A stretch of DNA of 64,000 nucleotides from Halopseudomonas pelagia (lineage in GTDB: Bacteria > Pseudomonadota > Gammaproteobacteria > Pseudomonadales > Pseudomonadaceae), in the NCBI RefSeq assembly GCF_009497895.1, contig NZ_CP033116.1, positions 1,178,001 to 1,242,000 on the forward strand, given 5' to 3'. The number at the start of each line of letters is the position of its first letter. Position 1 is the first letter of the stretch. A program made the translations under genes and the position numbers. Shown piece after piece: positions 1-64,000 of the stretch. The notes under the pieces are model-generated. The model did no database searches. It was given only the letters and a program-made list of their open reading frames with translations, and was not told the DNA's origin.

Positions 1-216
1 GGCCGCACCATCCACGTACTTGGGCTCGTTTTCGTCGCTTTTGCGGTTGTGCGGAGCGAAATACTTGTCCGCGATGGTGCGTGCAGTGCCAATCGCCGCG
101 TCGAACGTTTCACGGTTATGGTCAGCGAAGCGTGGTCGCTGGGTCAGACCTTCGGCATCTAGCACTTCGTACAGTTCGAAGGCCAGATTGCGGGAGTCGA
201 GGAGTGTGTCGGTCAT
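1..216 (-). CDS. Acyl-CoA dehydrogenase, N-terminal fragment (runs off the left edge)
   Basis: The reverse strand reads from ATG at 216 without a stop to base 1, giving 72 codons that begin MTDTLLDSRNLAFELYEVLD. A GAGAGG ribosome-binding site lies just upstream. The sequence resembles the N-terminal helical part of long (about 600-residue) proteobacterial acyl-CoA dehydrogenases, flavoenzymes that make the first oxidation in fatty-acid beta-oxidation. The FAD-binding and catalytic regions lie outside the window, so substrate range cannot be judged. A second dehydrogenase of this class is encoded at 8229-10034, and two neighbouring fadE genes around the bio locus fit what I recall of Pseudomonas. 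The family call rests on a short stretch. Confidence 0.7.
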   Translation of the reverse strand, partial: MTDTLLDSRNLAFELYEVLDAEGLTQRPRFADHNRETFDAAIGTARTIADKYFAPHNRKSDENEPKYVDGAA

Positions 217-304
217 GCTCGTTGCCTCTCAAAAAAGATGCGTTGCAGTGTATTCAGTCAAAAGGTGACTGGGAACGGCCATTGATATCTCTTATACGGC
301 CTGA

Positions 305-1285
305 TCAGAACAATCGGAGCAGCGGCTCATCCAGCGCTGCGCGCTGTTCGCGCAGTGTCAGTACTTGATCGGCCCAGTAGCGCTCACTGGCAAACCAGGG
401 GAAGTGCCGAGGGAACGCCGGATCGTCCCAGCGGCGGGCCAGCCAGGCGCTGTAATGCACCAGGCGCAGCGTGCGCAGGGATTCGATCAGCGCCAGTTGC
501 CGTGGATCGAAATCATAAAACTCATTATAGCCCTCCACCAGCTCGGCCAACTGCCCCTGGCGTTGGTTGTGATCGCCGGACAGCATCATCCACAGATCCT
601 GGATGGCTGGACCCTGACGGCAATCGTCCATATCCACCATATACAGGCTCTCGTCGCGCCAGAGCAGATTGCCGACATGCAGATCGCCATGCAGACGAAT
701 GGTGGAATAGGGATTGGCCTGCATGCGCTGATCGATCACCTGCATCAGATCATCGGCCACGGAGAAATACGCCGGGCGCAGATTTTCCGGGACTATGCCC
801 GATTCGCGCAGCCAGGCCAGGCTGTCATGGCCGAAATTCTGCACTGTCAGTGTCGGCCGGTGCTTGAACGGCTTCATCGCACCTACCGCATGCAGGCGGC
901 CGAGCAGGCGGCCGAGCATCAATAAATGATCAGGATTATCCAGCTCGGGCGCGCGACCGCCAAAGCGCTTGAACAGGCTGAAGCGAAAGCCGGCGAATTC
1001 GAACAAGGTGCGGCCGTCGATCTGCATCGGCGGGATAACCGGAATATCGCGGTCGGCCAGCTCCAGCGAATACTCATGTTCTTCGAGAATGGCTTCATCG
1101 CTCCAGCGGTCCGGGCGATAGAACTTGGCGATCAGGGGTTGTTCGCCTTCAATGCCAATTTGAAACACGCGGTTCTCGTAGCTGTTCAGCGTCAGAGTGC
1201 GGGCATCGCTGAGAAACCCCAGCGATTCCACCGCATCCAGCACGGTGTCAGGGGTAAGCAGGGCAAAAGGATGTTGCGAGTCCAT
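305..1285 (-). CDS. srkA: Stress response kinase A (YihE/RdoA family protein kinase)
   Basis: The 326-residue product matches the SrkA (YihE) family in length and motifs. This is an aminoglycoside-phosphotransferase-fold Ser/Thr kinase that in E. coli counteracts programmed death under envelope and oxidative stress. Visible landmarks are the N-terminal SYENRVFQIG nucleotide-binding strand, the catalytic loop LHGDLHVGNLLW near residues 200-211 (HGDxxxxN), and the metal-binding MVDMDDC segment just after it. The C-terminus is helical and rich in Arg and Trp. It is cytoplasmic, with no signal peptide. It appears to be a single-gene unit between the dehydrogenase fragment and the comF-like gene, both on the same strand. 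Confidence 0.88.
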   Translation of the reverse strand: MDSQHPFALLTPDTVLDAVESLGFLSDARTLTLNSYENRVFQIGIEGEQPLIAKFYRPDRWSDEAILEEHEYSLELADRDIPVIPPMQIDGRTLFEFAGFRFSLFKRFGGRAPELDNPDHLLMLGRLLGRLHAVGAMKPFKHRPTLTVQNFGHDSLAWLRESGIVPENLRPAYFSVADDLMQVIDQRMQANPYSTIRLHGDLHVGNLLWRDESLYMVDMDDCRQGPAIQDLWMMLSGDHNQRQGQLAELVEGYNEFYDFDPRQLALIESLRTLRLVHYSAWLARRWDDPAFPRHFPWFASERYWADQVLTLREQRAALDEPLLRLF

Positions 1286-1419
1286 GGTAGCTCCGCCAGA
1301 CCGAATTAGGCTGCCATGGTGTCACATCCCGGCACACTCGGGTAACGGCGCAATGTAACTGACTGTAGTAACAGCGGTATTCCCGGTCCCTTTTATCGCG
1401 GCAAATAACCCTTCAGACA

Positions 1420-2154
1420 CTAAGGCGTTCTGGCTACGCACCAGACGCTCACGCTGTGCGCGCCAGCCTGCAGCAATGTGTGAGCGGCCTCGTCGGCGGT
1501 GGCGCCAGTAGTCAACACATCATCAATCAGCGCCAGATGCAGGCCAGCCACCTTGTCGGGCGAGGAACAGGCGAAGGCACCCTTGAGGTTGTGTTTTCGC
1601 TGTTGCGCGGTAAGGCCTTGCTGGGTGTGGGTAGCTTGCACCCGTTTGAGCGTCGAACTCAGCAAGGGGCAGGCTAATGCACGGGCTACGGGTCGGGCCA
1701 ACTCCAGGGCCTGATTGAAGCCGCGTTGCGCCTGGCGTTGGCGATACAACGGCATGGGGATCAGCGCGTCGGGCAAAGCGTGCTGCTGTTCCTGATACAT
1801 ATAGGTGACGTAATCCGTTAACAGGTGCGCGAGAAGGCGACCGTAAATCAGTTGGTTGTGGTACTTGAAGGCGGGCACCAGACTATCCAGTGGGAAACGG
1901 TAGAGAAACGGACAGATCACCTGCGAGTAAGCCGGGGGATGCTGTTGGCACTTCCCGCAGAGCTGGCCGGCAAAGGGCAGCGGCAGGGCACATTGGCGGC
2001 AGCGTGTACCGAGCCAGGGCAGATCACGCCTGCAGGGCTCACACAGCCCTTGTTGAACAGAGGCGCGATGACGAGTTGAGTCGCCACTCAGGCATAAAAG
2101 ACAATGGCTGGATTGGTTGTTATTTAGCCAGTTGTAAAGCTTGGCGATTTGCAA
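1420..2154 (-). CDS. ComF family protein (phosphoribosyltransferase-fold, competence-type)
   Basis: The 244-residue product has the ComF/GntX layout: an N-terminal four-cysteine zinc ribbon (CLLC near residue 18, CEPC and CRQC pairs, CGKC near 67-70) and a C-terminal type I phosphoribosyltransferase fold with the PRPP loop LALIDDVLTTGATADE near 205-220. ComF proteins support DNA uptake in naturally competent bacteria, but in many proteobacteria the role is unknown. No ATG exists near the start; translation most likely begins at the TTG at 2152-2154. That start codon and the first codons overlap the proposed BirA operator and biotin promoter on the other strand, so comF and bioB share a very compact divergent control region. 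Confidence 0.82.
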   Translation of the reverse strand: MQIAKLYNWLNNNQSSHCLLCLSGDSTRHRASVQQGLCEPCRRDLPWLGTRCRQCALPLPFAGQLCGKCQQHPPAYSQVICPFLYRFPLDSLVPAFKYHNQLIYGRLLAHLLTDYVTYMYQEQQHALPDALIPMPLYRQRQAQRGFNQALELARPVARALACPLLSSTLKRVQATHTQQGLTAQQRKHNLKGAFACSSPDKVAGLHLALIDDVLTTGATADEAAHTLLQAGAHSVSVWCVARTP

Positions 2155-2164
2155 TGGTTGACAG
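2132..2164 (+). promoter_or_regulatory. BirA-type operator in front of bioB
   Basis: TTGTAAAGC (2132-2140) and GGTTGACAG (2156-2164) are separated by exactly 15 bases. The known BirA box of gammaproteobacteria is TTGTAAACC-N15/16-GGTTTACAA, so the halves match at 8/9 and 7/9 positions. The right half covers the -35 box of the predicted biotin promoter, the usual geometry for repression by biotinyl-AMP-loaded BirA. The left half lies inside the start of the divergent comF gene. birA itself is not in the window. Confidence 0.65.
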
Positions 2165-2185
2165 CCTCCCTGCCGTCGCTATCAT
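2158..2185 (+). promoter_or_regulatory. Sigma-70 promoter of the biotin operon
   Basis: TTGACA at 2158-2163 is a perfect -35 box. After 16 bases, TATCAT at 2180-2185 matches the -10 consensus at 5 of 6 positions. The transcript would start about 50 bases before the bioB ATG. The -35 box is contained in the BirA-type operator. Confidence 0.65.
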
Positions 2186-2239
2186 GCGTGCATAGCTTAA
2201 ATATAGATGGTTGTTCATCCCTATTTCAGGATTCTATTC

Positions 2240-3301
2240 ATGACAGTTTCATCCTTGACCACCTCAGTCACCCGTCATAACTGGAAGCCAGCCGAAGTGC
2301 TGGCGCTCTTTCGCCAGCCCTTCAATGATCTGATGTTCCAGGCACAAACCGTACACCGCCAGCACTTCGATGCCAACCGGGTACAGGTCTCCACATTGTT
2401 GTCGATCAAGACCGGTGCCTGTCCGGAAGACTGCAAGTACTGTCCGCAGTCGGGTCACTACAACACCGGGCTGGAGAAGGAAAAGCTGCTGGAAGTCCAG
2501 AAGGTCCTGGATGAAGCCGTTGCTGCCAAAGCCATTGGCGCCACCCGCTTCTGTATGGGCGCGGCCTGGAAGCATCCGTCCGACAAGGACATGCCCTATG
2601 TGCTGGAAATGGTCAAAGGCGTGCGCAAGCTTGGCCTGGAGACCTGCATGACGCTGGGGAAGTTGACCAAGGAACAGACGCGCGAGCTGGCTGAAGCCGG
2701 GTTGGATTACTACAACCACAATCTGGACACCTCTCCGGAGTTCTACGGCAACATCATTACCACCCGCACCTTCGGTGACCGCCTGGAGACCCTGTCTTAC
2801 GTGCGCGACGCCGGCATGAAGATCTGTTCGGGCGGTATTCTCGGCATGGGTGAGTCGCTGGAAGACCGCGCCGGCCTGCTGATCCAGCTGGCGAATCTGC
2901 CTGAGCATCCGGAAAGCGTGCCGATCAACATGCTGGTCAAGGTCAAGGGCACCCCACTGGAAAACGAAGCCGATGTAGATCCCTTTGATTTCATTCGCAC
3001 GCTGGCCGTGGCACGCATCATGATGCCCAAATCCCACGTGCGCCTGTCCGCTGGTCGTGAACAGATGAACGAACAAACCCAGGCCCTGGCGTTCTTCGCT
3101 GGTGCCAATTCGATCTTCTACGGCGATCGTCTGCTGACCACGTCCAACCCGCAGGCCGAGAAGGACATGCGTCTGTTCGACCGCCTGGGCATCAAGCCTG
3201 AAGAGCGTGAAGAGCATGACGACGAAGTTCATCAGGCGGCCATCGAGCAGGCGCTGGTGGAACAACGCGATAGTGAAATGTTCGTGAATGCGGCGGGCTG
3301 A
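2240..3301 (+). CDS. bioB: Biotin synthase
   Basis: BioB inserts sulfur into dethiobiotin to make biotin, using S-adenosylmethionine and iron-sulfur clusters. The 353-residue product carries the radical-SAM motif CPEDCKYC near residues 63-70 (CxxxCxxC for the 4Fe-4S cluster), followed by the conserved [13 protein letters not shown] segment that includes cluster and substrate ligands. An earlier in-frame start at 2207 is possible, but ATG 2240 has a CAGGA ribosome-binding site and gives the usual family N-terminus (MTVSSLTT...[12 protein letters not shown]). It is the first gene of the bioB-F-H-C-D run on the plus strand. Confidence 0.97.
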
Positions 3302-3392
3302 TTAACCGCAGCAGCAAGCTTTCAGCGACGAGCGGCAAGCCGCGGGTGCCTTCAACACCCTCGGCCTGTCATCTTCTCAATCGGTAATATGC

Positions 3393-3415
3393 GCCGCCAG
3401 CTTCAAGCTGGCGGC
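3393..3415. repeat. Perfect 23-bp palindrome in the bioB-bioF gap
   Basis: GCCGCCAGCTT and AAGCTGGCGGC form an 11-bp inverted repeat around a single C. The whole 133-bp gap contains pieces of the CGGCAAG/AAGCTTC-type repeat also seen at 14.4 and 28.6 kb. With no T-run after it, it looks like a REP-type element within the operon rather than a strong terminator; it could adjust RNA stability or attenuate transcription. Confidence 0.6.
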
Positions 3416-3434
3416 TAGCAGTTGCGTGAGCCCT

Positions 3435-4625
3435 ATGTCCTTCAATCTGTCATCCCGTCTCGCTGAGCGCCGTGCGGCTCATTTGTACCGGCAGCGCCCG
3501 CTGCTGGAGTCACCTCAGGGCGTGCGCGTGGTGGTGGATGGTCAGCCGCTGCTGGCGTTCTGCAATAACGACTACCTCGGCCTGGCCAGTCATCCGGCGG
3601 TGATCGAAGCCTTTGCCGAGGGCGCGCGTCGCTGGGGTGTGGGCGGTGGTGCCTCGCATCTGGTGGTCGGCCACAGCCAGCCGCATCATGAACTGGAAGA
3701 GGCGCTGGCCGAGTTTACCGGCCGGCCGCGAGCGTTACTCATGTCCAGCGGCTATATGGCCAACCTGGGTGCAGTCACCGCCTTAGCGGGGCAGGGCGAT
3801 ACGGTACTGGAAGACCGGCTCAATCATGCGTCATTGCTGGATGCCGGCCTGCTCAGCGGTGCACGGTTTTCGCGCTATCTGCATAACGATGTGAACAGCC
3901 TTGCCGGTCGGCTCGACAAATCGCAAGGCAATACCCTGGTTGTCACCGACGGCGTATTCAGCATGGACGGTGACCTGGCGGAGCTGCCAGGTGTGTGTGC
4001 GACCGCTGCCGAGCGGGGGGCCTGGGTGATGGTCGATGACGCGCACGGCTTTGGCTGTCTTGGCAACAATGGCGGCGGGATTGTCGAGCATTTCGGCCTC
4101 AGTGTGGAGCAGGTGCCGGTATTGATCGGCACCCTGGGCAAAGCTTTCGGTACTGCTGGCGCCTTTGTGGCGGGCAGTGAAGAGTTGATCGAGACGCTTA
4201 TTCAGTTCGCCCGACCCTATATTTACACCACCAGTCAGCCGCCGGCAGTTGCCTGCGCCACGTTGCGCAGCCTGCAATTGCTTCAGGGTGAACATTGGCG
4301 CCGGGAGCGGCTGGCGCAATTGATTGCGCAGTTCCGCATTGGTGTGGCGGATATCGGCCTGGAACTGATGAACAGCCCCACACCGATCCAGCCGATTCTG
4401 GTCGGCAGCAGCGAGCGTGCGATGGCGCTCTCGGCAGCGTTGCGTGAACAGGGCATTCTAGTTACTGCCATCCGCCCGCCTACCGTGCCGCGGGGCACCG
4501 CGCGGCTACGCGTGACGCTCAGCGCGGCGCACAGCGAAGACGACGTCAACCAGTTGCTGGACGCCTTGAAACGCGCCGTGGCGCAGCTACCCGTGACGCA
4601 ATCATCCGAGGCTCATGATGCCTGA
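3435..4625 (+). CDS. bioF: 8-amino-7-oxononanoate synthase
   Basis: BioF is the pyridoxal-phosphate enzyme that condenses pimeloyl-ACP with L-alanine, the first step of biotin ring assembly. The 396-residue product shows alpha-oxoamine synthase landmarks: [34 protein letters not shown], the PLP-contacting [12 protein letters not shown] and the Schiff-base lysine in [12 protein letters not shown] at 3426 is in frame, but ATG 3435 gives the MSFxLxxRLAERRA start I associate with Pseudomonas BioF. The end overlaps bioH, indicating translational coupling. Confidence 0.96.
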
Positions 4626-5334
4626 CATTACGCTTTTACCCGGCTGGGCTCTTTCCCAGGATGCCATGCAGCCACTGGCCGATGCATTGACCCAAGCGCT
4701 TCCCGGCTGGCAGGTCGGCACCCAGGGAATGTCGGCGTTGCAACTTTCGACGCTGGAAACCGATCTGGCGGCCCTGGCTGAGCAGTTGCCGGCGGGGGTG
4801 TTGGTAGGTTGGTCGTTGGGCGGCATGCTTGCGATTCAATTACAGCGGCGGTTCCCCGAGCGTTTCAGTCACGTGGTGACTATCGCCAGCAATGGCTGTT
4901 TTGTGGTGCGCAAGGATTGGCCCGCGGCCATGCCAGCCGAGACGTTCAAGACATTTCTGAATGATTTCCGTATTCAGCCTGAAAAAACGCTCAAACGTTT
5001 TGCCTTGCTGGTGGGTCAGGGCAGCGAGCAACCACGCGCCCTGGCACAGAAGCTCGAATGGGATGGCGCCGATGCGGACCAGCGGCTGCATGCGCTGGCC
5101 TTGCTCGGTGTGCTGGACAGTCGCGCGGCGCTGAAAGCCTCGGCTGCCTCCAGCCTTCATTGCTTCGGCGGGCAGGATGCGCTGGTACCCGCGGCGGCGG
5201 CGCAGGCGCTTGCAGACCTGCAACCCCTTTTGCAGGTCGCAGTTCACGCTCAGGCCAGCCATGCGCTCCCTCTGGAACAGCCAGATTGGTTGGCCGAGCG
5301 CATCGCCGCATTTTTGGGTCGGCTATATGACTGA
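4618..5334 (+). CDS. bioH: Pimeloyl-[ACP] methyl ester esterase
   Basis: BioH is the alpha/beta-hydrolase that removes the methyl ester from pimeloyl-ACP, releasing the substrate for BioF. The product (238 residues) has an oxyanion-hole region near LLPGWALS and the nucleophile elbow GWSLGG (GxSxG). An Asp in the [10 protein letters not shown] loop and a His in [10 protein letters not shown] complete the triad. ATG codons at 4615 and 4618 are both possible; GAGG at 4608-4611 is better spaced for 4618. The gene overlaps the end of bioF and its last 8 bases overlap bioC. Confidence 0.93.
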
Positions 5335-6115
5335 GATGGTTATCGATAAGCGCCGGGTGGCTGAATCCTTCAGCCGCGCCGCCAGCTCCTATGATCAGGC
5401 GGCAGAGTTTCAGCGTCAGGTAGGCTCGAATCTGCTCGCGCGGTTGCCCGAGCGCTTTGCGCCGCAGGCGATAATTGACCTGGGCTGTGGCACTGGTTAT
5501 TTCACCCGCGCGCTGACGCAACGCTTTCAACAGCCGGTAATGGGTCTGGATCTGGCAGAAGGCATGCTGCGCTTCGCCAATAGCCAATCCATTGCCGAGA
5601 GTTCCTGGGTAGTGGCCGATGCGGAAGCATTGCCGCTCAAACCCGCTTCACAGGATTTGATCTTCTCCAGTCTCGCGCTGCAATGGTGCCCTGATCTGCT
5701 GCGGGCATTGACTCAGGCCGCGCAAGCATTGCGACCTGGCGGTTGTCTGGCGTTTTCTACACTGGTAGAAGGCACGCTGACAGAGTTGCAGCAGGCTTGG
5801 CAGACTGTCGATGGCTTCGTCCACGTCAACCGCTTCATGCCCTTGGCCGACTTGCAGCAAATGCTGGCGATGGCCGGTTTTGGCCGCTGGCACTGTGAGG
5901 TAGAAGAGCACGTGCTGCGTTACGCGCAGCTCAGTGGGCTGACCCAGGAGTTGAAGGCACTGGGTGCCCATAACCTTAATGCAGGACGTCCGGGCGGCTT
6001 GACCGGGCGTGCGCGCCTGCGCGCGCTAACCCAGGCCTATGAAACCTTCCGTCAGCCCGCCGGGCTGCCCGCGACCTACCAGGTGGCGCAAATACTCATG
6101 TTCAAGGAGTCGTAA
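5327..6115 (+). CDS. bioC: Malonyl-[ACP] O-methyltransferase
   Basis: BioC methylates malonyl-ACP with S-adenosylmethionine so that the fatty-acid machinery can extend it to pimeloyl-ACP methyl ester. The 262-residue product has the class I methyltransferase glycine motif IIDLGCGTGYFTRAL, the acidic VMGLDLAEGML strand end and a VVADAEALPLKPAS motif. The N-terminal KRRVAESFSRAASSYDQAAEFQ is a BioC signature. The reading frame is open further upstream, but ATG 5327, overlapping bioH by 8 bases, gives the usual family length. It is followed by bioD after one base. Confidence 0.94.
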   Translation: MTEMVIDKRRVAESFSRAASSYDQAAEFQRQVGSNLLARLPERFAPQAIIDLGCGTGYFTRALTQRFQQPVMGLDLAEGMLRFANSQSIAESSWVVADAEALPLKPASQDLIFSSLALQWCPDLLRALTQAAQALRPGGCLAFSTLVEGTLTELQQAWQTVDGFVHVNRFMPLADLQQMLAMAGFGRWHCEVEEHVLRYAQLSGLTQELKALGAHNLNAGRPGGLTGRARLRALTQAYETFRQPAGLPATYQVAQILMFKES

Positions 6116-6116
6116 C

Positions 6117-6797
6117 ATGCCCCAACGTTTCTTTGTTACCGGTACCGACACCGAGATAGGTAAAACCACCATCGCCTGTGGCCTGCTGCATGCGGCCAGG
6201 AAGGCGGGCTTGACTACGGCTGCCGCCAAACCGGTCGCGGCGGGCTGTGATGAAACCCCAAACGGCCTGCGCAATGAAGACGCGCTGGCGTTACAGGCGC
6301 AGTGTCAGCCCGAACTGGCTTACGAGTTGATCAATCCGATTGCGCTCAAATCGGCCATAGCGCCGCACATTGCCGCGCTCGAAGAGGGCGTGCCATTGAC
6401 GGTAGAAATACTGGCGGGTGGCTGCCTCCAGGTGTTCGACAGCAATGCCGACCTGACTCTGGTGGAGGGCGCAGGTGGCTGGCGCGTGCCCTTGAATGAC
6501 GAACAAACCCTGGCAGATCTGGCCAGGGATCTGGATATTCCGGTAGTGATGGTGGTGGGCATGAAGCTGGGCTGCATCAATCACGCGATCTTGACCGCTG
6601 AAGCCATTGCTGCCGATGGATTGAAGTTGGTCGGCTGGGTAGCCAACCAGGTCGATCCACATATGAGCCGTCCGTCGGAAAATCTGGCGACCCTGCGTCT
6701 GCAGTTGAGTGCGCCGTGTCTGGGATTCGTGCCGTGGATGGAGCAGCCTTCAGCGGCCGCCATTGCCGACTATCTGGATCTGGCACCACTGTCTTGA
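6117..6797 (+). CDS. bioD: ATP-dependent dethiobiotin synthetase
   Basis: BioD closes the ureido ring of dethiobiotin from 7,8-diaminopelargonate, CO2 and ATP. The 226-residue product has the P-loop GTDTEIGKTTIACGLL at its N-terminus, AAKPVAAGC with the substrate-contacting Lys, and VEGAGGWRVPL in the middle, all family hallmarks. The start at 6117 has an AAGGAG site overlapping the bioC stop region. It ends the bio operon; bioA is not in this window. Confidence 0.95.
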   Translation: MPQRFFVTGTDTEIGKTTIACGLLHAARKAGLTTAAAKPVAAGCDETPNGLRNEDALALQAQCQPELAYELINPIALKSAIAPHIAALEEGVPLTVEILAGGCLQVFDSNADLTLVEGAGGWRVPLNDEQTLADLARDLDIPVVMVVGMKLGCINHAILTAEAIAADGLKLVGWVANQVDPHMSRPSENLATLRLQLSAPCLGFVPWMEQPSAAAIADYLDLAPLS

Positions 6798-6888
6798 TCC
6801 CGGCTGTCGCGAACTGACCGATGGCGGTGCTCGCTGTAGTGGCTTTGTGCTTTAATGGTGTTAACCGTATTTATTGAGGGTAAACCCC

Positions 6889-7197
6889 ATGGCTTCACTC
6901 GACCTGATGTCAGCCGGACTGAATAGTGTTCGTCAGGGACAGTACCGCGCCAATACTGCCGCTGCCGAGATCGCCCGCATGGGCGTTCAGCGCGACCCCG
7001 CCGCGTCCCAGGCTATACCGTTGCAACCTGCCAATGGCCAGCCTGCAGCCACCGTTGCCGTGGATACCAATCGGCCAGTCAATCTGGTGGATAGCTTGGT
7101 CGAGTTGCAGCTGAGTCAACGCGAAGTAGAGGCGGGCGCCTCGGTCATTGATACAGCAGATGAAGTGCTTGGCACACTGCTGGACGTCACTGCCTGA
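6889..7197 (+). CDS. Small protein with a flagellar rod/hook C-terminal-like motif
   Basis: The 102-residue product begins MASLDLMSAGLNSVRQGQ and ends with a segment (LVELQLSQREVEAGASVIDTADEVLGTLLD) like the C-terminal helix of axial flagellar proteins such as FlgG, FlgE and FlgC, which mediates coiled-coil packing in the rod. The globular middle is missing, so it is not a functional rod subunit by itself. A GAGGG site precedes ATG 6889. It sits between bioD and a SprA-type gene, with no other flagellar genes in view. The relation to rod proteins is a motif inference; the function is unknown. Confidence 0.6.
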   Translation: MASLDLMSAGLNSVRQGQYRANTAAAEIARMGVQRDPAASQAIPLQPANGQPAATVAVDTNRPVNLVDSLVELQLSQREVEAGASVIDTADEVLGTLLDVTA

Positions 7198-7215
7198 TCC
7201 GCCAGGCTTTCTTCA

Positions 7216-7968
7216 ATGAGTAATCTCTCTATTTCCCCCGCCTTTTCGGGCACGGCTTCTGCCTACCCGCGCATGGCGGGCGCGTCGATGGGCGTTGCGG
7301 TCAACGGCTCTTCCGATCCTGCTGCTGTCAGTAGTTCCATTGGCCGGGAAGATGACCCGGCGGCGCGGAGTGCTGCGCTCACAGTTACTGCCGCCAGCCC
7401 TTCTGATGAATCCTCCGCTGATAGCCAATCCGAGCAACAGGCGCAAGTACAGCGTCAGCTCAGTCAGGTAGAGGCGGAACTGTTACGCGTTACCCAGACA
7501 GAAATCCGTGAGCTTGCCACTCGTGACCGGGAAGTGCGTACGCACGAGCAGGCGCACAAGGCGGTCGGCGGTCAGTATGCCGGTGCTGTCAGTTACAGTT
7601 ATGAGCGTGGTCCGGATGGCCGCATGTATGCGGTGGGCGGGTCGGTTGCCATCGATACGGCGGCAATCCCCGGCGATCCGGCAGCGACGCTGCAGAAATT
7701 GCAGCAGGTTCAGCGCGCAGCTCTGGCTCCAGCGCAACCCTCCGCGCAGGATCTGTCAGTTGCTGCGCAGGCGGCGCAGGCGATGGCGCAAGCGCGAGCT
7801 GAGCTGGCGACTGACACCCTGGATGCTGCGACCGGTGAAGATGATGCGAAAGCGGATAATCGCGATCGCACGCCAGTTAATACCGAAGCTGACAAGGGCA
7901 TCGCTGCATACAAGCAGGTAGATGCAGCAGACAGCATCCCCGGCCCGACGTTGCGCGCTCAAGCTTAA
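7216..7968 (+). CDS. Putative metalloprotease of the SprA/CJM1_0395 family
   Basis: The 250-residue product has a low-complexity N-terminus rich in Ser, Ala and Gln (residues 1-75), then a conserved core: VEAELLRVTQTEIRELATRDREVRTHEQAHKAVGG near residues 83-117. It continues with YSYERGPDGRMYAVGGSVAIDT and a tail rich in Ala and Gln. The HEQAH element is a zincin-type HExxH-like motif and, with the GPDG...YAVGG signature, identifies the SprA-related putative metalloprotease family. No signal peptide is visible. Proteolysis has not, to my knowledge, been shown for the family. It is 18 bases after the small rod-like gene and probably cotranscribed. Confidence 0.7.
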   Translation: MSNLSISPAFSGTASAYPRMAGASMGVAVNGSSDPAAVSSSIGREDDPAARSAALTVTAASPSDESSADSQSEQQAQVQRQLSQVEAELLRVTQTEIRELATRDREVRTHEQAHKAVGGQYAGAVSYSYERGPDGRMYAVGGSVAIDTAAIPGDPAATLQKLQQVQRAALAPAQPSAQDLSVAAQAAQAMAQARAELATDTLDAATGEDDAKADNRDRTPVNTEADKGIAAYKQVDAADSIPGPTLRAQA

Positions 7969-8072
7969 ACGTTCCAGCCTGACTCCCAGGCGCAAGTCAT
8001 TTTCTCCACCACTCAATCTCTCTCTGGGCTCTCCCGTTACAATTTTTTTGTAGCCTCGCGGCGTACAAAGAG

Positions 8073-8101
8073 TTGACATCATTTGCGCGTAAACGTATGT
8101 T
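8073..8101 (+). promoter_or_regulatory. Sigma-70 promoter of the fadE-like gene
   Basis: TTGACA at 8073-8078, a 17-base spacer and TATGTT at 8096-8101 make a good sigma-70 promoter about 130 bases before the ATG of the acyl-CoA dehydrogenase. The -10 box is covered by the tandem PsrA-type operator, so a bound repressor would block RNA polymerase. Confidence 0.6.
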
Positions 8102-8118
8102 TCAAACGTCTGTTTGAA
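8091..8118. promoter_or_regulatory. Tandem PsrA-type operators
   Basis: Two copies of AAACGTNNGTTT lie 13 bases apart: AAAC-gtat-GTTT at 8091-8102 and AAAC-gtct-GTTT at 8104-8115. The second is part of the longer perfect inverted repeat TTCAAAC (8101-8107) / GTTTGAA (8112-8118). The published PsrA consensus in Pseudomonas is (G/C)AAAC-N2-4-GTTTG/C; PsrA is a TetR-type repressor of beta-oxidation genes relieved by long-chain fatty acids. Position over the -10 box in front of a fadE gene fits that role. Confidence 0.65.
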
Positions 8119-8228
8119 TTAGCTGCTGATGGCGTGCTGGATTTAGTCCGCACATGATCAAACGCAGCACCCAACCGCAGCCCTGATGCTGCTCTTGAAT
8201 CCCGTTATAACCGTTGAGGTCAAGTACC

Positions 8229-10034
8229 ATGCCCGATTACAAGGCTCCCCTGCGTGACATCCGCTTCGTCCGCGACGAACTGCTGGGTTATGAAGAACAC
8301 TACAAGAGCCTGCCTGGCTGCGAAGACGCCACGCCGGATATGGTCGATGCCATTCTGGAAGAAGGCGCCAAATTCTGTGAGAACGTGATCGGGCCGCTCA
8401 ACCGTGTTGGCGATACCGAAGGCTGTACCTGGAGCGCTGAAGGCGTCAAGACGCCGTCCGGTTTCAAGGAAGCTTACAAGCAGTACGTAGAAGGCGGCTG
8501 GCCGAGCCTGGCACATGATGTCGATCACGGCGGCCAGGGCCTGCCCGAGTCACTGGGGCTGGCGATCAGCGAAATGATCGGCCAGGCCAACTGGTCCTGG
8601 GGCATGTACCCCGGTCTGTCCCATGGTTGCATGAACACCATCTCCACCCACGGCACCGACGACCAGAAGCACACCTACCTGACCAAGCTGGTTTCCGGCC
8701 AGTGGACCGGCACCATGTGCCTGACCGAATCGCATTGCGGTACTGACCTGGGCATGCTGCGTACCAAGGCAGAGCCACAGGCCGACGGCAGCTACAAGCT
8801 CAGCGGCACCAAGATCTTCATCTCCTCGGGTGAGCACGATATGGCCGAGAACATCGTCCACATCGTCCTGGCCCGCCTGCCCGATGCACCGGCTGGTACC
8901 AAGGGTATCTCCCTGTTCATCGTGCCGAAGTTCCTGCCCGATGCGAATGGCGAGAACGGCGAGCGTAACGGCGTTAACTGCGGTTCGCTGGAACACAAGA
9001 TGGGCATCCACGGCAACGCGACCTGCGTGATGAACTTCGACGGCGCCACCGGCTTCCTCATTGGGCCGCCGAACAAGGGCCTGAATGCGATGTTCACCTT
9101 TATGAACACCGCGCGCCTGGGTACTGCACTACAAGGTCTGGCGCATGCCGAGATCGGTTTCCAGGGTGGCATCGAGTACGCTCGCGATCGCTTGCAGATG
9201 CGTTCACTGACCGGTCCGAAGGCGCCAGAGAAGGCCGCTGATCCGATCATCGTGCATCCTGATGTACGCCGCATGCTGCTGACCATGAAAGCCTTTGCCG
9301 AAGGCAACCGCGCAATGGTGTATTTCACTGCCAAGCAGGTCGACATCGTCAAGAACAGCCAGGATGAAGAGCAGAAGAAGCAGGCTGACGCATTGCTGGC
9401 CTTCCTGACGCCGATTGCCAAGGCCTTCATGACCGAAGTTGGCTTCGAAGCTGCCAACCACGGCGTGCAGATCTACGGTGGCCATGGCTTTATCGCCGAG
9501 TGGGGCATGGAGCAGAACGTACGTGATGCGCGGATCTCCATGCTGTATGAAGGTACTACCGGCATCCAGGCACTGGATCTGCTCGGCCGTAAAGTACTGA
9601 TGACCCAGGGCGAGGCGCTGAAGTGCTTCACCAAGATCGTGCACAAGTTCTGCCAGAACCAGGAAGGCAACGACTCCATCAAGGAATTCGTAACGCCGCT
9701 GAATCAGGTGAACAAGGAATGGGGCGAGCTGACCATGAAGGTTGGTATGGCTGCGATGAAGGACCGCGAAATGGTCGGCGCTGCGTCAGTGGATTACTGC
9801 ATGTACTCCGGTTACGCTTGCCTGGCTTACTTCTGGGCCGACATGGCTCGCGTTGCAGCCGAGAAGCTGGCCGAAGGTACTTCTGACGAAGCCTTCTACC
9901 AGGCCAAGCTGCAGACCGCGCGTTTCTACTTCCAGCGCATTCTGCCGCGCACTCGCATGCACGTAGATGCGATGCTGTCAGGCGCAGACAACCTGATGGA
10001 CATGCCTGCAGAGAACTTCGCTCTGGGTTATTGA
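8229..10034 (+). CDS. Acyl-CoA dehydrogenase, long FadE1-like type
   Basis: This 601-residue flavoenzyme oxidises acyl-CoA to trans-2-enoyl-CoA at the start of beta-oxidation, passing electrons to ETF. Family features in order are the N-terminal helical domain, [20 protein letters not shown] (FAD-binding middle domain), [10 protein letters not shown], the FAD-contacting [23 protein letters not shown] region and the [12 protein letters not shown] motif, whose Glu is the likely catalytic base. A C-terminal extension of about 130 residues marks the long class. Start ATG 8229 follows a GAGG site; an in-frame TTG at 8214 is less likely. The position after the bio block parallels PA0506 of P. aeruginosa (inferred from memory of synteny). 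Confidence 0.9.
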
Positions 10035-10070
10035 TCTTTCAGGTTGTAGTGCTGAAATAGTCGTACTGAG

Positions 10071-10103
10071 AAAGGCTGCTCCCGCAAGGGAGTGGCCTTT
10101 TTT
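10071..10103. terminator. Bidirectional rho-independent terminator
   Basis: AAAGGC-TG-CTCCC and GGGAG-TG-GCCTTTTTT pair around a GCAA loop, with T-runs for the rightward and A-run for the leftward transcript. It lies between the convergent fadE-like gene and egtB and can end both. Confidence 0.8.
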
Positions 10104-10127
10104 GTGCTGATGGCTTTAGGCCGATGG

Positions 10128-11330
10128 CTACCGTGCCAGACGCACGCCGCTGAATTGCCAGCGCGCCTGGGCAGGAAAGAAATTCCGATAGCTATGCCGC
10201 GCATGGCTTTCTGGCGTAGCGACCGAGCTGCCGCGCAAGACCATCTGATTGAGCATGAATTTGCCATTGTATTCACCCACCGCGCCCGCCGCTGGCTGGT
10301 ATCCGGGGTAGGCGAGATAGGCGCTGTTGGTCCATTGCCATACTTCCCCATGTAGTCCCGGCAGATCCTCTGATTGTGCAGCAAGCTCCCATTCCGCTTC
10401 AGTGGGCAAACGTGCCGCGGCCCAACGTGCATAAGCGTCCGCCTCGTAGAAACTGATGTGGCTGATTGGCGCATGGTGATTGAGCGGCACTTTCCCGTGC
10501 AGGGTAAATACGCTCCAGCCCTGTGCATCGTGCTGCCAGTAAAGCGGCGCCTGCCAGCCATGCAGACCGATATGGTCCCAGGCTTCCGACAGCCACAGCT
10601 CGGGCCGGCGATAACCGCCATCAAGCATAAACGCCAGATACTCTCCGTTACTGACATTGCGCGTGGCCAGTTCGAAGGGTTCCAGCCAGACCCGATGCCG
10701 GGGCCGTTCATTGTCAAAACTGAAACCCGAGCCCTGATGACCCATTTCGATCAGACCGCCAGAATAAGTCTGGAAAGCCGCGTCGAGGTCGTCGCCCGCA
10801 CGGGGTGACTGATCCGCTGACTCTGCCCGCCAGGCAGGCGCTAGTGGGTTACAGCTGAAGTGGTGCTTGAGGTCGGTGAGTATCAGCTCCTGATGCTGCT
10901 GCTCGTGTTGCAGCCCCAGCTCGATCAGATCGAGCTCTGTATCGCGGAGATCGGAATCGGCAAGCAGGGCGAGCATATGCCGATCCACATGGTCGCGGTA
11001 CTGGAGAACCCGGTCCAACCCAGGACGCGTGAGCAGGCCTCGTTCGGCGCGCAGGTGTCGCTCGCCGACGCCAATGTAATAGGAGTTGAACAGGACCTTG
11101 AAGTCCGGATCGAAGGCCGGTGGCGGGCGGCTCGACTGCGCAAGCAGAAAGGTCTCGAAAAACCAACTGGTATGCGCCAGGTGCCATTTCAGTGGACTGG
11201 CGTCGGGCATGGACTGCACCTGGCAGTCCTCTGCGCTCAAGCCTTCAACCAGTGCCAGGCTGTAGGCCCGTACTGAATTGAAGCGAGCGGCCAGTGAGGC
11301 GGCACGGGGTAATGGCTGAGGCAGGCTCAT
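10128..11330 (-). CDS. egtB: Ergothioneine-type sulfoxide synthase EgtB
   Basis: EgtB is a non-haem iron enzyme that joins trimethylhistidine (hercynine) to a thiol donor with O2, forming the C-S bond of ergothioneine. The 400-residue product has an N-terminal DinB-like four-helix domain with WHLAHTSWFFETF and LQHEQQHQELILTDLKHHF; the latter contains the HxxxHxE iron motif. A C-terminal formylglycine-generating-enzyme-type domain follows (NVSNGEYLAFMLDGGYRRPELW, RLPTEAEWELAA, GEVWQWTNSAYLAYPGY, VLRGSS). It starts at ATG 11330, overlapping the egtD stop by 4 bases. No EgtA, EgtC or EgtE is nearby, so the thiol donor cannot be read from context. Confidence 0.88.
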   Translation of the reverse strand: MSLPQPLPRAASLAARFNSVRAYSLALVEGLSAEDCQVQSMPDASPLKWHLAHTSWFFETFLLAQSSRPPPAFDPDFKVLFNSYYIGVGERHLRAERGLLTRPGLDRVLQYRDHVDRHMLALLADSDLRDTELDLIELGLQHEQQHQELILTDLKHHFSCNPLAPAWRAESADQSPRAGDDLDAAFQTYSGGLIEMGHQGSGFSFDNERPRHRVWLEPFELATRNVSNGEYLAFMLDGGYRRPELWLSEAWDHIGLHGWQAPLYWQHDAQGWSVFTLHGKVPLNHHAPISHISFYEADAYARWAAARLPTEAEWELAAQSEDLPGLHGEVWQWTNSAYLAYPGYQPAAGAVGEYNGKFMLNQMVLRGSSVATPESHARHSYRNFFPAQARWQFSGVRLAR

Positions 11331-12304
11331 GCTTGCGCCAGAAACACGCCGAACCAGTGTTGTTCGTCGCTCCAGTAATGGTGCCGGGTAAAGCCCGCTT
11401 CCGACAACATGGCGGCAAAATCCGCTGAAGTGTACTTGTGCGAGTACTCGGTCAAGATACTCTCCCCCTGATCGAAATGCCTGACGCTGCCAGCGCCCAG
11501 GCCTACGTCGTGATCCGTTTGCGACACCAGGCGCATTTCGATACGGCTGTCGCGCTGATTGAAAACCGCATCATGCTTGAAGTTTTCGAGTTGGAAATCC
11601 GCCCGCAGTTCCCGGTTGACGACGTTAAGCACATTCAGATTGAAGGCGGCCGTGACTCCCTCACGATCGTCATAGGCGGCTTCGAGTATGGCGCGGGGCT
11701 TGACCAGATCAACGCCGATCAGCAACTTGCCGTGCTCGCCACAATGCTGGCGGATGCGCCGCAGCAGTCGTAACGCATCCGGTCTGGCGAAGTTGCCGAT
11801 TGAGGAGCCGGGGTAAAAAAATACCGGAGGGGCCAGCGGCTGCTCCGACAACAGATCGCGCAATTCCAGCGACTGGGTGAAATCACTGACCACGCCGATA
11901 CATTCAACGCCGGGATGGCTGATCGCTATTCTGGCCAATGAATGCTGAAGAAAGTCAGCGGCAATATCGACCCCTACCAAGCGCGAGGGCTGCACCTTGT
12001 CCAGCCATTTTCTGGATTTGGAGCAATCGCCACAGCCCAGATCGATCCATTGCGCGCCGCTGGGTAAGGCGGCGGCTATCTCGGCACCGCAGTGACTGAG
12101 AATCGCGGCTTCAGTGCGGGTAGGGTAGTACTCGTCGAGCTCGCAAATATGGGTAAAGAGCTCGCAGCCGATATCATCGTAGAAATACTTGGAGTCGATG
12201 CGTGCGGCGGGTTGCAGGAGGCGTTGGCGGAGGAGTTGATGCTCCCTGGTGTGATCTTCCACCAGGGTATTTTCCAGACGTGGCACGGCGAGGGCTGGGG
12301 TCAC
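11327..12304 (-). CDS. egtD: L-histidine N-alpha-methyltransferase EgtD
   Basis: EgtD trimethylates histidine to hercynine with S-adenosylmethionine, the first dedicated step of ergothioneine synthesis. The 325-residue product shows DSKYFYDDIGCELFTHICELDEYYPTRTEAAIL, the glycine motif WIDLGCGDCSKSRKWLD, the FYPGSSIGNF motif and C-terminal YSHKYTSADFAAML, all family hallmarks. Translation likely starts at the GTG at 12302-12304, which has an AGGAT site. It lies first in a two-gene unit with egtB, with a 4-base overlap. Confidence 0.92.
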   Translation of the reverse strand: MTPALAVPRLENTLVEDHTREHQLLRQRLLQPAARIDSKYFYDDIGCELFTHICELDEYYPTRTEAAILSHCGAEIAAALPSGAQWIDLGCGDCSKSRKWLDKVQPSRLVGVDIAADFLQHSLARIAISHPGVECIGVVSDFTQSLELRDLLSEQPLAPPVFFYPGSSIGNFARPDALRLLRRIRQHCGEHGKLLIGVDLVKPRAILEAAYDDREGVTAAFNLNVLNVVNRELRADFQLENFKHDAVFNQRDSRIEMRLVSQTDHDVGLGAGSVRHFDQGESILTEYSHKYTSADFAAMLSEAGFTRHHYWSDEQHWFGVFLAQA

Positions 12305-12424
12305 GGTCAGATCCTGTGCATTGTGGGCTCAGAATCTGAAAGCTAGCAGTAGGTCCGTGCTTTTGCCAACCGATCGGACGACAGGTCGTACCGTTCGGCT
12401 AGCAGGCAGCAGCCCAGAGGGTCA

Positions 12425-12940
12425 TTACATATCCGCTTCCACGGTCTCGCGGATCAGCTTGAACAACTTGCGTGCAGCGGCTGGCGGCTTGTTTTCGGCG
12501 GCTTCCTTGCTGGCCTGGCGCACCAGTTGCCGCAGCGTCTGGCGCTCGGTTTGCGGGTAGGCGCTCATAAAGGCTTGCTGCTCTTCTGCACTGCCGGTCA
12601 GCAACCGATCGCGCCAGCGCTCCATTTGATGAAAATGCTGAGCGTGCGCCTGAGTACTGCTGTCCAGCCGGTCGATATAAGCGCGAATGGCGTCTACGTC
12701 CTGATCCTTCATCAGCTTGCCGACAAAACTCAGATGGCGCTTGAGCGCGCCGCGGGCGGTGTGCCGGTGTGCTTCTTCAAGGGCAACGCGCAGTTCTTCG
12801 GTCAGCTCGAGTTTCTGTAGCTGGGCCGGCTTGAGTTCGACCAGGCGGCGGCCCAGATCGCGCATCTCTTGCAGCTCGCGCTTGACCTGAGTTTTGCTGA
12901 TGCCTTCCTCGTACTGTTCGTCGTCGTAAAACTCTGTCAT
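12425..12940 (-). CDS. darP: Ribosome biogenesis factor DarP (YjgA)
   Basis: The 171-residue product matches the YjgA/DarP family, small acidic-basic helical proteins that bind 50S subunit precursors and assist peptidyl-transferase-centre assembly. Visible are YDDEQYEEGISKTQVKRE, LGRRLVELKPAQLQKL, KRHLSFVGKLMKDQDVDAIRAYID and LRQLVRQA near the C-terminus. The frame is open upstream to 13021, but ATG 12940 with GAGGTGA before it gives the family start. It is divergent from pmbA, the arrangement familiar in Pseudomonas. Confidence 0.92.
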   Translation of the reverse strand: MTEFYDDEQYEEGISKTQVKRELQEMRDLGRRLVELKPAQLQKLELTEELRVALEEAHRHTARGALKRHLSFVGKLMKDQDVDAIRAYIDRLDSSTQAHAQHFHQMERWRDRLLTGSAEEQQAFMSAYPQTERQTLRQLVRQASKEAAENKPPAAARKLFKLIRETVEADM

Positions 12941-13043
12941 GGTCACCTCGTTGCGGCCCGGCTGCGGGTACGTTTCAATGCGCCATGATACCCGTTCACA
13001 GCAGCGCTGTCCGAGGTACAATGCCTGCCTTAGAGGAGATTAC

Positions 13044-14399
13044 ATGAGCCAGATTCAACCAGCCCAACTCGAAGACCCCGAAATCCTGCGCGCCGAATTG
13101 GAGCAACGGGTTGCCTTTATTCTGGACGAATCGCGTCGCCAGGGCGCGACCGCCTGTGAGGTGGGTGTCAGTCAGAATACTGGCCTGTCAGTGGGCGTGC
13201 GTCAGGGAGAGGTTGAAACCGTCGAGTTCAATCGCGACCAGGGCTTTGCGATCACACTATACGCAGGGCAACGTAAAGGCTCGGCGAGCACCTCCGACAC
13301 CTCGGACGAAGCCATTCGCTCGGCTATCGAAGCTGCGCTGGGCATCGCCCAGCATGCCTCCGAAGACAGTTTCGCAGGGCTCGCCGATCCCCAGTTGATG
13401 GCCACTGAATTGCCGGATCTGGATCTCTATCATCCCTGGGCGTTGAGTGCCGAGCAGGCTATCGAGCGGGCTCTGGTGTGTGAGAACGCCGCGCTGGAGA
13501 TGGACCCGCGGTTGACCAGCGACAGTGCCAATATCAGCACCCAGCAAGGCTGCCGGGTTTATGGCAACAGCAATGGTTTTATCGGCAGTTCGCTGGGCAC
13601 TCGGCATAGTGCTTCGGCGGTGATGATCGTGGCATCGGATCAGGGTATGCAGCGCGACTATTGGTATGGTGTTGACCGTTTGGCGGCCAATCTGCCGAGT
13701 GCCGAGGCTCTGGGTCGCAAGGCGGCGCAGCGCACGCTGGCACGGTTAGGTACGCGCACAGTCAAAACCGCCAAAGTCCCGGTCTTGTTCGCCGCAGATC
13801 AGGCTTCGGGGCTGCTGGGACATTTGATTGGTGCGATTGCTGGCGGCGCAGTCTACCGGCAATCGACTTTTTTGCTGGATGCCATGGGTCAGCCGATATT
13901 TCCTGACTGGGTAACCATCGACGAGCGGCCCTATATGCCCCGTGCTCTCGGCAGCTCCGCGTTTGATGGTGACGGTCTGGCGACTCGCGAACAGGCGTTC
14001 GTTGATCAGGGCGTGTTGCGTAGCTGGGTCCTGGGCACCTACTCCGGGCGCAAGCTCAATTTGCCGAGTACCGCAAATGCGGGGGGCGTGCACAACCTGC
14101 ACGTGACCAGCAACGCCGGCGATTTACCGGCGCTGCTCAAGGAAATGGGCACCGGGCTGTTGGTGACCGAATTGATGGGGCAGGGCATCAACGGGGTGAC
14201 CGGTGACTATTCACGCGGTGCTGGGGGCTTCTGGGTGGAGAATGGCGAAATCCAGTTCCCGGTGCAGGAAGTGACTATCGCCGGCAATCTGAAAGACATG
14301 TTCGCCAATTTGCGCTGTGTCGGCTCGGATATTGAGCGTCGCGGTAATAATCTGACCGGCAGCTGGCTGGTAGACGGCATGACGGTGGGAGGGGAGTGA
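13044..14399 (+). CDS. pmbA: Metalloprotease PmbA (TldE)
   Basis: PmbA, with TldD, forms a heteromeric metalloprotease that matures microcins and degrades unfolded peptides such as the CcdA antitoxin in E. coli. The 451-residue product has the family core: AITLYAGQRKGSASTSDTSDEAI, RQSTFLLDAMGQPIFPDWVTIDERP, GSSAFDGDGLATR, WVLGTYSGRKLNLPSTANAGG and C-terminal GNNLTGSWLVDGMTVGG. PmbA is the subunit lacking the HExxxH zinc motif that TldD carries, and none is visible here. ATG 13044 has a strong AGAGGAGA site. tldD is not in the window. Confidence 0.95.
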   Translation: MSQIQPAQLEDPEILRAELEQRVAFILDESRRQGATACEVGVSQNTGLSVGVRQGEVETVEFNRDQGFAITLYAGQRKGSASTSDTSDEAIRSAIEAALGIAQHASEDSFAGLADPQLMATELPDLDLYHPWALSAEQAIERALVCENAALEMDPRLTSDSANISTQQGCRVYGNSNGFIGSSLGTRHSASAVMIVASDQGMQRDYWYGVDRLAANLPSAEALGRKAAQRTLARLGTRTVKTAKVPVLFAADQASGLLGHLIGAIAGGAVYRQSTFLLDAMGQPIFPDWVTIDERPYMPRALGSSAFDGDGLATREQAFVDQGVLRSWVLGTYSGRKLNLPSTANAGGVHNLHVTSNAGDLPALLKEMGTGLLVTELMGQGINGVTGDYSRGAGGFWVENGEIQFPVQEVTIAGNLKDMFANLRCVGSDIERRGNNLTGSWLVDGMTVGGE

Positions 14400-14403
14400 G
14401 ACG

Positions 14404-14600
14404 CAGCGGCAAGCTTCAAGTTGCACGCTGCAAGCGGCAAGCGGCAAGTAAAGCCAGGGGTTTGAGAGTTCTGGGTTTGGTTTTTGGTCCGCTTGGATTC
14501 CCGCCTGCGCGGGAATGACGGGGGGGCGGCGGGAATGACGGGGGATCAGCGGAATGACGGGGGATCGGCGGGAATGACTGGGCGGGTTGTGGGATAGCTG
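14404..14600. repeat. REP-like repeat cluster between pmbA and npr
   Basis: The 236-bp gap begins with a CGGCAAGC-type repeat (14404-14450). It continues with ATTCCCGC-ctgc-GCGGGAAT at 14497-14516, a perfect 8-bp hairpin. Several degraded copies of GGGAATGACGGGGG follow to 14580, spaced 19-22 bases. The same hairpin family recurs at 35325, 63040 and 63193. These are REP-type extragenic palindromes as are common in Pseudomonas; no gene is visible in the gap. Confidence 0.75.
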
Positions 14601-14635
14601 GGTGCCGGTTACCATTTTGCAGCTTGCAGCTTGCG

Positions 14636-14908
14636 CTACTCCCCCTCGCCGAAATAATCCTCGATCAAGGCCAATAGTTCCTCCATGGCTTGATCCGCTT
14701 CTTCGCCTTCGCAGCTGATACAGACTTCCGAGCCTTTACTTGCGGCCAGCATCATCACTTGCATGATGCTTTTGCCGTCGACCAATTCTTCTTCGTTTCC
14801 GCCGATTTTCACCTGACAGCCATAGCGGTTGGCCACGCCGACGAATTTTGCGGCGGCGCGGGCATGCAGGCCGAGTTTGTTGATGATTTGTACGCGGGTC
14901 GTTGGCAT
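14636..14908 (-). CDS. ptsO: Phosphocarrier protein NPr (nitrogen PTS HPr homologue)
   Basis: NPr relays phosphate from EI-Ntr (PtsP) to EIIA-Ntr (PtsN) in the nitrogen-related phosphotransferase system. The 90-residue product is HPr-sized, with the phosphorylatable His15 in NKLGLHARAAAKFVGVAN and the Ser region GKSIMQVMMLAASKGSEV. The correct start is ATG 14908; a longer in-frame reading overlaps rapZ and is not supported. It starts two bases after the rapZ stop, the last gene of the rpoN-linked cluster. Confidence 0.93.
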   Translation of the reverse strand: MPTTRVQIINKLGLHARAAAKFVGVANRYGCQVKIGGNEEELVDGKSIMQVMMLAASKGSEVCISCEGEEADQAMEELLALIEDYFGEGE

Positions 14909-14910
14909 CG

Positions 14911-15765
14911 TCAGGGCAGGTCGCGGTGGCGGATCAGCAGGTTCGGGATGCTTGTGGACAGTTCCTTGACCAATCGTTCGGTCAGGTAAACCGAGCGGTG
15001 ATGACCGCCAGTGCAACCGATGGAAATGGTCATGTAGCTGCGTTCGCCCGCCGCGTAGCGGGGCAGCCATTTACTCAGGAACTGGTGAATATCGTCATAC
15101 ATTTCCTGCACTTCGGGCTGGGCTTGCAGGTAATCGCAAATTTGCGGGTCACGGCCAGAATAGGGCCTCAACTCGGCTTTCCAGTAGGGATTGGGCAGGC
15201 AGCGCACGTCAAATACCAGGTCGGAGTCGACTGGAACGCCGCGCTTGAAGCCAAAAGACTGGATCATCACTGAGGTGCCGTGGGACTGGCTGCCCAGCAA
15301 ACGCTGCTTCAGCAAGTCCCGCAGCTGATACAGGTTGAGATGGCTGGTATCGATCTTCAGGCCGGCCAGATCAATGATCGGCTCAAGTAAACGTAATTCT
15401 GCGGCCAGTGCCTCTCCCAGCGAATGCGTACCATTGGTCAGCGGGTGTTTGCGTCGGGTTTCCGAGAAACGCTTGATCAGTACTTCATCAGTAGCGGCTA
15501 GAAACAGAATGTCGCATTGAACGCCGGCTTCACGCACCTGCTGCAGCAGCTCGGGAAAACGCTCCAGATCACTGGGCAGATTCCGTGCGTCGATACTGAT
15601 GGCGACTTTGGGCAGATTCAAACCGGTATTATTAACCTGCTTGGCCAGCTCCGGCAGCAAGCCAGCAGGCAGGTTGTCTATGCAGTAATAGCCGTTGTCT
15701 TCCAGCAGATGCAGAGCTGTACTCTTGCCGGATCCAGAGCGTCCGCTGACGACAACCAGACGCAT
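14911..15765 (-). CDS. rapZ: RNase adapter protein RapZ
   Basis: The 284-residue product has the N-terminal P-loop [21 protein letters not shown] and the C-terminal signature [16 protein letters not shown] of the RapZ/YvcJ family. In enterobacteria RapZ delivers the sRNA GlmZ to RNase E and so tunes GlmS; in Pseudomonas the role is less clear. It is in tight order with ptsN upstream (3 bases) and npr downstream (2 bases), so the three are cotranscribed. Confidence 0.95.
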
Positions 15766-15768
15766 GGG

Positions 15769-16227
15769 TCAGCTCCCGTCGTCTTCGCTGGTCATGATGC
15801 GGTACAGACTCTCGGCGTCCGGTGCGTTGCGCAGGGCTTCGCGCAAGCTAGACTGATCCAGCTTGCCGGCAAGCATCTTGAGAATCTGCAAATGCTGCTC
15901 GGTAGCCTCAAGCGGCACCAGCAACACAAAAATCAGGTCGACGGGCTCGCCATCAAGGGCGTCATAGTCGATTTTGGATTCGAGTTGCAATAACGCGCCA
16001 ACAGCCTTGTGACAGCCCTCCAGGCGGCAGTGCGGAATGGCGATACCATTGCCGAAGCCGGTGGAGCCCAGTTTTTCACGGGCGATGAGGCTTTCATAAA
16101 TGCTGTCGGGATCAAGATGGCTATGCTGGGCGACCAGTTTGCCAATCAGCTCCAGAACGCGCTTTTTTGAAACCCCCTGCACACCGGCAAAGGTGCGCTC
16201 GGGGGTGAGTATGTGATCAATTTGCAT
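15769..16227 (-). CDS. ptsN: Nitrogen regulatory EIIA protein PtsN
   Basis: PtsN (EIIA-Ntr) is the output protein of the nitrogen PTS; its phosphorylation state controls targets such as potassium transport and carbon/nitrogen regulation. The 152-residue product has the type 2 EIIA core with the phosphorylated His66 in GFGNGIAIPHCRLEG, preceded by LIAREKLGSTG. The C-terminal LQILKMLAGKLDQSSLREALR is also typical. It lies between hpf and rapZ in the conserved order of this cluster. Confidence 0.95.
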   Translation of the reverse strand: MQIDHILTPERTFAGVQGVSKKRVLELIGKLVAQHSHLDPDSIYESLIAREKLGSTGFGNGIAIPHCRLEGCHKAVGALLQLESKIDYDALDGEPVDLIFVLLVPLEATEQHLQILKMLAGKLDQSSLREALRNAPDAESLYRIMTSEDDGS

Positions 16228-16247
16228 AATGATGCGGAGAGTCTGCC

Positions 16248-16556
16248 TTAACGGTCGTTGACGCCTTGCTGGCGATTCAGGTTCTTTTCCTTGTACTTGA
16301 TCAGTTGACGATCAAGCTTGTCCGTCAGTAAATCTATGGCTGCATACATATCCGTATGCTCGGCATTGGCGACTACTTCGCCCCCGGCCACGTGGAGTGT
16401 AGCTTCGGCCTTCTGGCGCAGCTTTTCAACTTCCAGGGTGACTTGTACGTTGGTTATCTTGTCGAAGTGTCGCTCGAGACGTGACATTTTCTCGTTGACG
16501 TAATCGCGCAATGCATCGGTGATGTCCAGTTGATGACCGCTAAGGTTCAGTTGCAT
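16248..16556 (-). CDS. hpf: Ribosome hibernation promoting factor (short form)
   Basis: The 102-residue product is a short HPF/YfiA-type protein. It has the opening MQLNLSGHQLDITDALRDYVNEK, RLERHFDKITNVQVTLEVEKLRQKAEATLHVAGGEVVANAEHTDMYAAIDLLTDKLDRQLIKYKEK, and lacks the long C-terminal domain. Such proteins bind the 30S decoding centre and promote 100S dimers in stationary phase. It directly follows rpoN, as in many proteobacteria, where it was once called a sigma-54 modulation protein. Confidence 0.95.
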   Translation of the reverse strand: MQLNLSGHQLDITDALRDYVNEKMSRLERHFDKITNVQVTLEVEKLRQKAEATLHVAGGEVVANAEHTDMYAAIDLLTDKLDRQLIKYKEKNLNRQQGVNDR

Positions 16557-16649
16557 ACGACTTCTCCTGATTGGCTTGGAGTAACAGGGAACCGTGCTTG
16601 GCTCCCTATGGTGCCACCTGCTATCACTAAAATCGTTATTGCATGCTGG

Positions 16650-18149
16650 CTAGACCAGCCGTTTGCGTTCGCTCGAAGGGGCGATGTTGAGCGACTCGCG
16701 GTATTTGGCGATGGTTCTGCGGGCCACATCGATGCCCTGTTCTTCCAGTAAACCAGCGATCTTGCTATCGCTCAATGGTTTCTTCGGGTTTTCTGCTGCC
16801 ACCAGCTTTTTGATCAGCGCGCGGATGGCGGTGGAGGAGAATTCACCGCCTTCTGCGGTGCCGACATGGCTGGAGAAAAAGTATTTTAGCTCGAAGATGC
16901 CGCGTGGGGTATGCATGTATTTCTGCGTCGTTACGCGCGAAATGGTCGACTCGTGCATGCCCACCGCCTCGGCGATATCGTGCAGCACCAGGGGTTTCAT
17001 CGCTTCTTCGCCATGCTCCAGGAAGCCGCGCTGATGCTCGACGATCTGCGTGGCGACTTTCATCAGTGTTTCGTTGCGGCTTTGCAAGCTCTTGATGAAC
17101 CAGCGTGCTTCCTGCAAATGATTACGCAGGTAAGTGTTGTCCTGGCTGGCATCCGCGCGGCGGACCATGGAGGCGTAATGATTGTTCACCCGCACCTTGG
17201 GTACTGACTCCTGGTTCAGCTCGACAATCCAGCGCTTGTTGTCACGGTGCACGATCACATCGGGAATCACATATTCGGGCTCGCCCGAGGCGATTTCCGA
17301 GCCAGGGCGCGGATTGAGCGTCTGTATCAGGCTGATCGCGCGGCTCAGTTGCTCTTCCTTCAGCCGGGTCCGGCGCATCAGTTGAGTAAAATCGCGGCTG
17401 CCGAGCAGTTCCAGGTGATCCTTGACGATCTTCTGCGCCTGTTCGAGCAGGGGGGTGTCCTTGGGAAGCTGGCGCAGTTGCAGATAGAGGCATTCACTGA
17501 GGTTGCGCGCGCCGACACCCAGAGGTTCGAACTGCTGAATGCGGTGCAGAACCATCTCTACTTCATCCAGCTCGACTTCCAGCTCGGGATCGAGCGAGGC
17601 AAGAATCTCCTCCAGGGACTCTTCCAGATAGCCGTCGGCGTTGATCGCATCGATCAACGACAGCGCTATCAACTGATCGGTTTCCGACAGCGGAATCAGG
17701 TTGAGCTGCCATTCCAGATGGCTTTGCAATGTCTCGCCAGAGCCGGTGCGGGCGGTAAAGTCCCACTCGTCGTCATCCTGGCTGGGTAGCGAGCTGGCTG
17801 AGGTCTGGTATACGTCATCCCATTGCGTGTCCACCGGCAGCTCACTGGGGATCTGCTCGTTCCAGTTGCCTTCTTCTTCGGCCTGACTGTGTTGCTCAAT
17901 CGCGTCCATCGCCACCGGTTCCGGGATGGTGACCGCCGGCGCGTCATCCTTGTCCAAGCCATTTTCCTGGCTCGGAGAGAAATCATCATCGCCTTCATCA
18001 GCCATCTCCAGCATGGGATTGGCTTCCAACGCCTCCTGGACCTCTTGCTGGAGGTCCAGACTGGATAGCTGCAACAGTCGGATGGCTTGCTGCAGCTGCG
18101 GCGTCATCGTCAGCTGCTGCCCCATCTTGAGGGCGAGCGATGGTTTCAT
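16650..18149 (-). CDS. rpoN: RNA polymerase sigma-54 factor
   Basis: RpoN directs RNA polymerase to -24/-12 promoters that need enhancer-binding activators (nitrogen assimilation, motility and other functions). The 499-residue product has the Gln-rich region I ([39 protein letters not shown]), an acidic region II, the core-binding region, an HTH near [28 protein letters not shown] and the diagnostic RpoN box [10 protein letters not shown] near the C-terminus. The family length and motif set are intact. It lies downstream of lptB on the same strand after an 82-base gap. Confidence 0.97.
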
Positions 18150-18231
18150 GTTTGAGCGTATTACCTTGTGCGCAATGTTAAATCGATAGCGTTAATCGAC
18201 AGAATTTTAGCATGCATGGTCGGTTGAATAT

Positions 18232-18957
18232 CTACAGGCGGAAGGCGTGCCCCAGATACACGTCTTTCACCGTCTGGTTGGCCAGGACGGTTTCAGCGTC
18301 GCCTTCGGCAATGATATGCCCGTCGTTGACGATATAGGCTTTGTCGCAGATATCCAGTGTTTCTCGCACATTATGATCGGTGATGAGTACACCGATGCCC
18401 TTGCTTTTCAGGTGCTGGATAATCTGTTTGATATCGTTGACCGATATCGGATCAACGCCGGCGAAAGGTTCATCCAGCAGAATGAACTTGGGTTCGGTGG
18501 CCAGAGCGCGAGCGATCTCCGCGCGGCGGCGTTCGCCACCGGACAGGCTCATACCCAGACTGTTGGCCAGGTGATGGATGTGGAATTCACGCAATAGCGA
18601 CTCCAGCGCGTCCGCGCGGCCTTGCTTGTTCAGGTCTTTGCGGGTTTCCAGGATCGCCATGATGTTATCGGCGACGCTGAGCTTGCGAAAAATGGAGGCT
18701 TCCTGAGGCAGGTAGCCGATACCCTGGCGTGCCCGACCGTGCATGGGCAGCTTGGTCACATCCACGCCGTTGACCAGAATATTGCCTTCGTCAGCTTTGA
18801 CCAAGCCGACAATCATGTAGAAGCACGTGGTTTTGCCTGCCCCGTTGGGCCCGAGCAGACCGACCACTTCGCCGCTGTTGATGGAGACCGATACATCCCG
18901 TACGACTTTGCGGGATTTATAGGCTTTGGCCAGGTGACGCGCTTCCAGTGTGGTCAT
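18232..18957 (-). CDS. lptB: LPS export ABC transporter ATP-binding protein LptB
   Basis: LptB is the cytoplasmic ATPase of the LptB2FG transporter that extracts lipopolysaccharide from the inner membrane. The 241-residue product has Walker [18 protein letters not shown], a Q-loop in [12 protein letters not shown], the ABC signature [16 protein letters not shown], Walker [14 protein letters not shown] and the switch His in [11 protein letters not shown]. It overlaps the lptA stop by 4 bases (ATGA), indicating coupling. Confidence 0.97.
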
Positions 18958-19487
18958 GGGTTGGCCGGTTCAGTGCGTTTGCGTGGCTGGATGAGGATTT
19001 CGATCCGGTCCTGCTCGCCACCAGTGCCGCCGTCGCTGTTGGCGCGGCCGGCGTCCACCACCTCGCGGGTGATGTCATAGCTGATGTATTCACCCTGAAA
19101 GGTATTGCCGTCCTGCTCCAGAAAGGCCTCGTCGATCAGCACTACGCGGTCGGCATCGGCCAGATATTCAATAGTCTGGCCGCGGGAATCCACTGGCGAG
19201 CCGCCTTCGGGCGTCTGCTTGTAAGTCGCAGGTGTGCCCTGGCTGACAATCTTGCTCACCGCGCCCTCGGCGTCGGTGTTCAGCGTCACCCGGTTGCCGG
19301 TCAGGCGCATGCTGCCTTGGGTGATGATGACATTACCGGTGTAAATGGCGGTGTTGCTGCGGTCATCCAGCGTCGCGCTGTTGGCCTGAATGCGGATGGG
19401 TTGGTCACGGTCGGCGGCAAACACTGCCGCGGACATTCCCAGCCCCAGTACCAGGGCCGCGAGGCCCAGGGATTTAACGCACCTCAT
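18954..19487 (-). CDS. lptA: Lipopolysaccharide transport periplasmic protein LptA
   Basis: LptA forms the periplasmic bridge that carries lipopolysaccharide from LptC to LptD. The 177-residue product begins with a signal peptide ([24 protein letters not shown], cleavage after AFA). The OstA/LptA beta-jellyroll sequence follows: [38 protein letters not shown] and [12 protein letters not shown]. Its start overlaps lptC by 14 bases and its stop overlaps lptB by 4, so the export genes form one tight operon. Confidence 0.94.
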
Positions 19488-20061
19488 GTTGACCCCTTAC
19501 GGTGGACAGCAGCTCTAGGCGGCCGTCGTTAAGATAAACCTGCATGCCGACAGCGTTGGTCACGTTGCCGGCGTTTTCGATTCTAACGCTTTGTGCGGTT
19601 TCGGCATAATTTCGCGCGGGAAACAGCGTCAGCGCCTGTGTCGTCATGCGTCGGTCGGTTTGGGCGGGATTCTGGCTCTGCAGCAAGACATTATCGGTCA
19701 GTTCAACCTGATCGCCTGCCTGCGTAACGACGCCGTGCTCTGCTTCCAACAGCCAGGGCTCACCGTCCTCCGCCCGGTAAAAAATCAACCGCGGACTCTC
19801 CAGCTTGGTGCTGTCGTCGTCGGCTTGATGGGTGGCGCGGACGCTGGTCAGTTCATAGGCCGGCGTACCCTGCTCGTTGAGCATGAGTATGCGATTGTTT
19901 TCCATGAAGAAGTCCGGCTGATTGGGATCGCTGATGGTCAGGCTGTCATTGAAGCTGGCCGGCCGGATATTGAAATAACCGATCGACAGGCCTAGCACCA
20001 CCGCCAGGCCAATAAAGCCGGCAGTCAGCAGATAGCGCGGAATTTTCGGAATAGTCGGCAT
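19474..20061 (-). CDS. lptC: LPS export protein LptC
   Basis: LptC is the bitopic inner-membrane protein that passes lipopolysaccharide from LptB2FG to LptA. The 195-residue product has one N-terminal membrane segment (LLTAGFIGLAVVLGLSIGYFNI, about residues 11-32) followed by a periplasmic jellyroll with PDFFMENNRILMLNEQGTPAYELTSVRATHQADDDSTKLESPRL. Sequence conservation in the family is low, but position between kdsC and lptA and the topology settle the call. It starts one base inside the kdsC stop. Confidence 0.92.
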   Translation of the reverse strand: MPTIPKIPRYLLTAGFIGLAVVLGLSIGYFNIRPASFNDSLTISDPNQPDFFMENNRILMLNEQGTPAYELTSVRATHQADDDSTKLESPRLIFYRAEDGEPWLLEAEHGVVTQAGDQVELTDNVLLQSQNPAQTDRRMTTQALTLFPARNYAETAQSVRIENAGNVTNAVGMQVYLNDGRLELLSTVRGQHEVR

Positions 20062-20594
20062 CAGAGGTAGGCTGCCCGGGCGTTATCAAGCGAACCCTGC
20101 GCGTACATGATCAGTTCGCAGAACTCGCGCGCTGCACCAGCTCCGCCTGATGCTTCGGTAATGCCGTGCGCATGCTCACGGACGAAAGAATCAGCGCTGG
20201 CGACGGCTATACCCAGGCCAACGCGACGCATCACCGGCAGATCTGGCAGGTCGTCGCCCAGAAAGGCAATCTGCTCCAGCTCAAAGTCCAGCACGTTGCG
20301 CAGCTCGGCCAGAGCATTGAGCTTGTCTTCGCGGCCTTGAATCAGGTGACGAATGCCCAGGTTGGCGGCGCGCTTTTCCACCAGCGGCGACGAACGGCCG
20401 CTGATAATGGCAACTTCCACCCCCGATGCCATCAACATCTTGATGCCGTGTCCGTCCAGGGTGTTGAAGGATTTGAACTCGGTGCCATCGGGCATGAAGT
20501 ACAAGCGCCCGTCAGTGAGTACACCGTCCACATCAAAAATGGCCAGACGGATGGCTCTGGCGCGCTCAAGCAATTGCTGGTCTGGTCCGCTCAT
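20061..20594 (-). CDS. kdsC: 3-deoxy-D-manno-octulosonate 8-phosphate phosphatase
   Basis: KdsC is a HAD-superfamily phosphatase that releases KDO, the sugar joining lipid A to the LPS core. The 177-residue product is the short, cap-less HAD type with FDVDGVLTDGRLYF (nucleophile Asp), motif II in VAIISGRSS, a conserved Lys in QGREDKLNAL and motif III in AFLGDDLPDLPVMRRVG. It follows kdsD with a 4-base overlap. Confidence 0.96.
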   Translation of the reverse strand: MSGPDQQLLERARAIRLAIFDVDGVLTDGRLYFMPDGTEFKSFNTLDGHGIKMLMASGVEVAIISGRSSPLVEKRAANLGIRHLIQGREDKLNALAELRNVLDFELEQIAFLGDDLPDLPVMRRVGLGIAVASADSFVREHAHGITEASGGAGAAREFCELIMYAQGSLDNARAAYL

Positions 20595-21562
20595 ACAACT
20601 CCTGCGCGTAAAAGGTCATGCATATTGAGGGCGCCGACCGGGCGATGCTGCTCGTCGACGACGAAAAGGCCGCTGATCTTGCCGTCTTCCATGACCTTCA
20701 ACGCTTCTGCGGCGAGTATGCCCTGTTGCACGGTCTTGCAGTTACGGGTCATTACCTCGGCAATGCCGGCAGTGCGTATATCAATGCTTTGATCCAGCGT
20801 GCGACGCAAATCGCCATCGGTAAAGATGCCGACCAGGCGTCCTTCTTCATCGGCAATGCCGGTCAGCCCCAGCCCCTTGCGAGTCATTTCCAGCAGGGCG
20901 TCGCGTAATGAGGTCGACGGGCTTACCAGCGGCATGGTTGCCTCGCCATGCATGATGTCATCTACCAACAGCAACAGCCGCCTTCCAAGCGTGCCGCCTG
21001 GATGGGAAAAGGCGAAATCTTCGGCACTGAAGCCCCGCGCTTCCAGCAGCGCAATGGCCAGGGCGTCGCCCATTACCAGCGCGGTAGTGGTGCTGGAGGT
21101 GGGGGCCAGATTGAGCGGGCAGGCTTCCTGCTCTACGCCGGTGTGCAGGTTAGCGAGCGCCGAACGGGCCATGATCGAATCCGGGTTGCCGGTAATGCTG
21201 ATCAGCGGCACCCCCAGGCGCTTGAGCAGTGGCAGCAAGGTGACCACTTCAGCAGTGTTGCCGGAGTTGGACAGAGCGATAACCACATCCTGACGGGTAA
21301 TCATACCCATGTCGCCATGGCTGGCCTCGCCAGGATGAACAAAAAATGCCGGGGTGCCGGTGCTGGCCAGGGTGGCGGCGATCTTCTTGCCTACATGTCC
21401 GGATTTGCCCATGCCGGTGACCACCACCCGCCCGGTACAGGCCATCAGCGCCGTACAAGCGGCATCAAAATGGTGGTCCAGCCGCTCCAGCAGACTGTTG
21501 ACGGCATCGCGCTCCATCTCGATGGTGCGGCGGGCAGAAGCTATGTAGTTGAAATCAGGCAT
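20591..21562 (-). CDS. kdsD: Arabinose-5-phosphate isomerase
   Basis: KdsD interconverts ribulose-5-phosphate and arabinose-5-phosphate, the first step of KDO synthesis. The 323-residue product has an N-terminal SIS domain (GRVVVTGMGKSGHVGKKIAATLASTGTPAFFVHPGEASHGDMGMI) and a tandem CBS pair at the C-terminus (from about residue 205, with GIFTDGDLRRTLDQ). The frame is open upstream to 21616, but ATG 21562 gives the usual start (MPDFNYIASARRTIEME). First gene of the kdsD-kdsC-lptC-lptA-lptB run, divergent from mlaF. Confidence 0.95.
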   Translation of the reverse strand: MPDFNYIASARRTIEMERDAVNSLLERLDHHFDAACTALMACTGRVVVTGMGKSGHVGKKIAATLASTGTPAFFVHPGEASHGDMGMITRQDVVIALSNSGNTAEVVTLLPLLKRLGVPLISITGNPDSIMARSALANLHTGVEQEACPLNLAPTSSTTTALVMGDALAIALLEARGFSAEDFAFSHPGGTLGRRLLLLVDDIMHGEATMPLVSPSTSLRDALLEMTRKGLGLTGIADEEGRLVGIFTDGDLRRTLDQSIDIRTAGIAEVMTRNCKTVQQGILAAEALKVMEDGKISGLFVVDEQHRPVGALNMHDLLRAGVV

Positions 21563-21788
21563 GAAGTATCTTGAGTGATGGTCTGACTGGCTAGTATAGC
21601 GCCTTGTGCCGCCCAACTCACCAGTGAGGGTGGCAGCGCTATGTCAACTTGGAGGGCCTCAGCGCCCTGACGTTCCCTTGGGTTATTGCCAGGGGGTTGT
21701 CACTAGCCCATTCCAGCAGTGGGCGCTTGATCCGCGCGCCCAATTGATTAGCAGATATTGCCTAAGCAACCAATTGTTCGACGGTTAC

Positions 21789-21817
21789 TTGGGCTGCCTA
21801 ACGCAAACTGATATATT
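21789..21817 (+). promoter_or_regulatory. Candidate sigma-70 promoter of the mla operon
   Basis: TTGGGC (21789-21794), a 17-base spacer and TATATT (21812-21817) lie 56 bases before the mlaF ATG in the 310-base kdsD-mlaF gap. The rest of the gap shows no gene. A weaker TATACT-type box near 21595-21600 on the minus strand could serve kdsD. Confidence 0.45.
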
Positions 21818-21872
21818 AGCGCGTTCAAATTGCCCGCCGCAGTATGGCAGCTCCGAGAAGCCTGATTCATTT

Positions 21873-22688
21873 ATGACCGACTCTTCAGACTATATCGTTG
21901 ACCTGAAAAAGGTAACTTTCAGGCGCGACGACCGCCTTATTTTTGATGGGGTGGATATTCGCATACCCCGCGGTAAGGTGACCGGGATCATGGGTCCCAG
22001 CGGTTGCGGCAAGACCACGCTGCTGCGCCTGATCGGTGCGCAACTGCGCCCGGAAAGCGGCGAAGTGCTGGTCAATGGCCAGAATATTCCGCAGCTCAAG
22101 CGCGAGGCCTTGTTCGAGGCTCGTCAGCATATGGGCATGCTGTTCCAGAGCGGCGCGCTCTTTACTGATCTGTCGGTGTTCGAAAACGTCGCCTTTCCGC
22201 TGCGCGTGCACACTGATCTTAGCGAAGAGCTGATCCGCGATATCGTGCTGCTCAAGTTGCAGGCCGTGGGCCTGCGCGGTGCCCATGCGCTGATGCCGGA
22301 CGAGCTGTCCGGTGGTATGAAGCGCCGTGTTGCCCTGGCTCGAGCCATTGCACTGGATCCCGAACTGATGATGTATGACGAGCCTTTCGTTGGCCAGGAT
22401 CCTATTTCCATGGGTGTGCTGGTGCGGCTGATTCGCTTGCTCAACGACGCGCTGGGTTTGACCAGCATCGTGGTGTCGCATGACCTGGCCGAGACGGCAA
22501 GCATTGCCGACTATCTATATGTAGTAGGTGACGGCCAGGTGCTCGGGCACGGCAAGCCGGACGATCTGATGCATTCGGACAATCCGCGTATTCGCCAGTT
22601 CATGCTCGGCGAGCCTGACGGCCCTGTGCCTTTCCATTATCCTGCGCCGTCCTTTATGGACGATCTGCTCAAAGGGAAGAGCCAATAA
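21873..22688 (+). CDS. mlaF: Phospholipid ABC transporter ATP-binding protein MlaF
   Basis: MlaF powers the MlaFEDB complex, which moves glycerophospholipids between the inner and outer membranes and keeps the outer leaflet asymmetric. The 271-residue product shows Walker [20 protein letters not shown]-loop [10 protein letters not shown], signature [17 protein letters not shown], Walker [13 protein letters not shown] and switch His in [11 protein letters not shown]. The frame is open upstream, but ATG 21873 gives the family start ([21 protein letters not shown]). Its stop overlaps the mlaE start by one base. Confidence 0.96.
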
Positions 22689-23470
22689 TGCGAACCCTGA
22701 CTGACAGAGTGGCGCTGATGGGGGCCTCGGGGCTGAATGTGCTGGCGGCGCTGGGCCGCTCCGGCGTGTTCTTGTTTCAGGCCCTGTGCGGGCGCTCGAA
22801 TTTTGGCAGCGGCTGGACGCTGTTGCTCAAGCAGCTGTATGCGGTCGGCGTATTGTCGCTGGCGATTATTATTGTGTCCGGCCTGTTTATTGGTATGGTG
22901 CTCGCCCTGCAGGGCTTCAACATTCTGAGCACTTACGGTTCGGAACAGGCCGTGGGGCAGATGGTTGCCCTGACGTTGCTGCGGGAGCTGGGGCCGGTGG
23001 TGACTGCGCTGTTGTTCGCCGGTCGTGCTGGCTCGGCCTTGACCGCCGAGATTGGCTTGATGAAGGCCACCGAGCAGCTGTCCAGCCTGGAAATGATCGG
23101 CGTCGATCCGCTCAAGTATGTGATTGCGCCGCGGTTGTGGGCCGGCTTTATCTCCATGCCGCTGCTGGCAATGATTTTCTGCGTGGTGGGTATCTGGGGT
23201 GGTGCGATGGTCGCAGTGGACTGGCTGGGTGTGTATTCCGGCTCCTACTGGGCCAATATGCAGAACTCCGTGACCTTCTCGGATGATGTGGTCAACGGGC
23301 TGATCAAGTCCGTGGTGTTTGCTTTTGTGGTGACCTGGATCGCGGTGTTCCAGGGCTATGACTGCGAGCCTACCTCCGAGGGTATAAGTCGTGCGACGAC
23401 CCGCACCGTAGTCTATGCGTCACTGGCTGTTCTCGGCCTGGATTTCATTCTTACCGCGTTGATGTTCTGA
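22688..23470 (+). CDS. mlaE: Phospholipid ABC transporter permease MlaE
   Basis: MlaE is the inner-membrane permease of the MlaFEDB complex. The 260-residue product has about five membrane segments (for example [26 protein letters not shown] and [22 protein letters not shown]). It also carries the MlaE/YrbE signature region [56 protein letters not shown]. It is coupled to mlaF by a one-base overlap and followed by mlaD after 19 bases. Confidence 0.96.
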
Positions 23471-23489
23471 TCAGCCAAGGAAACCGAAC

Positions 23490-23954
23490 ATGCGTACCCG
23501 TACACTCGAATTAACTGTTGGTCTGTTCATCCTGATTGGCATCCTGGCCTTGCTGGTGCTGGCATTGCGTGTCAGCGGCCTGACCATGAGCGCCTCGACT
23601 GACAGCTACAAGGTCTATGCTCATTTTGACAACGTGGCGGGGCTGACCTCGCGCGCCAAGGTCACCATGGCCGGTGTCACCATCGGCCAGGTCACGGGCA
23701 TCGAATTTGACAAGAATCGCTACACCGGCAAGGTCGAGATGGCCATCAACGACAACATCAATACCCTGCCATCGGACAGCACCGCCTCCATCCTGACGGC
23801 TGGGCTGCTCGGTGAAAAATATGTCGGTATCAGCGTCGGCGGCGAGGAGACCATGCTGGCAGACGGGGATCAGATCTACGATACCCAGTCAGCACTGGTG
23901 CTTGAGGAACTGATTGGACGTTTCCTGCTCAATACCGTCAGCAAAGAAGATTAA
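23490..23954 (+). CDS. mlaD: Phospholipid transport MCE-domain protein MlaD
   Basis: MlaD is anchored in the inner membrane by one N-terminal helix (LTVGLFILIGILALLVLALRVSGL, about residues 8-31). In the periplasm it forms a hexameric MCE ring that channels phospholipids between MlaE and MlaC. The 154-residue product has the single MCE domain: YKVYAHFDNVAGLTSRAKVTMAGVTIGQVTGIEFDKN and STASILTAGLLGEKYVGISVGGEE. Its length is normal for the family and it lies third in the operon. Confidence 0.95.
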   Translation: MRTRTLELTVGLFILIGILALLVLALRVSGLTMSASTDSYKVYAHFDNVAGLTSRAKVTMAGVTIGQVTGIEFDKNRYTGKVEMAINDNINTLPSDSTASILTAGLLGEKYVGISVGGEETMLADGDQIYDTQSALVLEELIGRFLLNTVSKED

Positions 23955-23967
23955 TCGGAGATTCACT

Positions 23968-24615
23968 ATGCGTGTACTGACCAACCTGTTTCTGACCCTG
24001 GCGCTGAGCATTCCGTTCGCAGCCAGTGCAAATACCGCTTCCCCGCAGGAAGTGGTGGAAGACACCTCCACTCGCGTGATGACGGTGCTGGACGCCAATC
24101 GCGAAACCTACAAGCAAGACACCGACGCCTTCGTTGAAGGCCTCAATGAAGTATTGGAGCCTGTGGTCGATTTCCAGGGTATCGCCCGCAGTGTGATGAC
24201 CGTTCGCTACAGCCGCGAAGCGACAGATGAACAGATGCAGCGTTTCATCGATACCTTCAAGCGCAGCATGGTTGAATTCTATGGCAACGCGCTGCTGGAT
24301 TTTGACAGTGGGCAGATCAAGGTCCTGGAAAGCGACGGCCGTGGCCAGCAGTCACCAGATCGCACCAGCGTTGATATGGAAATCCGCTCCTCTGGCGGTA
24401 ATGTCTACCCGGTCACTTACACCATGGTCAATGTGGACGGCCAGTGGAAGGTACGCAACGTTATCGTCGAAGGCATCAACATTGGTCTACTGTTCCGCGA
24501 CCAGTTTGCCCAGGCCATGCAGGCCAATCGCAATGATCTGGACGCCGTGATCAACGGCTGGGGCAACGTAGTAGCCAAGTCAGTTGAACAGGTGGAAAAA
24601 GAGGTCGAGAATTGA
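23968..24615 (+). CDS. mlaC: Periplasmic phospholipid-binding protein MlaC
   Basis: MlaC shuttles phospholipid between the outer-membrane MlaA complex and the inner-membrane MlaFEDB complex. The 215-residue product has a signal peptide (MRVLTNLFLTLALSIPFAASA) and the Ttg2/MlaC fold sequence VVDFQGIARSVM, RFIDTFKRSMVEFYGNALLDF and VRNVIVEGINIGLLFRDQFAQAMQANRNDLDAVINGW. An upstream in-frame start at 23914 would remove the signal peptide; ATG 23968 has a CGGAG site and is preferred. The stop overlaps the mlaB start. Confidence 0.95.
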   Translation: MRVLTNLFLTLALSIPFAASANTASPQEVVEDTSTRVMTVLDANRETYKQDTDAFVEGLNEVLEPVVDFQGIARSVMTVRYSREATDEQMQRFIDTFKRSMVEFYGNALLDFDSGQIKVLESDGRGQQSPDRTSVDMEIRSSGGNVYPVTYTMVNVDGQWKVRNVIVEGINIGLLFRDQFAQAMQANRNDLDAVINGWGNVVAKSVEQVEKEVEN

Positions 24616-24917
24616 GCGCGCAAGTCACACGCGGCGAGCAGGGCGTGATCGCCCTGGCAGGGCAGCTGAATTTTGACAGCGCCATGGACGTGCGCAAACA
24701 GCTGCAGCAGAATCTGGCCGACACCCAGGGCGATATCACCCTGGATCTGTCTGGCGTAGAGCACTCCAACAGCGTCGGTTTGGCGCTGATTCTGTTGGTG
24801 GCACGCATCGTCTCTGAGCGCGGCGATCAATTGCGGGTGGTATCCATGCCCGCGGGGCTGGAAAGCATTGCCCGCGTCTGCGAACTGGATGACTGGCTGA
24901 CCACGCTGGCTGCCTGA
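24612..24917 (+). CDS. mlaB: STAS-domain protein MlaB
   Basis: MlaB is the small cytoplasmic STAS subunit that binds and stabilises MlaF. The 101-residue product shows the STAS core GQLNFDSAMDVRKQLQQNL, DITLDLSGVEHSNSVGLALILLVARI (with the conserved Ser/Asn-Ser switch region) and LRVVSMPAGLESIARVCELDDWL. Translation probably begins at TTG 24612, which overlaps the mlaC stop; the first ATG (24685) would delete the first strand. Confidence 0.9.
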   Translation: MSAQVTRGEQGVIALAGQLNFDSAMDVRKQLQQNLADTQGDITLDLSGVEHSNSVGLALILLVARIVSERGDQLRVVSMPAGLESIARVCELDDWLTTLAA

Positions 24918-24984
24918 TCTCGCGAGCCACTGAGCCGTGGCCAGGCCGCGCAATTAGTTAACACTATCGAATACTGGAATCATT

Positions 24985-25224
24985 ATGCAGGCTGTTGAAG
25001 TAAAAAAACTGATCGAAGCTCAGTTGGCGGACACCCAGGTAGAGGTGGACGGCGAGGGCTGCAACTTCCAGTTGCTGGTTATCAGCGATAGCCTGGCAGC
25101 GTTGTCGCCAGTCAAGCGTCAGCAGCAGATCTATGCACTGCTCAATGAGCAGATTGCCGATGGCAGTATCCACGCGGTGAGCATGAAGTTCTTTACCCGC
25201 GAGGCTTGGGACAGCCGTCCCTGA
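24985..25224 (+). CDS. ibaG: BolA-family protein IbaG
   Basis: The 79-residue product is a short BolA-type protein of the IbaG (YrbA) branch. These partner with monothiol glutaredoxins to bind 2Fe-2S clusters and respond to acid stress. Motifs are VKKLIEAQLADTQVEVDGEGCNFQLLVISDSLAALSPVKRQQQIYALL and DGSIHAVSMKFFTREAW, with the likely cluster ligands Cys and His in the VDGEGC loop and near IHAVSMK. It lies between mlaB and murA, the conserved position in gammaproteobacteria. Confidence 0.92.
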   Translation: MQAVEVKKLIEAQLADTQVEVDGEGCNFQLLVISDSLAALSPVKRQQQIYALLNEQIADGSIHAVSMKFFTREAWDSRP

Positions 25225-25245
25225 GAGCTGTTGCGGCTCGCGTAA

Positions 25246-26553
<1,308 letters not shown>

Positions 26554-26572
26554 ACCAGACAAGGACTTCCGC

Positions 26573-27214
26573 ATGACCGAGACTCTGACCATCGCGCTGT
26601 CCAAGGGCCGCATTCTGGATGACACTCTGCCGCTGCTGAAGCAAGCCGGCATCGAGCCGCTGGAAGATCTGGAAAAAAGCCGTAAGCTGATATTTGATAC
26701 CACCGATCCGAGCGTGCGCCTGTTGATCGTCCGCGCCACTGACGTACCGACCTATGTCGAACTCGGCGCCGCCGATCTGGGCGTAGCCGGCAAGGACGTG
26801 CTGATGGAATACGGCAGTCAGGGCCTGTATGAGCCGCTGGATCTGAAGATCGCCAACTGCCGGTTGATGACGGCAGGCCCGGTCAACACGCCCGAGCCGC
26901 GTGGCCGTCTGCGTGTGGCGACCAAGTTCGTCAATGTTGCCCGCCGGTATTACGCCGAGCAGGGTCGCCAGGTAGAAGTCATCAAGCTGTACGGCTCGAT
27001 GGAGCTGGCGCCGCTGGTTGGCTTGGCCGACAAGATCATCGACGTAGTGGATACCGGCAATACGCTGCGCGCCAATGGCCTGGAGCCGCAGGAACTGATC
27101 GCCACCATCAGCTCACGGCTGATCGTCAACAAGGCGGCGATGAAGATGAAACATGCGCGCATCAAGGCGCTGATCGACCTGCTGGCCGCCGCCGTTGAGC
27201 AGCGCGCTGCCTGA
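26573..27214 (+). CDS. hisG: ATP phosphoribosyltransferase, short form
   Basis: HisG joins ATP and PRPP in the first step of histidine synthesis. The 213-residue product is the short form, lacking the C-terminal regulatory domain, so it should need HisZ as partner (hisZ is not in the window). Motifs include [23 protein letters not shown] and the PRPP-binding region [17 protein letters not shown] longer in-frame reading starts inside murA; ATG 26573 has an AAGGA site and gives the normal length. Confidence 0.96.
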
Positions 27215-27250
27215 ATATTTGCTTTCTCATTTTCAACATAGGTAACCGCC

Positions 27251-28561
27251 ATGAGTACGCCGCTGAAAATCACCCGTCTGGATGCCAATCAGGTGGATTT
27301 CAAGCAGCATCTGGATGCGCTGCTGGCGTGGGAAGGGGTGTCGGACAAGAGCGTCAACGAGCGCGTGGAAGAAATTATTGCCGCGGTGCGCGAGCGTGGT
27401 GATGCAGCACTGGTGGAATACACCGCACGTTTTGACGGCCTGCAAGTGAACAGCATGGCCGATCTGATTCTGGACCGCGCGCGTCTGGAGTTGGCACTGG
27501 AACGCATCACGCCGGAGCAGCGCACCGCACTGGAAGTCGCTGCAGAGCGGGTGCGTATCTACCACGAACACCAGACCCAGCCCTCATGGCGCTACACCGA
27601 AGCAGACGGCACCGTACTCGGCCAGCAGATCACCCCGCTGGACCGCGCCGGCTTGTATGTACCGGGCGGCAAGGCTTCCTACCCCTCATCGGTGATCATG
27701 AACGCGGTGCCGGCCAAGGTCGCGGGTGTTCCGGAAGTGGTCATGGTGGTGCCTACGCCACGTGGTGAAATCAATGAGCTGGTGCTGGCTGCGGCCTGCC
27801 TCGCCGGCGTGGACCGGGTGTTTACCATTGGTGGTGCTCAGGCTGTGGCCGCCCTGGCTTATGGCACTGAAAGCGTGCCGCGTGTAGACAAGATCGTGGG
27901 CCCCGGCAATATCTATGTGGCCACCGCCAAGCGCGCGGTATTTGGTCAGGTCGGCATTGATATGATCGCTGGCCCATCGGAAATTCTGGTGATCTGCGAC
28001 GGTCAGACCGACCCGGACTGGATCGCCATGGACCTGTTTTCCCAGGCTGAGCACGACGAAGACGCGCAGTCGATCCTGCTGTCGCCGGATGCGGCGTTCC
28101 TGGATGCCGTGGAAGCCAGCTTGAACAAGCTGCTGGACAGTTTGGAGCGGGCCGATATGGTGCGCATCTCGCTGGAAAATCGCGGCGCGCTGATCAAGGT
28201 CGACAGTCTTGAACATGCCTGCGAGATATCCAACCGTATTGCTCCCGAGCACCTGGAGTTGTCAGTGGCTGACCCGGACGCGTTACTGCCGGCTATTCGT
28301 CACGCTGGCGCGATCTTCATGGGTCGCTTTACCCCTGAGGCGCTGGGCGATTACTGTGCTGGCCCGAATCACGTACTGCCGACCTCCGGCACCGCGCGCT
28401 TCTCGTCGCCTCTGGGCGTGTATGATTTCCAGAAGCGCTCTTCGGTGATCTTCTGCTCGCCCGAAGGCGCGTCGGAACTGGCCAAGACCGCGTCCGTCCT
28501 GGCCCGTGGGGAGAGTCTCACCGCCCACGCACGCAGTGCGGAATACCGTATAAAACCCTAG
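27251..28561 (+). CDS. hisD: Histidinol dehydrogenase
   Basis: HisD is the zinc-dependent enzyme that oxidises histidinol to histidine in two NAD-linked steps. The 436-residue product shows [62 protein letters not shown], the catalytic [11 protein letters not shown] region, and the Glu-His pair in [12 protein letters not shown]. The full family length is present. It lies between hisG and hisC on the same strand. Confidence 0.97.
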
Positions 28562-28660
28562 CGGCAAGCGGCAAGCGGCAAGCGAACAAAGTGACGGTGC
28601 GATGTGCACAGTCTTTTTAGGGCTCTTGCCGCATGAAGCTTGAAGCTTGAAGCTTTTTTG
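28562..28660. repeat. CGGCAAG / AAGCTTG short tandem repeats between hisD and hisC
   Basis: Directly after the hisD stop, the heptamer CGGCAAG occurs three times in a row. At the other end of the gap AAGCTTG occurs in tandem (28635-28655) and runs into a T-run. Related pieces lie at 3305-3345, 14404-14450 and 14615-14635. The GCGGCAAG and CTTGCCGC arms could fold across the gap. This is a heptamer-type intergenic repeat family rather than a typical terminator. Confidence 0.55.
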
Positions 28661-28670
28661 AGGATTGATT

Positions 28671-29726
28671 GTGAGCAGATTTTGGAGTCCGTTCGTCAAA
28701 GACCTGGTGCCCTATGTGCCTGGTGAGCAGCCGAAATTGGACAATCTGGTCAAACTGAACACTAACGAAAATCCTTTTGGCCCTTCACCCAAGGTGCTTG
28801 AGGCTATTGCTGCGGTGACCGACGCCTCCTTGCGCCTGTATCCGGCGCCCAACGCGGACAGCCTGAAAGGCACCATCGCCGAGTATTACTCGGTGCAGCC
28901 TGCCCAGGTATTTGTCGGTAACGGCTCTGACGAGGTGTTGGCGCATGTGTTTCATGGCCTGTTTCAGCATGGCAAGCCGTTGCTGTTTCCGGATATCAGC
29001 TACAGCTTCTACCCGGTGTATTGCGGTCTTTACGGCATAGAGCCGAAGACCCTGCCACTGGCTGACGATTTCACCATCAAGATTGCCGACTACGCCCAGC
29101 CCAACGGCGGGATTATTTTCCCGAATCCGAATGCACCCACCGGCATTGCGTTAACGCTGGCGCAGATAGAGCAGATCGTCCAGGCCAGCCCGGATTCCGT
29201 GGTAGTGGTGGATGAGGCCTATGTCGATTTCGGCGCAGACACTGCCATCAGCCTGGTCGATCGTTACCCGAATCTGCTGGTGACCCAGAGCCTGTCGAAA
29301 TCTCGCTCGCTGGCCGGGCTGCGGGTAGGTCTGGCGGTAGGTCATGCTGACCTGATCGAGGCGCTGGAGCGAATCAAGAACAGCTTCAATTCCTATCCGC
29401 TGGATCGCCTGGCGTTGGCTGGGGCGGAGGCGGCGTTCCGCGATCAGGCGTATTTCGACAGCACGCGCAATGCGGTGATCCAGAGCCGCGACGAGATGGC
29501 GGCCAAGCTTGAGGCGCTGGGCTTTGAGGTGTTGCCGTCTGCGGCCAACTTCCTGTTCGTTCGGCATGCGCAGAAGGATGCGGCGCAATTGGCTCAAGGT
29601 TTACGCGAGCAGCGCGTTATTGTGCGGCATTTCGCCAAACCACGGATCGAGCAGTTTTTGCGTATTACCATAGGTACGCCAGAACAGAACGCCAAGCTGA
29701 TCGACGCATTGCAAACCTTGCTCTGA
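28671..29726 (+). CDS. hisC: Histidinol-phosphate aminotransferase
   Basis: HisC is the PLP enzyme that makes histidinol phosphate from imidazole acetol phosphate. The 351-residue product has [51 protein letters not shown] and the PLP-binding Lys in [16 protein letters not shown], all of the class I/II aminotransferase HisC type. GTG 28671 is the likely start, with GAGGAT 6 bases upstream. It is the last gene of the murA-hisGDC run. Confidence 0.95.
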
Positions 29727-29759
29727 TAGTCGCCGCAAGGATGTCCTAGTGGGCGCGGA

Positions 29760-30911
29760 CTAGCCGCGGAAGCTCGGCCTGACGCCCACCTCGGCTTCGA
29801 ACTGCATCGCTTGACCGTCGCGCAGGATGCTCAGTCGCACCTTCTGTCCGGGATGGGCCCTGGCTACCTGATTCATCGCCTGCCGGCCATTGCTGACTGG
29901 TTCCTGGTCGATGTGCAAGATCACATCGCCTGGCATCAAGCCGGCATTCCAGGCTGGGCCTTCCCGGTAAAGTCCCGAGACCACTATTCCCTCACGGCTC
30001 TCCAGCCCGAACGACTCGGCCAGTTCATTTGTCAGCGGTTGGACTTCGACCCCCAGCCAGCCGCGGATTACCCGTCCCTGGCTGATGATCGCCTGCATCA
30101 CTTCCACCGCCAGGTTCGCTGGGATCGCAAAACCAATGCCCTGAGAGCCACCGGATTGGGAAAAGATCGCGGTATTGATGCCGATCAGGTTGCCATTGGC
30201 GTCAATCAAAGCCCCGCCGGAGTTGCCCTGGTTGATGGCTGCGTCAGTCTGAATAAAGTCTTCATAAGTATTCAGCCCCAATTGATTGCGTCCGGTAGCG
30301 CTGACGATGCCCATGGTGACTGTCTGGCCCAGGCCGAACGGGTTGCCGATGGCCATCACTACATCGCCAATGCGCTGCTGGTTAGGGCTGATGGTCACTA
30401 CTGGCAGATCGGGCAGATTGATCTTGAGTACCGCCAGGTCGGTTTCCGGGTCCGTTCCGATCAGCTCGGCCAAGGCTTCGCGGCCATCGCGTAACAACAC
30501 CAGAATTTCATCCGCGTCAGCGACCACGTGGTTATTGGTCAGCAAGTAGCCTTCGGCATTGAGAATGACCGCAGAACCCAGGCTGCTTTGTTGGCGGTTG
30601 GGTACGGGTAAGGTTTCCGAATAATCGCGTAGCGGCGGGGCAGGGAAGGCTTGAGGTGTCTCGCTATCGGCGGCTTTACTGGTATAAATGTTGGCTACTG
30701 CTGGGGCAGCCCGCTGCACGGCATCGCTGTAGGAATAGGGCCCCTGGGTCGCGGGTTGTTCGCGCACGATATCTTCGGCGGAAACCACTGGAGCAGAAGC
30801 AGCGGTGCGCTCTGGCATACCCAGCCAGTGCGGGTAGTACTGCAGTATTAGCAGCGCCAGCAGCACTCCACACAGGGCAGGCCAGATCCAATTGCGCAAT
30901 AGAGCGTTCAT
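29760..30911 (-). CDS. algW: AlgW/DegS-type periplasmic serine protease
   Basis: AlgW is the inner-membrane-anchored HtrA protease that senses misfolded outer-membrane proteins and starts cleavage of the anti-sigma factor MucA, activating AlgU. The 383-residue product has an N-terminal anchor (LCGVLLALLILQYYPHWLG), a trypsin-like domain with the triad His in TNNHVVADAD, Asp in DPETDLAVLKI and Ser in QGNSGGALID, and one PDZ domain from about residue 280 (GWLGVEVQPLTNELAESFGLE). One PDZ and the anchor separate it from DegP types. Convergent with hisC. Confidence 0.93.
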   Translation of the reverse strand: MNALLRNWIWPALCGVLLALLILQYYPHWLGMPERTAASAPVVSAEDIVREQPATQGPYSYSDAVQRAAPAVANIYTSKAADSETPQAFPAPPLRDYSETLPVPNRQQSSLGSAVILNAEGYLLTNNHVVADADEILVLLRDGREALAELIGTDPETDLAVLKINLPDLPVVTISPNQQRIGDVVMAIGNPFGLGQTVTMGIVSATGRNQLGLNTYEDFIQTDAAINQGNSGGALIDANGNLIGINTAIFSQSGGSQGIGFAIPANLAVEVMQAIISQGRVIRGWLGVEVQPLTNELAESFGLESREGIVVSGLYREGPAWNAGLMPGDVILHIDQEPVSNGRQAMNQVARAHPGQKVRLSILRDGQAMQFEAEVGVRPSFRG

Positions 30912-31073
30912 TCTTTATTCCCAGATTCCCCAGCTGTCGGCAGACTAGCATTACGTAACAGTATAAAGCTTAGCGGCTATCCTGCCGAGCCCGTGAACAA
31001 GAATGCTGCGCATGACTGGCCAAAGTCGAGGGCAGGCGGGACAATGGCAGCAACGAGTTAAAGGAGGCCCACC

Positions 31074-31832
31074 ATGATTGATCGCGCCACGTTAGTGGAG
31101 TACTGCAACACACTGCTGGATAGCGCCGCCTTTCAGGACTATTGCCCCAATGGTCTGCAGGTTGAAGGCCGCGAGCAGATCCGCATGTTGGTGACTGGGG
31201 TGACCGCCAGCCAGGCGATGGTGGATGCGGCGGTAGCCGCCGGGGCCGATATGCTCCTGGTTCATCATGGCTATTTCTGGAAGGGCGAGTCTGCGCCGAT
31301 CACCGGTATCAAGCAGCGCCGGCTCAAGGCCTTGCTCGGCAACGATGTGAATCTGCTGGCTTATCATCTGCCGCTGGATGTGCATGCCGAGCTGGGCAAT
31401 AACACGCAACTGGCGCGCCTGATGGGCTGGTCGGTCACCGCTGGGCTTGAGCCGGAAAATCCGCGCTCTGTGGGTTTGCAGGGCGAGCTGCCGACGCCGA
31501 TGAGTGGCAGCGAAGTAGCAGCGCATCTGGCCCGCGTATTGAACCGCGAACCCTTGCACATCGCCGGTAACGACCGGCCGATTAAGCGCATTGCCTGGTG
31601 CACGGGTGCTGCCCAGGGCTACATCGACAAGGCCATTGCTTTGGGTGTGGACGCCTTTGTCACCGGTGAAATATCCGAGCCCACAGTGCACGCGGCGCGG
31701 GAAAACGGCATCCACTTCTTCTCTGCCGGGCATCATGCCACCGAGCGCTACGGCGTCAAGGCACTGGGCGAGCATCTGGCAGAGCGCTTCGGCATCGAGC
31801 ACCAGTTTATCGATATCGATAATCCGGTTTAA
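31074..31832 (+). CDS. Nif3-like dinuclear metal-centre protein (YbgI type)
   Basis: The 252-residue product belongs to the Nif3/DUF34 family, short (YbgI) form without the central insertion domain. The di-metal site residues are visible in LLVHHGYFWKG, LAYHLPLDVHAELGNN and FFSAGHHATERYG. Family members have been linked to GTP cyclohydrolase I-type function and metal handling, but the role is unsettled. A strong AAAGGAGG site supports ATG 31074. A stand-alone copy of the domain missing here is encoded at 62506-62817. Confidence 0.9.
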   Translation: MIDRATLVEYCNTLLDSAAFQDYCPNGLQVEGREQIRMLVTGVTASQAMVDAAVAAGADMLLVHHGYFWKGESAPITGIKQRRLKALLGNDVNLLAYHLPLDVHAELGNNTQLARLMGWSVTAGLEPENPRSVGLQGELPTPMSGSEVAAHLARVLNREPLHIAGNDRPIKRIAWCTGAAQGYIDKAIALGVDAFVTGEISEPTVHAARENGIHFFSAGHHATERYGVKALGEHLAERFGIEHQFIDIDNPV

Positions 31833-31958
31833 AAGCAGCTATATCCATATAACTTAAAGGTATCAACAGGCTTCTTATTAGATTGCCTTGCGTTTGTTAC
31901 AATGCCTGCCACCTGACCTCGGGATGCCCGGCGTCCCCCTCATTATCGTGAGTACGCC

Positions 31959-32864
31959 ATGCTGGAAAAATTGACCCACCTCAAGCAACTGGAAGCCGAA
32001 AGCATTCACATCATTCGTGAAGTGGCGGCCGAGTTCCAGAACCCAGTGATGCTTTACTCCATCGGCAAAGACTCCGCCGTGATGCTGCATCTGGCGCGCA
32101 AGGCCTTCTACCCAGGCCGCCTGCCGTTCCCCGTGCTACACGTGGACACCGGCTGGAAATTCCGCGAGATGTACAGCTTCCGCGAGAAAATCGTCGAGGA
32201 AATGGACCTGGATCTGCTGGTTCACAAGAATCCAGAAGGCGTGGCTCAGGGCGTAGGTCCCTTTACCCACGGCAGCGCAGTGCATACCGACATCATGAAA
32301 ACCCAGGGCCTGAAGCAGGCGCTGGACAAGTACGGCTTCGACGCTGCCTTCGGTGGCGCTCGCCGGGACGAGGAAAAGTCGCGGGCCAAGGAGCGCGTCT
32401 ACTCCTTCCGTGACAAGCATCACCGTTGGGACCCAAAGAATCAGCGCCCGGAGCTGTGGAATGTCTACAACGGCAAGGTGCACAAGGGCGAAAGCATCCG
32501 TGTATTCCCGCTGTCGAACTGGACCGAGCTGGATATCTGGCAATACATCTATCTGGAAAGCATCCCGATCGTGCCGCTGTACTTTGCCGCCGAGCGTCCG
32601 GTAGTCGAGCGTAATGGCTCACTGATCATGGTCGACGACGATCGCATGCCGTTGGACGAAGGCGAGACCCCGGAAATGAAGATGGTCCGCTTCCGTACAC
32701 TCGGTTGCTACCCGCTGACCGGCGCCGTCGAATCCACCGCCGCTACCTTGCCGGAAATTATTCAGGAAATGCTGCTGACCCGTACTTCCGAACGTCAGGG
32801 CCGCGTGATCGATCACGATCAGGCAGGCTCGATGGAAGAGAAAAAACGTCAGGGCTATTTCTAA
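31959..32864 (+). CDS. cysD: Sulfate adenylyltransferase subunit 2
   Basis: CysD forms ATP sulfurylase with CysN and makes adenosine 5'-phosphosulfate for cysteine synthesis. The 301-residue product has the PP-loop [20 protein letters not shown], the [12 protein letters not shown] region and the C-terminal [15 protein letters not shown] and [21 protein letters not shown]. It is full length. cysNC follows after 36 bases and is expected to be cotranscribed. Confidence 0.97.
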
Positions 32865-32900
32865 CTTCAGCTAAGCGGGGCGCTTAGCCCGGAGAGATAC

Positions 32901-34808
32901 ATGAGTCACCAATCAGATTTGATCAGCGAAGATATCCTGGCCTACCTTGGCCAGCATGAGCGCAAGGAGCTACTGCGGTTTTTGACCTGCGGTAACGTTG
33001 ATGATGGCAAGAGCACGCTGATCGGGCGTTTGCTGCATGATTCCAAGATGATCTACGAAGATCATATGGAAGCCATCACCCGTGATTCGAAAAAATCCGG
33101 CACCACCGGCGAAGAAGTGGACCTGGCGCTGCTGGTCGATGGTCTGCAGGCCGAGCGTGAGCAGGGCATCACCATTGATGTGGCCTACCGTTATTTCTCC
33201 ACCGCCAAGCGCAAATTCATTATTGCCGACACCCCCGGTCACGAGCAGTACACCCGCAACATGGCCACCGGCGCCTCGACCTGCGACCTGGCAATCATTC
33301 TGATCGATGCCCGTTACGGCGTACAGACGCAAACCAAGCGTCACAGCTTTATCGCCTCCTTGCTGGGCATCAAGCATATCGTCGTCGCCATTAACAAGAT
33401 GGACCTGAAAGACTTCGACGAAGGCGTGTTCAACCAGATCTGCGACGACTACCGCCAGTTCGCCAGCGGCCTGGAAATGCTCGATGGCAACAGCGTGCAC
33501 TTCGTGCCGATGTCAGCGCTCAAGGGCGACAACGTGGTTAACCGCAGCGAACGCAGCCCCTGGTATAGCGGCCAAACGCTGATGGAAATTCTGGAAACCG
33601 TGGAAGTCGCGGCGGACCGTAACCTCAAGGACCTGCGCTTTCCGGTTCAACTGGTCACACGTCCTAACCTGAACTTCCGCGGCTTCGCCGGTACCCTGGC
33701 TTCCGGGGTAGTGCACAAGGGTGATGAGCTGGTGGTATTGCCCTCGGGCAAGACCAGCCGGGTCAAATCCATTGTTACCTTCGATGGCGAACTGGAAAGC
33801 GCTGGCCCAGGCCAGGCGGTAACCCTGACGCTGGAAGACGAGATCGATATTTCCCGTGGCGACGTACTGGCCCACGTGGATAACCGCCCGCTGATCGGCG
33901 ATCTGTTCGAAGCCAACCTGGTATGGATGGACGACCAGCCCATGCAGCCGGGCCGCAAGTACGACATCAAGCGCGCCACCAGCAATAGCCCGGGCTCTTT
34001 TACCCGGATCGTGCACCGCATTGATGTGAATACGCTGGAAGAGCAGCCTGCGCCGCAATTGGGCCTGAACGAGATTGGCCGGGTTGAGCTGTCGCTTGAG
34101 CGGCCCATCGCCTATGACGATTACCGCGCCAACCGCACCAGCGGTTCCTTTATCGTTATCGACCGTATGACCAATGGCACCGTCGGCGCCGGCATGATTG
34201 TCGCCAAGGGCCTGCTGGGGCAAAACACCACTGGCAGCCGCCATGGCGGTTATGCGCACGTGACGGCCAGCGAGCGTGCCCAGCGCTTTGGCCAGGAGCC
34301 GGTAACCCTGCTGCTGACTGGCCTGTCCGGTTCCGGCAAGAGCACCATTGCTTACGCGGTTGAACGCAAACTGTTCGACAGTGGCCGCGCCTGCTACGTG
34401 CTGGATGGCAAGGCGCTGCGTCAGGATCTGAGCAAGGGCCTACCGCAGGACGCGCAGGGCCGTGGCGAGAACCTGCACAAAGGTGCGCGCATTGCCCGGC
34501 AGATGAACGAAGCGGGTCTGATCGCGATTGGCGCCTTTATGGCACCCACCGAAGAAAGCCGCGCCAAGGCACGTTACATTCTCGGTGAGCGTTGCCTGCT
34601 GGTGCATCTGGATGCGCCGCTGTCGGTGTGCCAGGAACGTGATCCCTCAGGCCTGTATGCAGCCAACGAGGAAAATACCGTGCCGGGCGTTTCTTATCCC
34701 TACGAAGCGCCGACCGATGCGGACCTGGTACTCAAAACCGCCGAGTTGAATCTGGAGTCCTGCGTCAACCAGGTGATTGAGCTGCTCAGAAGCCGCAAGC
34801 TGATTTGA
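32901..34808 (+). CDS. cysNC: Bifunctional sulfate adenylyltransferase subunit 1 / APS kinase
   Basis: The N-terminal part (to about residue 440) is CysN, the GTPase that drives APS synthesis, with G1 [16 protein letters not shown]3 [12 protein letters not shown] and G4 NKMDL. The C-terminal part (about 460-635) is CysC, which phosphorylates APS to PAPS, with Walker [24 protein letters not shown] and [15 protein letters not shown]. The 635-residue fusion is the usual form in Pseudomonas. It is located after cysD; tadA follows 10 bases downstream. Confidence 0.96.
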
Positions 34809-34818
34809 CGCCCAACCC

Positions 34819-35283
34819 ATGAAGCCAGCCGATATCGACTTCATGCGCTTGGCGCTGGCCGAAGCACTACAGGCGGCGGCCCTGGGCGAAGTGCCCGTGG
34901 GCGCCGTGCTGGTGCGCAATGGTCAGGTGATTGGCCGCGGTTTCAACCAACCCATCAGCAGCAACGACCCCAGCGCCCACGCTGAAATGGTCGCGCTGCG
35001 CCAGGCGTCCTTAAGCGAAGGCAACTATCGCCTGCCGGACACCACGCTCTACGTCACCCTCGAACCCTGCACCATGTGCGCTGGTCTGCTGGTCCACAGC
35101 CGCATCACCCGCCTGGTCTACGGCGCCCCCGAACCCCGCTCCGGCGCCGTCATCAGCCGCGCACAGGTCTTGGCTCAGCCTTGGCTGAATCACCATGTGG
35201 AAGTGGAGGGTGGTGTACTGGCAGAGGAGTGTGGAGCAGTGCTGAAGGATTTTTTTCGGGCTAAACGCGAGCAAAGTCAGTAA
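34819..35283 (+). CDS. tadA: tRNA-specific adenosine deaminase
   Basis: TadA converts adenosine-34 to inosine in tRNA-Arg(ACG). The 154-residue product has the cytidine-deaminase-fold zinc motifs SAHAEMVAL (HAE) and EPCTMCAGLL (PCxxC), plus VPVGAVLVRNGQVIGRGFN and GAPEPRSGAV. The length is normal. It lies directly after cysNC and may share its transcript; the downstream side is closed by a REP hairpin before the convergent mltF. Confidence 0.95.
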   Translation: MKPADIDFMRLALAEALQAAALGEVPVGAVLVRNGQVIGRGFNQPISSNDPSAHAEMVALRQASLSEGNYRLPDTTLYVTLEPCTMCAGLLVHSRITRLVYGAPEPRSGAVISRAQVLAQPWLNHHVEVEGGVLAEECGAVLKDFFRAKREQSQ

Positions 35284-35297
35284 CCCTTTTTCGCCCC

Positions 35298-35344
35298 TCA
35301 CCGTCATTCCCGCCCCCCACCGTCATTCCCGCGAAGGCGGGAAT
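35298..35344. repeat. REP-like hairpin between tadA and mltF
   Basis: A perfect hairpin ATTCCCGC-gaag-GCGGGAAT lies at 35325-35344, preceded by a second CGTCATTCCCGCCCC half copy near 35301. It belongs to the same family as 14497, 63040 and 63193. It lies between two convergent genes and may help to end transcription. Confidence 0.75.
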
Positions 35345-35374
35345 CCATGCTGACCTTCAGGGAAGACGCCAGGC

Positions 35375-36823
35375 TCAAAACCCCTGCGGAATCTGCTCCA
35401 ATATCCCCGGCGTATGATATTTCTCCGCCGCCGCCTGGGCCATTTCCGACTGCGGCTGAGTCACCCACTGCAGAATCTCGTGGTAGCGCCGGATGTTCTG
35501 CACGTAATGCACCGGCTCCGCACCGCGGGCGTAACCGTAGCGGGTCTTGCTGTACCACTCCTTTTTCGACAACAGCGGCAGGTGATCCTTCACATCCACC
35601 CAGCGATTCGGGTCGCGGCCGTTGCTGCTAGTCAACTTGCGCGCGTCATCCAAATGGCCAATACCGACGTTATAGGCAGCCATCGCGAACCAGGTACGAT
35701 CCGGCTCGGGGATGTCCGTCGACAACTGATCACGCACCCAGATCAGATAACGCGCACCACCAAAAATACTCTGCTTGGGATCCACGCGATTGGTCACACC
35801 CACAAACTTCGCCGTCGGCAGGGTCAGCATCATCAGCCCGCGCACCCCGGTAAAGGACTTGGCGTCCGCATCCCACAGCGATTCCTGATAACCCATTGCC
35901 GCCAGTAGCCGCCAGTCGAGCCCGTACTGGTCGCCGGCCTGGCGAAACAGCGTTTCATAGCGCGGCAAGCGCTGTTGCGTGTGTTGGGCAAAGCCACGCG
36001 CACCGACATAGTCGAGCACATCGGAGTGGCCATAAAAGCGCTCGATCAATTGATCTAGAGTGCCGTCGGCGCGGATGTCGGTGAAGAATGTATTTACCGC
36101 ATCCAGCAGGGTGTTGTCCGGGTCGTTGGGCAACGCCCAGGCCATCGGGCGCTCGTCAGACAGGTCAAAGCCCACGCGCACTGCAGGATAGAACGCCTGA
36201 TTAACGATCAGCTCATTCGAGTAAACCACCGCATAGTCGATCTCGTTATCGTTGACCAGCCGCAGCAGATCGACAACTTCAACGTTATCCGATTCCTCGA
36301 AAATCAACTGTGGGTGCTCGGTTTGCAGGTCGCGTAACTGGTCTGCCAGGCTGCTGCCTTTGAGCACCATGATGCGCTTGTCATACAGATCTTCAATCGC
36401 GGTGGGCTGGCGATCGCCGCGGCGAAACACCACCTGCGGGGTAACGTCCAGGTAGGAGTCGGCGAAGCGCACCTGACCTTCGCGCGCCGGATTCACCGTG
36501 ATACCGGCAGCCCCGATATGCGGGCCGCCTTCACTGGCCAGCTGCGCATACAGCTCATCCAGCGTGCTGATGGTTTCAACTTCCAGTTCCAGATCCAGAC
36601 TGTCGGCAAAGCGTCGGCTCAGCTCATACTCCAGGCCGGTGCTGCCGTGGCGATCCTGGTAGTAGGTGGTCGGCGAGTTGCGGGTTACCACCCTGAGCGT
36701 GCCGTCTTCCTTGATCTGCTCCAGCCGCGGCGGTTGCGGCTGTTCGCAGGCGCTCAGCAGCAGCGCGCAGAGAAGAGTCGTCAGGACCGGTAGCTTGATC
36801 GAACGGGATGATTTTTCGCTCAT
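35375..36823 (-). CDS. mltF: Membrane-bound lytic murein transglycosylase F
   Basis: MltF cleaves peptidoglycan glycan strands at the outer membrane and has a substrate-binding-protein-like sensor domain. The 482-residue product starts with a lipoprotein signal (lipobox LLSAC, Cys near residue 25). It has a solute-binding type 3 domain (RVVTRNSPTTYY to about residue 270) and a C-terminal SLT domain with the catalytic Glu in AAMGYQESLWDADAKS and GVRGLMMLT. An open frame to 36916 exists, but ATG 36823 places the signal at the N-terminus. It is divergent from purL. Confidence 0.94.
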   Translation of the reverse strand: MSEKSSRSIKLPVLTTLLCALLLSACEQPQPPRLEQIKEDGTLRVVTRNSPTTYYQDRHGSTGLEYELSRRFADSLDLELEVETISTLDELYAQLASEGGPHIGAAGITVNPAREGQVRFADSYLDVTPQVVFRRGDRQPTAIEDLYDKRIMVLKGSSLADQLRDLQTEHPQLIFEESDNVEVVDLLRLVNDNEIDYAVVYSNELIVNQAFYPAVRVGFDLSDERPMAWALPNDPDNTLLDAVNTFFTDIRADGTLDQLIERFYGHSDVLDYVGARGFAQHTQQRLPRYETLFRQAGDQYGLDWRLLAAMGYQESLWDADAKSFTGVRGLMMLTLPTAKFVGVTNRVDPKQSIFGGARYLIWVRDQLSTDIPEPDRTWFAMAAYNVGIGHLDDARKLTSSNGRDPNRWVDVKDHLPLLSKKEWYSKTRYGYARGAEPVHYVQNIRRYHEILQWVTQPQSEMAQAAAEKYHTPGILEQIPQGF

Positions 36824-37012
36824 GCGGGCAGTATATTCAAAAGCGGCAGAGGGCAATAGCCGCATGCTGTTAAGGAATGCGTTTGCTGTGCTGCAGGCCC
36901 GCTCGGCATGGCCCATGGGCGCAGTTTAAGGTATCCTGTCCGCCTTGTTTTTCGGTACGTTTACCGATACGCCGTATTTCCCTTTATCCAGCTTCCCGAG
37001 GCCGTATACAGC

Positions 37013-40000
37013 ATGCATACCCTGCGTGGCGCCCCAGCCCTTTCCGAATTTCGCCGTCAAAAACTGCTTGCCCGGCTCAAAGCCGCCGTGCCGGCCGTCA
37101 CTGGCGTTTATGCCGAGTTCATGCATTTCGCCGAGCTGCACAGCGAGCTGGATGAACAGCAGAATGAAGTGCTGGCGCGCCTGCTCAAGTACGGCCCGTC
37201 TGTGTCGGTGGAAGAGCCCCAGGGCAGTCTGTTTCTGATCGTGCCGCGCTTCGGCACCATCTCGCCCTGGTCGAGCAAGGCTACCGATATCGCCCACAAT
37301 TGCGGCCTGCAGAATGTCGCTCGCCTCGAGCGCGGCATTGTCTACCATGTCGCCGGTGATATCAGCGCCGAACAGCGCCCGCAACTGGCTGCACTGCTGC
37401 ATGACCGCATGACCGAGCTGGCGCTGGATGATCTGGACGCAGCCGCCAATCTTTTCCGCCACACCGAGCCACAACCCTTTCAACGTGTGGACATCCTCGA
37501 AGGCGGCCGCGAGGCGCTGGAGCAGGCCAACACCACATTGGGTCTGGCCCTGGCCGATGACGAGATCGATTATCTGGTCAGCAGCTTCAAGGAACTCAAG
37601 CGCAATCCTAGTGACGTCGAATTGATGATGTTCGCCCAGGCCAACTCCGAACATTGCCGGCACAAGATCTTCAACGCCACCTGGGATATCGACGGCCAGG
37701 CGGAAGAGAAGAGCCTGTTCGGCATGATCAAGAACACCTACCAGATGCGCAGCGAAGGCGTGCTGTCCGCCTATAAAGACAACGCCGCCGTGATTGAAGG
37801 CTTTGTCGCCGGGCGTTTCTTCCCGGTGCCGGGTACCTGCGAATACCGCACCCATGAAGAGCCCGTGCACATCCTGATGAAGGTGGAAACCCACAACCAC
37901 CCGACCGCGATTGCTCCGTTCCCCGGTGCTTCCACCGGCTCCGGTGGCGAGATCCGTGATGAAGGCGCCACCGGTCGTGGCGGCAAGCCCAAGGCTGGTC
38001 TGGCCGGCTTTACCGTATCCAACCTGCGTATTCCCGGTTTTGTTCAGCCCTGGGAAGAAGACAACGGCAAGCCCTCGCGCATCGTTACACCTTTGCAGAT
38101 CATGATTGAAGGCCCGCTGGGCGGCGCTGCGTTCAACAACGAATTTGGTCGTCCGAACCTCACCGGTTATTTCCGCACCTTCGAGCAGACCGTCAGCTCG
38201 CCACGCGGCCCGGAGATTCGCGGCTATCACAAGCCGATCATGATTGCCGGCGGCATGGGTAACATCCGTGCAGGCCACGTAGAGAAAGCTGAAATTCCGG
38301 TCGGCGCCAAGCTCATCGTACTCGGCGGCCCAGCCATGCTGATCGGTCTGGGCGGCGGCGCTGCCTCGTCCATGGCCACCGGCAGCAGTGCCGAAGACCT
38401 GGATTTTGCCTCCGTACAGCGGGAAAACCCCGAGATGGAACGCCGCTGCCAGGAAGTCATCGACCGCTGCTGGCAGATGGGCGACAAGAACCCCATCCGC
38501 TTTATTCATGACGTGGGCGCGGGCGGCCTGTCCAATGCCTTCCCCGAGCTGGTCAACGACGGCGGCCGCGGCGGCCGCTTTGAACTGCGCAACGTGCCGA
38601 ATGACGAGCCGGGCATGAGCCCGTTGGAAATCTGGTCCAACGAATCCCAGGAACGCTACGTGATGGCGGTGGATAACGCCGACTACGACCGCTTCCAGGC
38701 GATCTGCGAACGCGAGCGCTGCCCCTTTGCTGTCGTCGGCGAAGCCACCGAAGAACAACTGTTGGTACTCAACGACACGCATTTCGATAACCAGCCGGTA
38801 GACATGCCGCTGTCTGTACTGCTCGGCAAGCCGCCGCGCATGCACCGCAGCGTCGAGCGCGAAGCCGAGCCCTCGGATGACTTCGATGGCACCGGTCTGG
38901 CGCTGGACGAAGCCGTGCAGCGCGTATTGCGCCTGCCGTCGGTCGCCAGCAAGAACTTCCTGATCACCATTGGTGACCGCAGCATTACCGGCCTGGTCGC
39001 CCGCGATCAGATGGTTGGCCCCTGGCAGGTGCCGGTCGCCGACTGCGCGGTGACCAACAGCAGCTTCGACGTGCATACCGGTGAAGCCATGGCTCTGGGC
39101 GAGCGCACGCCGCTGGCGCTACTCGATGCCCCAGCCTCTGGCCGCATGGCCGTTGCTGAAGCCGTCACCAACCTGGCGGCTGCACGCATTGACGCCATTT
39201 CCGATATTCGCCTGTCTGCCAACTGGATGGCCGCCGCTGGCCACCCCGGTGAAGATGCACGCCTGTTCGACACCGTGCGCGCCGTAGGTATGGAACTGTG
39301 CCCCGAGCTGGGCATCACCATCCCGGTCGGCAAGGACTCCATGTCGATGAAGACTCGCTGGTCCGATTCCGGTGAAGACAAGTCCGTTACCTCACCCATG
39401 TCGCTGATCGTCACCGGCTTTGCCCCAGTACAGGATGTGCGCCTGACCCTGACGCCACAGCTGCAGCTGGACCAGGGCGATACCGATCTGATCCTGATCG
39501 ACCTCGGCCGTGGCCAGAACCGCCTGGGCGGCTCTGCGCTGGCGCAGGTGTATAACCAGATCGGCAAGACCGCTCCGGATCTGGACGACGCAGAAGACCT
39601 CAAGGCCTTCTTCGCCGTGATCCAGGGTCTGAACCAGGAAGAACAACTGCTGGCCTACCACGACCGTTCCGACGGTGGCCTGTTGACCACCCTGGCGGAG
39701 ATGGCCTTTGCCGGCCGTTGCGGTCTGCAAATTCAGCTGGACGTACTGGCTGACCAGGAAAGTGAACTGGGCGGTGCGCTGTTCAACGAAGAACTCGGCG
39801 CGGTGATTCAGGTGCGCCAGAGCGATACCGAAGCGGTCCTCAGCCAGCTGTCCGCAGCCGGCCTGGGCGACTGCAGCGCGGTGGTTGGCCAGCCAAGCCA
39901 GAATCAGGATCTGCACTTCACGTTTGCTGACAAAACCGTAGTCAGCGGCACCCGCGCCGCCTGGCAGCAAGCCTGGAGCGAAACCAGCTGGCAGATCCAG

Positions 40001-40909
40001 CGCCTGCGTGACAACGTCGAGTGCGCCGATCAGGAATTCGAGAACATCGCCGACGACGCCAACCCCGGCCTGGAAGCCATGCTCAGCTTCGACATCAATG
40101 AAGATGTCGCCGCGCCGCTGATCAACACCGGCAAGCGTCCGCAGGTCGCGATTCTGCGTGAGCAGGGTGTAAACGGTCAGGTCGAGATGGCCGCCGCTTT
40201 CAACCGCGCCGGCTTCAACCCGATCGACGTACACATGAGCGATATTCTCAGCGGTCGCGTAGAGCTGGAAGACTTCCGCGGGCTGGTCGCCTGTGGCGGT
40301 TTCTCCTACGGCGACGTACTCGGCGCCGGCGAAGGCTGGGCCAAATCCATCCTGTTCAACGCCGAAGCCCGCGAAGCCTTCAGCGCCTTCTTTGCCCGCC
40401 CGGATACCTTTACCCTGGGCGTGTGCAACGGCTGCCAGATGCTCTCCAACCTGCGCGAACTGATCCCCGGCAGCGAGCACTGGCCGCACTTTGTGCGCAA
40501 CAAGTCCGAGCAGTTTGAAGCGCGCGTAGCCATGGTAGAAGTGCAGGCGTCACCGTCGATCTTCCTCAACGGCATGGTCGGCTCACGCATGCCCATCGCC
40601 ATCGCCCACGGCGAAGGGCACGCCGAGTTTGCCGACAGCACCGCAGTCGATGCCTGCGAAGCCAGCAACAGCGTGGTACTGCGCTTTGTCGACAACCGTG
40701 GCCGCATGACCGAACGCTACCCCGGCAACCCCAACGGCTCGCCGCGTGGCATCACCGGCCTGACCACCCGCGACGGCCGCGTCACCATCATGATGCCGCA
40801 CCCCGAACGCGTGTTCCGCGCCTCACAGAACTCCTGGCACCCTCGTGACTGGAGCGAAGACGGCGCCTGGATGCGCATGTTCCGCAATGCGCGGGTATGG
40901 GTTGGCTAA
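37013..40909 (+). CDS. purL: Phosphoribosylformylglycinamidine synthase
   Basis: PurL is the large single-chain enzyme that makes FGAM from FGAR, ATP and glutamine in purine synthesis. The 1298-residue product has an N-terminal PurS-like part, the ATP-binding core ([33 protein letters not shown]) and a class I glutamine amidotransferase end. The nucleophile Cys is in [11 protein letters not shown] and the His/Glu pair in [12 protein letters not shown] 37013 is chosen over an upstream frame extension because it gives the family N-terminus ([14 protein letters not shown]). It is the last core gene before the accessory region. Confidence 0.97.
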
Positions 40910-40937
40910 GTAAAGCCCGCTTTCACCTGCACCACCC

Positions 40938-40965
40938 CACAATCCCGGCCCATGCCGGGATTGTG
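40938..40965 (+). terminator. Hairpin after purL
   Basis: CACAATCCCGGC and GCCGGGATTGTG form a perfect 12-bp stem with a CCAT loop, followed by CTTTCTG. It starts 29 bases after the purL stop and is the likely purL terminator, although the T-run is short. Confidence 0.7.
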
Positions 40966-41453
40966 CTTTCTGGGCCCATGCTGCTTAGAGCAAAACGGCT
41001 TGGACAAATCACCGCTCACTGCATTACCCTCGAACCGAGCAAAGGAATGCCAGTCACATCCCGCCTCCAGGCAAGGACAGCCTGCATTCCCTCCCAATAC
41101 TGGTTAAAGCAACTCCCCGACTTGTCCGTTAAGAGGATAGGGCGGTAGCGTGCCTGGAAAAGCCTTTGGTCCTCGAGTGGGCCATGGAACTGCCCGGTTT
41201 ACAGGAAAAATGATCACGGTGACCGACATATGGGCGTTGGCCACAGATGGTCAGTTTTTGGATTGAAAATCAGTTGGTTAGCAGAAACCTGGAAAATAAT
41301 GATATAAGGCTTGGGGATCGTTTTGTCGGTTATGTGGAAATTGATGGATAGGCGGAGAGGACCGGGTTGTGGGGGTTGTAGAGTACTAGGAGCAGGGTTA
41401 ATGAAAGCAGAACGATCACCGATATATTGGCCGGTGTGACTCATATTATAAAT
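40966..41453. other. Non-coding stretch between purL and the first cassette
   Basis: About 490 bases hold no supported gene; the open frames are short and poorly coded. Base composition becomes AT-rich from about 41200. A GTTAGCA is present at 41277-41283, but its pairing with the cassette end is worse than the one at 41454. No integrase gene, attI or integrase fragment could be recognised here, although any attI of this array would be expected in this stretch. Confidence 0.5.
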
Positions 41454-41454
41454 G

Positions 41455-42351
41455 TTAGCACCGACCGTTTAGGAGAAATCTTTAGAAATGGAAGTAGTTT
41501 TGGAGTTTATACACAATCCCTTGGCGCAAAGCCTACTGCTTGGCCCTTTAATGGGAGTGGTTTTTGCCGCTTTATTTTCAGGCTTGACGAAGTCTCCAGG
41601 GACGCAAGCTCCAGCAACGGTTACTCAAACAAGAACCATTTATGTGACTAAGGTTGTCGAGCGAAACCGGTCGTCAAGTGGATCAGATGATGGAATGGCA
41701 TTGTTAATAATAGGTGTATTTTCCCTAGTTTTTATACTTTGGAAATATGCTATATATTTCGATGCAGTTCAGTATTATTTGGCAACCGCAATATTATCAG
41801 TCCTGAGCTTTTCAGTTACGACAATTATTATATCTTTGGCTAAGGGGCACTATACATCGGATGATTGGTGGTTTTACACGACTGGCCCAATGATACTGCT
41901 TTGTGTTTCTGTCTACATACTTAATTTAGCGAAGATAAATTTCGACCCGAATATTCAGCAAGGTGCGCTAAACAACACCTTTTGGACCTTTTATACAGAT
42001 TGGTTAAGTGAGTACGGACGAAATTTTATGTTTGCTCATGTGTCAGGTGTTGCACTCCTTGCATTAGCGATTATTTTTATAGCGTTTTCATCAATCCATT
42101 ATCTGGCTCTGATGAATCAGCGTTCGCCTGGAGCGATGCAAAGATTTTGGTTTTTCTTAACAAGATATACCTCTTTTTTCTCAGGTAAGCTCTGGTTCAT
42201 ATTTGTGGGTTTTTTATTAGGTGCGGCTTACTTATTGATAAATCCAGATTTTGTCGCAAATTGGATAACCAGATAATAGTGCTAACAAACGGCTGCACAA
42301 CGACCGATTTTACGCCGCTTAGCAGCTCCAAACCGGCGTGTGAGCCGGGCG
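41455..42351 (+). mobile_element. Integron gene cassette 1 (about 0.9 kb)
   Basis: The stretch starts after G in G|TTAGCAC (41454-41461) and its attC begins with GTGCTAAC (42279-42286), the exact 8-base reverse complement. This is the hallmark of an integron cassette, in which the first bases of the cassette complete its own attC when circular. Codons are AT-rich, unlike purL. It carries one ORF (41488-42276) in the cassette-forward direction followed closely by the attC. The cassette reading is inference from these paired sites; no integrase gene lies in the window. Confidence 0.7.
41488..42276 (+). CDS. Hypothetical multi-pass membrane protein (cassette 1)
   Basis: I do not recognise this 262-residue protein. 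Six hydrophobic segments are visible at roughly residues 12-32, 70-88, 93-115, 130-148, 185-208 and 235-253. Between the first two lies a polar stretch rich in Thr, Ser and Arg (TVTQTRTIYVTKVVERNRSSSGSDDG). Loops contain HYTSDDWWFYTTG. There is no catalytic motif I can name. The start ATG has GGAGAAA upstream, within the first 35 bases of the cassette, as is usual for cassette genes. Low GC and different codon use from purL suggest transfer. Confidence 0.75.
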   Translation: MEVVLEFIHNPLAQSLLLGPLMGVVFAALFSGLTKSPGTQAPATVTQTRTIYVTKVVERNRSSSGSDDGMALLIIGVFSLVFILWKYAIYFDAVQYYLATAILSVLSFSVTTIIISLAKGHYTSDDWWFYTTGPMILLCVSVYILNLAKINFDPNIQQGALNNTFWTFYTDWLSEYGRNFMFAHVSGVALLALAIIFIAFSSIHYLALMNQRSPGAMQRFWFFLTRYTSFFSGKLWFIFVGFLLGAAYLLINPDFVANWITR

Positions 42352-42357
42352 TGGGCC
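42280..42357 (+). repeat. attC site of cassette 1 (slightly damaged)
   Basis: Core R'' is TGCTAAC (42280-42286). L'' CGGCTGCA (42290-42297) pairs with L' TGAGCCG (42341-42347) if one G is left unpaired, the extrahelical base that orients integrase on folded attC. Inside, ACGCCG and CGGCGT can also pair. The expected right core GTTGGGCC is present as GTGGGCC (42351-42357), one T short. The 78-base length is in the known attC range. Confidence 0.68.
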
Positions 42358-44637
42358 GCTATTTTGTGTTCGATATCCATCAACTTTTTTCAACAAAGGA
42401 CGAGGGTCTATGAGCGATCAGGGAATCAGTGAAGCGCAGATGAGGGGCTTTAGGTCGGCGGTTGAGTCACTTAAGTTGTACCGTCGCGCAGATCTCCATG
42501 ATCCGGATCAGGGTTCTCCATTGATCGAAGAACTCTATGTGGATCCGCTTCCTCATGAGGACGTCTTCAGAACCGCAATTAGGCCGCACACCACTTTTGT
42601 TATCGGTCGTAAAGGGACTGGGAAATCAACAATATTCCAGCGTCTCCAGCATGAACTAAGAAAAGGCGGCAGTAGTACATCCGCATATCTTGACATTAAG
42701 ACAATCTTCGAATCCTCCCAGCCGGATCAAGCGCTAATCAGCCGATTGGAATCAAGAAAAGATGCGCTTCCTCAGGAGGCAATAGAAAAGCTGGCGCTAT
42801 ATCGAGAGTTTCTTAAGGCGACGGTGACGCAAGTTCAAGAAGAACTGAAAAGGAGAATAAAGTCTTCTATTTGGGAAAGGATTAAGGAGTCATTCACTCA
42901 AACGTATGCGGAACTCTTTGACGAGCTTGATTCGTTGCTTGACTCTGCATCCGAAGATAATTTTGTAAGTGTTCTTGGTATTCTTGAAACGCAGTTAAAA
43001 GATACGGCGGCAAGCGGGGGTTCCTTCGAGAAGGAGTTGGGCATATCGGGCAGTTTCTCCGCAACGCCCAAAATTGCGGTTTCCGCAACAGAAAAATCGG
43101 CGCGTACCACAAGTGATGAGCGAGTGTCTGTGTATGGTGATGTTCTAATACGCGCATTCAACATTAGGGAGTTTCTTGATCGCCTGAAAAATCTCCTTTC
43201 AAAAATTGGAGTAAGGCATCTTTATATATTGGTCGATGATTTTTCAGAGCTCCCTGAAGAAGCAATGCGAGTAGTTGTTGATGCTCTAATCGCTCCCCTC
43301 AACAACTGGAGCGATGAATTCGTTAAGTTCAAGATTGCCGCATATCCAGGACGGATCTACTACGGGGCAATAGATAAGACCAAGATCGATGAAATTCATC
43401 TTGATCTTTATAGCCTATTTGGGACTAGTGATGTCTCAACAATGGAGGCTAACGCAGCTGCATTTACCCGGCGTCTTGTTGAGAGCCGTTTGGAGTACTT
43501 CACTAAACATGATTCGTCGATATTTTTTGATACCAAAAACGAAGAAGTTTGGCGAGTTCTTTTCTACGCGAGCATGGCCAACCCTAGAACTCTTGGATAC
43601 GTACTTCATTTCGCGTACCAGAACCAATTAATACATGGAAAGAAAATCGGTGTTCAAAGCATTCAAGATGCTTCACTCAAATACTACGAAGAGAAAATTG
43701 CATCGTATTTTTCGGTTGGTAGGTTTCTGCATGAGGCGTTCTCTGAGCGGTGCTCGATTTTTTCCCTAAAGGAACTCCTAGAAACTTTGGTTGTTAGATC
43801 AAAAGAACTAAGAACACATAAATCTGCTGTTTTCGAGAAGATCTCGGGGCGCCCGCCAACGAGCCACTTTCATGTGGTGCCCAGTTTCGATGGTCTTCTA
43901 TCAACGCTAGAGCTTAATTTCTTCCTCACTAAATACTTTGAAATGAGCGACAGAGATGGGAAGAAGGTTTCGGTGTATGCATTGAACTACGGGCTTTGTC
44001 AGCGATACACCATATCGTTCGGTCGGCCCTCCGGTGAGAGGGAGTTCCGGCTCTACTTTGTAGAACGAGTCTTTGATTACAGCTCTATTGTCTCCGCCTT
44101 TATAGCTAAGAATCAGGAAATAGTGTGCTCGAATTGCGGTGAAAAACACGGACTTGATAAGCTCGAGGCTCTGAAGCTATTTGGGATGAAGTGTCCGACG
44201 TGTCAAGTGGGCGTATGTGAGGTTGTAAACCTCTCGAAAAAATATGAGTCCGTCCTCATGAACGTGCAGTCTGAGTTGCTTTTGCCTAAAACAGAGCTTG
44301 GTATTCTGCAGGCTCTTCATACGGAAGGGGATGCCCAACGTCCGGCGTACATTGCAGCCGAGCTGGACTGTTCATATCAACTCGTTGGGAAGCGAGCGGT
44401 TCGGCTGGAGGATCGAGGTCTTGTTACAAGGTCTAAAGACGATGCGAACAATCGATTTATCCAGATAACTGACATTGCAGAATCAACCTACTTTACTGGC
44501 GATCATTCCGGTGAGCTTGATGTTGGCTCAGATCCCTAGCAATCAAGTACTTTGAGCGGGCATAAGCATTCCCGCGGCGCGGCCCAACCATTCGCTGCAG
44601 GCCGACGTCCCTGACGGGCCGCGCCTGAGCCCAAACG
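42352..44637 (+). mobile_element. Integron gene cassette 2 (about 2.3 kb)
   Basis: The left boundary reads GT-GGGCCGC (42351 onward) and the R'' core of its attC reads GGCCCAAC (44581-44588), reverse complement GTTGGGCC. They agree except for one missing T at the left, so the two belong together. The cassette carries one large ORF (42410-44539), bigger than most cassette genes. Base composition is AT-rich like cassettes 1 and 3. Confidence 0.68.
42410..44539 (+). CDS. P-loop ATPase with zinc ribbon and winged helix (cassette 2)
   Basis: I cannot assign a characterised family to this 709-residue protein. Residues 66-73 are a Walker A motif, GRKGTGKS, after HTTFV. A helical, charged insertion spans about 115-200. 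Residues 271-280 (LYILVDDFSE) are a Walker B with two acidic residues. Arginine-rich segments near 354-360 could supply a finger. A four-Cys zinc ribbon lies at 573, 576, 595 and 598, and a winged-helix-like region at about 622-690 (TELGILQALHTEGDAQ, then YIAAELDCSYQLVGKRAV). The layout is like ORC/Cdc6- or STAND-type ATPases that bind DNA. A defence or regulatory role is only inference. It has a GGACGAGG site before ATG 42410. Confidence 0.75.
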   Translation: MSDQGISEAQMRGFRSAVESLKLYRRADLHDPDQGSPLIEELYVDPLPHEDVFRTAIRPHTTFVIGRKGTGKSTIFQRLQHELRKGGSSTSAYLDIKTIFESSQPDQALISRLESRKDALPQEAIEKLALYREFLKATVTQVQEELKRRIKSSIWERIKESFTQTYAELFDELDSLLDSASEDNFVSVLGILETQLKDTAASGGSFEKELGISGSFSATPKIAVSATEKSARTTSDERVSVYGDVLIRAFNIREFLDRLKNLLSKIGVRHLYILVDDFSELPEEAMRVVVDALIAPLNNWSDEFVKFKIAAYPGRIYYGAIDKTKIDEIHLDLYSLFGTSDVSTMEANAAAFTRRLVESRLEYFTKHDSSIFFDTKNEEVWRVLFYASMANPRTLGYVLHFAYQNQLIHGKKIGVQSIQDASLKYYEEKIASYFSVGRFLHEAFSERCSIFSLKELLETLVVRSKELRTHKSAVFEKISGRPPTSHFHVVPSFDGLLSTLELNFFLTKYFEMSDRDGKKVSVYALNYGLCQRYTISFGRPSGEREFRLYFVERVFDYSSIVSAFIAKNQEIVCSNCGEKHGLDKLEALKLFGMKCPTCQVGVCEVVNLSKKYESVLMNVQSELLLPKTELGILQALHTEGDAQRPAYIAAELDCSYQLVGKRAVRLEDRGLVTRSKDDANNRFIQITDIAESTYFTGDHSGELDVGSDP

Positions 44638-44643
44638 TTAAGC
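44582..44643 (+). repeat. attC site of cassette 2 (intact)
   Basis: R'' GCCCAAC (44582-44588) fits RYYYAAC and R' GTTAAGC (44637-44643) fits GTTRRRY. L'' GCTGCAGGC (44594-44602) pairs with L' GCCTGAGC (44623-44630) when one G is extrahelical. Spacers between R and L boxes are 5 and 6 bases. The total length is 62 bases. All consensus features of an attC recombination site are present. Confidence 0.85.
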
Positions 44644-44687
44644 CGTTTCTGGTTCAACGAATTTCACATAGAAGATGTAGAACACTG

Positions 44688-45230
44688 ATGCCATTATTTA
44701 AATCTATTAAGAATCAGTTTTTGGTAAAACATACGCCAAAGGCATCAGAAATTGTGGTTAGCAAAAAAGCGCACAAGATTGCCAATATCCTGTTAACAGT
44801 CGGCATCCTCGTTCTTCCCCTCAGTTTCGCAGTAGTGGTCTATAAGATTTTGTTTTTTAATGGTTTGAAGCTTGACGTTGGTGAGTTTGTCTTCTCTTTA
44901 CTGATGCTGGGTGTTGTTATTGCTTTTATTTCAGCTATTAAAACATTAGTTGGTTTAATAAATGCGCACTCGAATTATCTGCGTGGAGTTAAGGAGCGCA
45001 GGTTGAAAGTCGCGTGTGCAACAATGGCTTCATATACGTTCACCATTTACATGGCGTTTTTTAGCGTGAATGAAGTATACCTTTTGGGAAAATACAATGA
45101 CGGAGCACATGAAGGCGTTTGTACGGTATACGTTCCGAATGGTGCAAAGACAGATATCTGTATTGATTACGAAGAGTCGAAGGAAAATGAAACCTCGCTG
45201 ATGAGTAGGGCATTGTACTTCTTGAACTAA
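44688..45230 (+). CDS. Hypothetical membrane protein (cassette 3)
   Basis: I do not recognise this 180-residue protein. Three hydrophobic segments are visible at about residues 30-55 (ANILLTVGILVLPLSFAVVV), 66-86 and 108-126. The N-terminus is basic and the C-terminal 50 residues are polar, with two Cys in CTVYVPNGAKTDICIDY, probably outside the cytoplasm. The gene is AT-rich and lies in cassette orientation, with the cassette start 50 bases upstream. Any link with the ATPase of cassette 2 is only by position. Confidence 0.7.
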   Translation: MPLFKSIKNQFLVKHTPKASEIVVSKKAHKIANILLTVGILVLPLSFAVVVYKILFFNGLKLDVGEFVFSLLMLGVVIAFISAIKTLVGLINAHSNYLRGVKERRLKVACATMASYTFTIYMAFFSVNEVYLLGKYNDGAHEGVCTVYVPNGAKTDICIDYEESKENETSLMSRALYFLN

Positions 45231-45237
45231 TCGATTG

Positions 45238-45279
45238 GCTTGACAATCGGCTGCACGGCGACCGATTTTCCGCTGCTTC
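45238..45279 (+). repeat. Truncated attC of cassette 3
   Basis: R'' GCTTGAC and L'' CGGCTGCA are present, then CGGCGACCGATTTT close to the matching part of attC 1. The L' and R' half is lost at the IS junction at 45280, and it is not found on the far side of the IS. Confidence 0.6.
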
Positions 45280-45305
45280 GGGTTCTACCCCGTTTCCACG
45301 GACGG

Positions 45306-46103
45306 TTATAAAACGGCTGTGAGCTTCCGATCCTGAACAGCAACTCTACGTCGCATCCTGGGGTTATGGAACCGCTCGATGTATTCAAACAGATCAGCTC
45401 TTGCCTCGTCCTGCGTACGGTAACGCCGATGGTGTACTCGCTCTCGTTTTAGCATGCCGAAGAACCCCTCACAGGCTGCGTTGTCTCCGCAATGGCCAAC
45501 CGCGCTCATGCTGCTGACCAAATCGTTACTGCCTAGATATCGCTGGTAATCACCGCTGGTAAACTGACTGCCTCGGTCTGAATGCAGTATTACTGGGGTT
45601 TCGCCCTGACGTTGCCAGACAGCCATTTGAACAGCTCTGATTACCATCTGCCGATCCTGCCGGTGGTGCATAGACCAGCCAACGATCAGCTTGCTGAATA
45701 AATCCAGAACCACGCAGAGAAATAGTTTTCCTTCCTGGGTGGAGATCTCCGTAATGTCAGTGACCCATTTGGTATCAGGTTCCAGTGCGGAGAAATCCCG
45801 TTCAAGGTGATTTTGAATACCTTGTGGCCGATTTGATGCGCGTCCGAGGCGTCCTCGCTTCCTACGGGGCCACCCCTGAATGCCGTGCTTGGCCATTAGC
45901 CTTGCAACACGATTCAGGCTGGCTGCAACGCCTTCGGCAGCCAAGTCTTCGTGCATTCGGGGCGACCCAAGCATTCCGCCACTGTCATCGTGAATCTCTC
46001 TGATACGCGACAGCAGACGGTCGTTCGCTCTTGCCCTGCTGGACTGCGGACGAGATGCCCAAGCGTAATAGCCGCTGGCCGATACCTTCAGGCAACGACA
46101 CAT
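45306..46103 (-). CDS. IS3-family transposase OrfB (DDE integrase domain)
   Basis: The product contains the IS3-type rve integrase core: KWVTDITEI (first Asp), [17 protein letters not shown] (second Asp) and [15 protein letters not shown] (Glu), with an N-terminal HTH_21-like region ([12 protein letters not shown]). The frame stays open upstream of ATG 46103 into the end of orfA, so the active protein is probably made by a -1 frameshift. A CAAAG followed by GGAG at the end of orfA is a plausible slip site. All catalytic residues are present, so it could be functional. Confidence 0.88.
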
Positions 46104-46150
46104 AAGACGTATCGGGAAAAGACTGCGACAGTGTTGAATCGTCTGATACC

Positions 46151-46444
46151 TCAGGACGACTCCTTTGCAAAGAACACTGCCGCTTCGCGCAAAAAATCAC
46201 GTTCCTTTTTTACCCGTGCCAGTTCCCGCTTCAAGTGGGCAAGCTCTTCGTCACGCGGCGTTCCCGAGCCCTTGAAGGCCTTGCTTGGCAATTCTTCGGC
46301 TTCACGCGCCCACCGGGACAACAGGTTGGGATTAATTCCAATCTCTAAGGCCACCTGGCGGCAATTGGCACCTGGCTGGCGAGATAGCGCGATGGCTTCG
46401 CGCTTGAATTCGGGGCTGTATCTTCTGCGTTTGGACATGAACAC
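46151..46444 (-). CDS. IS3-family transposase OrfA
   Basis: The 97-residue product has the HTH_Tnp_1 domain ([40 protein letters not shown]) and a C-terminal leucine-zipper-like helix ([28 protein letters not shown]). It binds the IS ends and joins OrfB by frameshifting. ATG 46438 (MSKRRRYS) is an equally good start. An AAAGGAGTG site lies upstream. Confidence 0.88.
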
Positions 46445-46501
46445 TCCTTTGGCACATTGTGCCTTTTTTCAAAAGTGTCCGCAGTAACGGGGTAGAACCC
46501 A

Positions 46502-46903
46502 TCCCGCGCCCCGCTAGAAAAGTTGGTAGCCTACCAAAGGCGCATGGGCTGGACTGCCCGATGGGTGTCCTCCCAGGGCTCCGATTTCAACTTTGACTTT
46601 CAGGTCTCTTTCGTGCGGGAGGACTTGGAGGCTGGGCGGCTCTACTACAATTACGAAAATATCGAAGATCCGAAATACTTCAGCGAAGAATTGCCCGGCC
46701 TCAGCGTTTTTTACAAGGACGACAGCGGCGCAGTGTTCCACACTTACTCTAGCTACGCCCGCGGCAATGAGGAGGTGATTGGCGCCTTCGTTTATCTCGA
46801 CATCACGCCCAAAGGCCGCAACGAGAAGGAAATCATGGATTGGGTGCGGCGTCACGATGAGTACGACGCAAGCCCGGCAGTTACGGCCTGTCACTCCGGC
46901 TGA
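46502..46903 (+). pseudogene. DUF899-type (thioredoxin-like) protein, N-terminal half lost
   Basis: From the IS end the frame reads SRAPLEKLVAYQRRMGW, then WVSSQGSDFNFDFQVSF, and ends with LSVFYKDDSGAVFHTYSSYARG and VYLDITPKGRNEKE. This is the C-terminal half of DUF899-family proteins, which are normally about 230-260 residues. The reading frame is open right up to the IS boundary at 46500, so the IS side carries the break. The missing N-terminal half is not on the other side of the IS. A TTG at 46523 could start a remnant peptide. Confidence 0.75.
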
Positions 46904-47101
46904 GTGCAGAGATTAACTCGGCGAATCCTTGGAGCGGGTCCGTGAGACCGCCATCATCATTCCTATGCCGAAAACGATCAGGCAAGCGATGCCGATGTAT
47001 AGCGTATCCACGCCTGCGGTTACTAGCCCCGGTAATCCCCCCAAAAAACAGCGGTGATTAGAAGTAGAATTTTCCGTAAGCTATTTGGAGGGAGATTCTG
47101 C

Positions 47102-47368
47102 ATGAAGACATCACGTTTTACCGACAGCCAGATCATGGCGATTCTGAAACAAGCCGAGAGCGGCATACCGGTGCCGGAGCTCTGCCGCGAACACGGTATG
47201 AGCAGTGCCAGTTTTTACAAGTGGCGAGCGAAATTCGGCGGCATGGATACGTCCATGATCAAGCGCATGAAAGAGCTAGAAGATGAGAACCGGCGGCTGA
47301 AAAAAATGTACGCCGAAGAGCGCCTCAAATCCGAGTTACGCAAGGAGGCTCTTGAGGGAAAGTGGTAA
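47102..47368 (+). CDS. IS3-family transposase OrfA (second IS)
   Basis: The 88-residue product has an HTH_Tnp_1 domain ([42 protein letters not shown]) and a coiled-coil end ([29 protein letters not shown]). A GGAGGGAG site lies before ATG 47102. It overlaps orfB by a few bases. Confidence 0.9.
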
Positions 47369-48189
47369 AGCCATCTCTTCGCCGCGAGATGGCGCAAAAA
47401 ACTGTTGCAGCTGGTCGCTGTAGTATTCGCCTGGCCTGTGTAGCCTTCAGTGTCAGTGAGTCCTGCTATCGCTACCAGGCCAGGCTCAACAGTGAGAATT
47501 CCGAGATCGCGGACCTTCTGGTTCGGTTGACCCATAACCAGCGCAACTGGGGTTTTGGATTGTGTTTTCTGTATCTGCGCAACGTAAAGGGATACCTCTG
47601 GAACCATAAACGTGTTTATCGAATTTATCGGGAACTGGAACTGAACCTGCGCATCAAGCCCCGTAAACGCTTGGTACGCGAGAAACCCGAGCCACTCGCG
47701 GTGCCCACGGTAATCAATGCCAGCTGGTCTATGGACTTCATGCACGACCAGTTAGAAGATGGTCGCAGCTACCGGCTGTTCAATGTGATTGACGATTACA
47801 ACCGGGAAGGTCTTGGCATTGAAGTAGACCTGTCGCTGCCTTCTGAGCGCGTCATACGGGCTCTGGATCAGATCATTGAATGGCGAGGAAAGCCCGTCCA
47901 GATCCGCTGTGACAATGGACCGGAATACATCAGTGCTACGCTGGCTGCCTGGGCTGAGAAGCAGGGCATTGCACTGGCCTTTATCCAGCCCGGCAACCCG
48001 CAGCAGAATGCGTACATCGAGCGCTACAATCGCACCGTGCGCTACGACTGGCTGGCCCAATACCTGTTCGACTCCATTGAGGAGGTTCAGGAATATGCAA
48101 CTCGGTGGCTATGGACCTACAATAATGAACGGCCAAACATGGCCTTGGGTGGTATCACGCCCCGACAGAAGTTGGCCATGGTGGCCTGA
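47362..48189 (+). CDS. IS3-family transposase OrfB (second IS)
   Basis: The 275-residue product has an HTH_21 region ([15 protein letters not shown]) and an rve core with DDE residues in [21 protein letters not shown] and [14 protein letters not shown]. It ends with [18 protein letters not shown], typical of IS407-group IS3 elements. It may be produced as an OrfAB fusion by frameshift at the orfA end, or by coupling. It lies against the right IS end. Confidence 0.92.
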
Positions 48190-48287
48190 CTCTACTTCTG
48201 AGCTCCGCTAATAATGGGGGGATTACCCCCCCACGCAATGCCGCCGACGGTCAAAACAAGGCCGATCATATAAATCAAAAACGACAT

Positions 48288-48625
48288 GGGATTTCCTCTG
48301 GGGGATGATGTTGCTGGCTCGATCTCACAGCATTGTAGGCTCGCGCGCTGAATAACTGCAAACAAGCATTGGCGTTATGACAAGGCTATTTTTTCGCGCG
48401 TTCTTGCGCTCATTACATCCAGGTGCCACGCACGTGGCTAACGCCTTGCTCAGGCGCTCAAGATCAATGCTCTAGCATGGGTGGCGCTGACTGCAGCAGA
48501 CCGAAACGCGGCTGAAAAACTACCGTGAAACTCCGCGCTAGACTTCAGCAACGCTGTCGAATTCAGGCAGTTCGGTTCGACTATAGATTGCCACTCACGG
48601 CAATTACCGGACAGGAGAGCTGATC
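48288..48625. other. Gap before the VOC gene
   Basis: No supported gene in 338 bases. GCGTTATGAC at 48372-48381 resembles an attC right core and matches 6 of 7 bases (as reverse complement) with ACATAAC after the VOC gene, so it could mark the start of an old cassette. The ribosome-binding site of the next gene (AGGAGAG) lies at the right end. Confidence 0.35.
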
Positions 48626-49111
48626 ATGACCCGCATTGCAAAGAACACAATCTGCCTTTGGTACGATGACGCCGCCGAGGAAGCCGCGCGATTTTATGCA
48701 GAGACATTCCCTGCTTCATCACTCGACGCCGTGCACCGAGCGCCCGGTGATTATCCATCAGGGAAAGAGGGGAGCGTATTAACGGTCGAGTTCACTGTGC
48801 TCGGTGTTGCGTGCCTCGGTCTTAACGGTGGCCCTGTCTTCAAGCACAATGAAGCGTTCTCGTTTCAGATTGCGACGGAAGACCAGGATGAGACGGATCG
48901 CTACTGGAATGCGATCGTTGGCAACGGCGGTCAGGAGAGCGAGTGCGGGTGGTGCAAGGATAAATGGGGCATCTCCTGGCAGATTACGCCGGTCGCGCTG
49001 ACGAAGGCATACACCAGTCCCGACCGAGCAGCCGCCAAGCGTGCGTTCGACGCGATGATGACGATGAGGAAGATCGACATTGCTGTGATCGAGGCTGCGT
49101 TTCGCGGCTGA
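48626..49111 (+). CDS. VOC-superfamily protein, PhnB / DMU-like
   Basis: The 161-residue product belongs to the PhnB-type vicinal-oxygen-chelate proteins, often misnamed 3-demethylubiquinone methyltransferases. Motifs are NTICLWYDDAAEEAARFYAETFPASSL, LTVEFTVLGVACLGLNGGPVFKHNEAFSFQI and GWCKDKWGISWQITPVAL. The biochemical role of this group is mostly unknown. An AGGAGAG site supports the start. Confidence 0.85.
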   Translation: MTRIAKNTICLWYDDAAEEAARFYAETFPASSLDAVHRAPGDYPSGKEGSVLTVEFTVLGVACLGLNGGPVFKHNEAFSFQIATEDQDETDRYWNAIVGNGGQESECGWCKDKWGISWQITPVALTKAYTSPDRAAAKRAFDAMMTMRKIDIAVIEAAFRG

Positions 49112-49126
49112 GATATGTGCGGCTTT

Positions 49127-49186
49127 ACATAACAGCGGCCTATCACGGCCTGCGGGCGCCAGACTCACTGCATATGGACGTTAGTT
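49127..49186 (+). repeat. attC-like remnant after the VOC gene
   Basis: ACATAAC (49127-49133) and GTTAGTT (49180-49186) stand 60 bases apart in the positions of the two attC cores, with GGCC-rich sequence between. Neither core fits the consensus fully and the stem boxes are not clear. It is a weak candidate only. Confidence 0.3.
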
Positions 49187-49191
49187 AACTT

Positions 49192-49629
49192 ATGAATCAA
49201 GAGTCGCAAATCGCACCAGGCATGGCAGCCGGTGATCGGGTCGTCCTTTTTGATGGGGTCTGCCGGCTGTGTTCGGTTTGGGCACGTTTTCTTATAAGGT
49301 TTGATAGGAAGCGCCAGTTCAAGTTGGCAACCGTTCAGTCACCGGAAGGGCAGGCTATTCTGCAGTGGCATGGCTTTCCAACCGATCACTACGAGACCAT
49401 GCTGCTGGTGGAAGGGGAAAATATTTATACGAAATCGTCAGCATTTTTTAGAGTGATGGGGCGATTGCCGTGGCCTTGGCCAATCATGTGCGTCGGCTGG
49501 GTGGTACCTTCGATTTTTCGCGATTGGCTTTACGATCGTGTGGCGTTGAATCGTTACAGGCTATTCGGGCGCTACGACACCTGTGTTATTCCGAACAAAG
49601 ACCATGAATCCAGGTTCCTGGGTGAATAG
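49192..49629 (+). CDS. DCC-family thiol-disulfide oxidoreductase (DUF393)
   Basis: The 145-residue product opens with the DCC signature VVLFDGVCRLCSVWARFLIRFDRKRQFKLATVQS, in which the DGxCxxC cysteines resemble a thioredoxin-type active site. The family has a thioredoxin-like fold and no settled function. The C-terminal part (WPIMCVGWVVPSIFRDWLYDRVALNRYRLFG) is typical. Its end overlaps the DoxX-like gene by 26 bases; these two families are often neighbours. Confidence 0.88.
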   Translation: MNQESQIAPGMAAGDRVVLFDGVCRLCSVWARFLIRFDRKRQFKLATVQSPEGQAILQWHGFPTDHYETMLLVEGENIYTKSSAFFRVMGRLPWPWPIMCVGWVVPSIFRDWLYDRVALNRYRLFGRYDTCVIPNKDHESRFLGE

Positions 49630-50029
49630 CGCATTCTTAAGTTATGCCGTTTGCAGGGGCACTATTGCCTTTATCTGGTTCTATCATGGCCTGGTTCCCA
49701 AGCTGCTCTATCCGCATGAAGATGAGCTGGCCATGAGCATGGCTATCGGGTTGTCTCGGGCCGGTGCGGAGAAAGCGGCGACTATAGGCGGAATGCTTGA
49801 GATAGCTTTCGCTATTGCTGTTCTAGCGTTTTGGCGCCAACGCTGGCCTCTTCTTTTCACCATAGCGGCGATGGTCGGCCTGTTAGGATTTGTAGTTATG
49901 TTCCAGCCGGTTTTAGTGGGCGCTGCATTCAACCCGGTGACCACCAATATTGCTGTCATGGCGCTTGCTCTGGTTGGTTTGCACCTCCAGCGCGTGTTGG
50001 ATGCAGCTGACGCTGCTTCTTTCAGCTAG
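49604..50029 (+). CDS. DoxX-like membrane protein
   Basis: The 141-residue product has four hydrophobic segments (about residues 11-28, 59-78, 83-101 and 113-130) and the motif CRGTIAFIWFYHGLVPKLLYPHEDELAMS of the DoxX-like family (as in pfam13781). ATG 49604 is preferred over the in-frame GTG at 49583. It overlaps the upstream DCC gene, so the two are translated from one message. The pair may form a membrane redox unit, which is inference. Confidence 0.82.
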   Translation: MNPGSWVNSAFLSYAVCRGTIAFIWFYHGLVPKLLYPHEDELAMSMAIGLSRAGAEKAATIGGMLEIAFAIAVLAFWRQRWPLLFTIAAMVGLLGFVVMFQPVLVGAAFNPVTTNIAVMALALVGLHLQRVLDAADAASFS

Positions 50030-50054
50030 GCGTTAAACATGGAATGGAAATCTT

Positions 50055-50597
50055 ATGAGCCTGAAATATCACTTTGAATTGCTAGCCACCTACAATCAGT
50101 GGATGAACTCGAAGATTTATCAGGCTGCAGGTCAGCTATCTGCGGCAGATTTAGCGAGAGACCAAGGGGCCTTTTTTGGTTCCATCCTGGGAACGCTGAA
50201 CCACATCCTCGCTGGGGATACCATCTGGCTCAAACGCTTTGCTACCCATCCGTCTTGCTTGACTTCGTTGCGGGAGGTCGCTGAGCTGCAAAATCCGGCG
50301 AGTCTGGATCAGATGCTCTTTGATGATCTTGATGGCTTATCTGCGCAGCGATTCTGGCTGGATCGCCAGATCATCAACTGGACGGCGCAGCTATCCGAAG
50401 CCGATCTGGATTTTGTGCTCAGCTATCACAACATCAAAGGGGTTTCTGCCAACAAGCGATATTCGAGCCTGGTGCTGCATTTCTTTAATCATCAGACTCA
50501 TCATCGCGGGCAAGTCTCTACTTTGCTATCACAGGCGGGCGTGGATATCGGCGTTACCGACCTCCTGGCTCAGATCCCAGAAGAGACTTCTGTTTAA
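50055..50597 (+). CDS. DinB-family protein
   Basis: The 180-residue product is a DinB/YfiT four-helix protein. Metal-binding histidines are visible in LGTLNHILAGDTIWLKRF and LHFFNHQTHHRGQVSTLL. Members include bacillithiol or mycothiol transferases and other thiol-transfer enzymes; the substrate here cannot be read. GTTAAAC just before the gene and GTTTAAG at its stop are near reverse complements, as for a decayed cassette. Confidence 0.87.
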   Translation: MSLKYHFELLATYNQWMNSKIYQAAGQLSAADLARDQGAFFGSILGTLNHILAGDTIWLKRFATHPSCLTSLREVAELQNPASLDQMLFDDLDGLSAQRFWLDRQIINWTAQLSEADLDFVLSYHNIKGVSANKRYSSLVLHFFNHQTHHRGQVSTLLSQAGVDIGVTDLLAQIPEETSV

Positions 50598-50680
50598 GCC
50601 GCTGCAGCCGCGTGCGCCAAAGGCCGCCTAATGCCCTTTTAAGGACTTTGCTCCCAGTGACTTTCTTGAGGATCAAACGC

Positions 50681-51085
50681 ATGGTCACAGGTATCAATCA
50701 CATCACGTTTTCGGTAGCGGATCTGAGTTCTTCAATCTGGTTCTACCGTGACCTTCTGGAAATGAAGCTCCATGTTGTCTGGGATTCCGGCGCGTACCTG
50801 ACGGCGGGCGATACCTTGTTATGTCTAAGTGTGGGAACGACTGAGCCATCCACAGACTATACGCATGTGGCGTTCAACGTCAGCGATAGTCAGCTTTCTG
50901 CGTTGCGCAACAGGCTGCAACAGGCGGGTATCGAGGAATGGAAGCAAAACACCAGTGAGGGCGATTCAATTTATATTCTTGACCCTAACGGCCATCGGCT
51001 TGAGCTGCATTGCGGTACATTGGAAACCCGCTTGGCTAAACTCAGGGATACGCCGTACACCGGGCTGGTATGGTGCGATACCTGA
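50681..51085 (+). CDS. fosA: Fosfomycin-inactivating glutathione transferase FosA
   Basis: FosA opens the epoxide of fosfomycin by adding glutathione, using Mn(II) and K+. The 134-residue product keeps the residues known from P. aeruginosa FosA with an offset of two after the N-terminus: His7, Thr9, Tyr60, His62, Lys88, Asn90, Ser92, Ser96, Tyr98, Glu108 and Arg117. The WKQNTSEGDSIYILDPNGHRLELH stretch covers the K+ loop and the third metal ligand. ATG 50681 is chosen for the family start (MVTGINHITFSVADL). It sits at the end of the accessory region. Confidence 0.9.
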   Translation: MVTGINHITFSVADLSSSIWFYRDLLEMKLHVVWDSGAYLTAGDTLLCLSVGTTEPSTDYTHVAFNVSDSQLSALRNRLQQAGIEEWKQNTSEGDSIYILDPNGHRLELHCGTLETRLAKLRDTPYTGLVWCDT

Positions 51086-51255
51086 CTAGCCGTCGCGTTT
51101 CTTCTTTCAGCGCTGGGCATCCGCTCTGATGTAACGCGCCTCAGTCGCGCCCAACACCTGCTGTCGACCAGTTTCTGAACTTCCTGCCTCACCTGATACT
51201 CTCCATACATGACTACAACGCTCCATGCCGGAGCTTTGCCATCCGCGGAGACACC

Positions 51256-51714
51256 ATGGCGCCACAACCCACTGAAGCCAAACAACGGGCAATTCTCGAG
51301 CGCCTGGACAAGTTCAGCCGCTTCACGGATAGCAGTATCGGCCTACCATTTACCCGGTTCAAGATTGGTGTCGAAGCCATTGTCGGCCTGGTGCCGGTGG
51401 TGGGTGACGTGATCGGCTTGGCGATGTCTGGCTATGTGCTGCTTGAGGCGCAGCGAGCTGGCGCCAGCAAGGAGGTCAAGCGGCGGATGCTGCGCAATGT
51501 CGGCATCGATTTTCTGGGCGGGTTGTTGCCGGTATTTGGGGACGCGTTTGACGCTGTTTACAAAGCCAATACGCGCAACACCCGGCTGCTGAAAACCTAC
51601 CTTGAGAAAGAGCTCGCAGTAGAGCCGCCGCCACCGCCTTTTAACTGGCGTATGGTGATCGGCTTGTCGGTGCTGTTTGCGGTGGTCACCGGGGGCGTGG
51701 TACTGATTTTTTAG
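51256..51714 (+). CDS. DUF4112-domain protein
   Basis: The 152-residue product has the DUF4112 core: DSSIGLPFTRFKIGVEAIVGLVPVVGDVIGLAMSGYVLLEAQRAGASKEVKRRMLRNVGIDFLGGLLPVFGDAFDAVYKANTRN. There are two amphipathic hydrophobic stretches and one C-terminal membrane helix (MVIGLSVLFAVVTGGVVLIF). The function is unknown. It is transcribed alone, as far as can be seen, ahead of the LysR gene. Confidence 0.85.
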   Translation: MAPQPTEAKQRAILERLDKFSRFTDSSIGLPFTRFKIGVEAIVGLVPVVGDVIGLAMSGYVLLEAQRAGASKEVKRRMLRNVGIDFLGGLLPVFGDAFDAVYKANTRNTRLLKTYLEKELAVEPPPPPFNWRMVIGLSVLFAVVTGGVVLIF

Positions 51715-51766
51715 GGGCAGTCCGTTTTCAAGGAGTGATGGTTTACTGTAATCCGGAAGTTGTCCT

Positions 51767-52702
51767 ATGCGTCTTTCAGACATAGACCTGCGTTCGCTTG
51801 AAGTCTTTATCGCTGTTGTGGAAGCTCAGGGTATTGCCAATGCCCAGGCGCTGCTTAATCGTGATGCCTCTACCATAAGTAGGCAATTGGGCCAGCTCGA
51901 AGAACGTATTGGGCTACGCCTTTGCGAAAGGGGGCGCGGTGGATTTGCGCTGACCAGCGCAGGGGAGCAGATTTACCGCAATACAATCGACCTGACACTG
52001 GCACTGCGCCGCTTTGAAGATGGTGCGGAAACATTGAAAGGTCACCTCTCCGGCAAGTTGCGCCTGGCGATGATCGACAACCTCATTTCCGATCCCAACT
52101 GCCCCTTGCGCAATGTGTTGCAGCGTTACGGCGCGCGCAGCGCAAATGAGGTTCACCTGCATATGGAAGTGATGGCGCCTTTTCAGATTGAGCAGGCGCT
52201 GTTGAATCATGCTGCGGATGTTGGCATAGGCATCTTTCCAGCCCACCTGGAAGAACTGGATTACCAGCCGCTCTATCAGGAAACCGATTGGCTGGTGTGC
52301 GCGCCCTCGCATCCGTTGGCCGGCGCAGATTCGTTGGCGGATGTGAAAGAGGAGCTGCAGATCAGCGCCAAGGTCGCCAGACATTTTCTTGGTTCACAGG
52401 ATACGACCCCGTTGGGCGGCGACCCGAAGCACGTCACCGCTTGGGTTTCAAATGTAGAGGCGGCGGCCCTGCTGATTTTGGCGGGTAGTCATGTGGGGTT
52501 TTTGCCTAATCACTATGCGCGGGTATGGCTGGAAAGTGGCCAGATGGTTGCCGTGCGCCCCGACCATTTCCGGCGCAGCTCCTTGATTGAGGCCGCTGCC
52601 AGGCGCAGCCGTGACAGTCAGACGCCTGCAGTGGACGCCTTTCGCGATGATCTGGCGGCGGTTCTTGAGGTGTTTGGTATGCCTGCATCCACCGACAGGT
52701 AA
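51767..52702 (+). CDS. LysR-family transcriptional regulator
   Basis: The 311-residue product has an N-terminal winged HTH (LRSLEVFIAVVEAQGIANAQALLNRDASTISRQLGQLEERIGLRLCERGRGGFALTSAG) and a C-terminal periplasmic-binding-like effector domain. It reads in the same direction as the binding protein-hydrolase-MBL genes 80 bases downstream and is a candidate regulator of them. The inducer cannot be told from sequence. Confidence 0.9.
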   Translation: MRLSDIDLRSLEVFIAVVEAQGIANAQALLNRDASTISRQLGQLEERIGLRLCERGRGGFALTSAGEQIYRNTIDLTLALRRFEDGAETLKGHLSGKLRLAMIDNLISDPNCPLRNVLQRYGARSANEVHLHMEVMAPFQIEQALLNHAADVGIGIFPAHLEELDYQPLYQETDWLVCAPSHPLAGADSLADVKEELQISAKVARHFLGSQDTTPLGGDPKHVTAWVSNVEAAALLILAGSHVGFLPNHYARVWLESGQMVAVRPDHFRRSSLIEAAARRSRDSQTPAVDAFRDDLAAVLEVFGMPASTDR

Positions 52703-52782
52703 ACCTGCAGACCCGGTCATTTATGCCTGATTTCCCTTGAGAGACACTGATCCTGTCACCGAATCCTCAATGGGAGTTACCT

Positions 52783-53835
52783 ATGCGCATTTTTACTGGC
52801 CTTGCCCTGGCACTTGCTTTGGTCGCTGGCATCTCGCCAGCGCAAGCCGAAGATCAACCCTCTTTCAGCATTGCCTGGACCATCTATGCCGGCAGCATGC
52901 CCCTGGGCTATGCCGAGGACAGCGGCATCCTTGCCAAGTGGGGCGACCGCTACGGTATTGACCTCAAAGCCGTGCAGATGAATGACTATATCGAAGCGCA
53001 GAACCAATACACCGCCGGCCAGTTCGATGGTGTGATTGCCATCACTTTGGACGCGCTGACCATCCCCGCGGCGGGCGGCGTTGATTCCTCGGCAGCCTTG
53101 CTGCTGAGTGCCTCCAACGGCAGCGATGCGCTGGTCATGAAGGGCACCGGTAAAACCGTAGCGGACCTCAAGGATGCCCGGGTCAATCTGGTGGAGCTGT
53201 CCGGGTCTCACTACCTGCTGGCCCGGGCTCTTGCCGAACATGGCATGAGCGAGCGCGACCTGACCGTGGTGAATACCTCCGATGCGGACATTATTGCTGC
53301 CTTTCAATCTGCTGACAGCCAGGCGGTGGTCACCTGGAAGCCGCAGCTAAGCGAGATTCTGGCGCAAAATCCAGATACCACCATGCTGTTTGACAGCTCG
53401 GATATCCCCAATGAAATTACCGATATTCTGGTCGTCCGTACTGAACTGCTTGAGCAAACACCGGGACTGGGCAAGGCCTTGGCCGGAGCCTGGTACGAGG
53501 TAATCGCCATGCTTTCGCCTGAGCACCCGGAGCATGAGAAAGCAGTGAGCTATATGGCAGAAGCCTTGGCCACTGATGCCCAGGGGTTCGCCGAACAAAC
53601 AGCGACCATCAACTTCTTTACGCCGTCACAAGCTGTGGCGCTTATTGAAGATCCGGAGTTCGCTGACACCATGGGTAATATCACCGAGTTCGCTTGGGAC
53701 AACGGCCTGCTGGGCGAGGGCGCGTCTGGCCCTGACTACGTCGGCGTGCAATTTGCTGAGGAGCGTGTGCTCGGCAATGCCGACAATATCAAGCTGCGTT
53801 TCCCGACCACTTACTCCGCGGAGCTAGCGCAATGA
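52783..53835 (+). CDS. ABC transporter substrate-binding protein, urea-carboxylase-region type
   Basis: The 350-residue product has a signal peptide (MRIFTGLALALALVAGISPAQA) and a type 2 periplasmic-binding fold of the NMT1/SsuA/TauA kind. ISIAWTIYAGSMPLGYAEDSG-like and TWKPQLSEIL motifs recall the putative urea ABC transporter binding protein of urea carboxylase loci. No permease or ATPase gene lies nearby, which is odd for an importer. The stop overlaps the next start by 4 bases. Ligand assignment is inference. Confidence 0.75.
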   Translation: MRIFTGLALALALVAGISPAQAEDQPSFSIAWTIYAGSMPLGYAEDSGILAKWGDRYGIDLKAVQMNDYIEAQNQYTAGQFDGVIAITLDALTIPAAGGVDSSAALLLSASNGSDALVMKGTGKTVADLKDARVNLVELSGSHYLLARALAEHGMSERDLTVVNTSDADIIAAFQSADSQAVVTWKPQLSEILAQNPDTTMLFDSSDIPNEITDILVVRTELLEQTPGLGKALAGAWYEVIAMLSPEHPEHEKAVSYMAEALATDAQGFAEQTATINFFTPSQAVALIEDPEFADTMGNITEFAWDNGLLGEGASGPDYVGVQFAEERVLGNADNIKLRFPTTYSAELAQ

Positions 53836-54524
53836 GTTGGGCACCTTTACCCAGCTCGCGTCCCTACCATTGGCCGTTGAGTGGCCAATGGTCCGCGCAG
53901 GACACAGCCCTGCTGATTATCGACATGCAGCAGGATTTTCTCAGCCCGGACGGCTACTTCGCGCAGATGGGCTATAGCTTGGCTTCCACCCAAGCCGCTA
54001 TTGAACCCACTCGGAGTCTGCTCGCTGGCGCGCGTGAAGAGGGCATGCTGGTTATCTACACCCGCGAGTCGCATCGGCCCGATCTCATGGACCTGAGCCC
54101 TACCAAGCGCGCCCGAGCGCAAGCCATGGGCGCGCCTATCGGTGGCGCCGGGCCTTTGGGACGCTTTCTGGTTCGGGGTGAGGCGGGGTGTGACATCGTG
54201 GAGCAGTTGACGCCGCAGAGCGGGGAACTGATCATCGACAAGCCAGGTAATGGCGCTTTCCATGCCACAGATCTGGATCAGGTGCTGCGTGCGCAAGGCA
54301 TCCGCCACTTGCTGTTATGCGGCGTGACCACTGACGTGTGTGTGCACTCCACGCTACGTGAAGCTAATGACCTGGGCTACGACTGTCTATTGGTTGAAGA
54401 TTGTTGTGGCGCGGGAAGTGCAGAGCTGCACGAGGCATCGTTGATGATGATGATGAACGAGGGTGGCATCTTTGGTGCTGTGGCAAAGCAGGATGAGCTA
54501 ATTGAGCTTTGGCAGAGGGGATAA
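53832..54524 (+). CDS. Isochorismatase-family cysteine hydrolase (biuret/ureidoacrylate-type)
   Basis: The 230-residue product has the cysteine-hydrolase triad: Asp in LLIIDMQQDFLSPDGYF, Lys in ELIIDKPGNGAFHATDL and Cys in LLCGVTTDVCVHSTLREANDLG. Such enzymes cut amide or imide bonds, for example in biuret or ureidoacrylate. Pairing with a urea-type binding protein hints at a small C-N substrate. It overlaps the binding-protein gene by 4 bases and is followed by the MBL gene after 3 bases. Confidence 0.85.
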   Translation: MSWAPLPSSRPYHWPLSGQWSAQDTALLIIDMQQDFLSPDGYFAQMGYSLASTQAAIEPTRSLLAGAREEGMLVIYTRESHRPDLMDLSPTKRARAQAMGAPIGGAGPLGRFLVRGEAGCDIVEQLTPQSGELIIDKPGNGAFHATDLDQVLRAQGIRHLLLCGVTTDVCVHSTLREANDLGYDCLLVEDCCGAGSAELHEASLMMMMNEGGIFGAVAKQDELIELWQRG

Positions 54525-54527
54525 AGC

Positions 54528-55292
54528 ATGAAGGTGGCCGATCGGTGGTTTGCCAGTGAATCCATTGGCGATGGGATAACCCGAATTTGGGAGCCCCATG
54601 TCGCTCGGCTGTTCCAATGCAATATCTGGCATGTGCGTGGCAGGGATTCGGACTTGCTAGTGGATGCTGGGATGGGCATCAGCTCGTTGCATGAGGCCAT
54701 TGCCGAACTGGTCGATAAACCAGTCATCGCGATTGCCACTCACACGCACATGGACCATGCCGGGAGCCTGCACGAGTTCACGCAGCGGCTGGTTCACCCG
54801 ATCGAAGCATCGCAGCTGCAGCATCCAGATGAGTTCCCGGTGCTGTGCAGCAATCACTGGCCGGGAAATATGCGCGCCCTTATCGAAGAGCAGGGCTACG
54901 ACGTACCTGACGTGCTGATCGATGCTTACCCCTATGAGGGCTTTGACCCTGAAGCCTTCCGTACCCCGGCGTGCACGGCTACCCAGGTTGTGGATGAGGG
55001 GCAGATGATTGACCTTGGTGATCGCGTATTTGAGGTTCTGCATCTGCCCGGGCACTCGCCTGGCAGCATCGGGCTTTGGGAAAAGGGCTCCGGGACGTTA
55101 TTCTCTGGCGATGCGGTTTATGATGGTCCGCTACTGGACACGTTGCCGGATGCCGACATCACGGCCTACGTCAGGACCATGCAACGCCTGCAAAGCCTTC
55201 CCGTGAATGTCGTGCACGCGGGTCACGATCCTAGCTTTGGCAGGCAAAGGTTGCTTGAGCTGGTGAGGGCCTATCTGGCGTATCGGAGTTAG
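54528..55292 (+). CDS. MBL-fold metallo-hydrolase
   Basis: The 254-residue product has the metallo-beta-lactamase motif THTHMDHAGS (HxHxDH) near residues 72-78, a later His in LHLPGHSPGSIGLW, Asp in LFSGDAVYDG and the last His in VVHAGHDPSFG. There is no signal peptide, so it acts in the cytoplasm. It is the third gene of a compact unit with the binding protein and cysteine hydrolase; it may hydrolyse the hydrolase product (inference). Confidence 0.85.
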   Translation: MKVADRWFASESIGDGITRIWEPHVARLFQCNIWHVRGRDSDLLVDAGMGISSLHEAIAELVDKPVIAIATHTHMDHAGSLHEFTQRLVHPIEASQLQHPDEFPVLCSNHWPGNMRALIEEQGYDVPDVLIDAYPYEGFDPEAFRTPACTATQVVDEGQMIDLGDRVFEVLHLPGHSPGSIGLWEKGSGTLFSGDAVYDGPLLDTLPDADITAYVRTMQRLQSLPVNVVHAGHDPSFGRQRLLELVRAYLAYRS

Positions 55293-55363
55293 TTCGGTTT
55301 GAGTCAGCGTCCGTAGTAAGCTACGGCATGCAGACGTTCGTGCTGATGCATGGAGACCAGAGA

Positions 55364-55753
55364 ATGAAATTCCTTTCCCATAGATTACTAATATATATTT
55401 TCTGCAGTCTGTTAGCCGCTTGCTCGACGACCCAACCAGGCGCGGGCGGCAGCAGGGTTGGTTTCACTGAATCAGGCAAGGCCTCCTTCTATGCGGATTT
55501 GCATCAGAATAGAAAAACTGCGAGCGGTGAGCTTTACCAGCATGGGCTAAAAACAGCGGCGCATAGAACGCTGGCATTTGGCTCTAGCGTGAGGGTGACC
55601 AATATCCAGAATGGTAAAAGTGTTGTGGTAAAGATCAATGACAGAGGGCCATTCGTGAGGGGCCGAATTATTGATCTTTCAAAGTCAGCATTTAGCAGTA
55701 TTGGCAATACCAGATCGGGTTTGATTGACGTCAAAATTGAAGTCATTCGCTAG
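55364..55753 (+). CDS. RlpA-like double-psi beta-barrel lipoprotein
   Basis: The 129-residue product has a lipoprotein signal (lipobox LLAAC, Cys near residue 20) and one RlpA-type barrel: GKASFYADLHQNRKTASGELY, AAHRTLAFGSSVRVTNIQNGKSVVVKINDRGPFVRGRIIDLSKSAF. Family members are septal lytic transglycosylases acting on denuded glycan. It lacks the C-terminal SPOR domain of full-length RlpA, so it should not localise to the septum in the same way. Start ATG 55364 follows a GGAGA site. Confidence 0.85.
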   Translation: MKFLSHRLLIYIFCSLLAACSTTQPGAGGSRVGFTESGKASFYADLHQNRKTASGELYQHGLKTAAHRTLAFGSSVRVTNIQNGKSVVVKINDRGPFVRGRIIDLSKSAFSSIGNTRSGLIDVKIEVIR

Positions 55754-55880
55754 CACATATTTCCTTCACCTGAGGGCACCAACAGACTCTGCGCAGTAAC
55801 CAGGTGTCCTTTTCGATCACCGATCCTCAAGCAACGCTCAAGCAGCTCTCATCCTTGCAGTTTACTATTTCAGAGAATAT

Positions 55881-55910
55881 GATCCGTATACGTTTCGTAT
55901 ATTCAGGATC
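55881..55910. promoter_or_regulatory. Nested palindrome before the parD-like gene
   Basis: TATACG (55887-55892) and CGTATA (55896-55901) are a perfect inverted repeat around TTT. Outside it, GATCC (55881-55885) and GGATC (55906-55910) form a second pair. It ends 4 bases before the ATG at 55915 and covers the ribosome-binding site region. A ribbon-helix-helix antitoxin binding its own promoter would suit such a site. Confidence 0.5.
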
Positions 55911-55914
55911 CGCT

Positions 55915-56121
55915 ATGGGTATCGTTAAAATCGACGATCAGTTGCATGAAGACATCCGCAAGGCCAGCTCGGTAATGGTCCGTTCCATCAATGCGCAGGC
56001 CGAGTTCTGGATAAAGATCGGCATGCTGGCTGAGGCCAACCCGGACATGTCCTTTTCGCAGATCATCAGTGAACAGATGAAGCATGCCGATGTGGTGCCC
56101 AGGAGGCTTGCCCTTGGCTAA
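55915..56121 (+). CDS. ParD-like antitoxin-family protein
   Basis: The 68-residue product, MGIVKIDDQLHEDIRKASSV, then MVRSINAQAEFWIKIGMLAEANPDMSF, fits the ParD-like family (pfam11903 type) with a ribbon-helix-helix-type N-terminus. ATG 55915 has an AGGA site; the frame is open further upstream but without support. Its last 8 bases overlap the map gene, so the expected toxin position is taken by a methionine aminopeptidase. Whether this is a toxin-antitoxin pair is unknown. Confidence 0.78.
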   Translation: MGIVKIDDQLHEDIRKASSVMVRSINAQAEFWIKIGMLAEANPDMSFSQIISEQMKHADVVPRRLALG

Positions 56122-56887
56122 GGTAGCGCTGAAGAACGCGGAAGAACTGGCTTTGATGCGAGAAGCGGGGCGGCTTCTTGCTCTGGTATTCAAGTATCTG
56201 GATGGCGAGGTCAGGGTCGGTATGTCGACCATGGCCATCAACGACCTTGCCGAGCGGTATATCGTTGGCGACCTGGGCGCTCGGCCGGCGAGCAAGGGCC
56301 AATACGGTTATCAGTATGTACTCAATTCGTCAGTCAATCATGTGGTCTGTCACGGCGTACCTGCGGAAAATCAGACGCTCAAACCTGGTGACATCGTCAA
56401 TGTTGATATCACTTTGGAAAAGGGTGGTTTTATTGCCGATTCCAGCAAGATGTACATGATTGGTGAAGTCACCCCGCTGGCCAGGCGACTGGTGGATAAA
56501 ACCTACGAGGCCATGTGGCAGGGTATCCGCATGGTCAAACCCGGGGCCACTCTGGGCGATGTCGGCCATGCGATTCAGCATTATGCCGAGAAACAGGGCT
56601 ACTCGATTGTGCGTGATTACTGTGGCCACGGCATTGGCCGCGAGATGCACGAAGAGCCTGCCGTATTGCACTTCGGGCGACCTGGCAAAGGCCTGGTGCT
56701 GGAGGAAGGCATGACCTTCACCATTGAGCCGATGATCAATCAGGGCAAGGCCAAAGTTAAAACCAAGAAGGATGGGTGGACGGTTGTCACCAGCGACAAG
56801 AAACTGTCTGCCCAATGGGAGCACACCATTGCGGTCACATCGGATGGTTATGAGGTACTTACGCTCCGTGAAGAGGAGCGTGGTTAA
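56114..56887 (+). CDS. map: Type I methionine aminopeptidase (second-copy type)
   Basis: Map removes the N-terminal Met from nascent proteins. The 257-residue product has the five metal ligands of the family: Asp in NVDITLEKGGFIADSSKMY (two Asp), His in CGHGIGREMHEEP, Glu in FTIEPM and Glu in WEHTIAVT. TTG 56114 is the likely start: a perfect AGGAGG lies 7 bases before it, and it gives the usual opening (xAKVALKNAEELALMREAGRL). The main map gene is normally beside rpsB, so this is probably an accessory copy tied to the ParD-like gene. Confidence 0.9.
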   Translation: MAKVALKNAEELALMREAGRLLALVFKYLDGEVRVGMSTMAINDLAERYIVGDLGARPASKGQYGYQYVLNSSVNHVVCHGVPAENQTLKPGDIVNVDITLEKGGFIADSSKMYMIGEVTPLARRLVDKTYEAMWQGIRMVKPGATLGDVGHAIQHYAEKQGYSIVRDYCGHGIGREMHEEPAVLHFGRPGKGLVLEEGMTFTIEPMINQGKAKVKTKKDGWTVVTSDKKLSAQWEHTIAVTSDGYEVLTLREEERG

Positions 56888-56939
56888 GGCAATTTCATGG
56901 AAAGGCTCCTCGCCAGGGGGGAGCCCTGATAATTGACTA

Positions 56940-57383
56940 CTACATGCCAGAGGCTTCGATTTTGATGTCGTCGGGGAAGGGCCGTCCCTCACCCTTTTCC
57001 AACTGATCACGCAGGCTCAACAGAAAGGTCGCCCATTTGGTCGAGCAGTGATGGAAGAATGGGTTCTCACTTTTCCATCCGGCGTGGCGAAACATCAATT
57101 GGTTGTGGCTGCCTTCTTCCTGGATTTCAAACTCGATGCGGGTGCCGATCCAGTCCTCTGGCCCCTTGATGCACTCCCAGTGCACCTGCCGCGGGCCAAC
57201 CTTGATTACACGCATATCGAAGCCGCCGTTACTGCCGAAAGTGAAGGTCAGTGTCCCATCCTGGTTAGGGTCGCCCGCGGTGCCGCTGGTCCACCAGGAT
57301 GCCAGGCCTTCCAGCGTGGTCAGGGCTGCGCAAATATCTGACGCTGGCGTTTTGGTTCCGAAGGTCAAGCAGATGTTAGGCAT
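56940..57383 (-). CDS. SRPBCC-family protein (AHSA1-like)
   Basis: The 147-residue product has a START/SRPBCC fold pattern: ICAALTTLEGLASWWTSGTAGDPNQDGTLTFTFG, GPRQVHWECIKGPEDWIGTRIEFEIQEEG and the C-terminal helix FFHHCSTKWATFLLSLRDQLEKGEG. Such proteins bind hydrophobic ligands; no ligand can be assigned. It is divergent from the ArsR-SRPBCC pair at 57555-58330. Confidence 0.8.
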   Translation of the reverse strand: MPNICLTFGTKTPASDICAALTTLEGLASWWTSGTAGDPNQDGTLTFTFGSNGGFDMRVIKVGPRQVHWECIKGPEDWIGTRIEFEIQEEGSHNQLMFRHAGWKSENPFFHHCSTKWATFLLSLRDQLEKGEGRPFPDDIKIEASGM

Positions 57384-57554
57384 GGTCTGTCTCCTTGCAT
57401 AAGTGATGTGCCGGAATGCTCATCCATTGACTATGCTAAACATCGGAGAGGTGATTGAAATAACGCCAATACCTTTTTTCATTTAGATTAAATTGCTGAT
57501 TTTTATATAAAAAATGTCCAATGGTTAACGAGACCCAGCCGTTAGTTTCCTGAT

Positions 57555-57884
57555 ATGGAAAACGAAGAAAAGCTTGATGCGGTTTTCTATGCGCTCTCCG
57601 ATAGCCGCCGACGCCTGCTGCTCGAAGAACTCGCGGCTGGCCCCAGATCGGTCAATCAACTTGCGGCGGTTGCCGGCATGAAGATCAGCGCGGCCTCTAA
57701 ACATATAGCTGTATTGGAAGCAGGCGAGCTGGTGATCAAAACCCGGCAAGGGCGCGAGGTGCTCTGCCATCTCAATTATGACGTGTGGCGCGAAGTGGCC
57801 GGCTATGTGGCGATGCACACAAAATTCTGGTCGGGCAGGCTAGATGAGCTCGCCATGCATCTCAAGAGTGCGAGAGAGACGTGA
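57555..57884 (+). CDS. ArsR-family transcriptional regulator
   Basis: The 109-residue product is a winged-helix ArsR-type repressor (DAVFYALSDSRRRLLLEELAAGPRSVNQLAAVAGMKISAASKHIAVLEAGELVIKTRQGREVLCHLN). It lacks the metal-binding Cys pair of ArsR/SmtB sensors and belongs to the group that sits with AHSA1 proteins. Its stop overlaps the next gene by 4 bases. It probably controls itself, the following SRPBCC gene and perhaps the divergent one. Confidence 0.87.
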   Translation: MENEEKLDAVFYALSDSRRRLLLEELAAGPRSVNQLAAVAGMKISAASKHIAVLEAGELVIKTRQGREVLCHLNYDVWREVAGYVAMHTKFWSGRLDELAMHLKSARET

Positions 57885-58330
57885 TGGATCCGGTGGTGAT
57901 AAAACGTGTGCTGCCGTGCGGCAAGCGGCAGCTGTTCGACGCCTGGTCGAAACCTTCGCTGATGATGAAGTGGTTCTTCGCATCGCAAAAGCTCAACTCG
58001 TCGAGTACCGTCCACAACAGCTTCACTGTGGGCGGCCGCTTCGAAGTGATCATGCACCTGGAAACCGGAGACTACCTGCACCACGGTGACTATCGAGCGA
58101 TTCATCGATACCACCATATCGCCTTCACCTGGAATTCGCATATTGTTCAGGACAGTCTGGTGGAGCTGGATTTCAAACAGCTGTCACCCAACCGTACAGA
58201 GCTGACCTTGACCCACACGCAGTTCCCGACGGATGAGGTGCGTGGTAAGCATGTAGGTGGTTGGAATGGATGCCTGGATAACCTTGAGTTATATCTCACA
58301 GGATTAAATACGCCGAGCCAGATTGGCTAA
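57881..58330 (+). CDS. SRPBCC-family protein (AHSA1 type)
   Basis: The 149-residue product shows the AHSA1 pattern: IKRVLPCGKRQLFDAWSKPSLMMKWFFASQ, GGRFEVIMHLETGDYLHHGDYRAIHRYHHIAFTWNSHIVQDSLVELDF, and the C-terminal VGGWNGCLDNLELYL. It binds an unknown small hydrophobic ligand. Translation is coupled to the ArsR-type gene by ATGA overlap; the ArsR-AHSA1 pair is a common arrangement. Confidence 0.85.
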   Translation: MMDPVVIKRVLPCGKRQLFDAWSKPSLMMKWFFASQKLNSSSTVHNSFTVGGRFEVIMHLETGDYLHHGDYRAIHRYHHIAFTWNSHIVQDSLVELDFKQLSPNRTELTLTHTQFPTDEVRGKHVGGWNGCLDNLELYLTGLNTPSQIG

Positions 58331-58353
58331 ATTGATTTGAGAGAGGAGCACGC

Positions 58354-58767
58354 ATGTATACCGGTAGTTGCTTATGTGGTGGCGTAATGTACGAGGTTGA
58401 TGGTGAGCTTGAGCCGATTCAGGTGTGCCATTGTTCTCAATGCCGCAAGGCTCAGGGCAGCGCCTTTGTAACCAATATTCCGGTCTCGACTTCGGCGTTC
58501 AGACTGCTGCAAGGGGAGGGCATGCTGAGCTCATTCGAGTCGTCCCCCGGCAAGTACCGTGTGTTTTGCAAAACCTGTGGCTCGCCGATCTACAGCAAGC
58601 GCAGTGATTTACCGCAGGCGCTGCGCCTCAGGGCCGGCACGCTGGACGGCGAGCTGGAAACCAGGCCGATCGGGCACTTCTATTTCGGCTCCAGGGCGAA
58701 TTGGTTCCAGATCAATGACGAGCTACCAAAATTTCCCGCGGCTTACACGCCAGGAAAAAAGTCCTGA
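58354..58767 (+). CDS. GFA-family (Mss4-fold) zinc protein
   Basis: The 137-residue product carries the zinc-binding cysteines of glutathione-dependent formaldehyde-activating-like proteins: CLCGGVMYEVDG, CHCSQCRKAQGSAFVTN and FCKTCGSPIYS. Few members have proven activity on formaldehyde-glutathione adducts; most are unknown. It has a GAGAGGAG site. It may extend the ArsR-SRPBCC transcript, 23 bases downstream. Confidence 0.88.
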   Translation: MYTGSCLCGGVMYEVDGELEPIQVCHCSQCRKAQGSAFVTNIPVSTSAFRLLQGEGMLSSFESSPGKYRVFCKTCGSPIYSKRSDLPQALRLRAGTLDGELETRPIGHFYFGSRANWFQINDELPKFPAAYTPGKKS

Positions 58768-58876
58768 CCCGCCGGGATTAACCTTTCCACTATTCAGATA
58801 CTGCAGTAAAAACGCCTCAGAAGAAGGCTTGCGCTAAGAAACTTAGCACCCATCACCAAGCGATAAGGAGATCGCC

Positions 58877-59758
58877 ATGCGTCATATTTGTCTCATTTGT
58901 TTGTCCGCCCTGCTGCTGATTGCATCGCCATGGGCATCTGCCCAAGGATCCCAGCATCAAGCGATGCTGGCGAGCGTTTACTCCGGTGAAACGGCAGTTG
59001 AGGAATACTGGGTCAGTGAAAAACTTGATGGTGTCCGTGGGCACTGGGACGGGGAGACACTTTGGAGTCGCGGCGGTTATCCAATCGCTGCGCCCGACTG
59101 GTTCACCCAGGGTTGGCCGGACATGGCGATGGATGGGGAGCTGTGGATTGCGCGTCAGCTGTTCGATACAGCCAGCGGCATTGTCCGTAGTACCCAGGCC
59201 GATGATAAGGACTGGCGGCGGTTGAAGTTCATGGTGTTCGATCTACCCGAGCATGGCGGACCCTTCGGTGAACGAGTGCAGGCGATGGAACAGATATCCG
59301 CCTTCGACATTGCGTGGTTGCAGCCCATCCCCCAGTTTCGCGTAGCCGATGCGGCGGCGCTGGAAGCGCGTCTGGAAGCATTGGTTGCTGCGGGCAGCGA
59401 AGGCTTGATGCTGCATCATCAGGATGCCTTGTATCGTTCTGGGCGCAGCCAGGATTTATTGAAATACAAGCTCTATGACGATGCCGAGGCGCGGGTAGTG
59501 GGTTACACCGAAGGCAAGGGCAAGTACGCCGGTCTGGTAGGTGCGCTGGTGGTTGAGCGCGAAGATGGCAGACGCTTTCGGCTCGGCAGCGGCTTGAGTG
59601 ATGATGAAAGAACGGCACCCCCGGCTATCGGCAGTTGGGTCACCTACCGCTACAATGGCTACACCTCCACTGGCCTGCCGCGTTTTGCCCGCTTTGTGCG
59701 CATACGCACGGATATGCAGGAGATCGCCAGCGGTTCTAACCGTGGCTCACCTGATTAA
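58877..59758 (+). CDS. ligE: Periplasmic ATP-dependent DNA ligase (LigE type)
   Basis: The 293-residue product has a signal peptide (MRHICLICLSALLLIASPWASA) and a minimal ATP-ligase. Motif I is SEKLDGVRGHWDG with the adenylated Lys, motif III MVFDLPEHGG, motif IV GSEGLMLHH and motif V DLLKYKLYDDAEARVVGYTEGKGKYAG. A short OB domain ends with GSWVTYRYNGYTSTGLPRFARFVRIR. Lig E enzymes are exported and seal nicks in extracellular or incoming DNA. Start has an AAGGAGA site. Confidence 0.92.
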   Translation: MRHICLICLSALLLIASPWASAQGSQHQAMLASVYSGETAVEEYWVSEKLDGVRGHWDGETLWSRGGYPIAAPDWFTQGWPDMAMDGELWIARQLFDTASGIVRSTQADDKDWRRLKFMVFDLPEHGGPFGERVQAMEQISAFDIAWLQPIPQFRVADAAALEARLEALVAAGSEGLMLHHQDALYRSGRSQDLLKYKLYDDAEARVVGYTEGKGKYAGLVGALVVEREDGRRFRLGSGLSDDERTAPPAIGSWVTYRYNGYTSTGLPRFARFVRIRTDMQEIASGSNRGSPD

Positions 59759-59775
59759 CGAGAACGTTGCCGATC

Positions 59776-60003
59776 ATGAAACCGCTAGCCAATACGCTGT
59801 GCCCCTTATGCGGCGGAGCGAATAAATGCCAGCCTGCGCAGGCTGGAAGTTTTGACGTGGCCTGTTGGTGTATGACAACGGCAATAGATGCACAAGCGCT
59901 GGCGCGAGTGCCGGCAGAGGTGGGCGATACAGCATGCCTTTGCCCTCGGTGTGCTGCAGGTGAGAGCCTGGCGGTTAACGCGGACGGTATAAGCAAGCGC
60001 TGA
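59776..60003 (+). CDS. Cysteine-rich CWC-family protein
   Basis: The 75-residue product has the CWC-family pattern CPLCGGANKCQPA near the N-terminus, then CWC near residue 31, and a CLCPRCAAGE end. The cysteines probably bind zinc. The function is unknown. It begins 18 bases after the ligE stop and may be cotranscribed. TTG 59767 is an alternative start. Confidence 0.8.
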   Translation: MKPLANTLCPLCGGANKCQPAQAGSFDVACWCMTTAIDAQALARVPAEVGDTACLCPRCAAGESLAVNADGISKR

Positions 60004-60026
60004 TCAGAAGGGCACAGACAGAAACG

Positions 60027-60058
60027 CTCAGGCGTGGCCAGTAATGACCATGCCTGAG
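60027..60058 (-). terminator. Hairpin after katG
   Basis: CTCAGGC-G-TGG (60027-60037) pairs with CCA-T-GCCTGAG (60048-60058), an 11-bp stem with one G-T pair. It is placed 14 bases after the katG stop, between the convergent CWC and katG genes. The T-run on the minus strand is weak (CGTTTC). Confidence 0.5.
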
Positions 60059-60071
60059 GTTGTACTGCGGG

Positions 60072-62390
<2,319 letters not shown>

Positions 62391-62415
62391 TTAAACCCTT
62401 TTTCGTACTGTTTTG

Positions 62416-62430
62416 ATAGTTTTTGACTAT
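62416..62430 (-). promoter_or_regulatory. OxyR-type half site upstream of katG
   Basis: ATAG-N7-CTAT at 62416-62430 is one half of the OxyR recognition pattern (four ATAG/CTAT-type elements spaced by 7 bases). The adjoining elements are poor matches. Position about 100 bases upstream of katG fits peroxide control by OxyR, but a 15-base match in AT-rich DNA can be chance. Confidence 0.4.
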
Positions 62431-62505
62431 TTCTGCTTCGCTTGTGTTGTTTTTACACTAACCTTCAATCTGGCGCTGGTAGCGAATTCTGCTGGGAGAT
62501 GGAAG

Positions 62506-62817
62506 ATGTATAAATTGTGTTTCTATGTTCCTAAGTCGCATCTGGAAAAGACCAAAACCGCGGTGTTCAGTGCGGGCGCTGGGCAGATCGGTGATTACGA
62601 CCAGTGCTGCTGGCAGACCAAGGGTCAGGGTCAGTTCCGCCCTCTACCCGGTAGCGAGCCGTTTATCGGCGATCAGGGTGCTCTGGAGACAGTTGAAGAA
62701 TATAGGGTCGAAATGGTTTGCGCCGATGACCGGATCCGCGCCGTGATCGCGGCATTTCGGCTTGCGCATCCCTATGAAGAGCCGGCTTTTGATTGTTGGT
62801 TGTTGGCGGAGTTTTGA
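62506..62817 (+). CDS. Stand-alone YqfO/Nif3 insertion-domain protein
   Basis: The 103-residue product (MYKLCFYVPKSHLEKTKTAV to AHPYEEPAFDCWLLAEF) matches the CutA1/PII-like domain inserted in long Nif3 (YqfO) proteins. Typical motifs are GAGQIGDYDQCCWQTKGQGQFRPLPGSEPFIG and VEMVCADDRIRAVIAAFRLAHPYEEP. Start ATG 62506 has a GGGAG site. The function of the free domain is unknown; the window also encodes a Nif3 protein lacking this domain. Confidence 0.85.
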   Translation: MYKLCFYVPKSHLEKTKTAVFSAGAGQIGDYDQCCWQTKGQGQFRPLPGSEPFIGDQGALETVEEYRVEMVCADDRIRAVIAAFRLAHPYEEPAFDCWLLAEF

Positions 62818-62859
62818 TCCTCATCTTTGCTACGCCTCGTTAATTCCGCTCCCGCTCAG

Positions 62860-63215
62860 CATTGCCGCCCCCGTCACTATTCCGGGCGCCTCTTTCTTCA
62901 TTCCCGCGTCTCCCCGTCATTGCCGAACATTCCGCCCCGTCATTGCCGAACATTTCGCCCGCCATTTCCGCACACAACGTCATTCCTGCCCCACCCCGAC
63001 ATCCCTGCCCCCCACCGTCATTCCCGCCCCCACCCCGTCATTCCCGCGAAGGCGGGAAACCATTTGGCCTTTCGATTTGACCCAGAGCTGGTGATAAGCA
63101 ACTTCCGAATGGATCCCCGCTTTCGCGAGGATGAGTGGCCGGAACAGCCGAGGGTAAGGCCAGGTAATTCGGTTAGTACCCAGTCCGCTTGGATTCCCGC
63201 CTTCGCGGGAATGAC
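62860..63215. repeat. REP-rich gap
   Basis: The 476-base gap from 62818 to 63293 has no gene. It contains many CGTCATTCCCGCC-type units, including a 23-base direct repeat (CCCCGTCATTGCCGAACATT at 62912 and 62935). Two full hairpins are present: ATTCCCGC-gaag-GCGGGAAa at 63040-63059 and ATTCCCGC-cttc-GCGGGAAT at 63193-63212, in inverted order. It is a hot spot for REP-type elements between convergent genes. Confidence 0.75.
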
Positions 63216-63293
63216 GGCTTGGGGCTGTTTGACGCTGGTGCAGGATGCTGGCCGTTCTCGGCATGCTGCGGTAGGTCATTAACGTCAGGCAAA

Positions 63294-64000
63294 TCATTTC
63301 TTGGCAAAGGGCACCGGTATGGGCGTGGCATTATTTGATGGCGGCAATTGTGGAATGGCGAAATCGGGCTGATCGCCAGTCAGAGTCTTGAGGAAGGCGG
63401 TCATGTTGGCGATATCCTGCTTTTCCAGTTCCCGCCCCAGTTGCAGGCGTGCCATCAGATCCACGGCGTCTTCCAGCTGCCAGTGCGCGCCATCGTGGAA
63501 GTAGGGGTAGGTCAGCTCGACGTTGCGCAACGTGGGTACCTTGAAGGAGAAGCGATCCGCATCCTTGCCGGTGACGGCCACGCGGCCTTCCGCCGGGTTA
63601 TCGGTAATGTAGGGCTCGACTACCCCCATACGCTGAAAGGATGAACCACCTGCGGCCGGACCGTTGTGGCACGCGGTGCAGCCGATGTCCTTGAAGGTCT
63701 TGTAGCCGTCCAGCTCCGCTTGAGTCAGCGCCTGGTCGTCGCCCTTGAGCCACTGATCAAAGCGCGAGTTGGGTGTGACCAGGGTTTCTTCAAAGGCGGC
63801 GATGGCGTCGGTCACCCGGTCAATATCGATCTCGTCGCTGCCGTAGATCTCGGCAAACTCTTTACGGTACTCGGGGATGGAGCGCAGCACGTCCAGCGCC
63901 AGCACGTGGGTCGAGGCCATTTCCTTGGGGTTGTTGATCGGGCCGGCAGCTTGTTCCTGCAGGGTGGCGGCGCGGCCGTCCCAGAATTGCGCGACGTTCA
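63294..64000 (-). CDS. Di-haem cytochrome c peroxidase, C-terminal part (runs off the right edge)
   Basis: The reverse strand is open from the right edge to the stop at 63294. The first visible residues, VAQFWDGRAATLQEQAAGPI, and NPKEMA are typical of bacterial di-haem cytochrome c peroxidase (CcpA/MauG family). The C-terminal haem site is in FKDIGCTACHNGPAAGG (CxxCH), followed by FKVPTLRNVELTYPYFHDGA, with a distal-side or Met-ligand region. The enzyme reduces H2O2 in the periplasm with electrons from small c-type cytochromes. The signal peptide and first haem lie outside the window. Confidence 0.9.
   Translation of the reverse strand, partial: NVAQFWDGRAATLQEQAAGPINNPKEMASTHVLALDVLRSIPEYRKEFAEIYGSDEIDIDRVTDAIAAFEETLVTPNSRFDQWLKGDDQALTQAELDGYKTFKDIGCTACHNGPAAGGSSFQRMGVVEPYITDNPAEGRVAVTGKDADRFSFKVPTLRNVELTYPYFHDGAHWQLEDAVDLMARLQLGRELEKQDIANMTAFLKTLTGDQPDFAIPQLPPSNNATPIPVPFAKK

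Follow-up and report, generated by a model that had tools for sequence, protein, structure and literature searches.

The cassette array behind purL

The region described here lies in the window, a stretch of 64,000 nucleotides (64 kb) of the Halopseudomonas pelagia chromosome that was analyzed as a whole. From left to right it contains the following, with positions counted from the first letter of the window:

36908..40909, + strand: open reading frame (ORF) of 1333 aa, which we take to be purL, the host gene ahead of the platform
40997..41156, + strand: conserved leader (alignment of 46 loci), with a promoter-like TTGGACA at 41000 and ops at its end
41141..41152, + strand (cassette strand): exact ops element GGCGGTAGCGTG, the sole exact copy in the window
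41408..41457, + strand: attI, type B, with the crossover expected at G|TT, 41454/41455
41454-41461: cassette start, GTTAGCAC
41455..42351, + strand: cassette 1, with an ORF at 41488-42276 (262 aa)
42279..42357, + strand: attC1, from a covariance model without window sites
42352..44637, + strand: cassette 2, with an ORF at 42410-44539 (709 aa)
44581..44644, + strand: attC2, short type, from anatomy and bottom-strand fold
44638..45279, + strand: cassette 3, with an ORF at 44688-45230 (180 aa), cut within its attC
45237..45279, + strand: left half of attC3, from the covariance model and blastn
45280..46500, - strand: insertion sequence (IS) with rve and HTH_21 domains and ends GGGTTCTACC, cutting attC3 and lying outside the array

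The purL ORF has one match each in 57 of the 58 genomes searched. Neither the ORF of cassette 1 nor that of cassette 3 has a match in Pfam, NCBIfam, or PADLOC; the product of cassette 2 is an ATPase, whose AAA/ORC-CDC6-like and MarR matches are weak and under the cut-offs.

It was originally predicted that these are integron cassettes of a CALIN without intI, given that the R'' core of each pairs with the cassette start and that the L'' boxes carry an extra G. Both features are there. The attC1 R'' (GTGCTAAC) is complementary to the cassette start at 8/8 positions, and its R' (GTGGGCC) lacks one T, an absence that may impair the site. In attC2, R'' is GGCCCAAC and R' is GTTAAGCC; the R'' of attC3 (GGCTTGAC, 45237-45244) has one mismatch to the latter. 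The extra G is seen at both L'' boxes (CGGCT[G]CAC / GTGAGCCG and GCT[G]CAGGC / GCCTGAGC). The sites had been correctly recognized, but their coordinates were 1-2 bases off. Exact 8-mer pairs of the cassette-start type occur at 33 of the 916 GTT starts in the window and so are not rare; the weight rests on the model score and on the breakpoint in sister species described below.

The attC covariance model was built from 15 sites of relatives, with the window excluded, and was run on the whole 64-kb window with filters off. It gives 77.3 bits (E=1.2e-21) for attC1 and 21.8 bits (E=0.0005) for the IS-truncated attC3, the left half of which also matches attC sites of relatives by blastn at up to 97% over 34 bp. 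Because the top match off the array reaches 13.1 bits, attC2, at a weak 14.1 bits (E=0.14), is not separable from background by the model, and it is accepted tentatively on its correct anatomy. Folding as single-strand DNA, which had been proposed as a check, favors the bottom strand, with modest z-scores, in attC1 (-18.9 versus -14.6 kcal/mol for the top strand; z -1.66) and in attC2 (-17.3 versus -12.9 kcal/mol; z -1.63), but the order is reversed in attC3 (bottom -14.4, top -18.0 kcal/mol), where the IS has replaced the right half from 45280. At least two attC sites, the number that marks a CALIN, are present: attC1 and the left half of attC3 by the model, with attC2 by anatomy only. The model thus does not refute the original prediction, nor were the three genes found as fixed core genes of relatives: in the two closest ones that were examined, different genes occupy this place. 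As judged from its sequence, the array is real and consists of integron cassettes in a CALIN without intI.

A rearrangement in which the IS carried off the other half of attC3 was also considered, and no trace of it was found at other IS copies. By eye, the missing half is absent from the adjoining 60 bases of three complete IS copies and a fourth, partial one, and the attC model, which was not made for half sites, has no match at the IS-copy loci L120, L122, and L123. The IS copy of L121 sits inside a second array.

The leader and its ops element

Aligned over 46 loci, the leader is conserved along its whole length and not at ops alone. A consensus promoter scan, which bears on a possible cassette promoter (Pc), picks up a single promoter-like site, at 41401-41428, against 0.5 expected, but reports none in the leader; the TTGGACA at 41000 is a candidate for a leader promoter. 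The 12-mer is exactly the ops12 used in structural work on RfaH (PMC5995543, in the portion of that article available). The genome of the window encodes RfaH (TIGR01955, 162.7 bits; cut-off 144.5), so that two features expected of an RfaH operon are found: a leader whose non-template strand carries ops, and RfaH in the same genome. The chromosome has three copies of the 15-base ops pattern: ahead of this attI, ahead of another attI at 4.05 Mb, and ~260 bp behind rfaH, where it precedes a polysaccharide export operon and is the only chromosomal copy outside integrons.

Upstream of attI, ops is present on the cassette strand at 38 of 54 sites and on the opposite strand at 0 of 54, the former not being an unbiased rate, because the sites are interrelated and some loci were first found via the leader. 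Within 1.5 kb, 16 attI sites have no ops. Of these, 13 belong to the 28 type-A sites that lack IntI, and one of the 13 has just 436 bases of sequence upstream. RfaH scores over the cut-off in 29 of the 37 genomes of the genus; of the 8 in which it falls under, some do have ops-attI platforms; one of these is G004, whose draft assembly is 92% complete and has no RfaH match at all. Behind intI, ops was found in 2 of 13 further intI loci (L037 and L187, both from G043). The 11 without it comprise 8 from other families and 3 with other-type integrases in genomes of the genus, one of which offers just 2 bases of sequence behind intI.

Two further ideas about this region were examined. For the first, that the leader is a small RNA, no backing was found: Rfam gives nothing for the leader up to E=5 except a below-threshold match to a microRNA family further downstream, and folding of a single leader sequence yields no signal (z 0.03). 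The second, that only integrons carry the motif, was rejected, since IntI lies within 1.5 kb in just 1 of 30 loci from an order-wide pattern scan, a result that fits a site of general RfaH use.

It is unlikely that the platform is as proposed in this report but that its ops does not serve RfaH-driven expression of cassettes, the leader being instead, for example, a small RNA or a place where integron modules preferentially insert. Conservation of the entire leader would agree with such a role, as would the pnp locus, where the leader is kept while the attI type switches (B in G031, A in G011). However, the exact match to the ops of the RfaH structural work, the occurrence of ops on the cassette strand only, the RfaH gene in the genome, and the polysaccharide operon behind the third ops copy all argue for RfaH, and the Rfam and folding results speak against a small RNA.

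The attI site and the absent integrase

The head of the array matches attI model R3 with 54.5 bits (E=4.7e-14), although this site is itself among the 11 in the model. It is 84% identical over 57 bp to the attI adjoining IntI-B of G011, it was aligned with the other sites in a set of 11, and it is of the type that adjoins intact IntI-B in G011, G029, and G020. On this evidence the head of the array is a genuine type-B attI, predicted to function as such. In the sister species G023 and G011, identity with the window is 83-88% from purL onward and homology ends at 41457, past which both have unrelated cassettes, with other ORFs and attC sites of their own.

An attI is thus present, but the intI in cis that would make a complete integron is not. 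As the original prediction had held for the array, no integron integrase scores over the TIGR02249 cut-off, here in the whole 4.55-Mb chromosome; similarity to IntI-A or IntI-B in 41500 back to 40861 does not exceed chance (best E=2.3), and none to IntI-B was found in the entire window at E<=0.1. IntI-B, a second integrase type that is intact elsewhere in H. pelagia, survives in this genome as an 82-residue remnant, 95% identical to the G011 protein. No intact IntI-B was found in this genome or in G023, and any action in trans there must therefore be past. With IntI-B a fragment, the array is probably frozen. In G011, intI-B adjoins rimO.

Arrangements of this kind recur. A type-B attI without intI at purL is common to four species (G000, G011, G023, and G031), and many intI-less attI platforms occur in the genomes of related marine Halopseudomonas, also away from purL. 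At one such locus, found in six species, the 2.5 kb that lead up to attI are 86-95% identical, and past +3 nothing aligns. Of the intI-less attI sites that were fetched, 15 of 19 are followed by attC on their own strand, and no IntI was found in their regions.

The original prediction regarded the array as a remnant or outlier of a chromosomal integron. It rightly recognized the cassettes and a CALIN without intI, but it missed the attI, the leader with ops that separates this site from purL, and the IS cutting the far end, and the type-B attI shared at purL by four species, together with similar platforms elsewhere in the genus, indicates that the array is not a mere leftover or outlier. That a complete purL integron lost its intI, leaving a decaying CALIN in which recombination is over, is quite improbable. 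It would fit with the presence of an integron at purL in most of the genus (21 of the other 36 genomes have an intI match no more than ~1 kb from purL, and several of these integrons are broken), with the intI-B fragment as the only one in the genome, and with the IS damage. However, the integrons that the genus has at purL belong to type A, and descent from one was rejected, since the attI here is type B and cannot be aligned with attI-A regions. Furthermore, the first cassettes of G000, G023, and G011 diverge exactly at attI, as they would not by RecA recombination between attC sites, and the same arrangement is found again at unrelated loci. More doubtful still is a swap of the whole purL-attI-array stretch between strains, some with intI still in cis: the flanks are conserved enough (85-95%) and intI-B loci are known in the genus, but at purL and other loci upstream divergence tracks species to the last base of attI, where homology stops, whereas recombination tracts should end at varied places, and intI-B lies at purL in no genome examined.

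Proposed function and its meaning

We favor, with a probability of roughly 0.7, a satellite integron platform that was filled in trans and is transcribed with RfaH antitermination, both functions being predictions. In this model, the platform runs from a leader with ops to attI and then to cassettes, with no adjoining integrase gene. IntI-B made elsewhere in the genome would have recognized the purL attI and placed cassettes there. RNA polymerase from an upstream start would pause at ops, take up RfaH, and then cross attI and the cassettes without an early stop. Somewhat less firmly, it is postulated that the integron is distributed: one integrase gene would serve several attI platforms that lie beside housekeeping genes at various places on the chromosome, each with a separate set of cassettes. 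An RfaH/ops leader would stand before most of these platforms, so that their cassette strings are transcribed as antiterminated operons. The window's array would be one such platform, orphaned when IntI-B broke.

The array resembles other CALINs in being an attC array without an adjoining intI, and the action in trans of an IntI located elsewhere has been proposed as one source of CALINs (PMC8618304, available part). It differs in being headed by a true attI and in recurring at fixed loci in several species; according to the available text of PMC9024848, IntegronFinder detects no attI outside class 1. With the sedentary Halopseudomonas integrons (intI-A at purL, intI-B at its G011 locus beside rimO) it shares the family of its attC sites, the type of its attI, and the leader with ops, but no intI lies between ops and attI, which are closer together by roughly the length of one intI gene. 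In Xanthomonas, recurrent CALIN loci likewise lie at repeated positions away from intI, although attI is not reported in the accessible portion of that work (PMC12444791). Delta-attI-type cassettes also have an attI away from its usual place, but as described in the part of PMC12901181 at hand, these are partial attI within cassettes of mobile integrons, whereas here a whole attI heads the array. As in RfaH/ops operons, an exact ops lies in a leader ahead of a long, horizontally acquired string of genes, with rfaH in the genome; the difference is that here the genes are those of integron cassettes. In a paper on RfaH evolution (PMC7593976), the main text never uses the word integron. Within open-licence literature, no papers were found that deal with intI-less arrays headed by attI or that link RfaH to arrays of integrons, which does not prove their absence.

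In one large survey, 2961 CALINs, about half of the elements, were counted along with 2760 complete integrons and 356 In0, and CALINs were described as proposed degraded integrons (PMC9024848, in the part available). If some CALINs are platforms that begin with attI and receive their cassettes in trans, the integron becomes a system of one integrase and many docking sites. How expression reaches the cassettes distant from attI is a standing question. An ops ahead of attI offers a specific and testable answer, in that RfaH would carry RNA polymerase through the array; in integrons that bear intI, it would also carry polymerase across intI, antisense to that gene.

The array behind purL and its attI head

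The original prediction, made from the sequence alone, proposed three integron cassette units without an integrase gene behind purL (purL, rimO, and rho are named from the sequence). These units are indeed present in the window, which lies at G000:C1:1178001-1242000 of a one-contig chromosome of 4,550,643 bases.

40997-41156, leader
41141-41152, ops element within the leader
41408-41457, type B attI
42279-42357, attC1
42410-44539, ATPase gene of cassette 2
44581-44644, attC2
45237-45279, left half of attC3
45280-46500, insertion sequence (IS, 1221 bp) interrupting attC3

The attC covariance model was built from 15 attC sites of relatives, with the window excluded. In this alignment, 92.6% of the cells are pairing, compared with 25-43% when partners are slid, and double-sided pair changes occur in 16 cells versus a shuffled mean of 7.2; counted by pair, however, double changes affect 4, no more than in the shuffles, of which 215/500 reach 4. 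Searching the whole window with filters off gave 77.3 bits (E=1.2e-21) for attC1 and 21.8 bits (E=0.0005) for attC3, whose right half extends into the IS. For attC2, the model score is weak (14.1 bits, E=0.14), and this site is therefore assigned from its anatomy and from the folding of its bottom strand. The cargo, two proteins without family matches and one 709-residue ATPase whose homologues are named from several phyla, is of the usual kind for cassettes. The ATPase is remotely similar to the anti-phage protein DS41_1 (59.3 bits, cut-off 370) and thus may be a defence gene.

At the far end, the window copy of the IS lacks matching 3-bp flanking repeats (TTC and ATC), whereas three other full copies in this genome have them (CTC, CAG, GAG); its far side was therefore probably lost after insertion. 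The sequence beyond (46501-48230) holds a 126-residue open frame resembling the end of a longer gene. After it comes another IS (47054-48189), which has rve domains and is bracketed by copies of a short GGGGGATTACC-like repeat.

From inside purL up to 41457, the window matches H. laoshanensis Y22 and H. pelagia CL-AP6 at 88% and 83%, respectively. Past this point, homology to both species breaks off and gives way to different ORFs and attC sites; the break falls at GTTA, where cassettes begin. Judged from these alignments, the window array begins at an attI. Among 36 other genus genomes, 21 have an intI match within ~1 kb of the purL 3' end (our own count), several of them broken. The integrase of the purL integrons in the genus (e.g., in G008) is IntI-A, whose attI ends in GGTCTAATCACTGTTA, an end that is absent from the window. 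The window attI instead matches the attI beside IntI-B, which adjoins rimO in CL-AP6; G029 and G020 likewise have a full-length IntI-B. The genome of the window retains of the type B integrase an 82-residue remnant, 95% identical to that of CL-AP6, and an attI-B-like site lies ~0.2 kb from this remnant. About 10 kb from its intact intI-B, CL-AP6 has another intI-B copy that is decayed and has an attI-B of its own (L155, G011:C9:312001-327500).

Integrase-less attI platforms in the genus

For attI-A and attI-B, sequence models made from 20 and 11 sites, respectively, were scanned against 37 genus genomes, with only ~150 candidates per genome scored in the first pass. At E<=0.01, attI-A-like matches were found in 30/37 genomes and attI-B-like matches in 7/37, the weakest being doubtful. 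Nineteen attI sites away from intI were fetched for comparison; none of the 19 surrounding regions has IntI similarity at E<=1e-3, and attC lies downstream on the same strand in 15, a downstream attC not being found in L255, L256, L258, and L261.

One intI-less attI locus, adjoining a class I tRNA-synthetase gene, is common to six species (G003, G007, G008, G026, G035, and G036). Here identity is 86-95% over the 2.5 kb upstream to attI, and the alignments end at 0 to +3. The same pattern is seen behind the DNA polymerase III alpha gene in G005 and G026 (95%) and at purL in the window's genome, Y22, and CL-AP6. Because first cassettes differ at a common attI that has no intI, these comparisons suggest that intI-less platforms are served by an integrase in trans. 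A trans-acting integrase is one proposed route to CALINs, attC arrays without a neighbouring intI (PMC8618304); unlike in that proposal, the target here would be a true attI. At the pnp locus, the same leader precedes attI-B in G031 and attI-A in CL-AP6 (L156 and L256), as if attI modules had been swapped behind a fixed ops leader.

The window's genome has a second ops-attI-B platform at 4.05 Mb (L121 10752-11189, G000:C1:4050752-4051189), 81% identical to window 41019-41457, and its host locus also carries a platform in Y22. It heads a second array, whose attC matches are weak (23.2 and 17.1 bits), and carries another copy of the IS that interrupts attC3 and what is presumably an IS30-like gene. 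A third site (L257, G000:C1:1458500-1471000) has an attI-A-like match at 1468010 (E=1.5e-8), followed after 1.3 kb by an attC scoring 51.3 bits; ops is absent within 1.5 kb upstream.

The ops leader and RfaH

A conserved element lies upstream of attI in platforms both with and without an integrase. The stretch of it that varies least, GGCGGTAGCGTG, is the ops element, the RfaH recruitment site, and is given as ops12 in PMC5995543. At 38/54 distinct attI sites, an ops with at most one mismatch precedes attI by no more than 1.5 kb on the cassette strand (on the opposite strand at 0/54), which is not an unbiased rate, since the sites are mutually related and some loci were found via the leader. 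By type, the counts are 25/40 for attI-A and 13/14 for attI-B; by IntI alignment, 24/37 without any and 14/17 with one. Where a type-A site has ops and an IntI alignment of at least 210 residues (seven sites), the ops-attI distance is 1192-1196 bp, versus 198-207 bp in 12/15 type-A sites with ops and without IntI (231, 241, and 264 bp in the others). For type B, it is 1327-1332 bp at three sites with full IntI and 273-328 bp at the nine that lack it. Sites with and without IntI differ by roughly the length of one intI gene.

RfaH scores above cut-off in 29/37 genus genomes and 1/14 control genomes. The 15-base pattern GGCGGTAGCGTGYCT has three copies in the window's genome: one ahead of the window attI, a second ahead of that at 4.05 Mb, and a third ~260 bp behind rfaH, where it precedes polysaccharide export and synthesis genes (Poly_export, Wzz, CpsB_CapC, and a sugar transferase). 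A polysaccharide operon is the familiar setting of RfaH. Across the order, the pattern was found in 65/390 genomes and its backward control in 10 (our own count). No IntI lies within 1.5 kb at 29/30 of the order-wide loci examined; thus, the pattern is a general site rather than an integron mark. In G043, which belongs to another family, two intI loci (L037 and L187) carry an exact ops 19-24 bp past the aligned intI end, an arrangement absent at 11 other intI loci examined; this genome carries ten copies of the pattern.

A model and its wider meaning

The sequence itself shows attC, attI, ops, rfaH, and the absence of intI; beyond this, we infer the following as the likeliest mechanism. Transcription would begin in the leader, perhaps at TTGGACA (41000), which a consensus promoter scan did not report. 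RNA polymerase would acquire RfaH at ops and, bearing it, would transcribe through attI and the cassettes; in intI-bearing integrons, the RNA would traverse intI antisense before attI. The window cassettes would have been acquired via IntI-B in trans, before IntI-B broke in this lineage.

Integrons, CALINs, attI, and RfaH/ops are already known. In the open-licence papers searched, neither integrase-less attI-headed platforms at recurrent loci nor ops leaders before integron arrays were found. The attI search in IntegronFinder is described as limited to class 1 (PMC9024848), which may explain why such attI heads went unseen. Recurrent CALIN loci are reported in Xanthomonas (PMC12444791), and these too perhaps have unseen attI heads.
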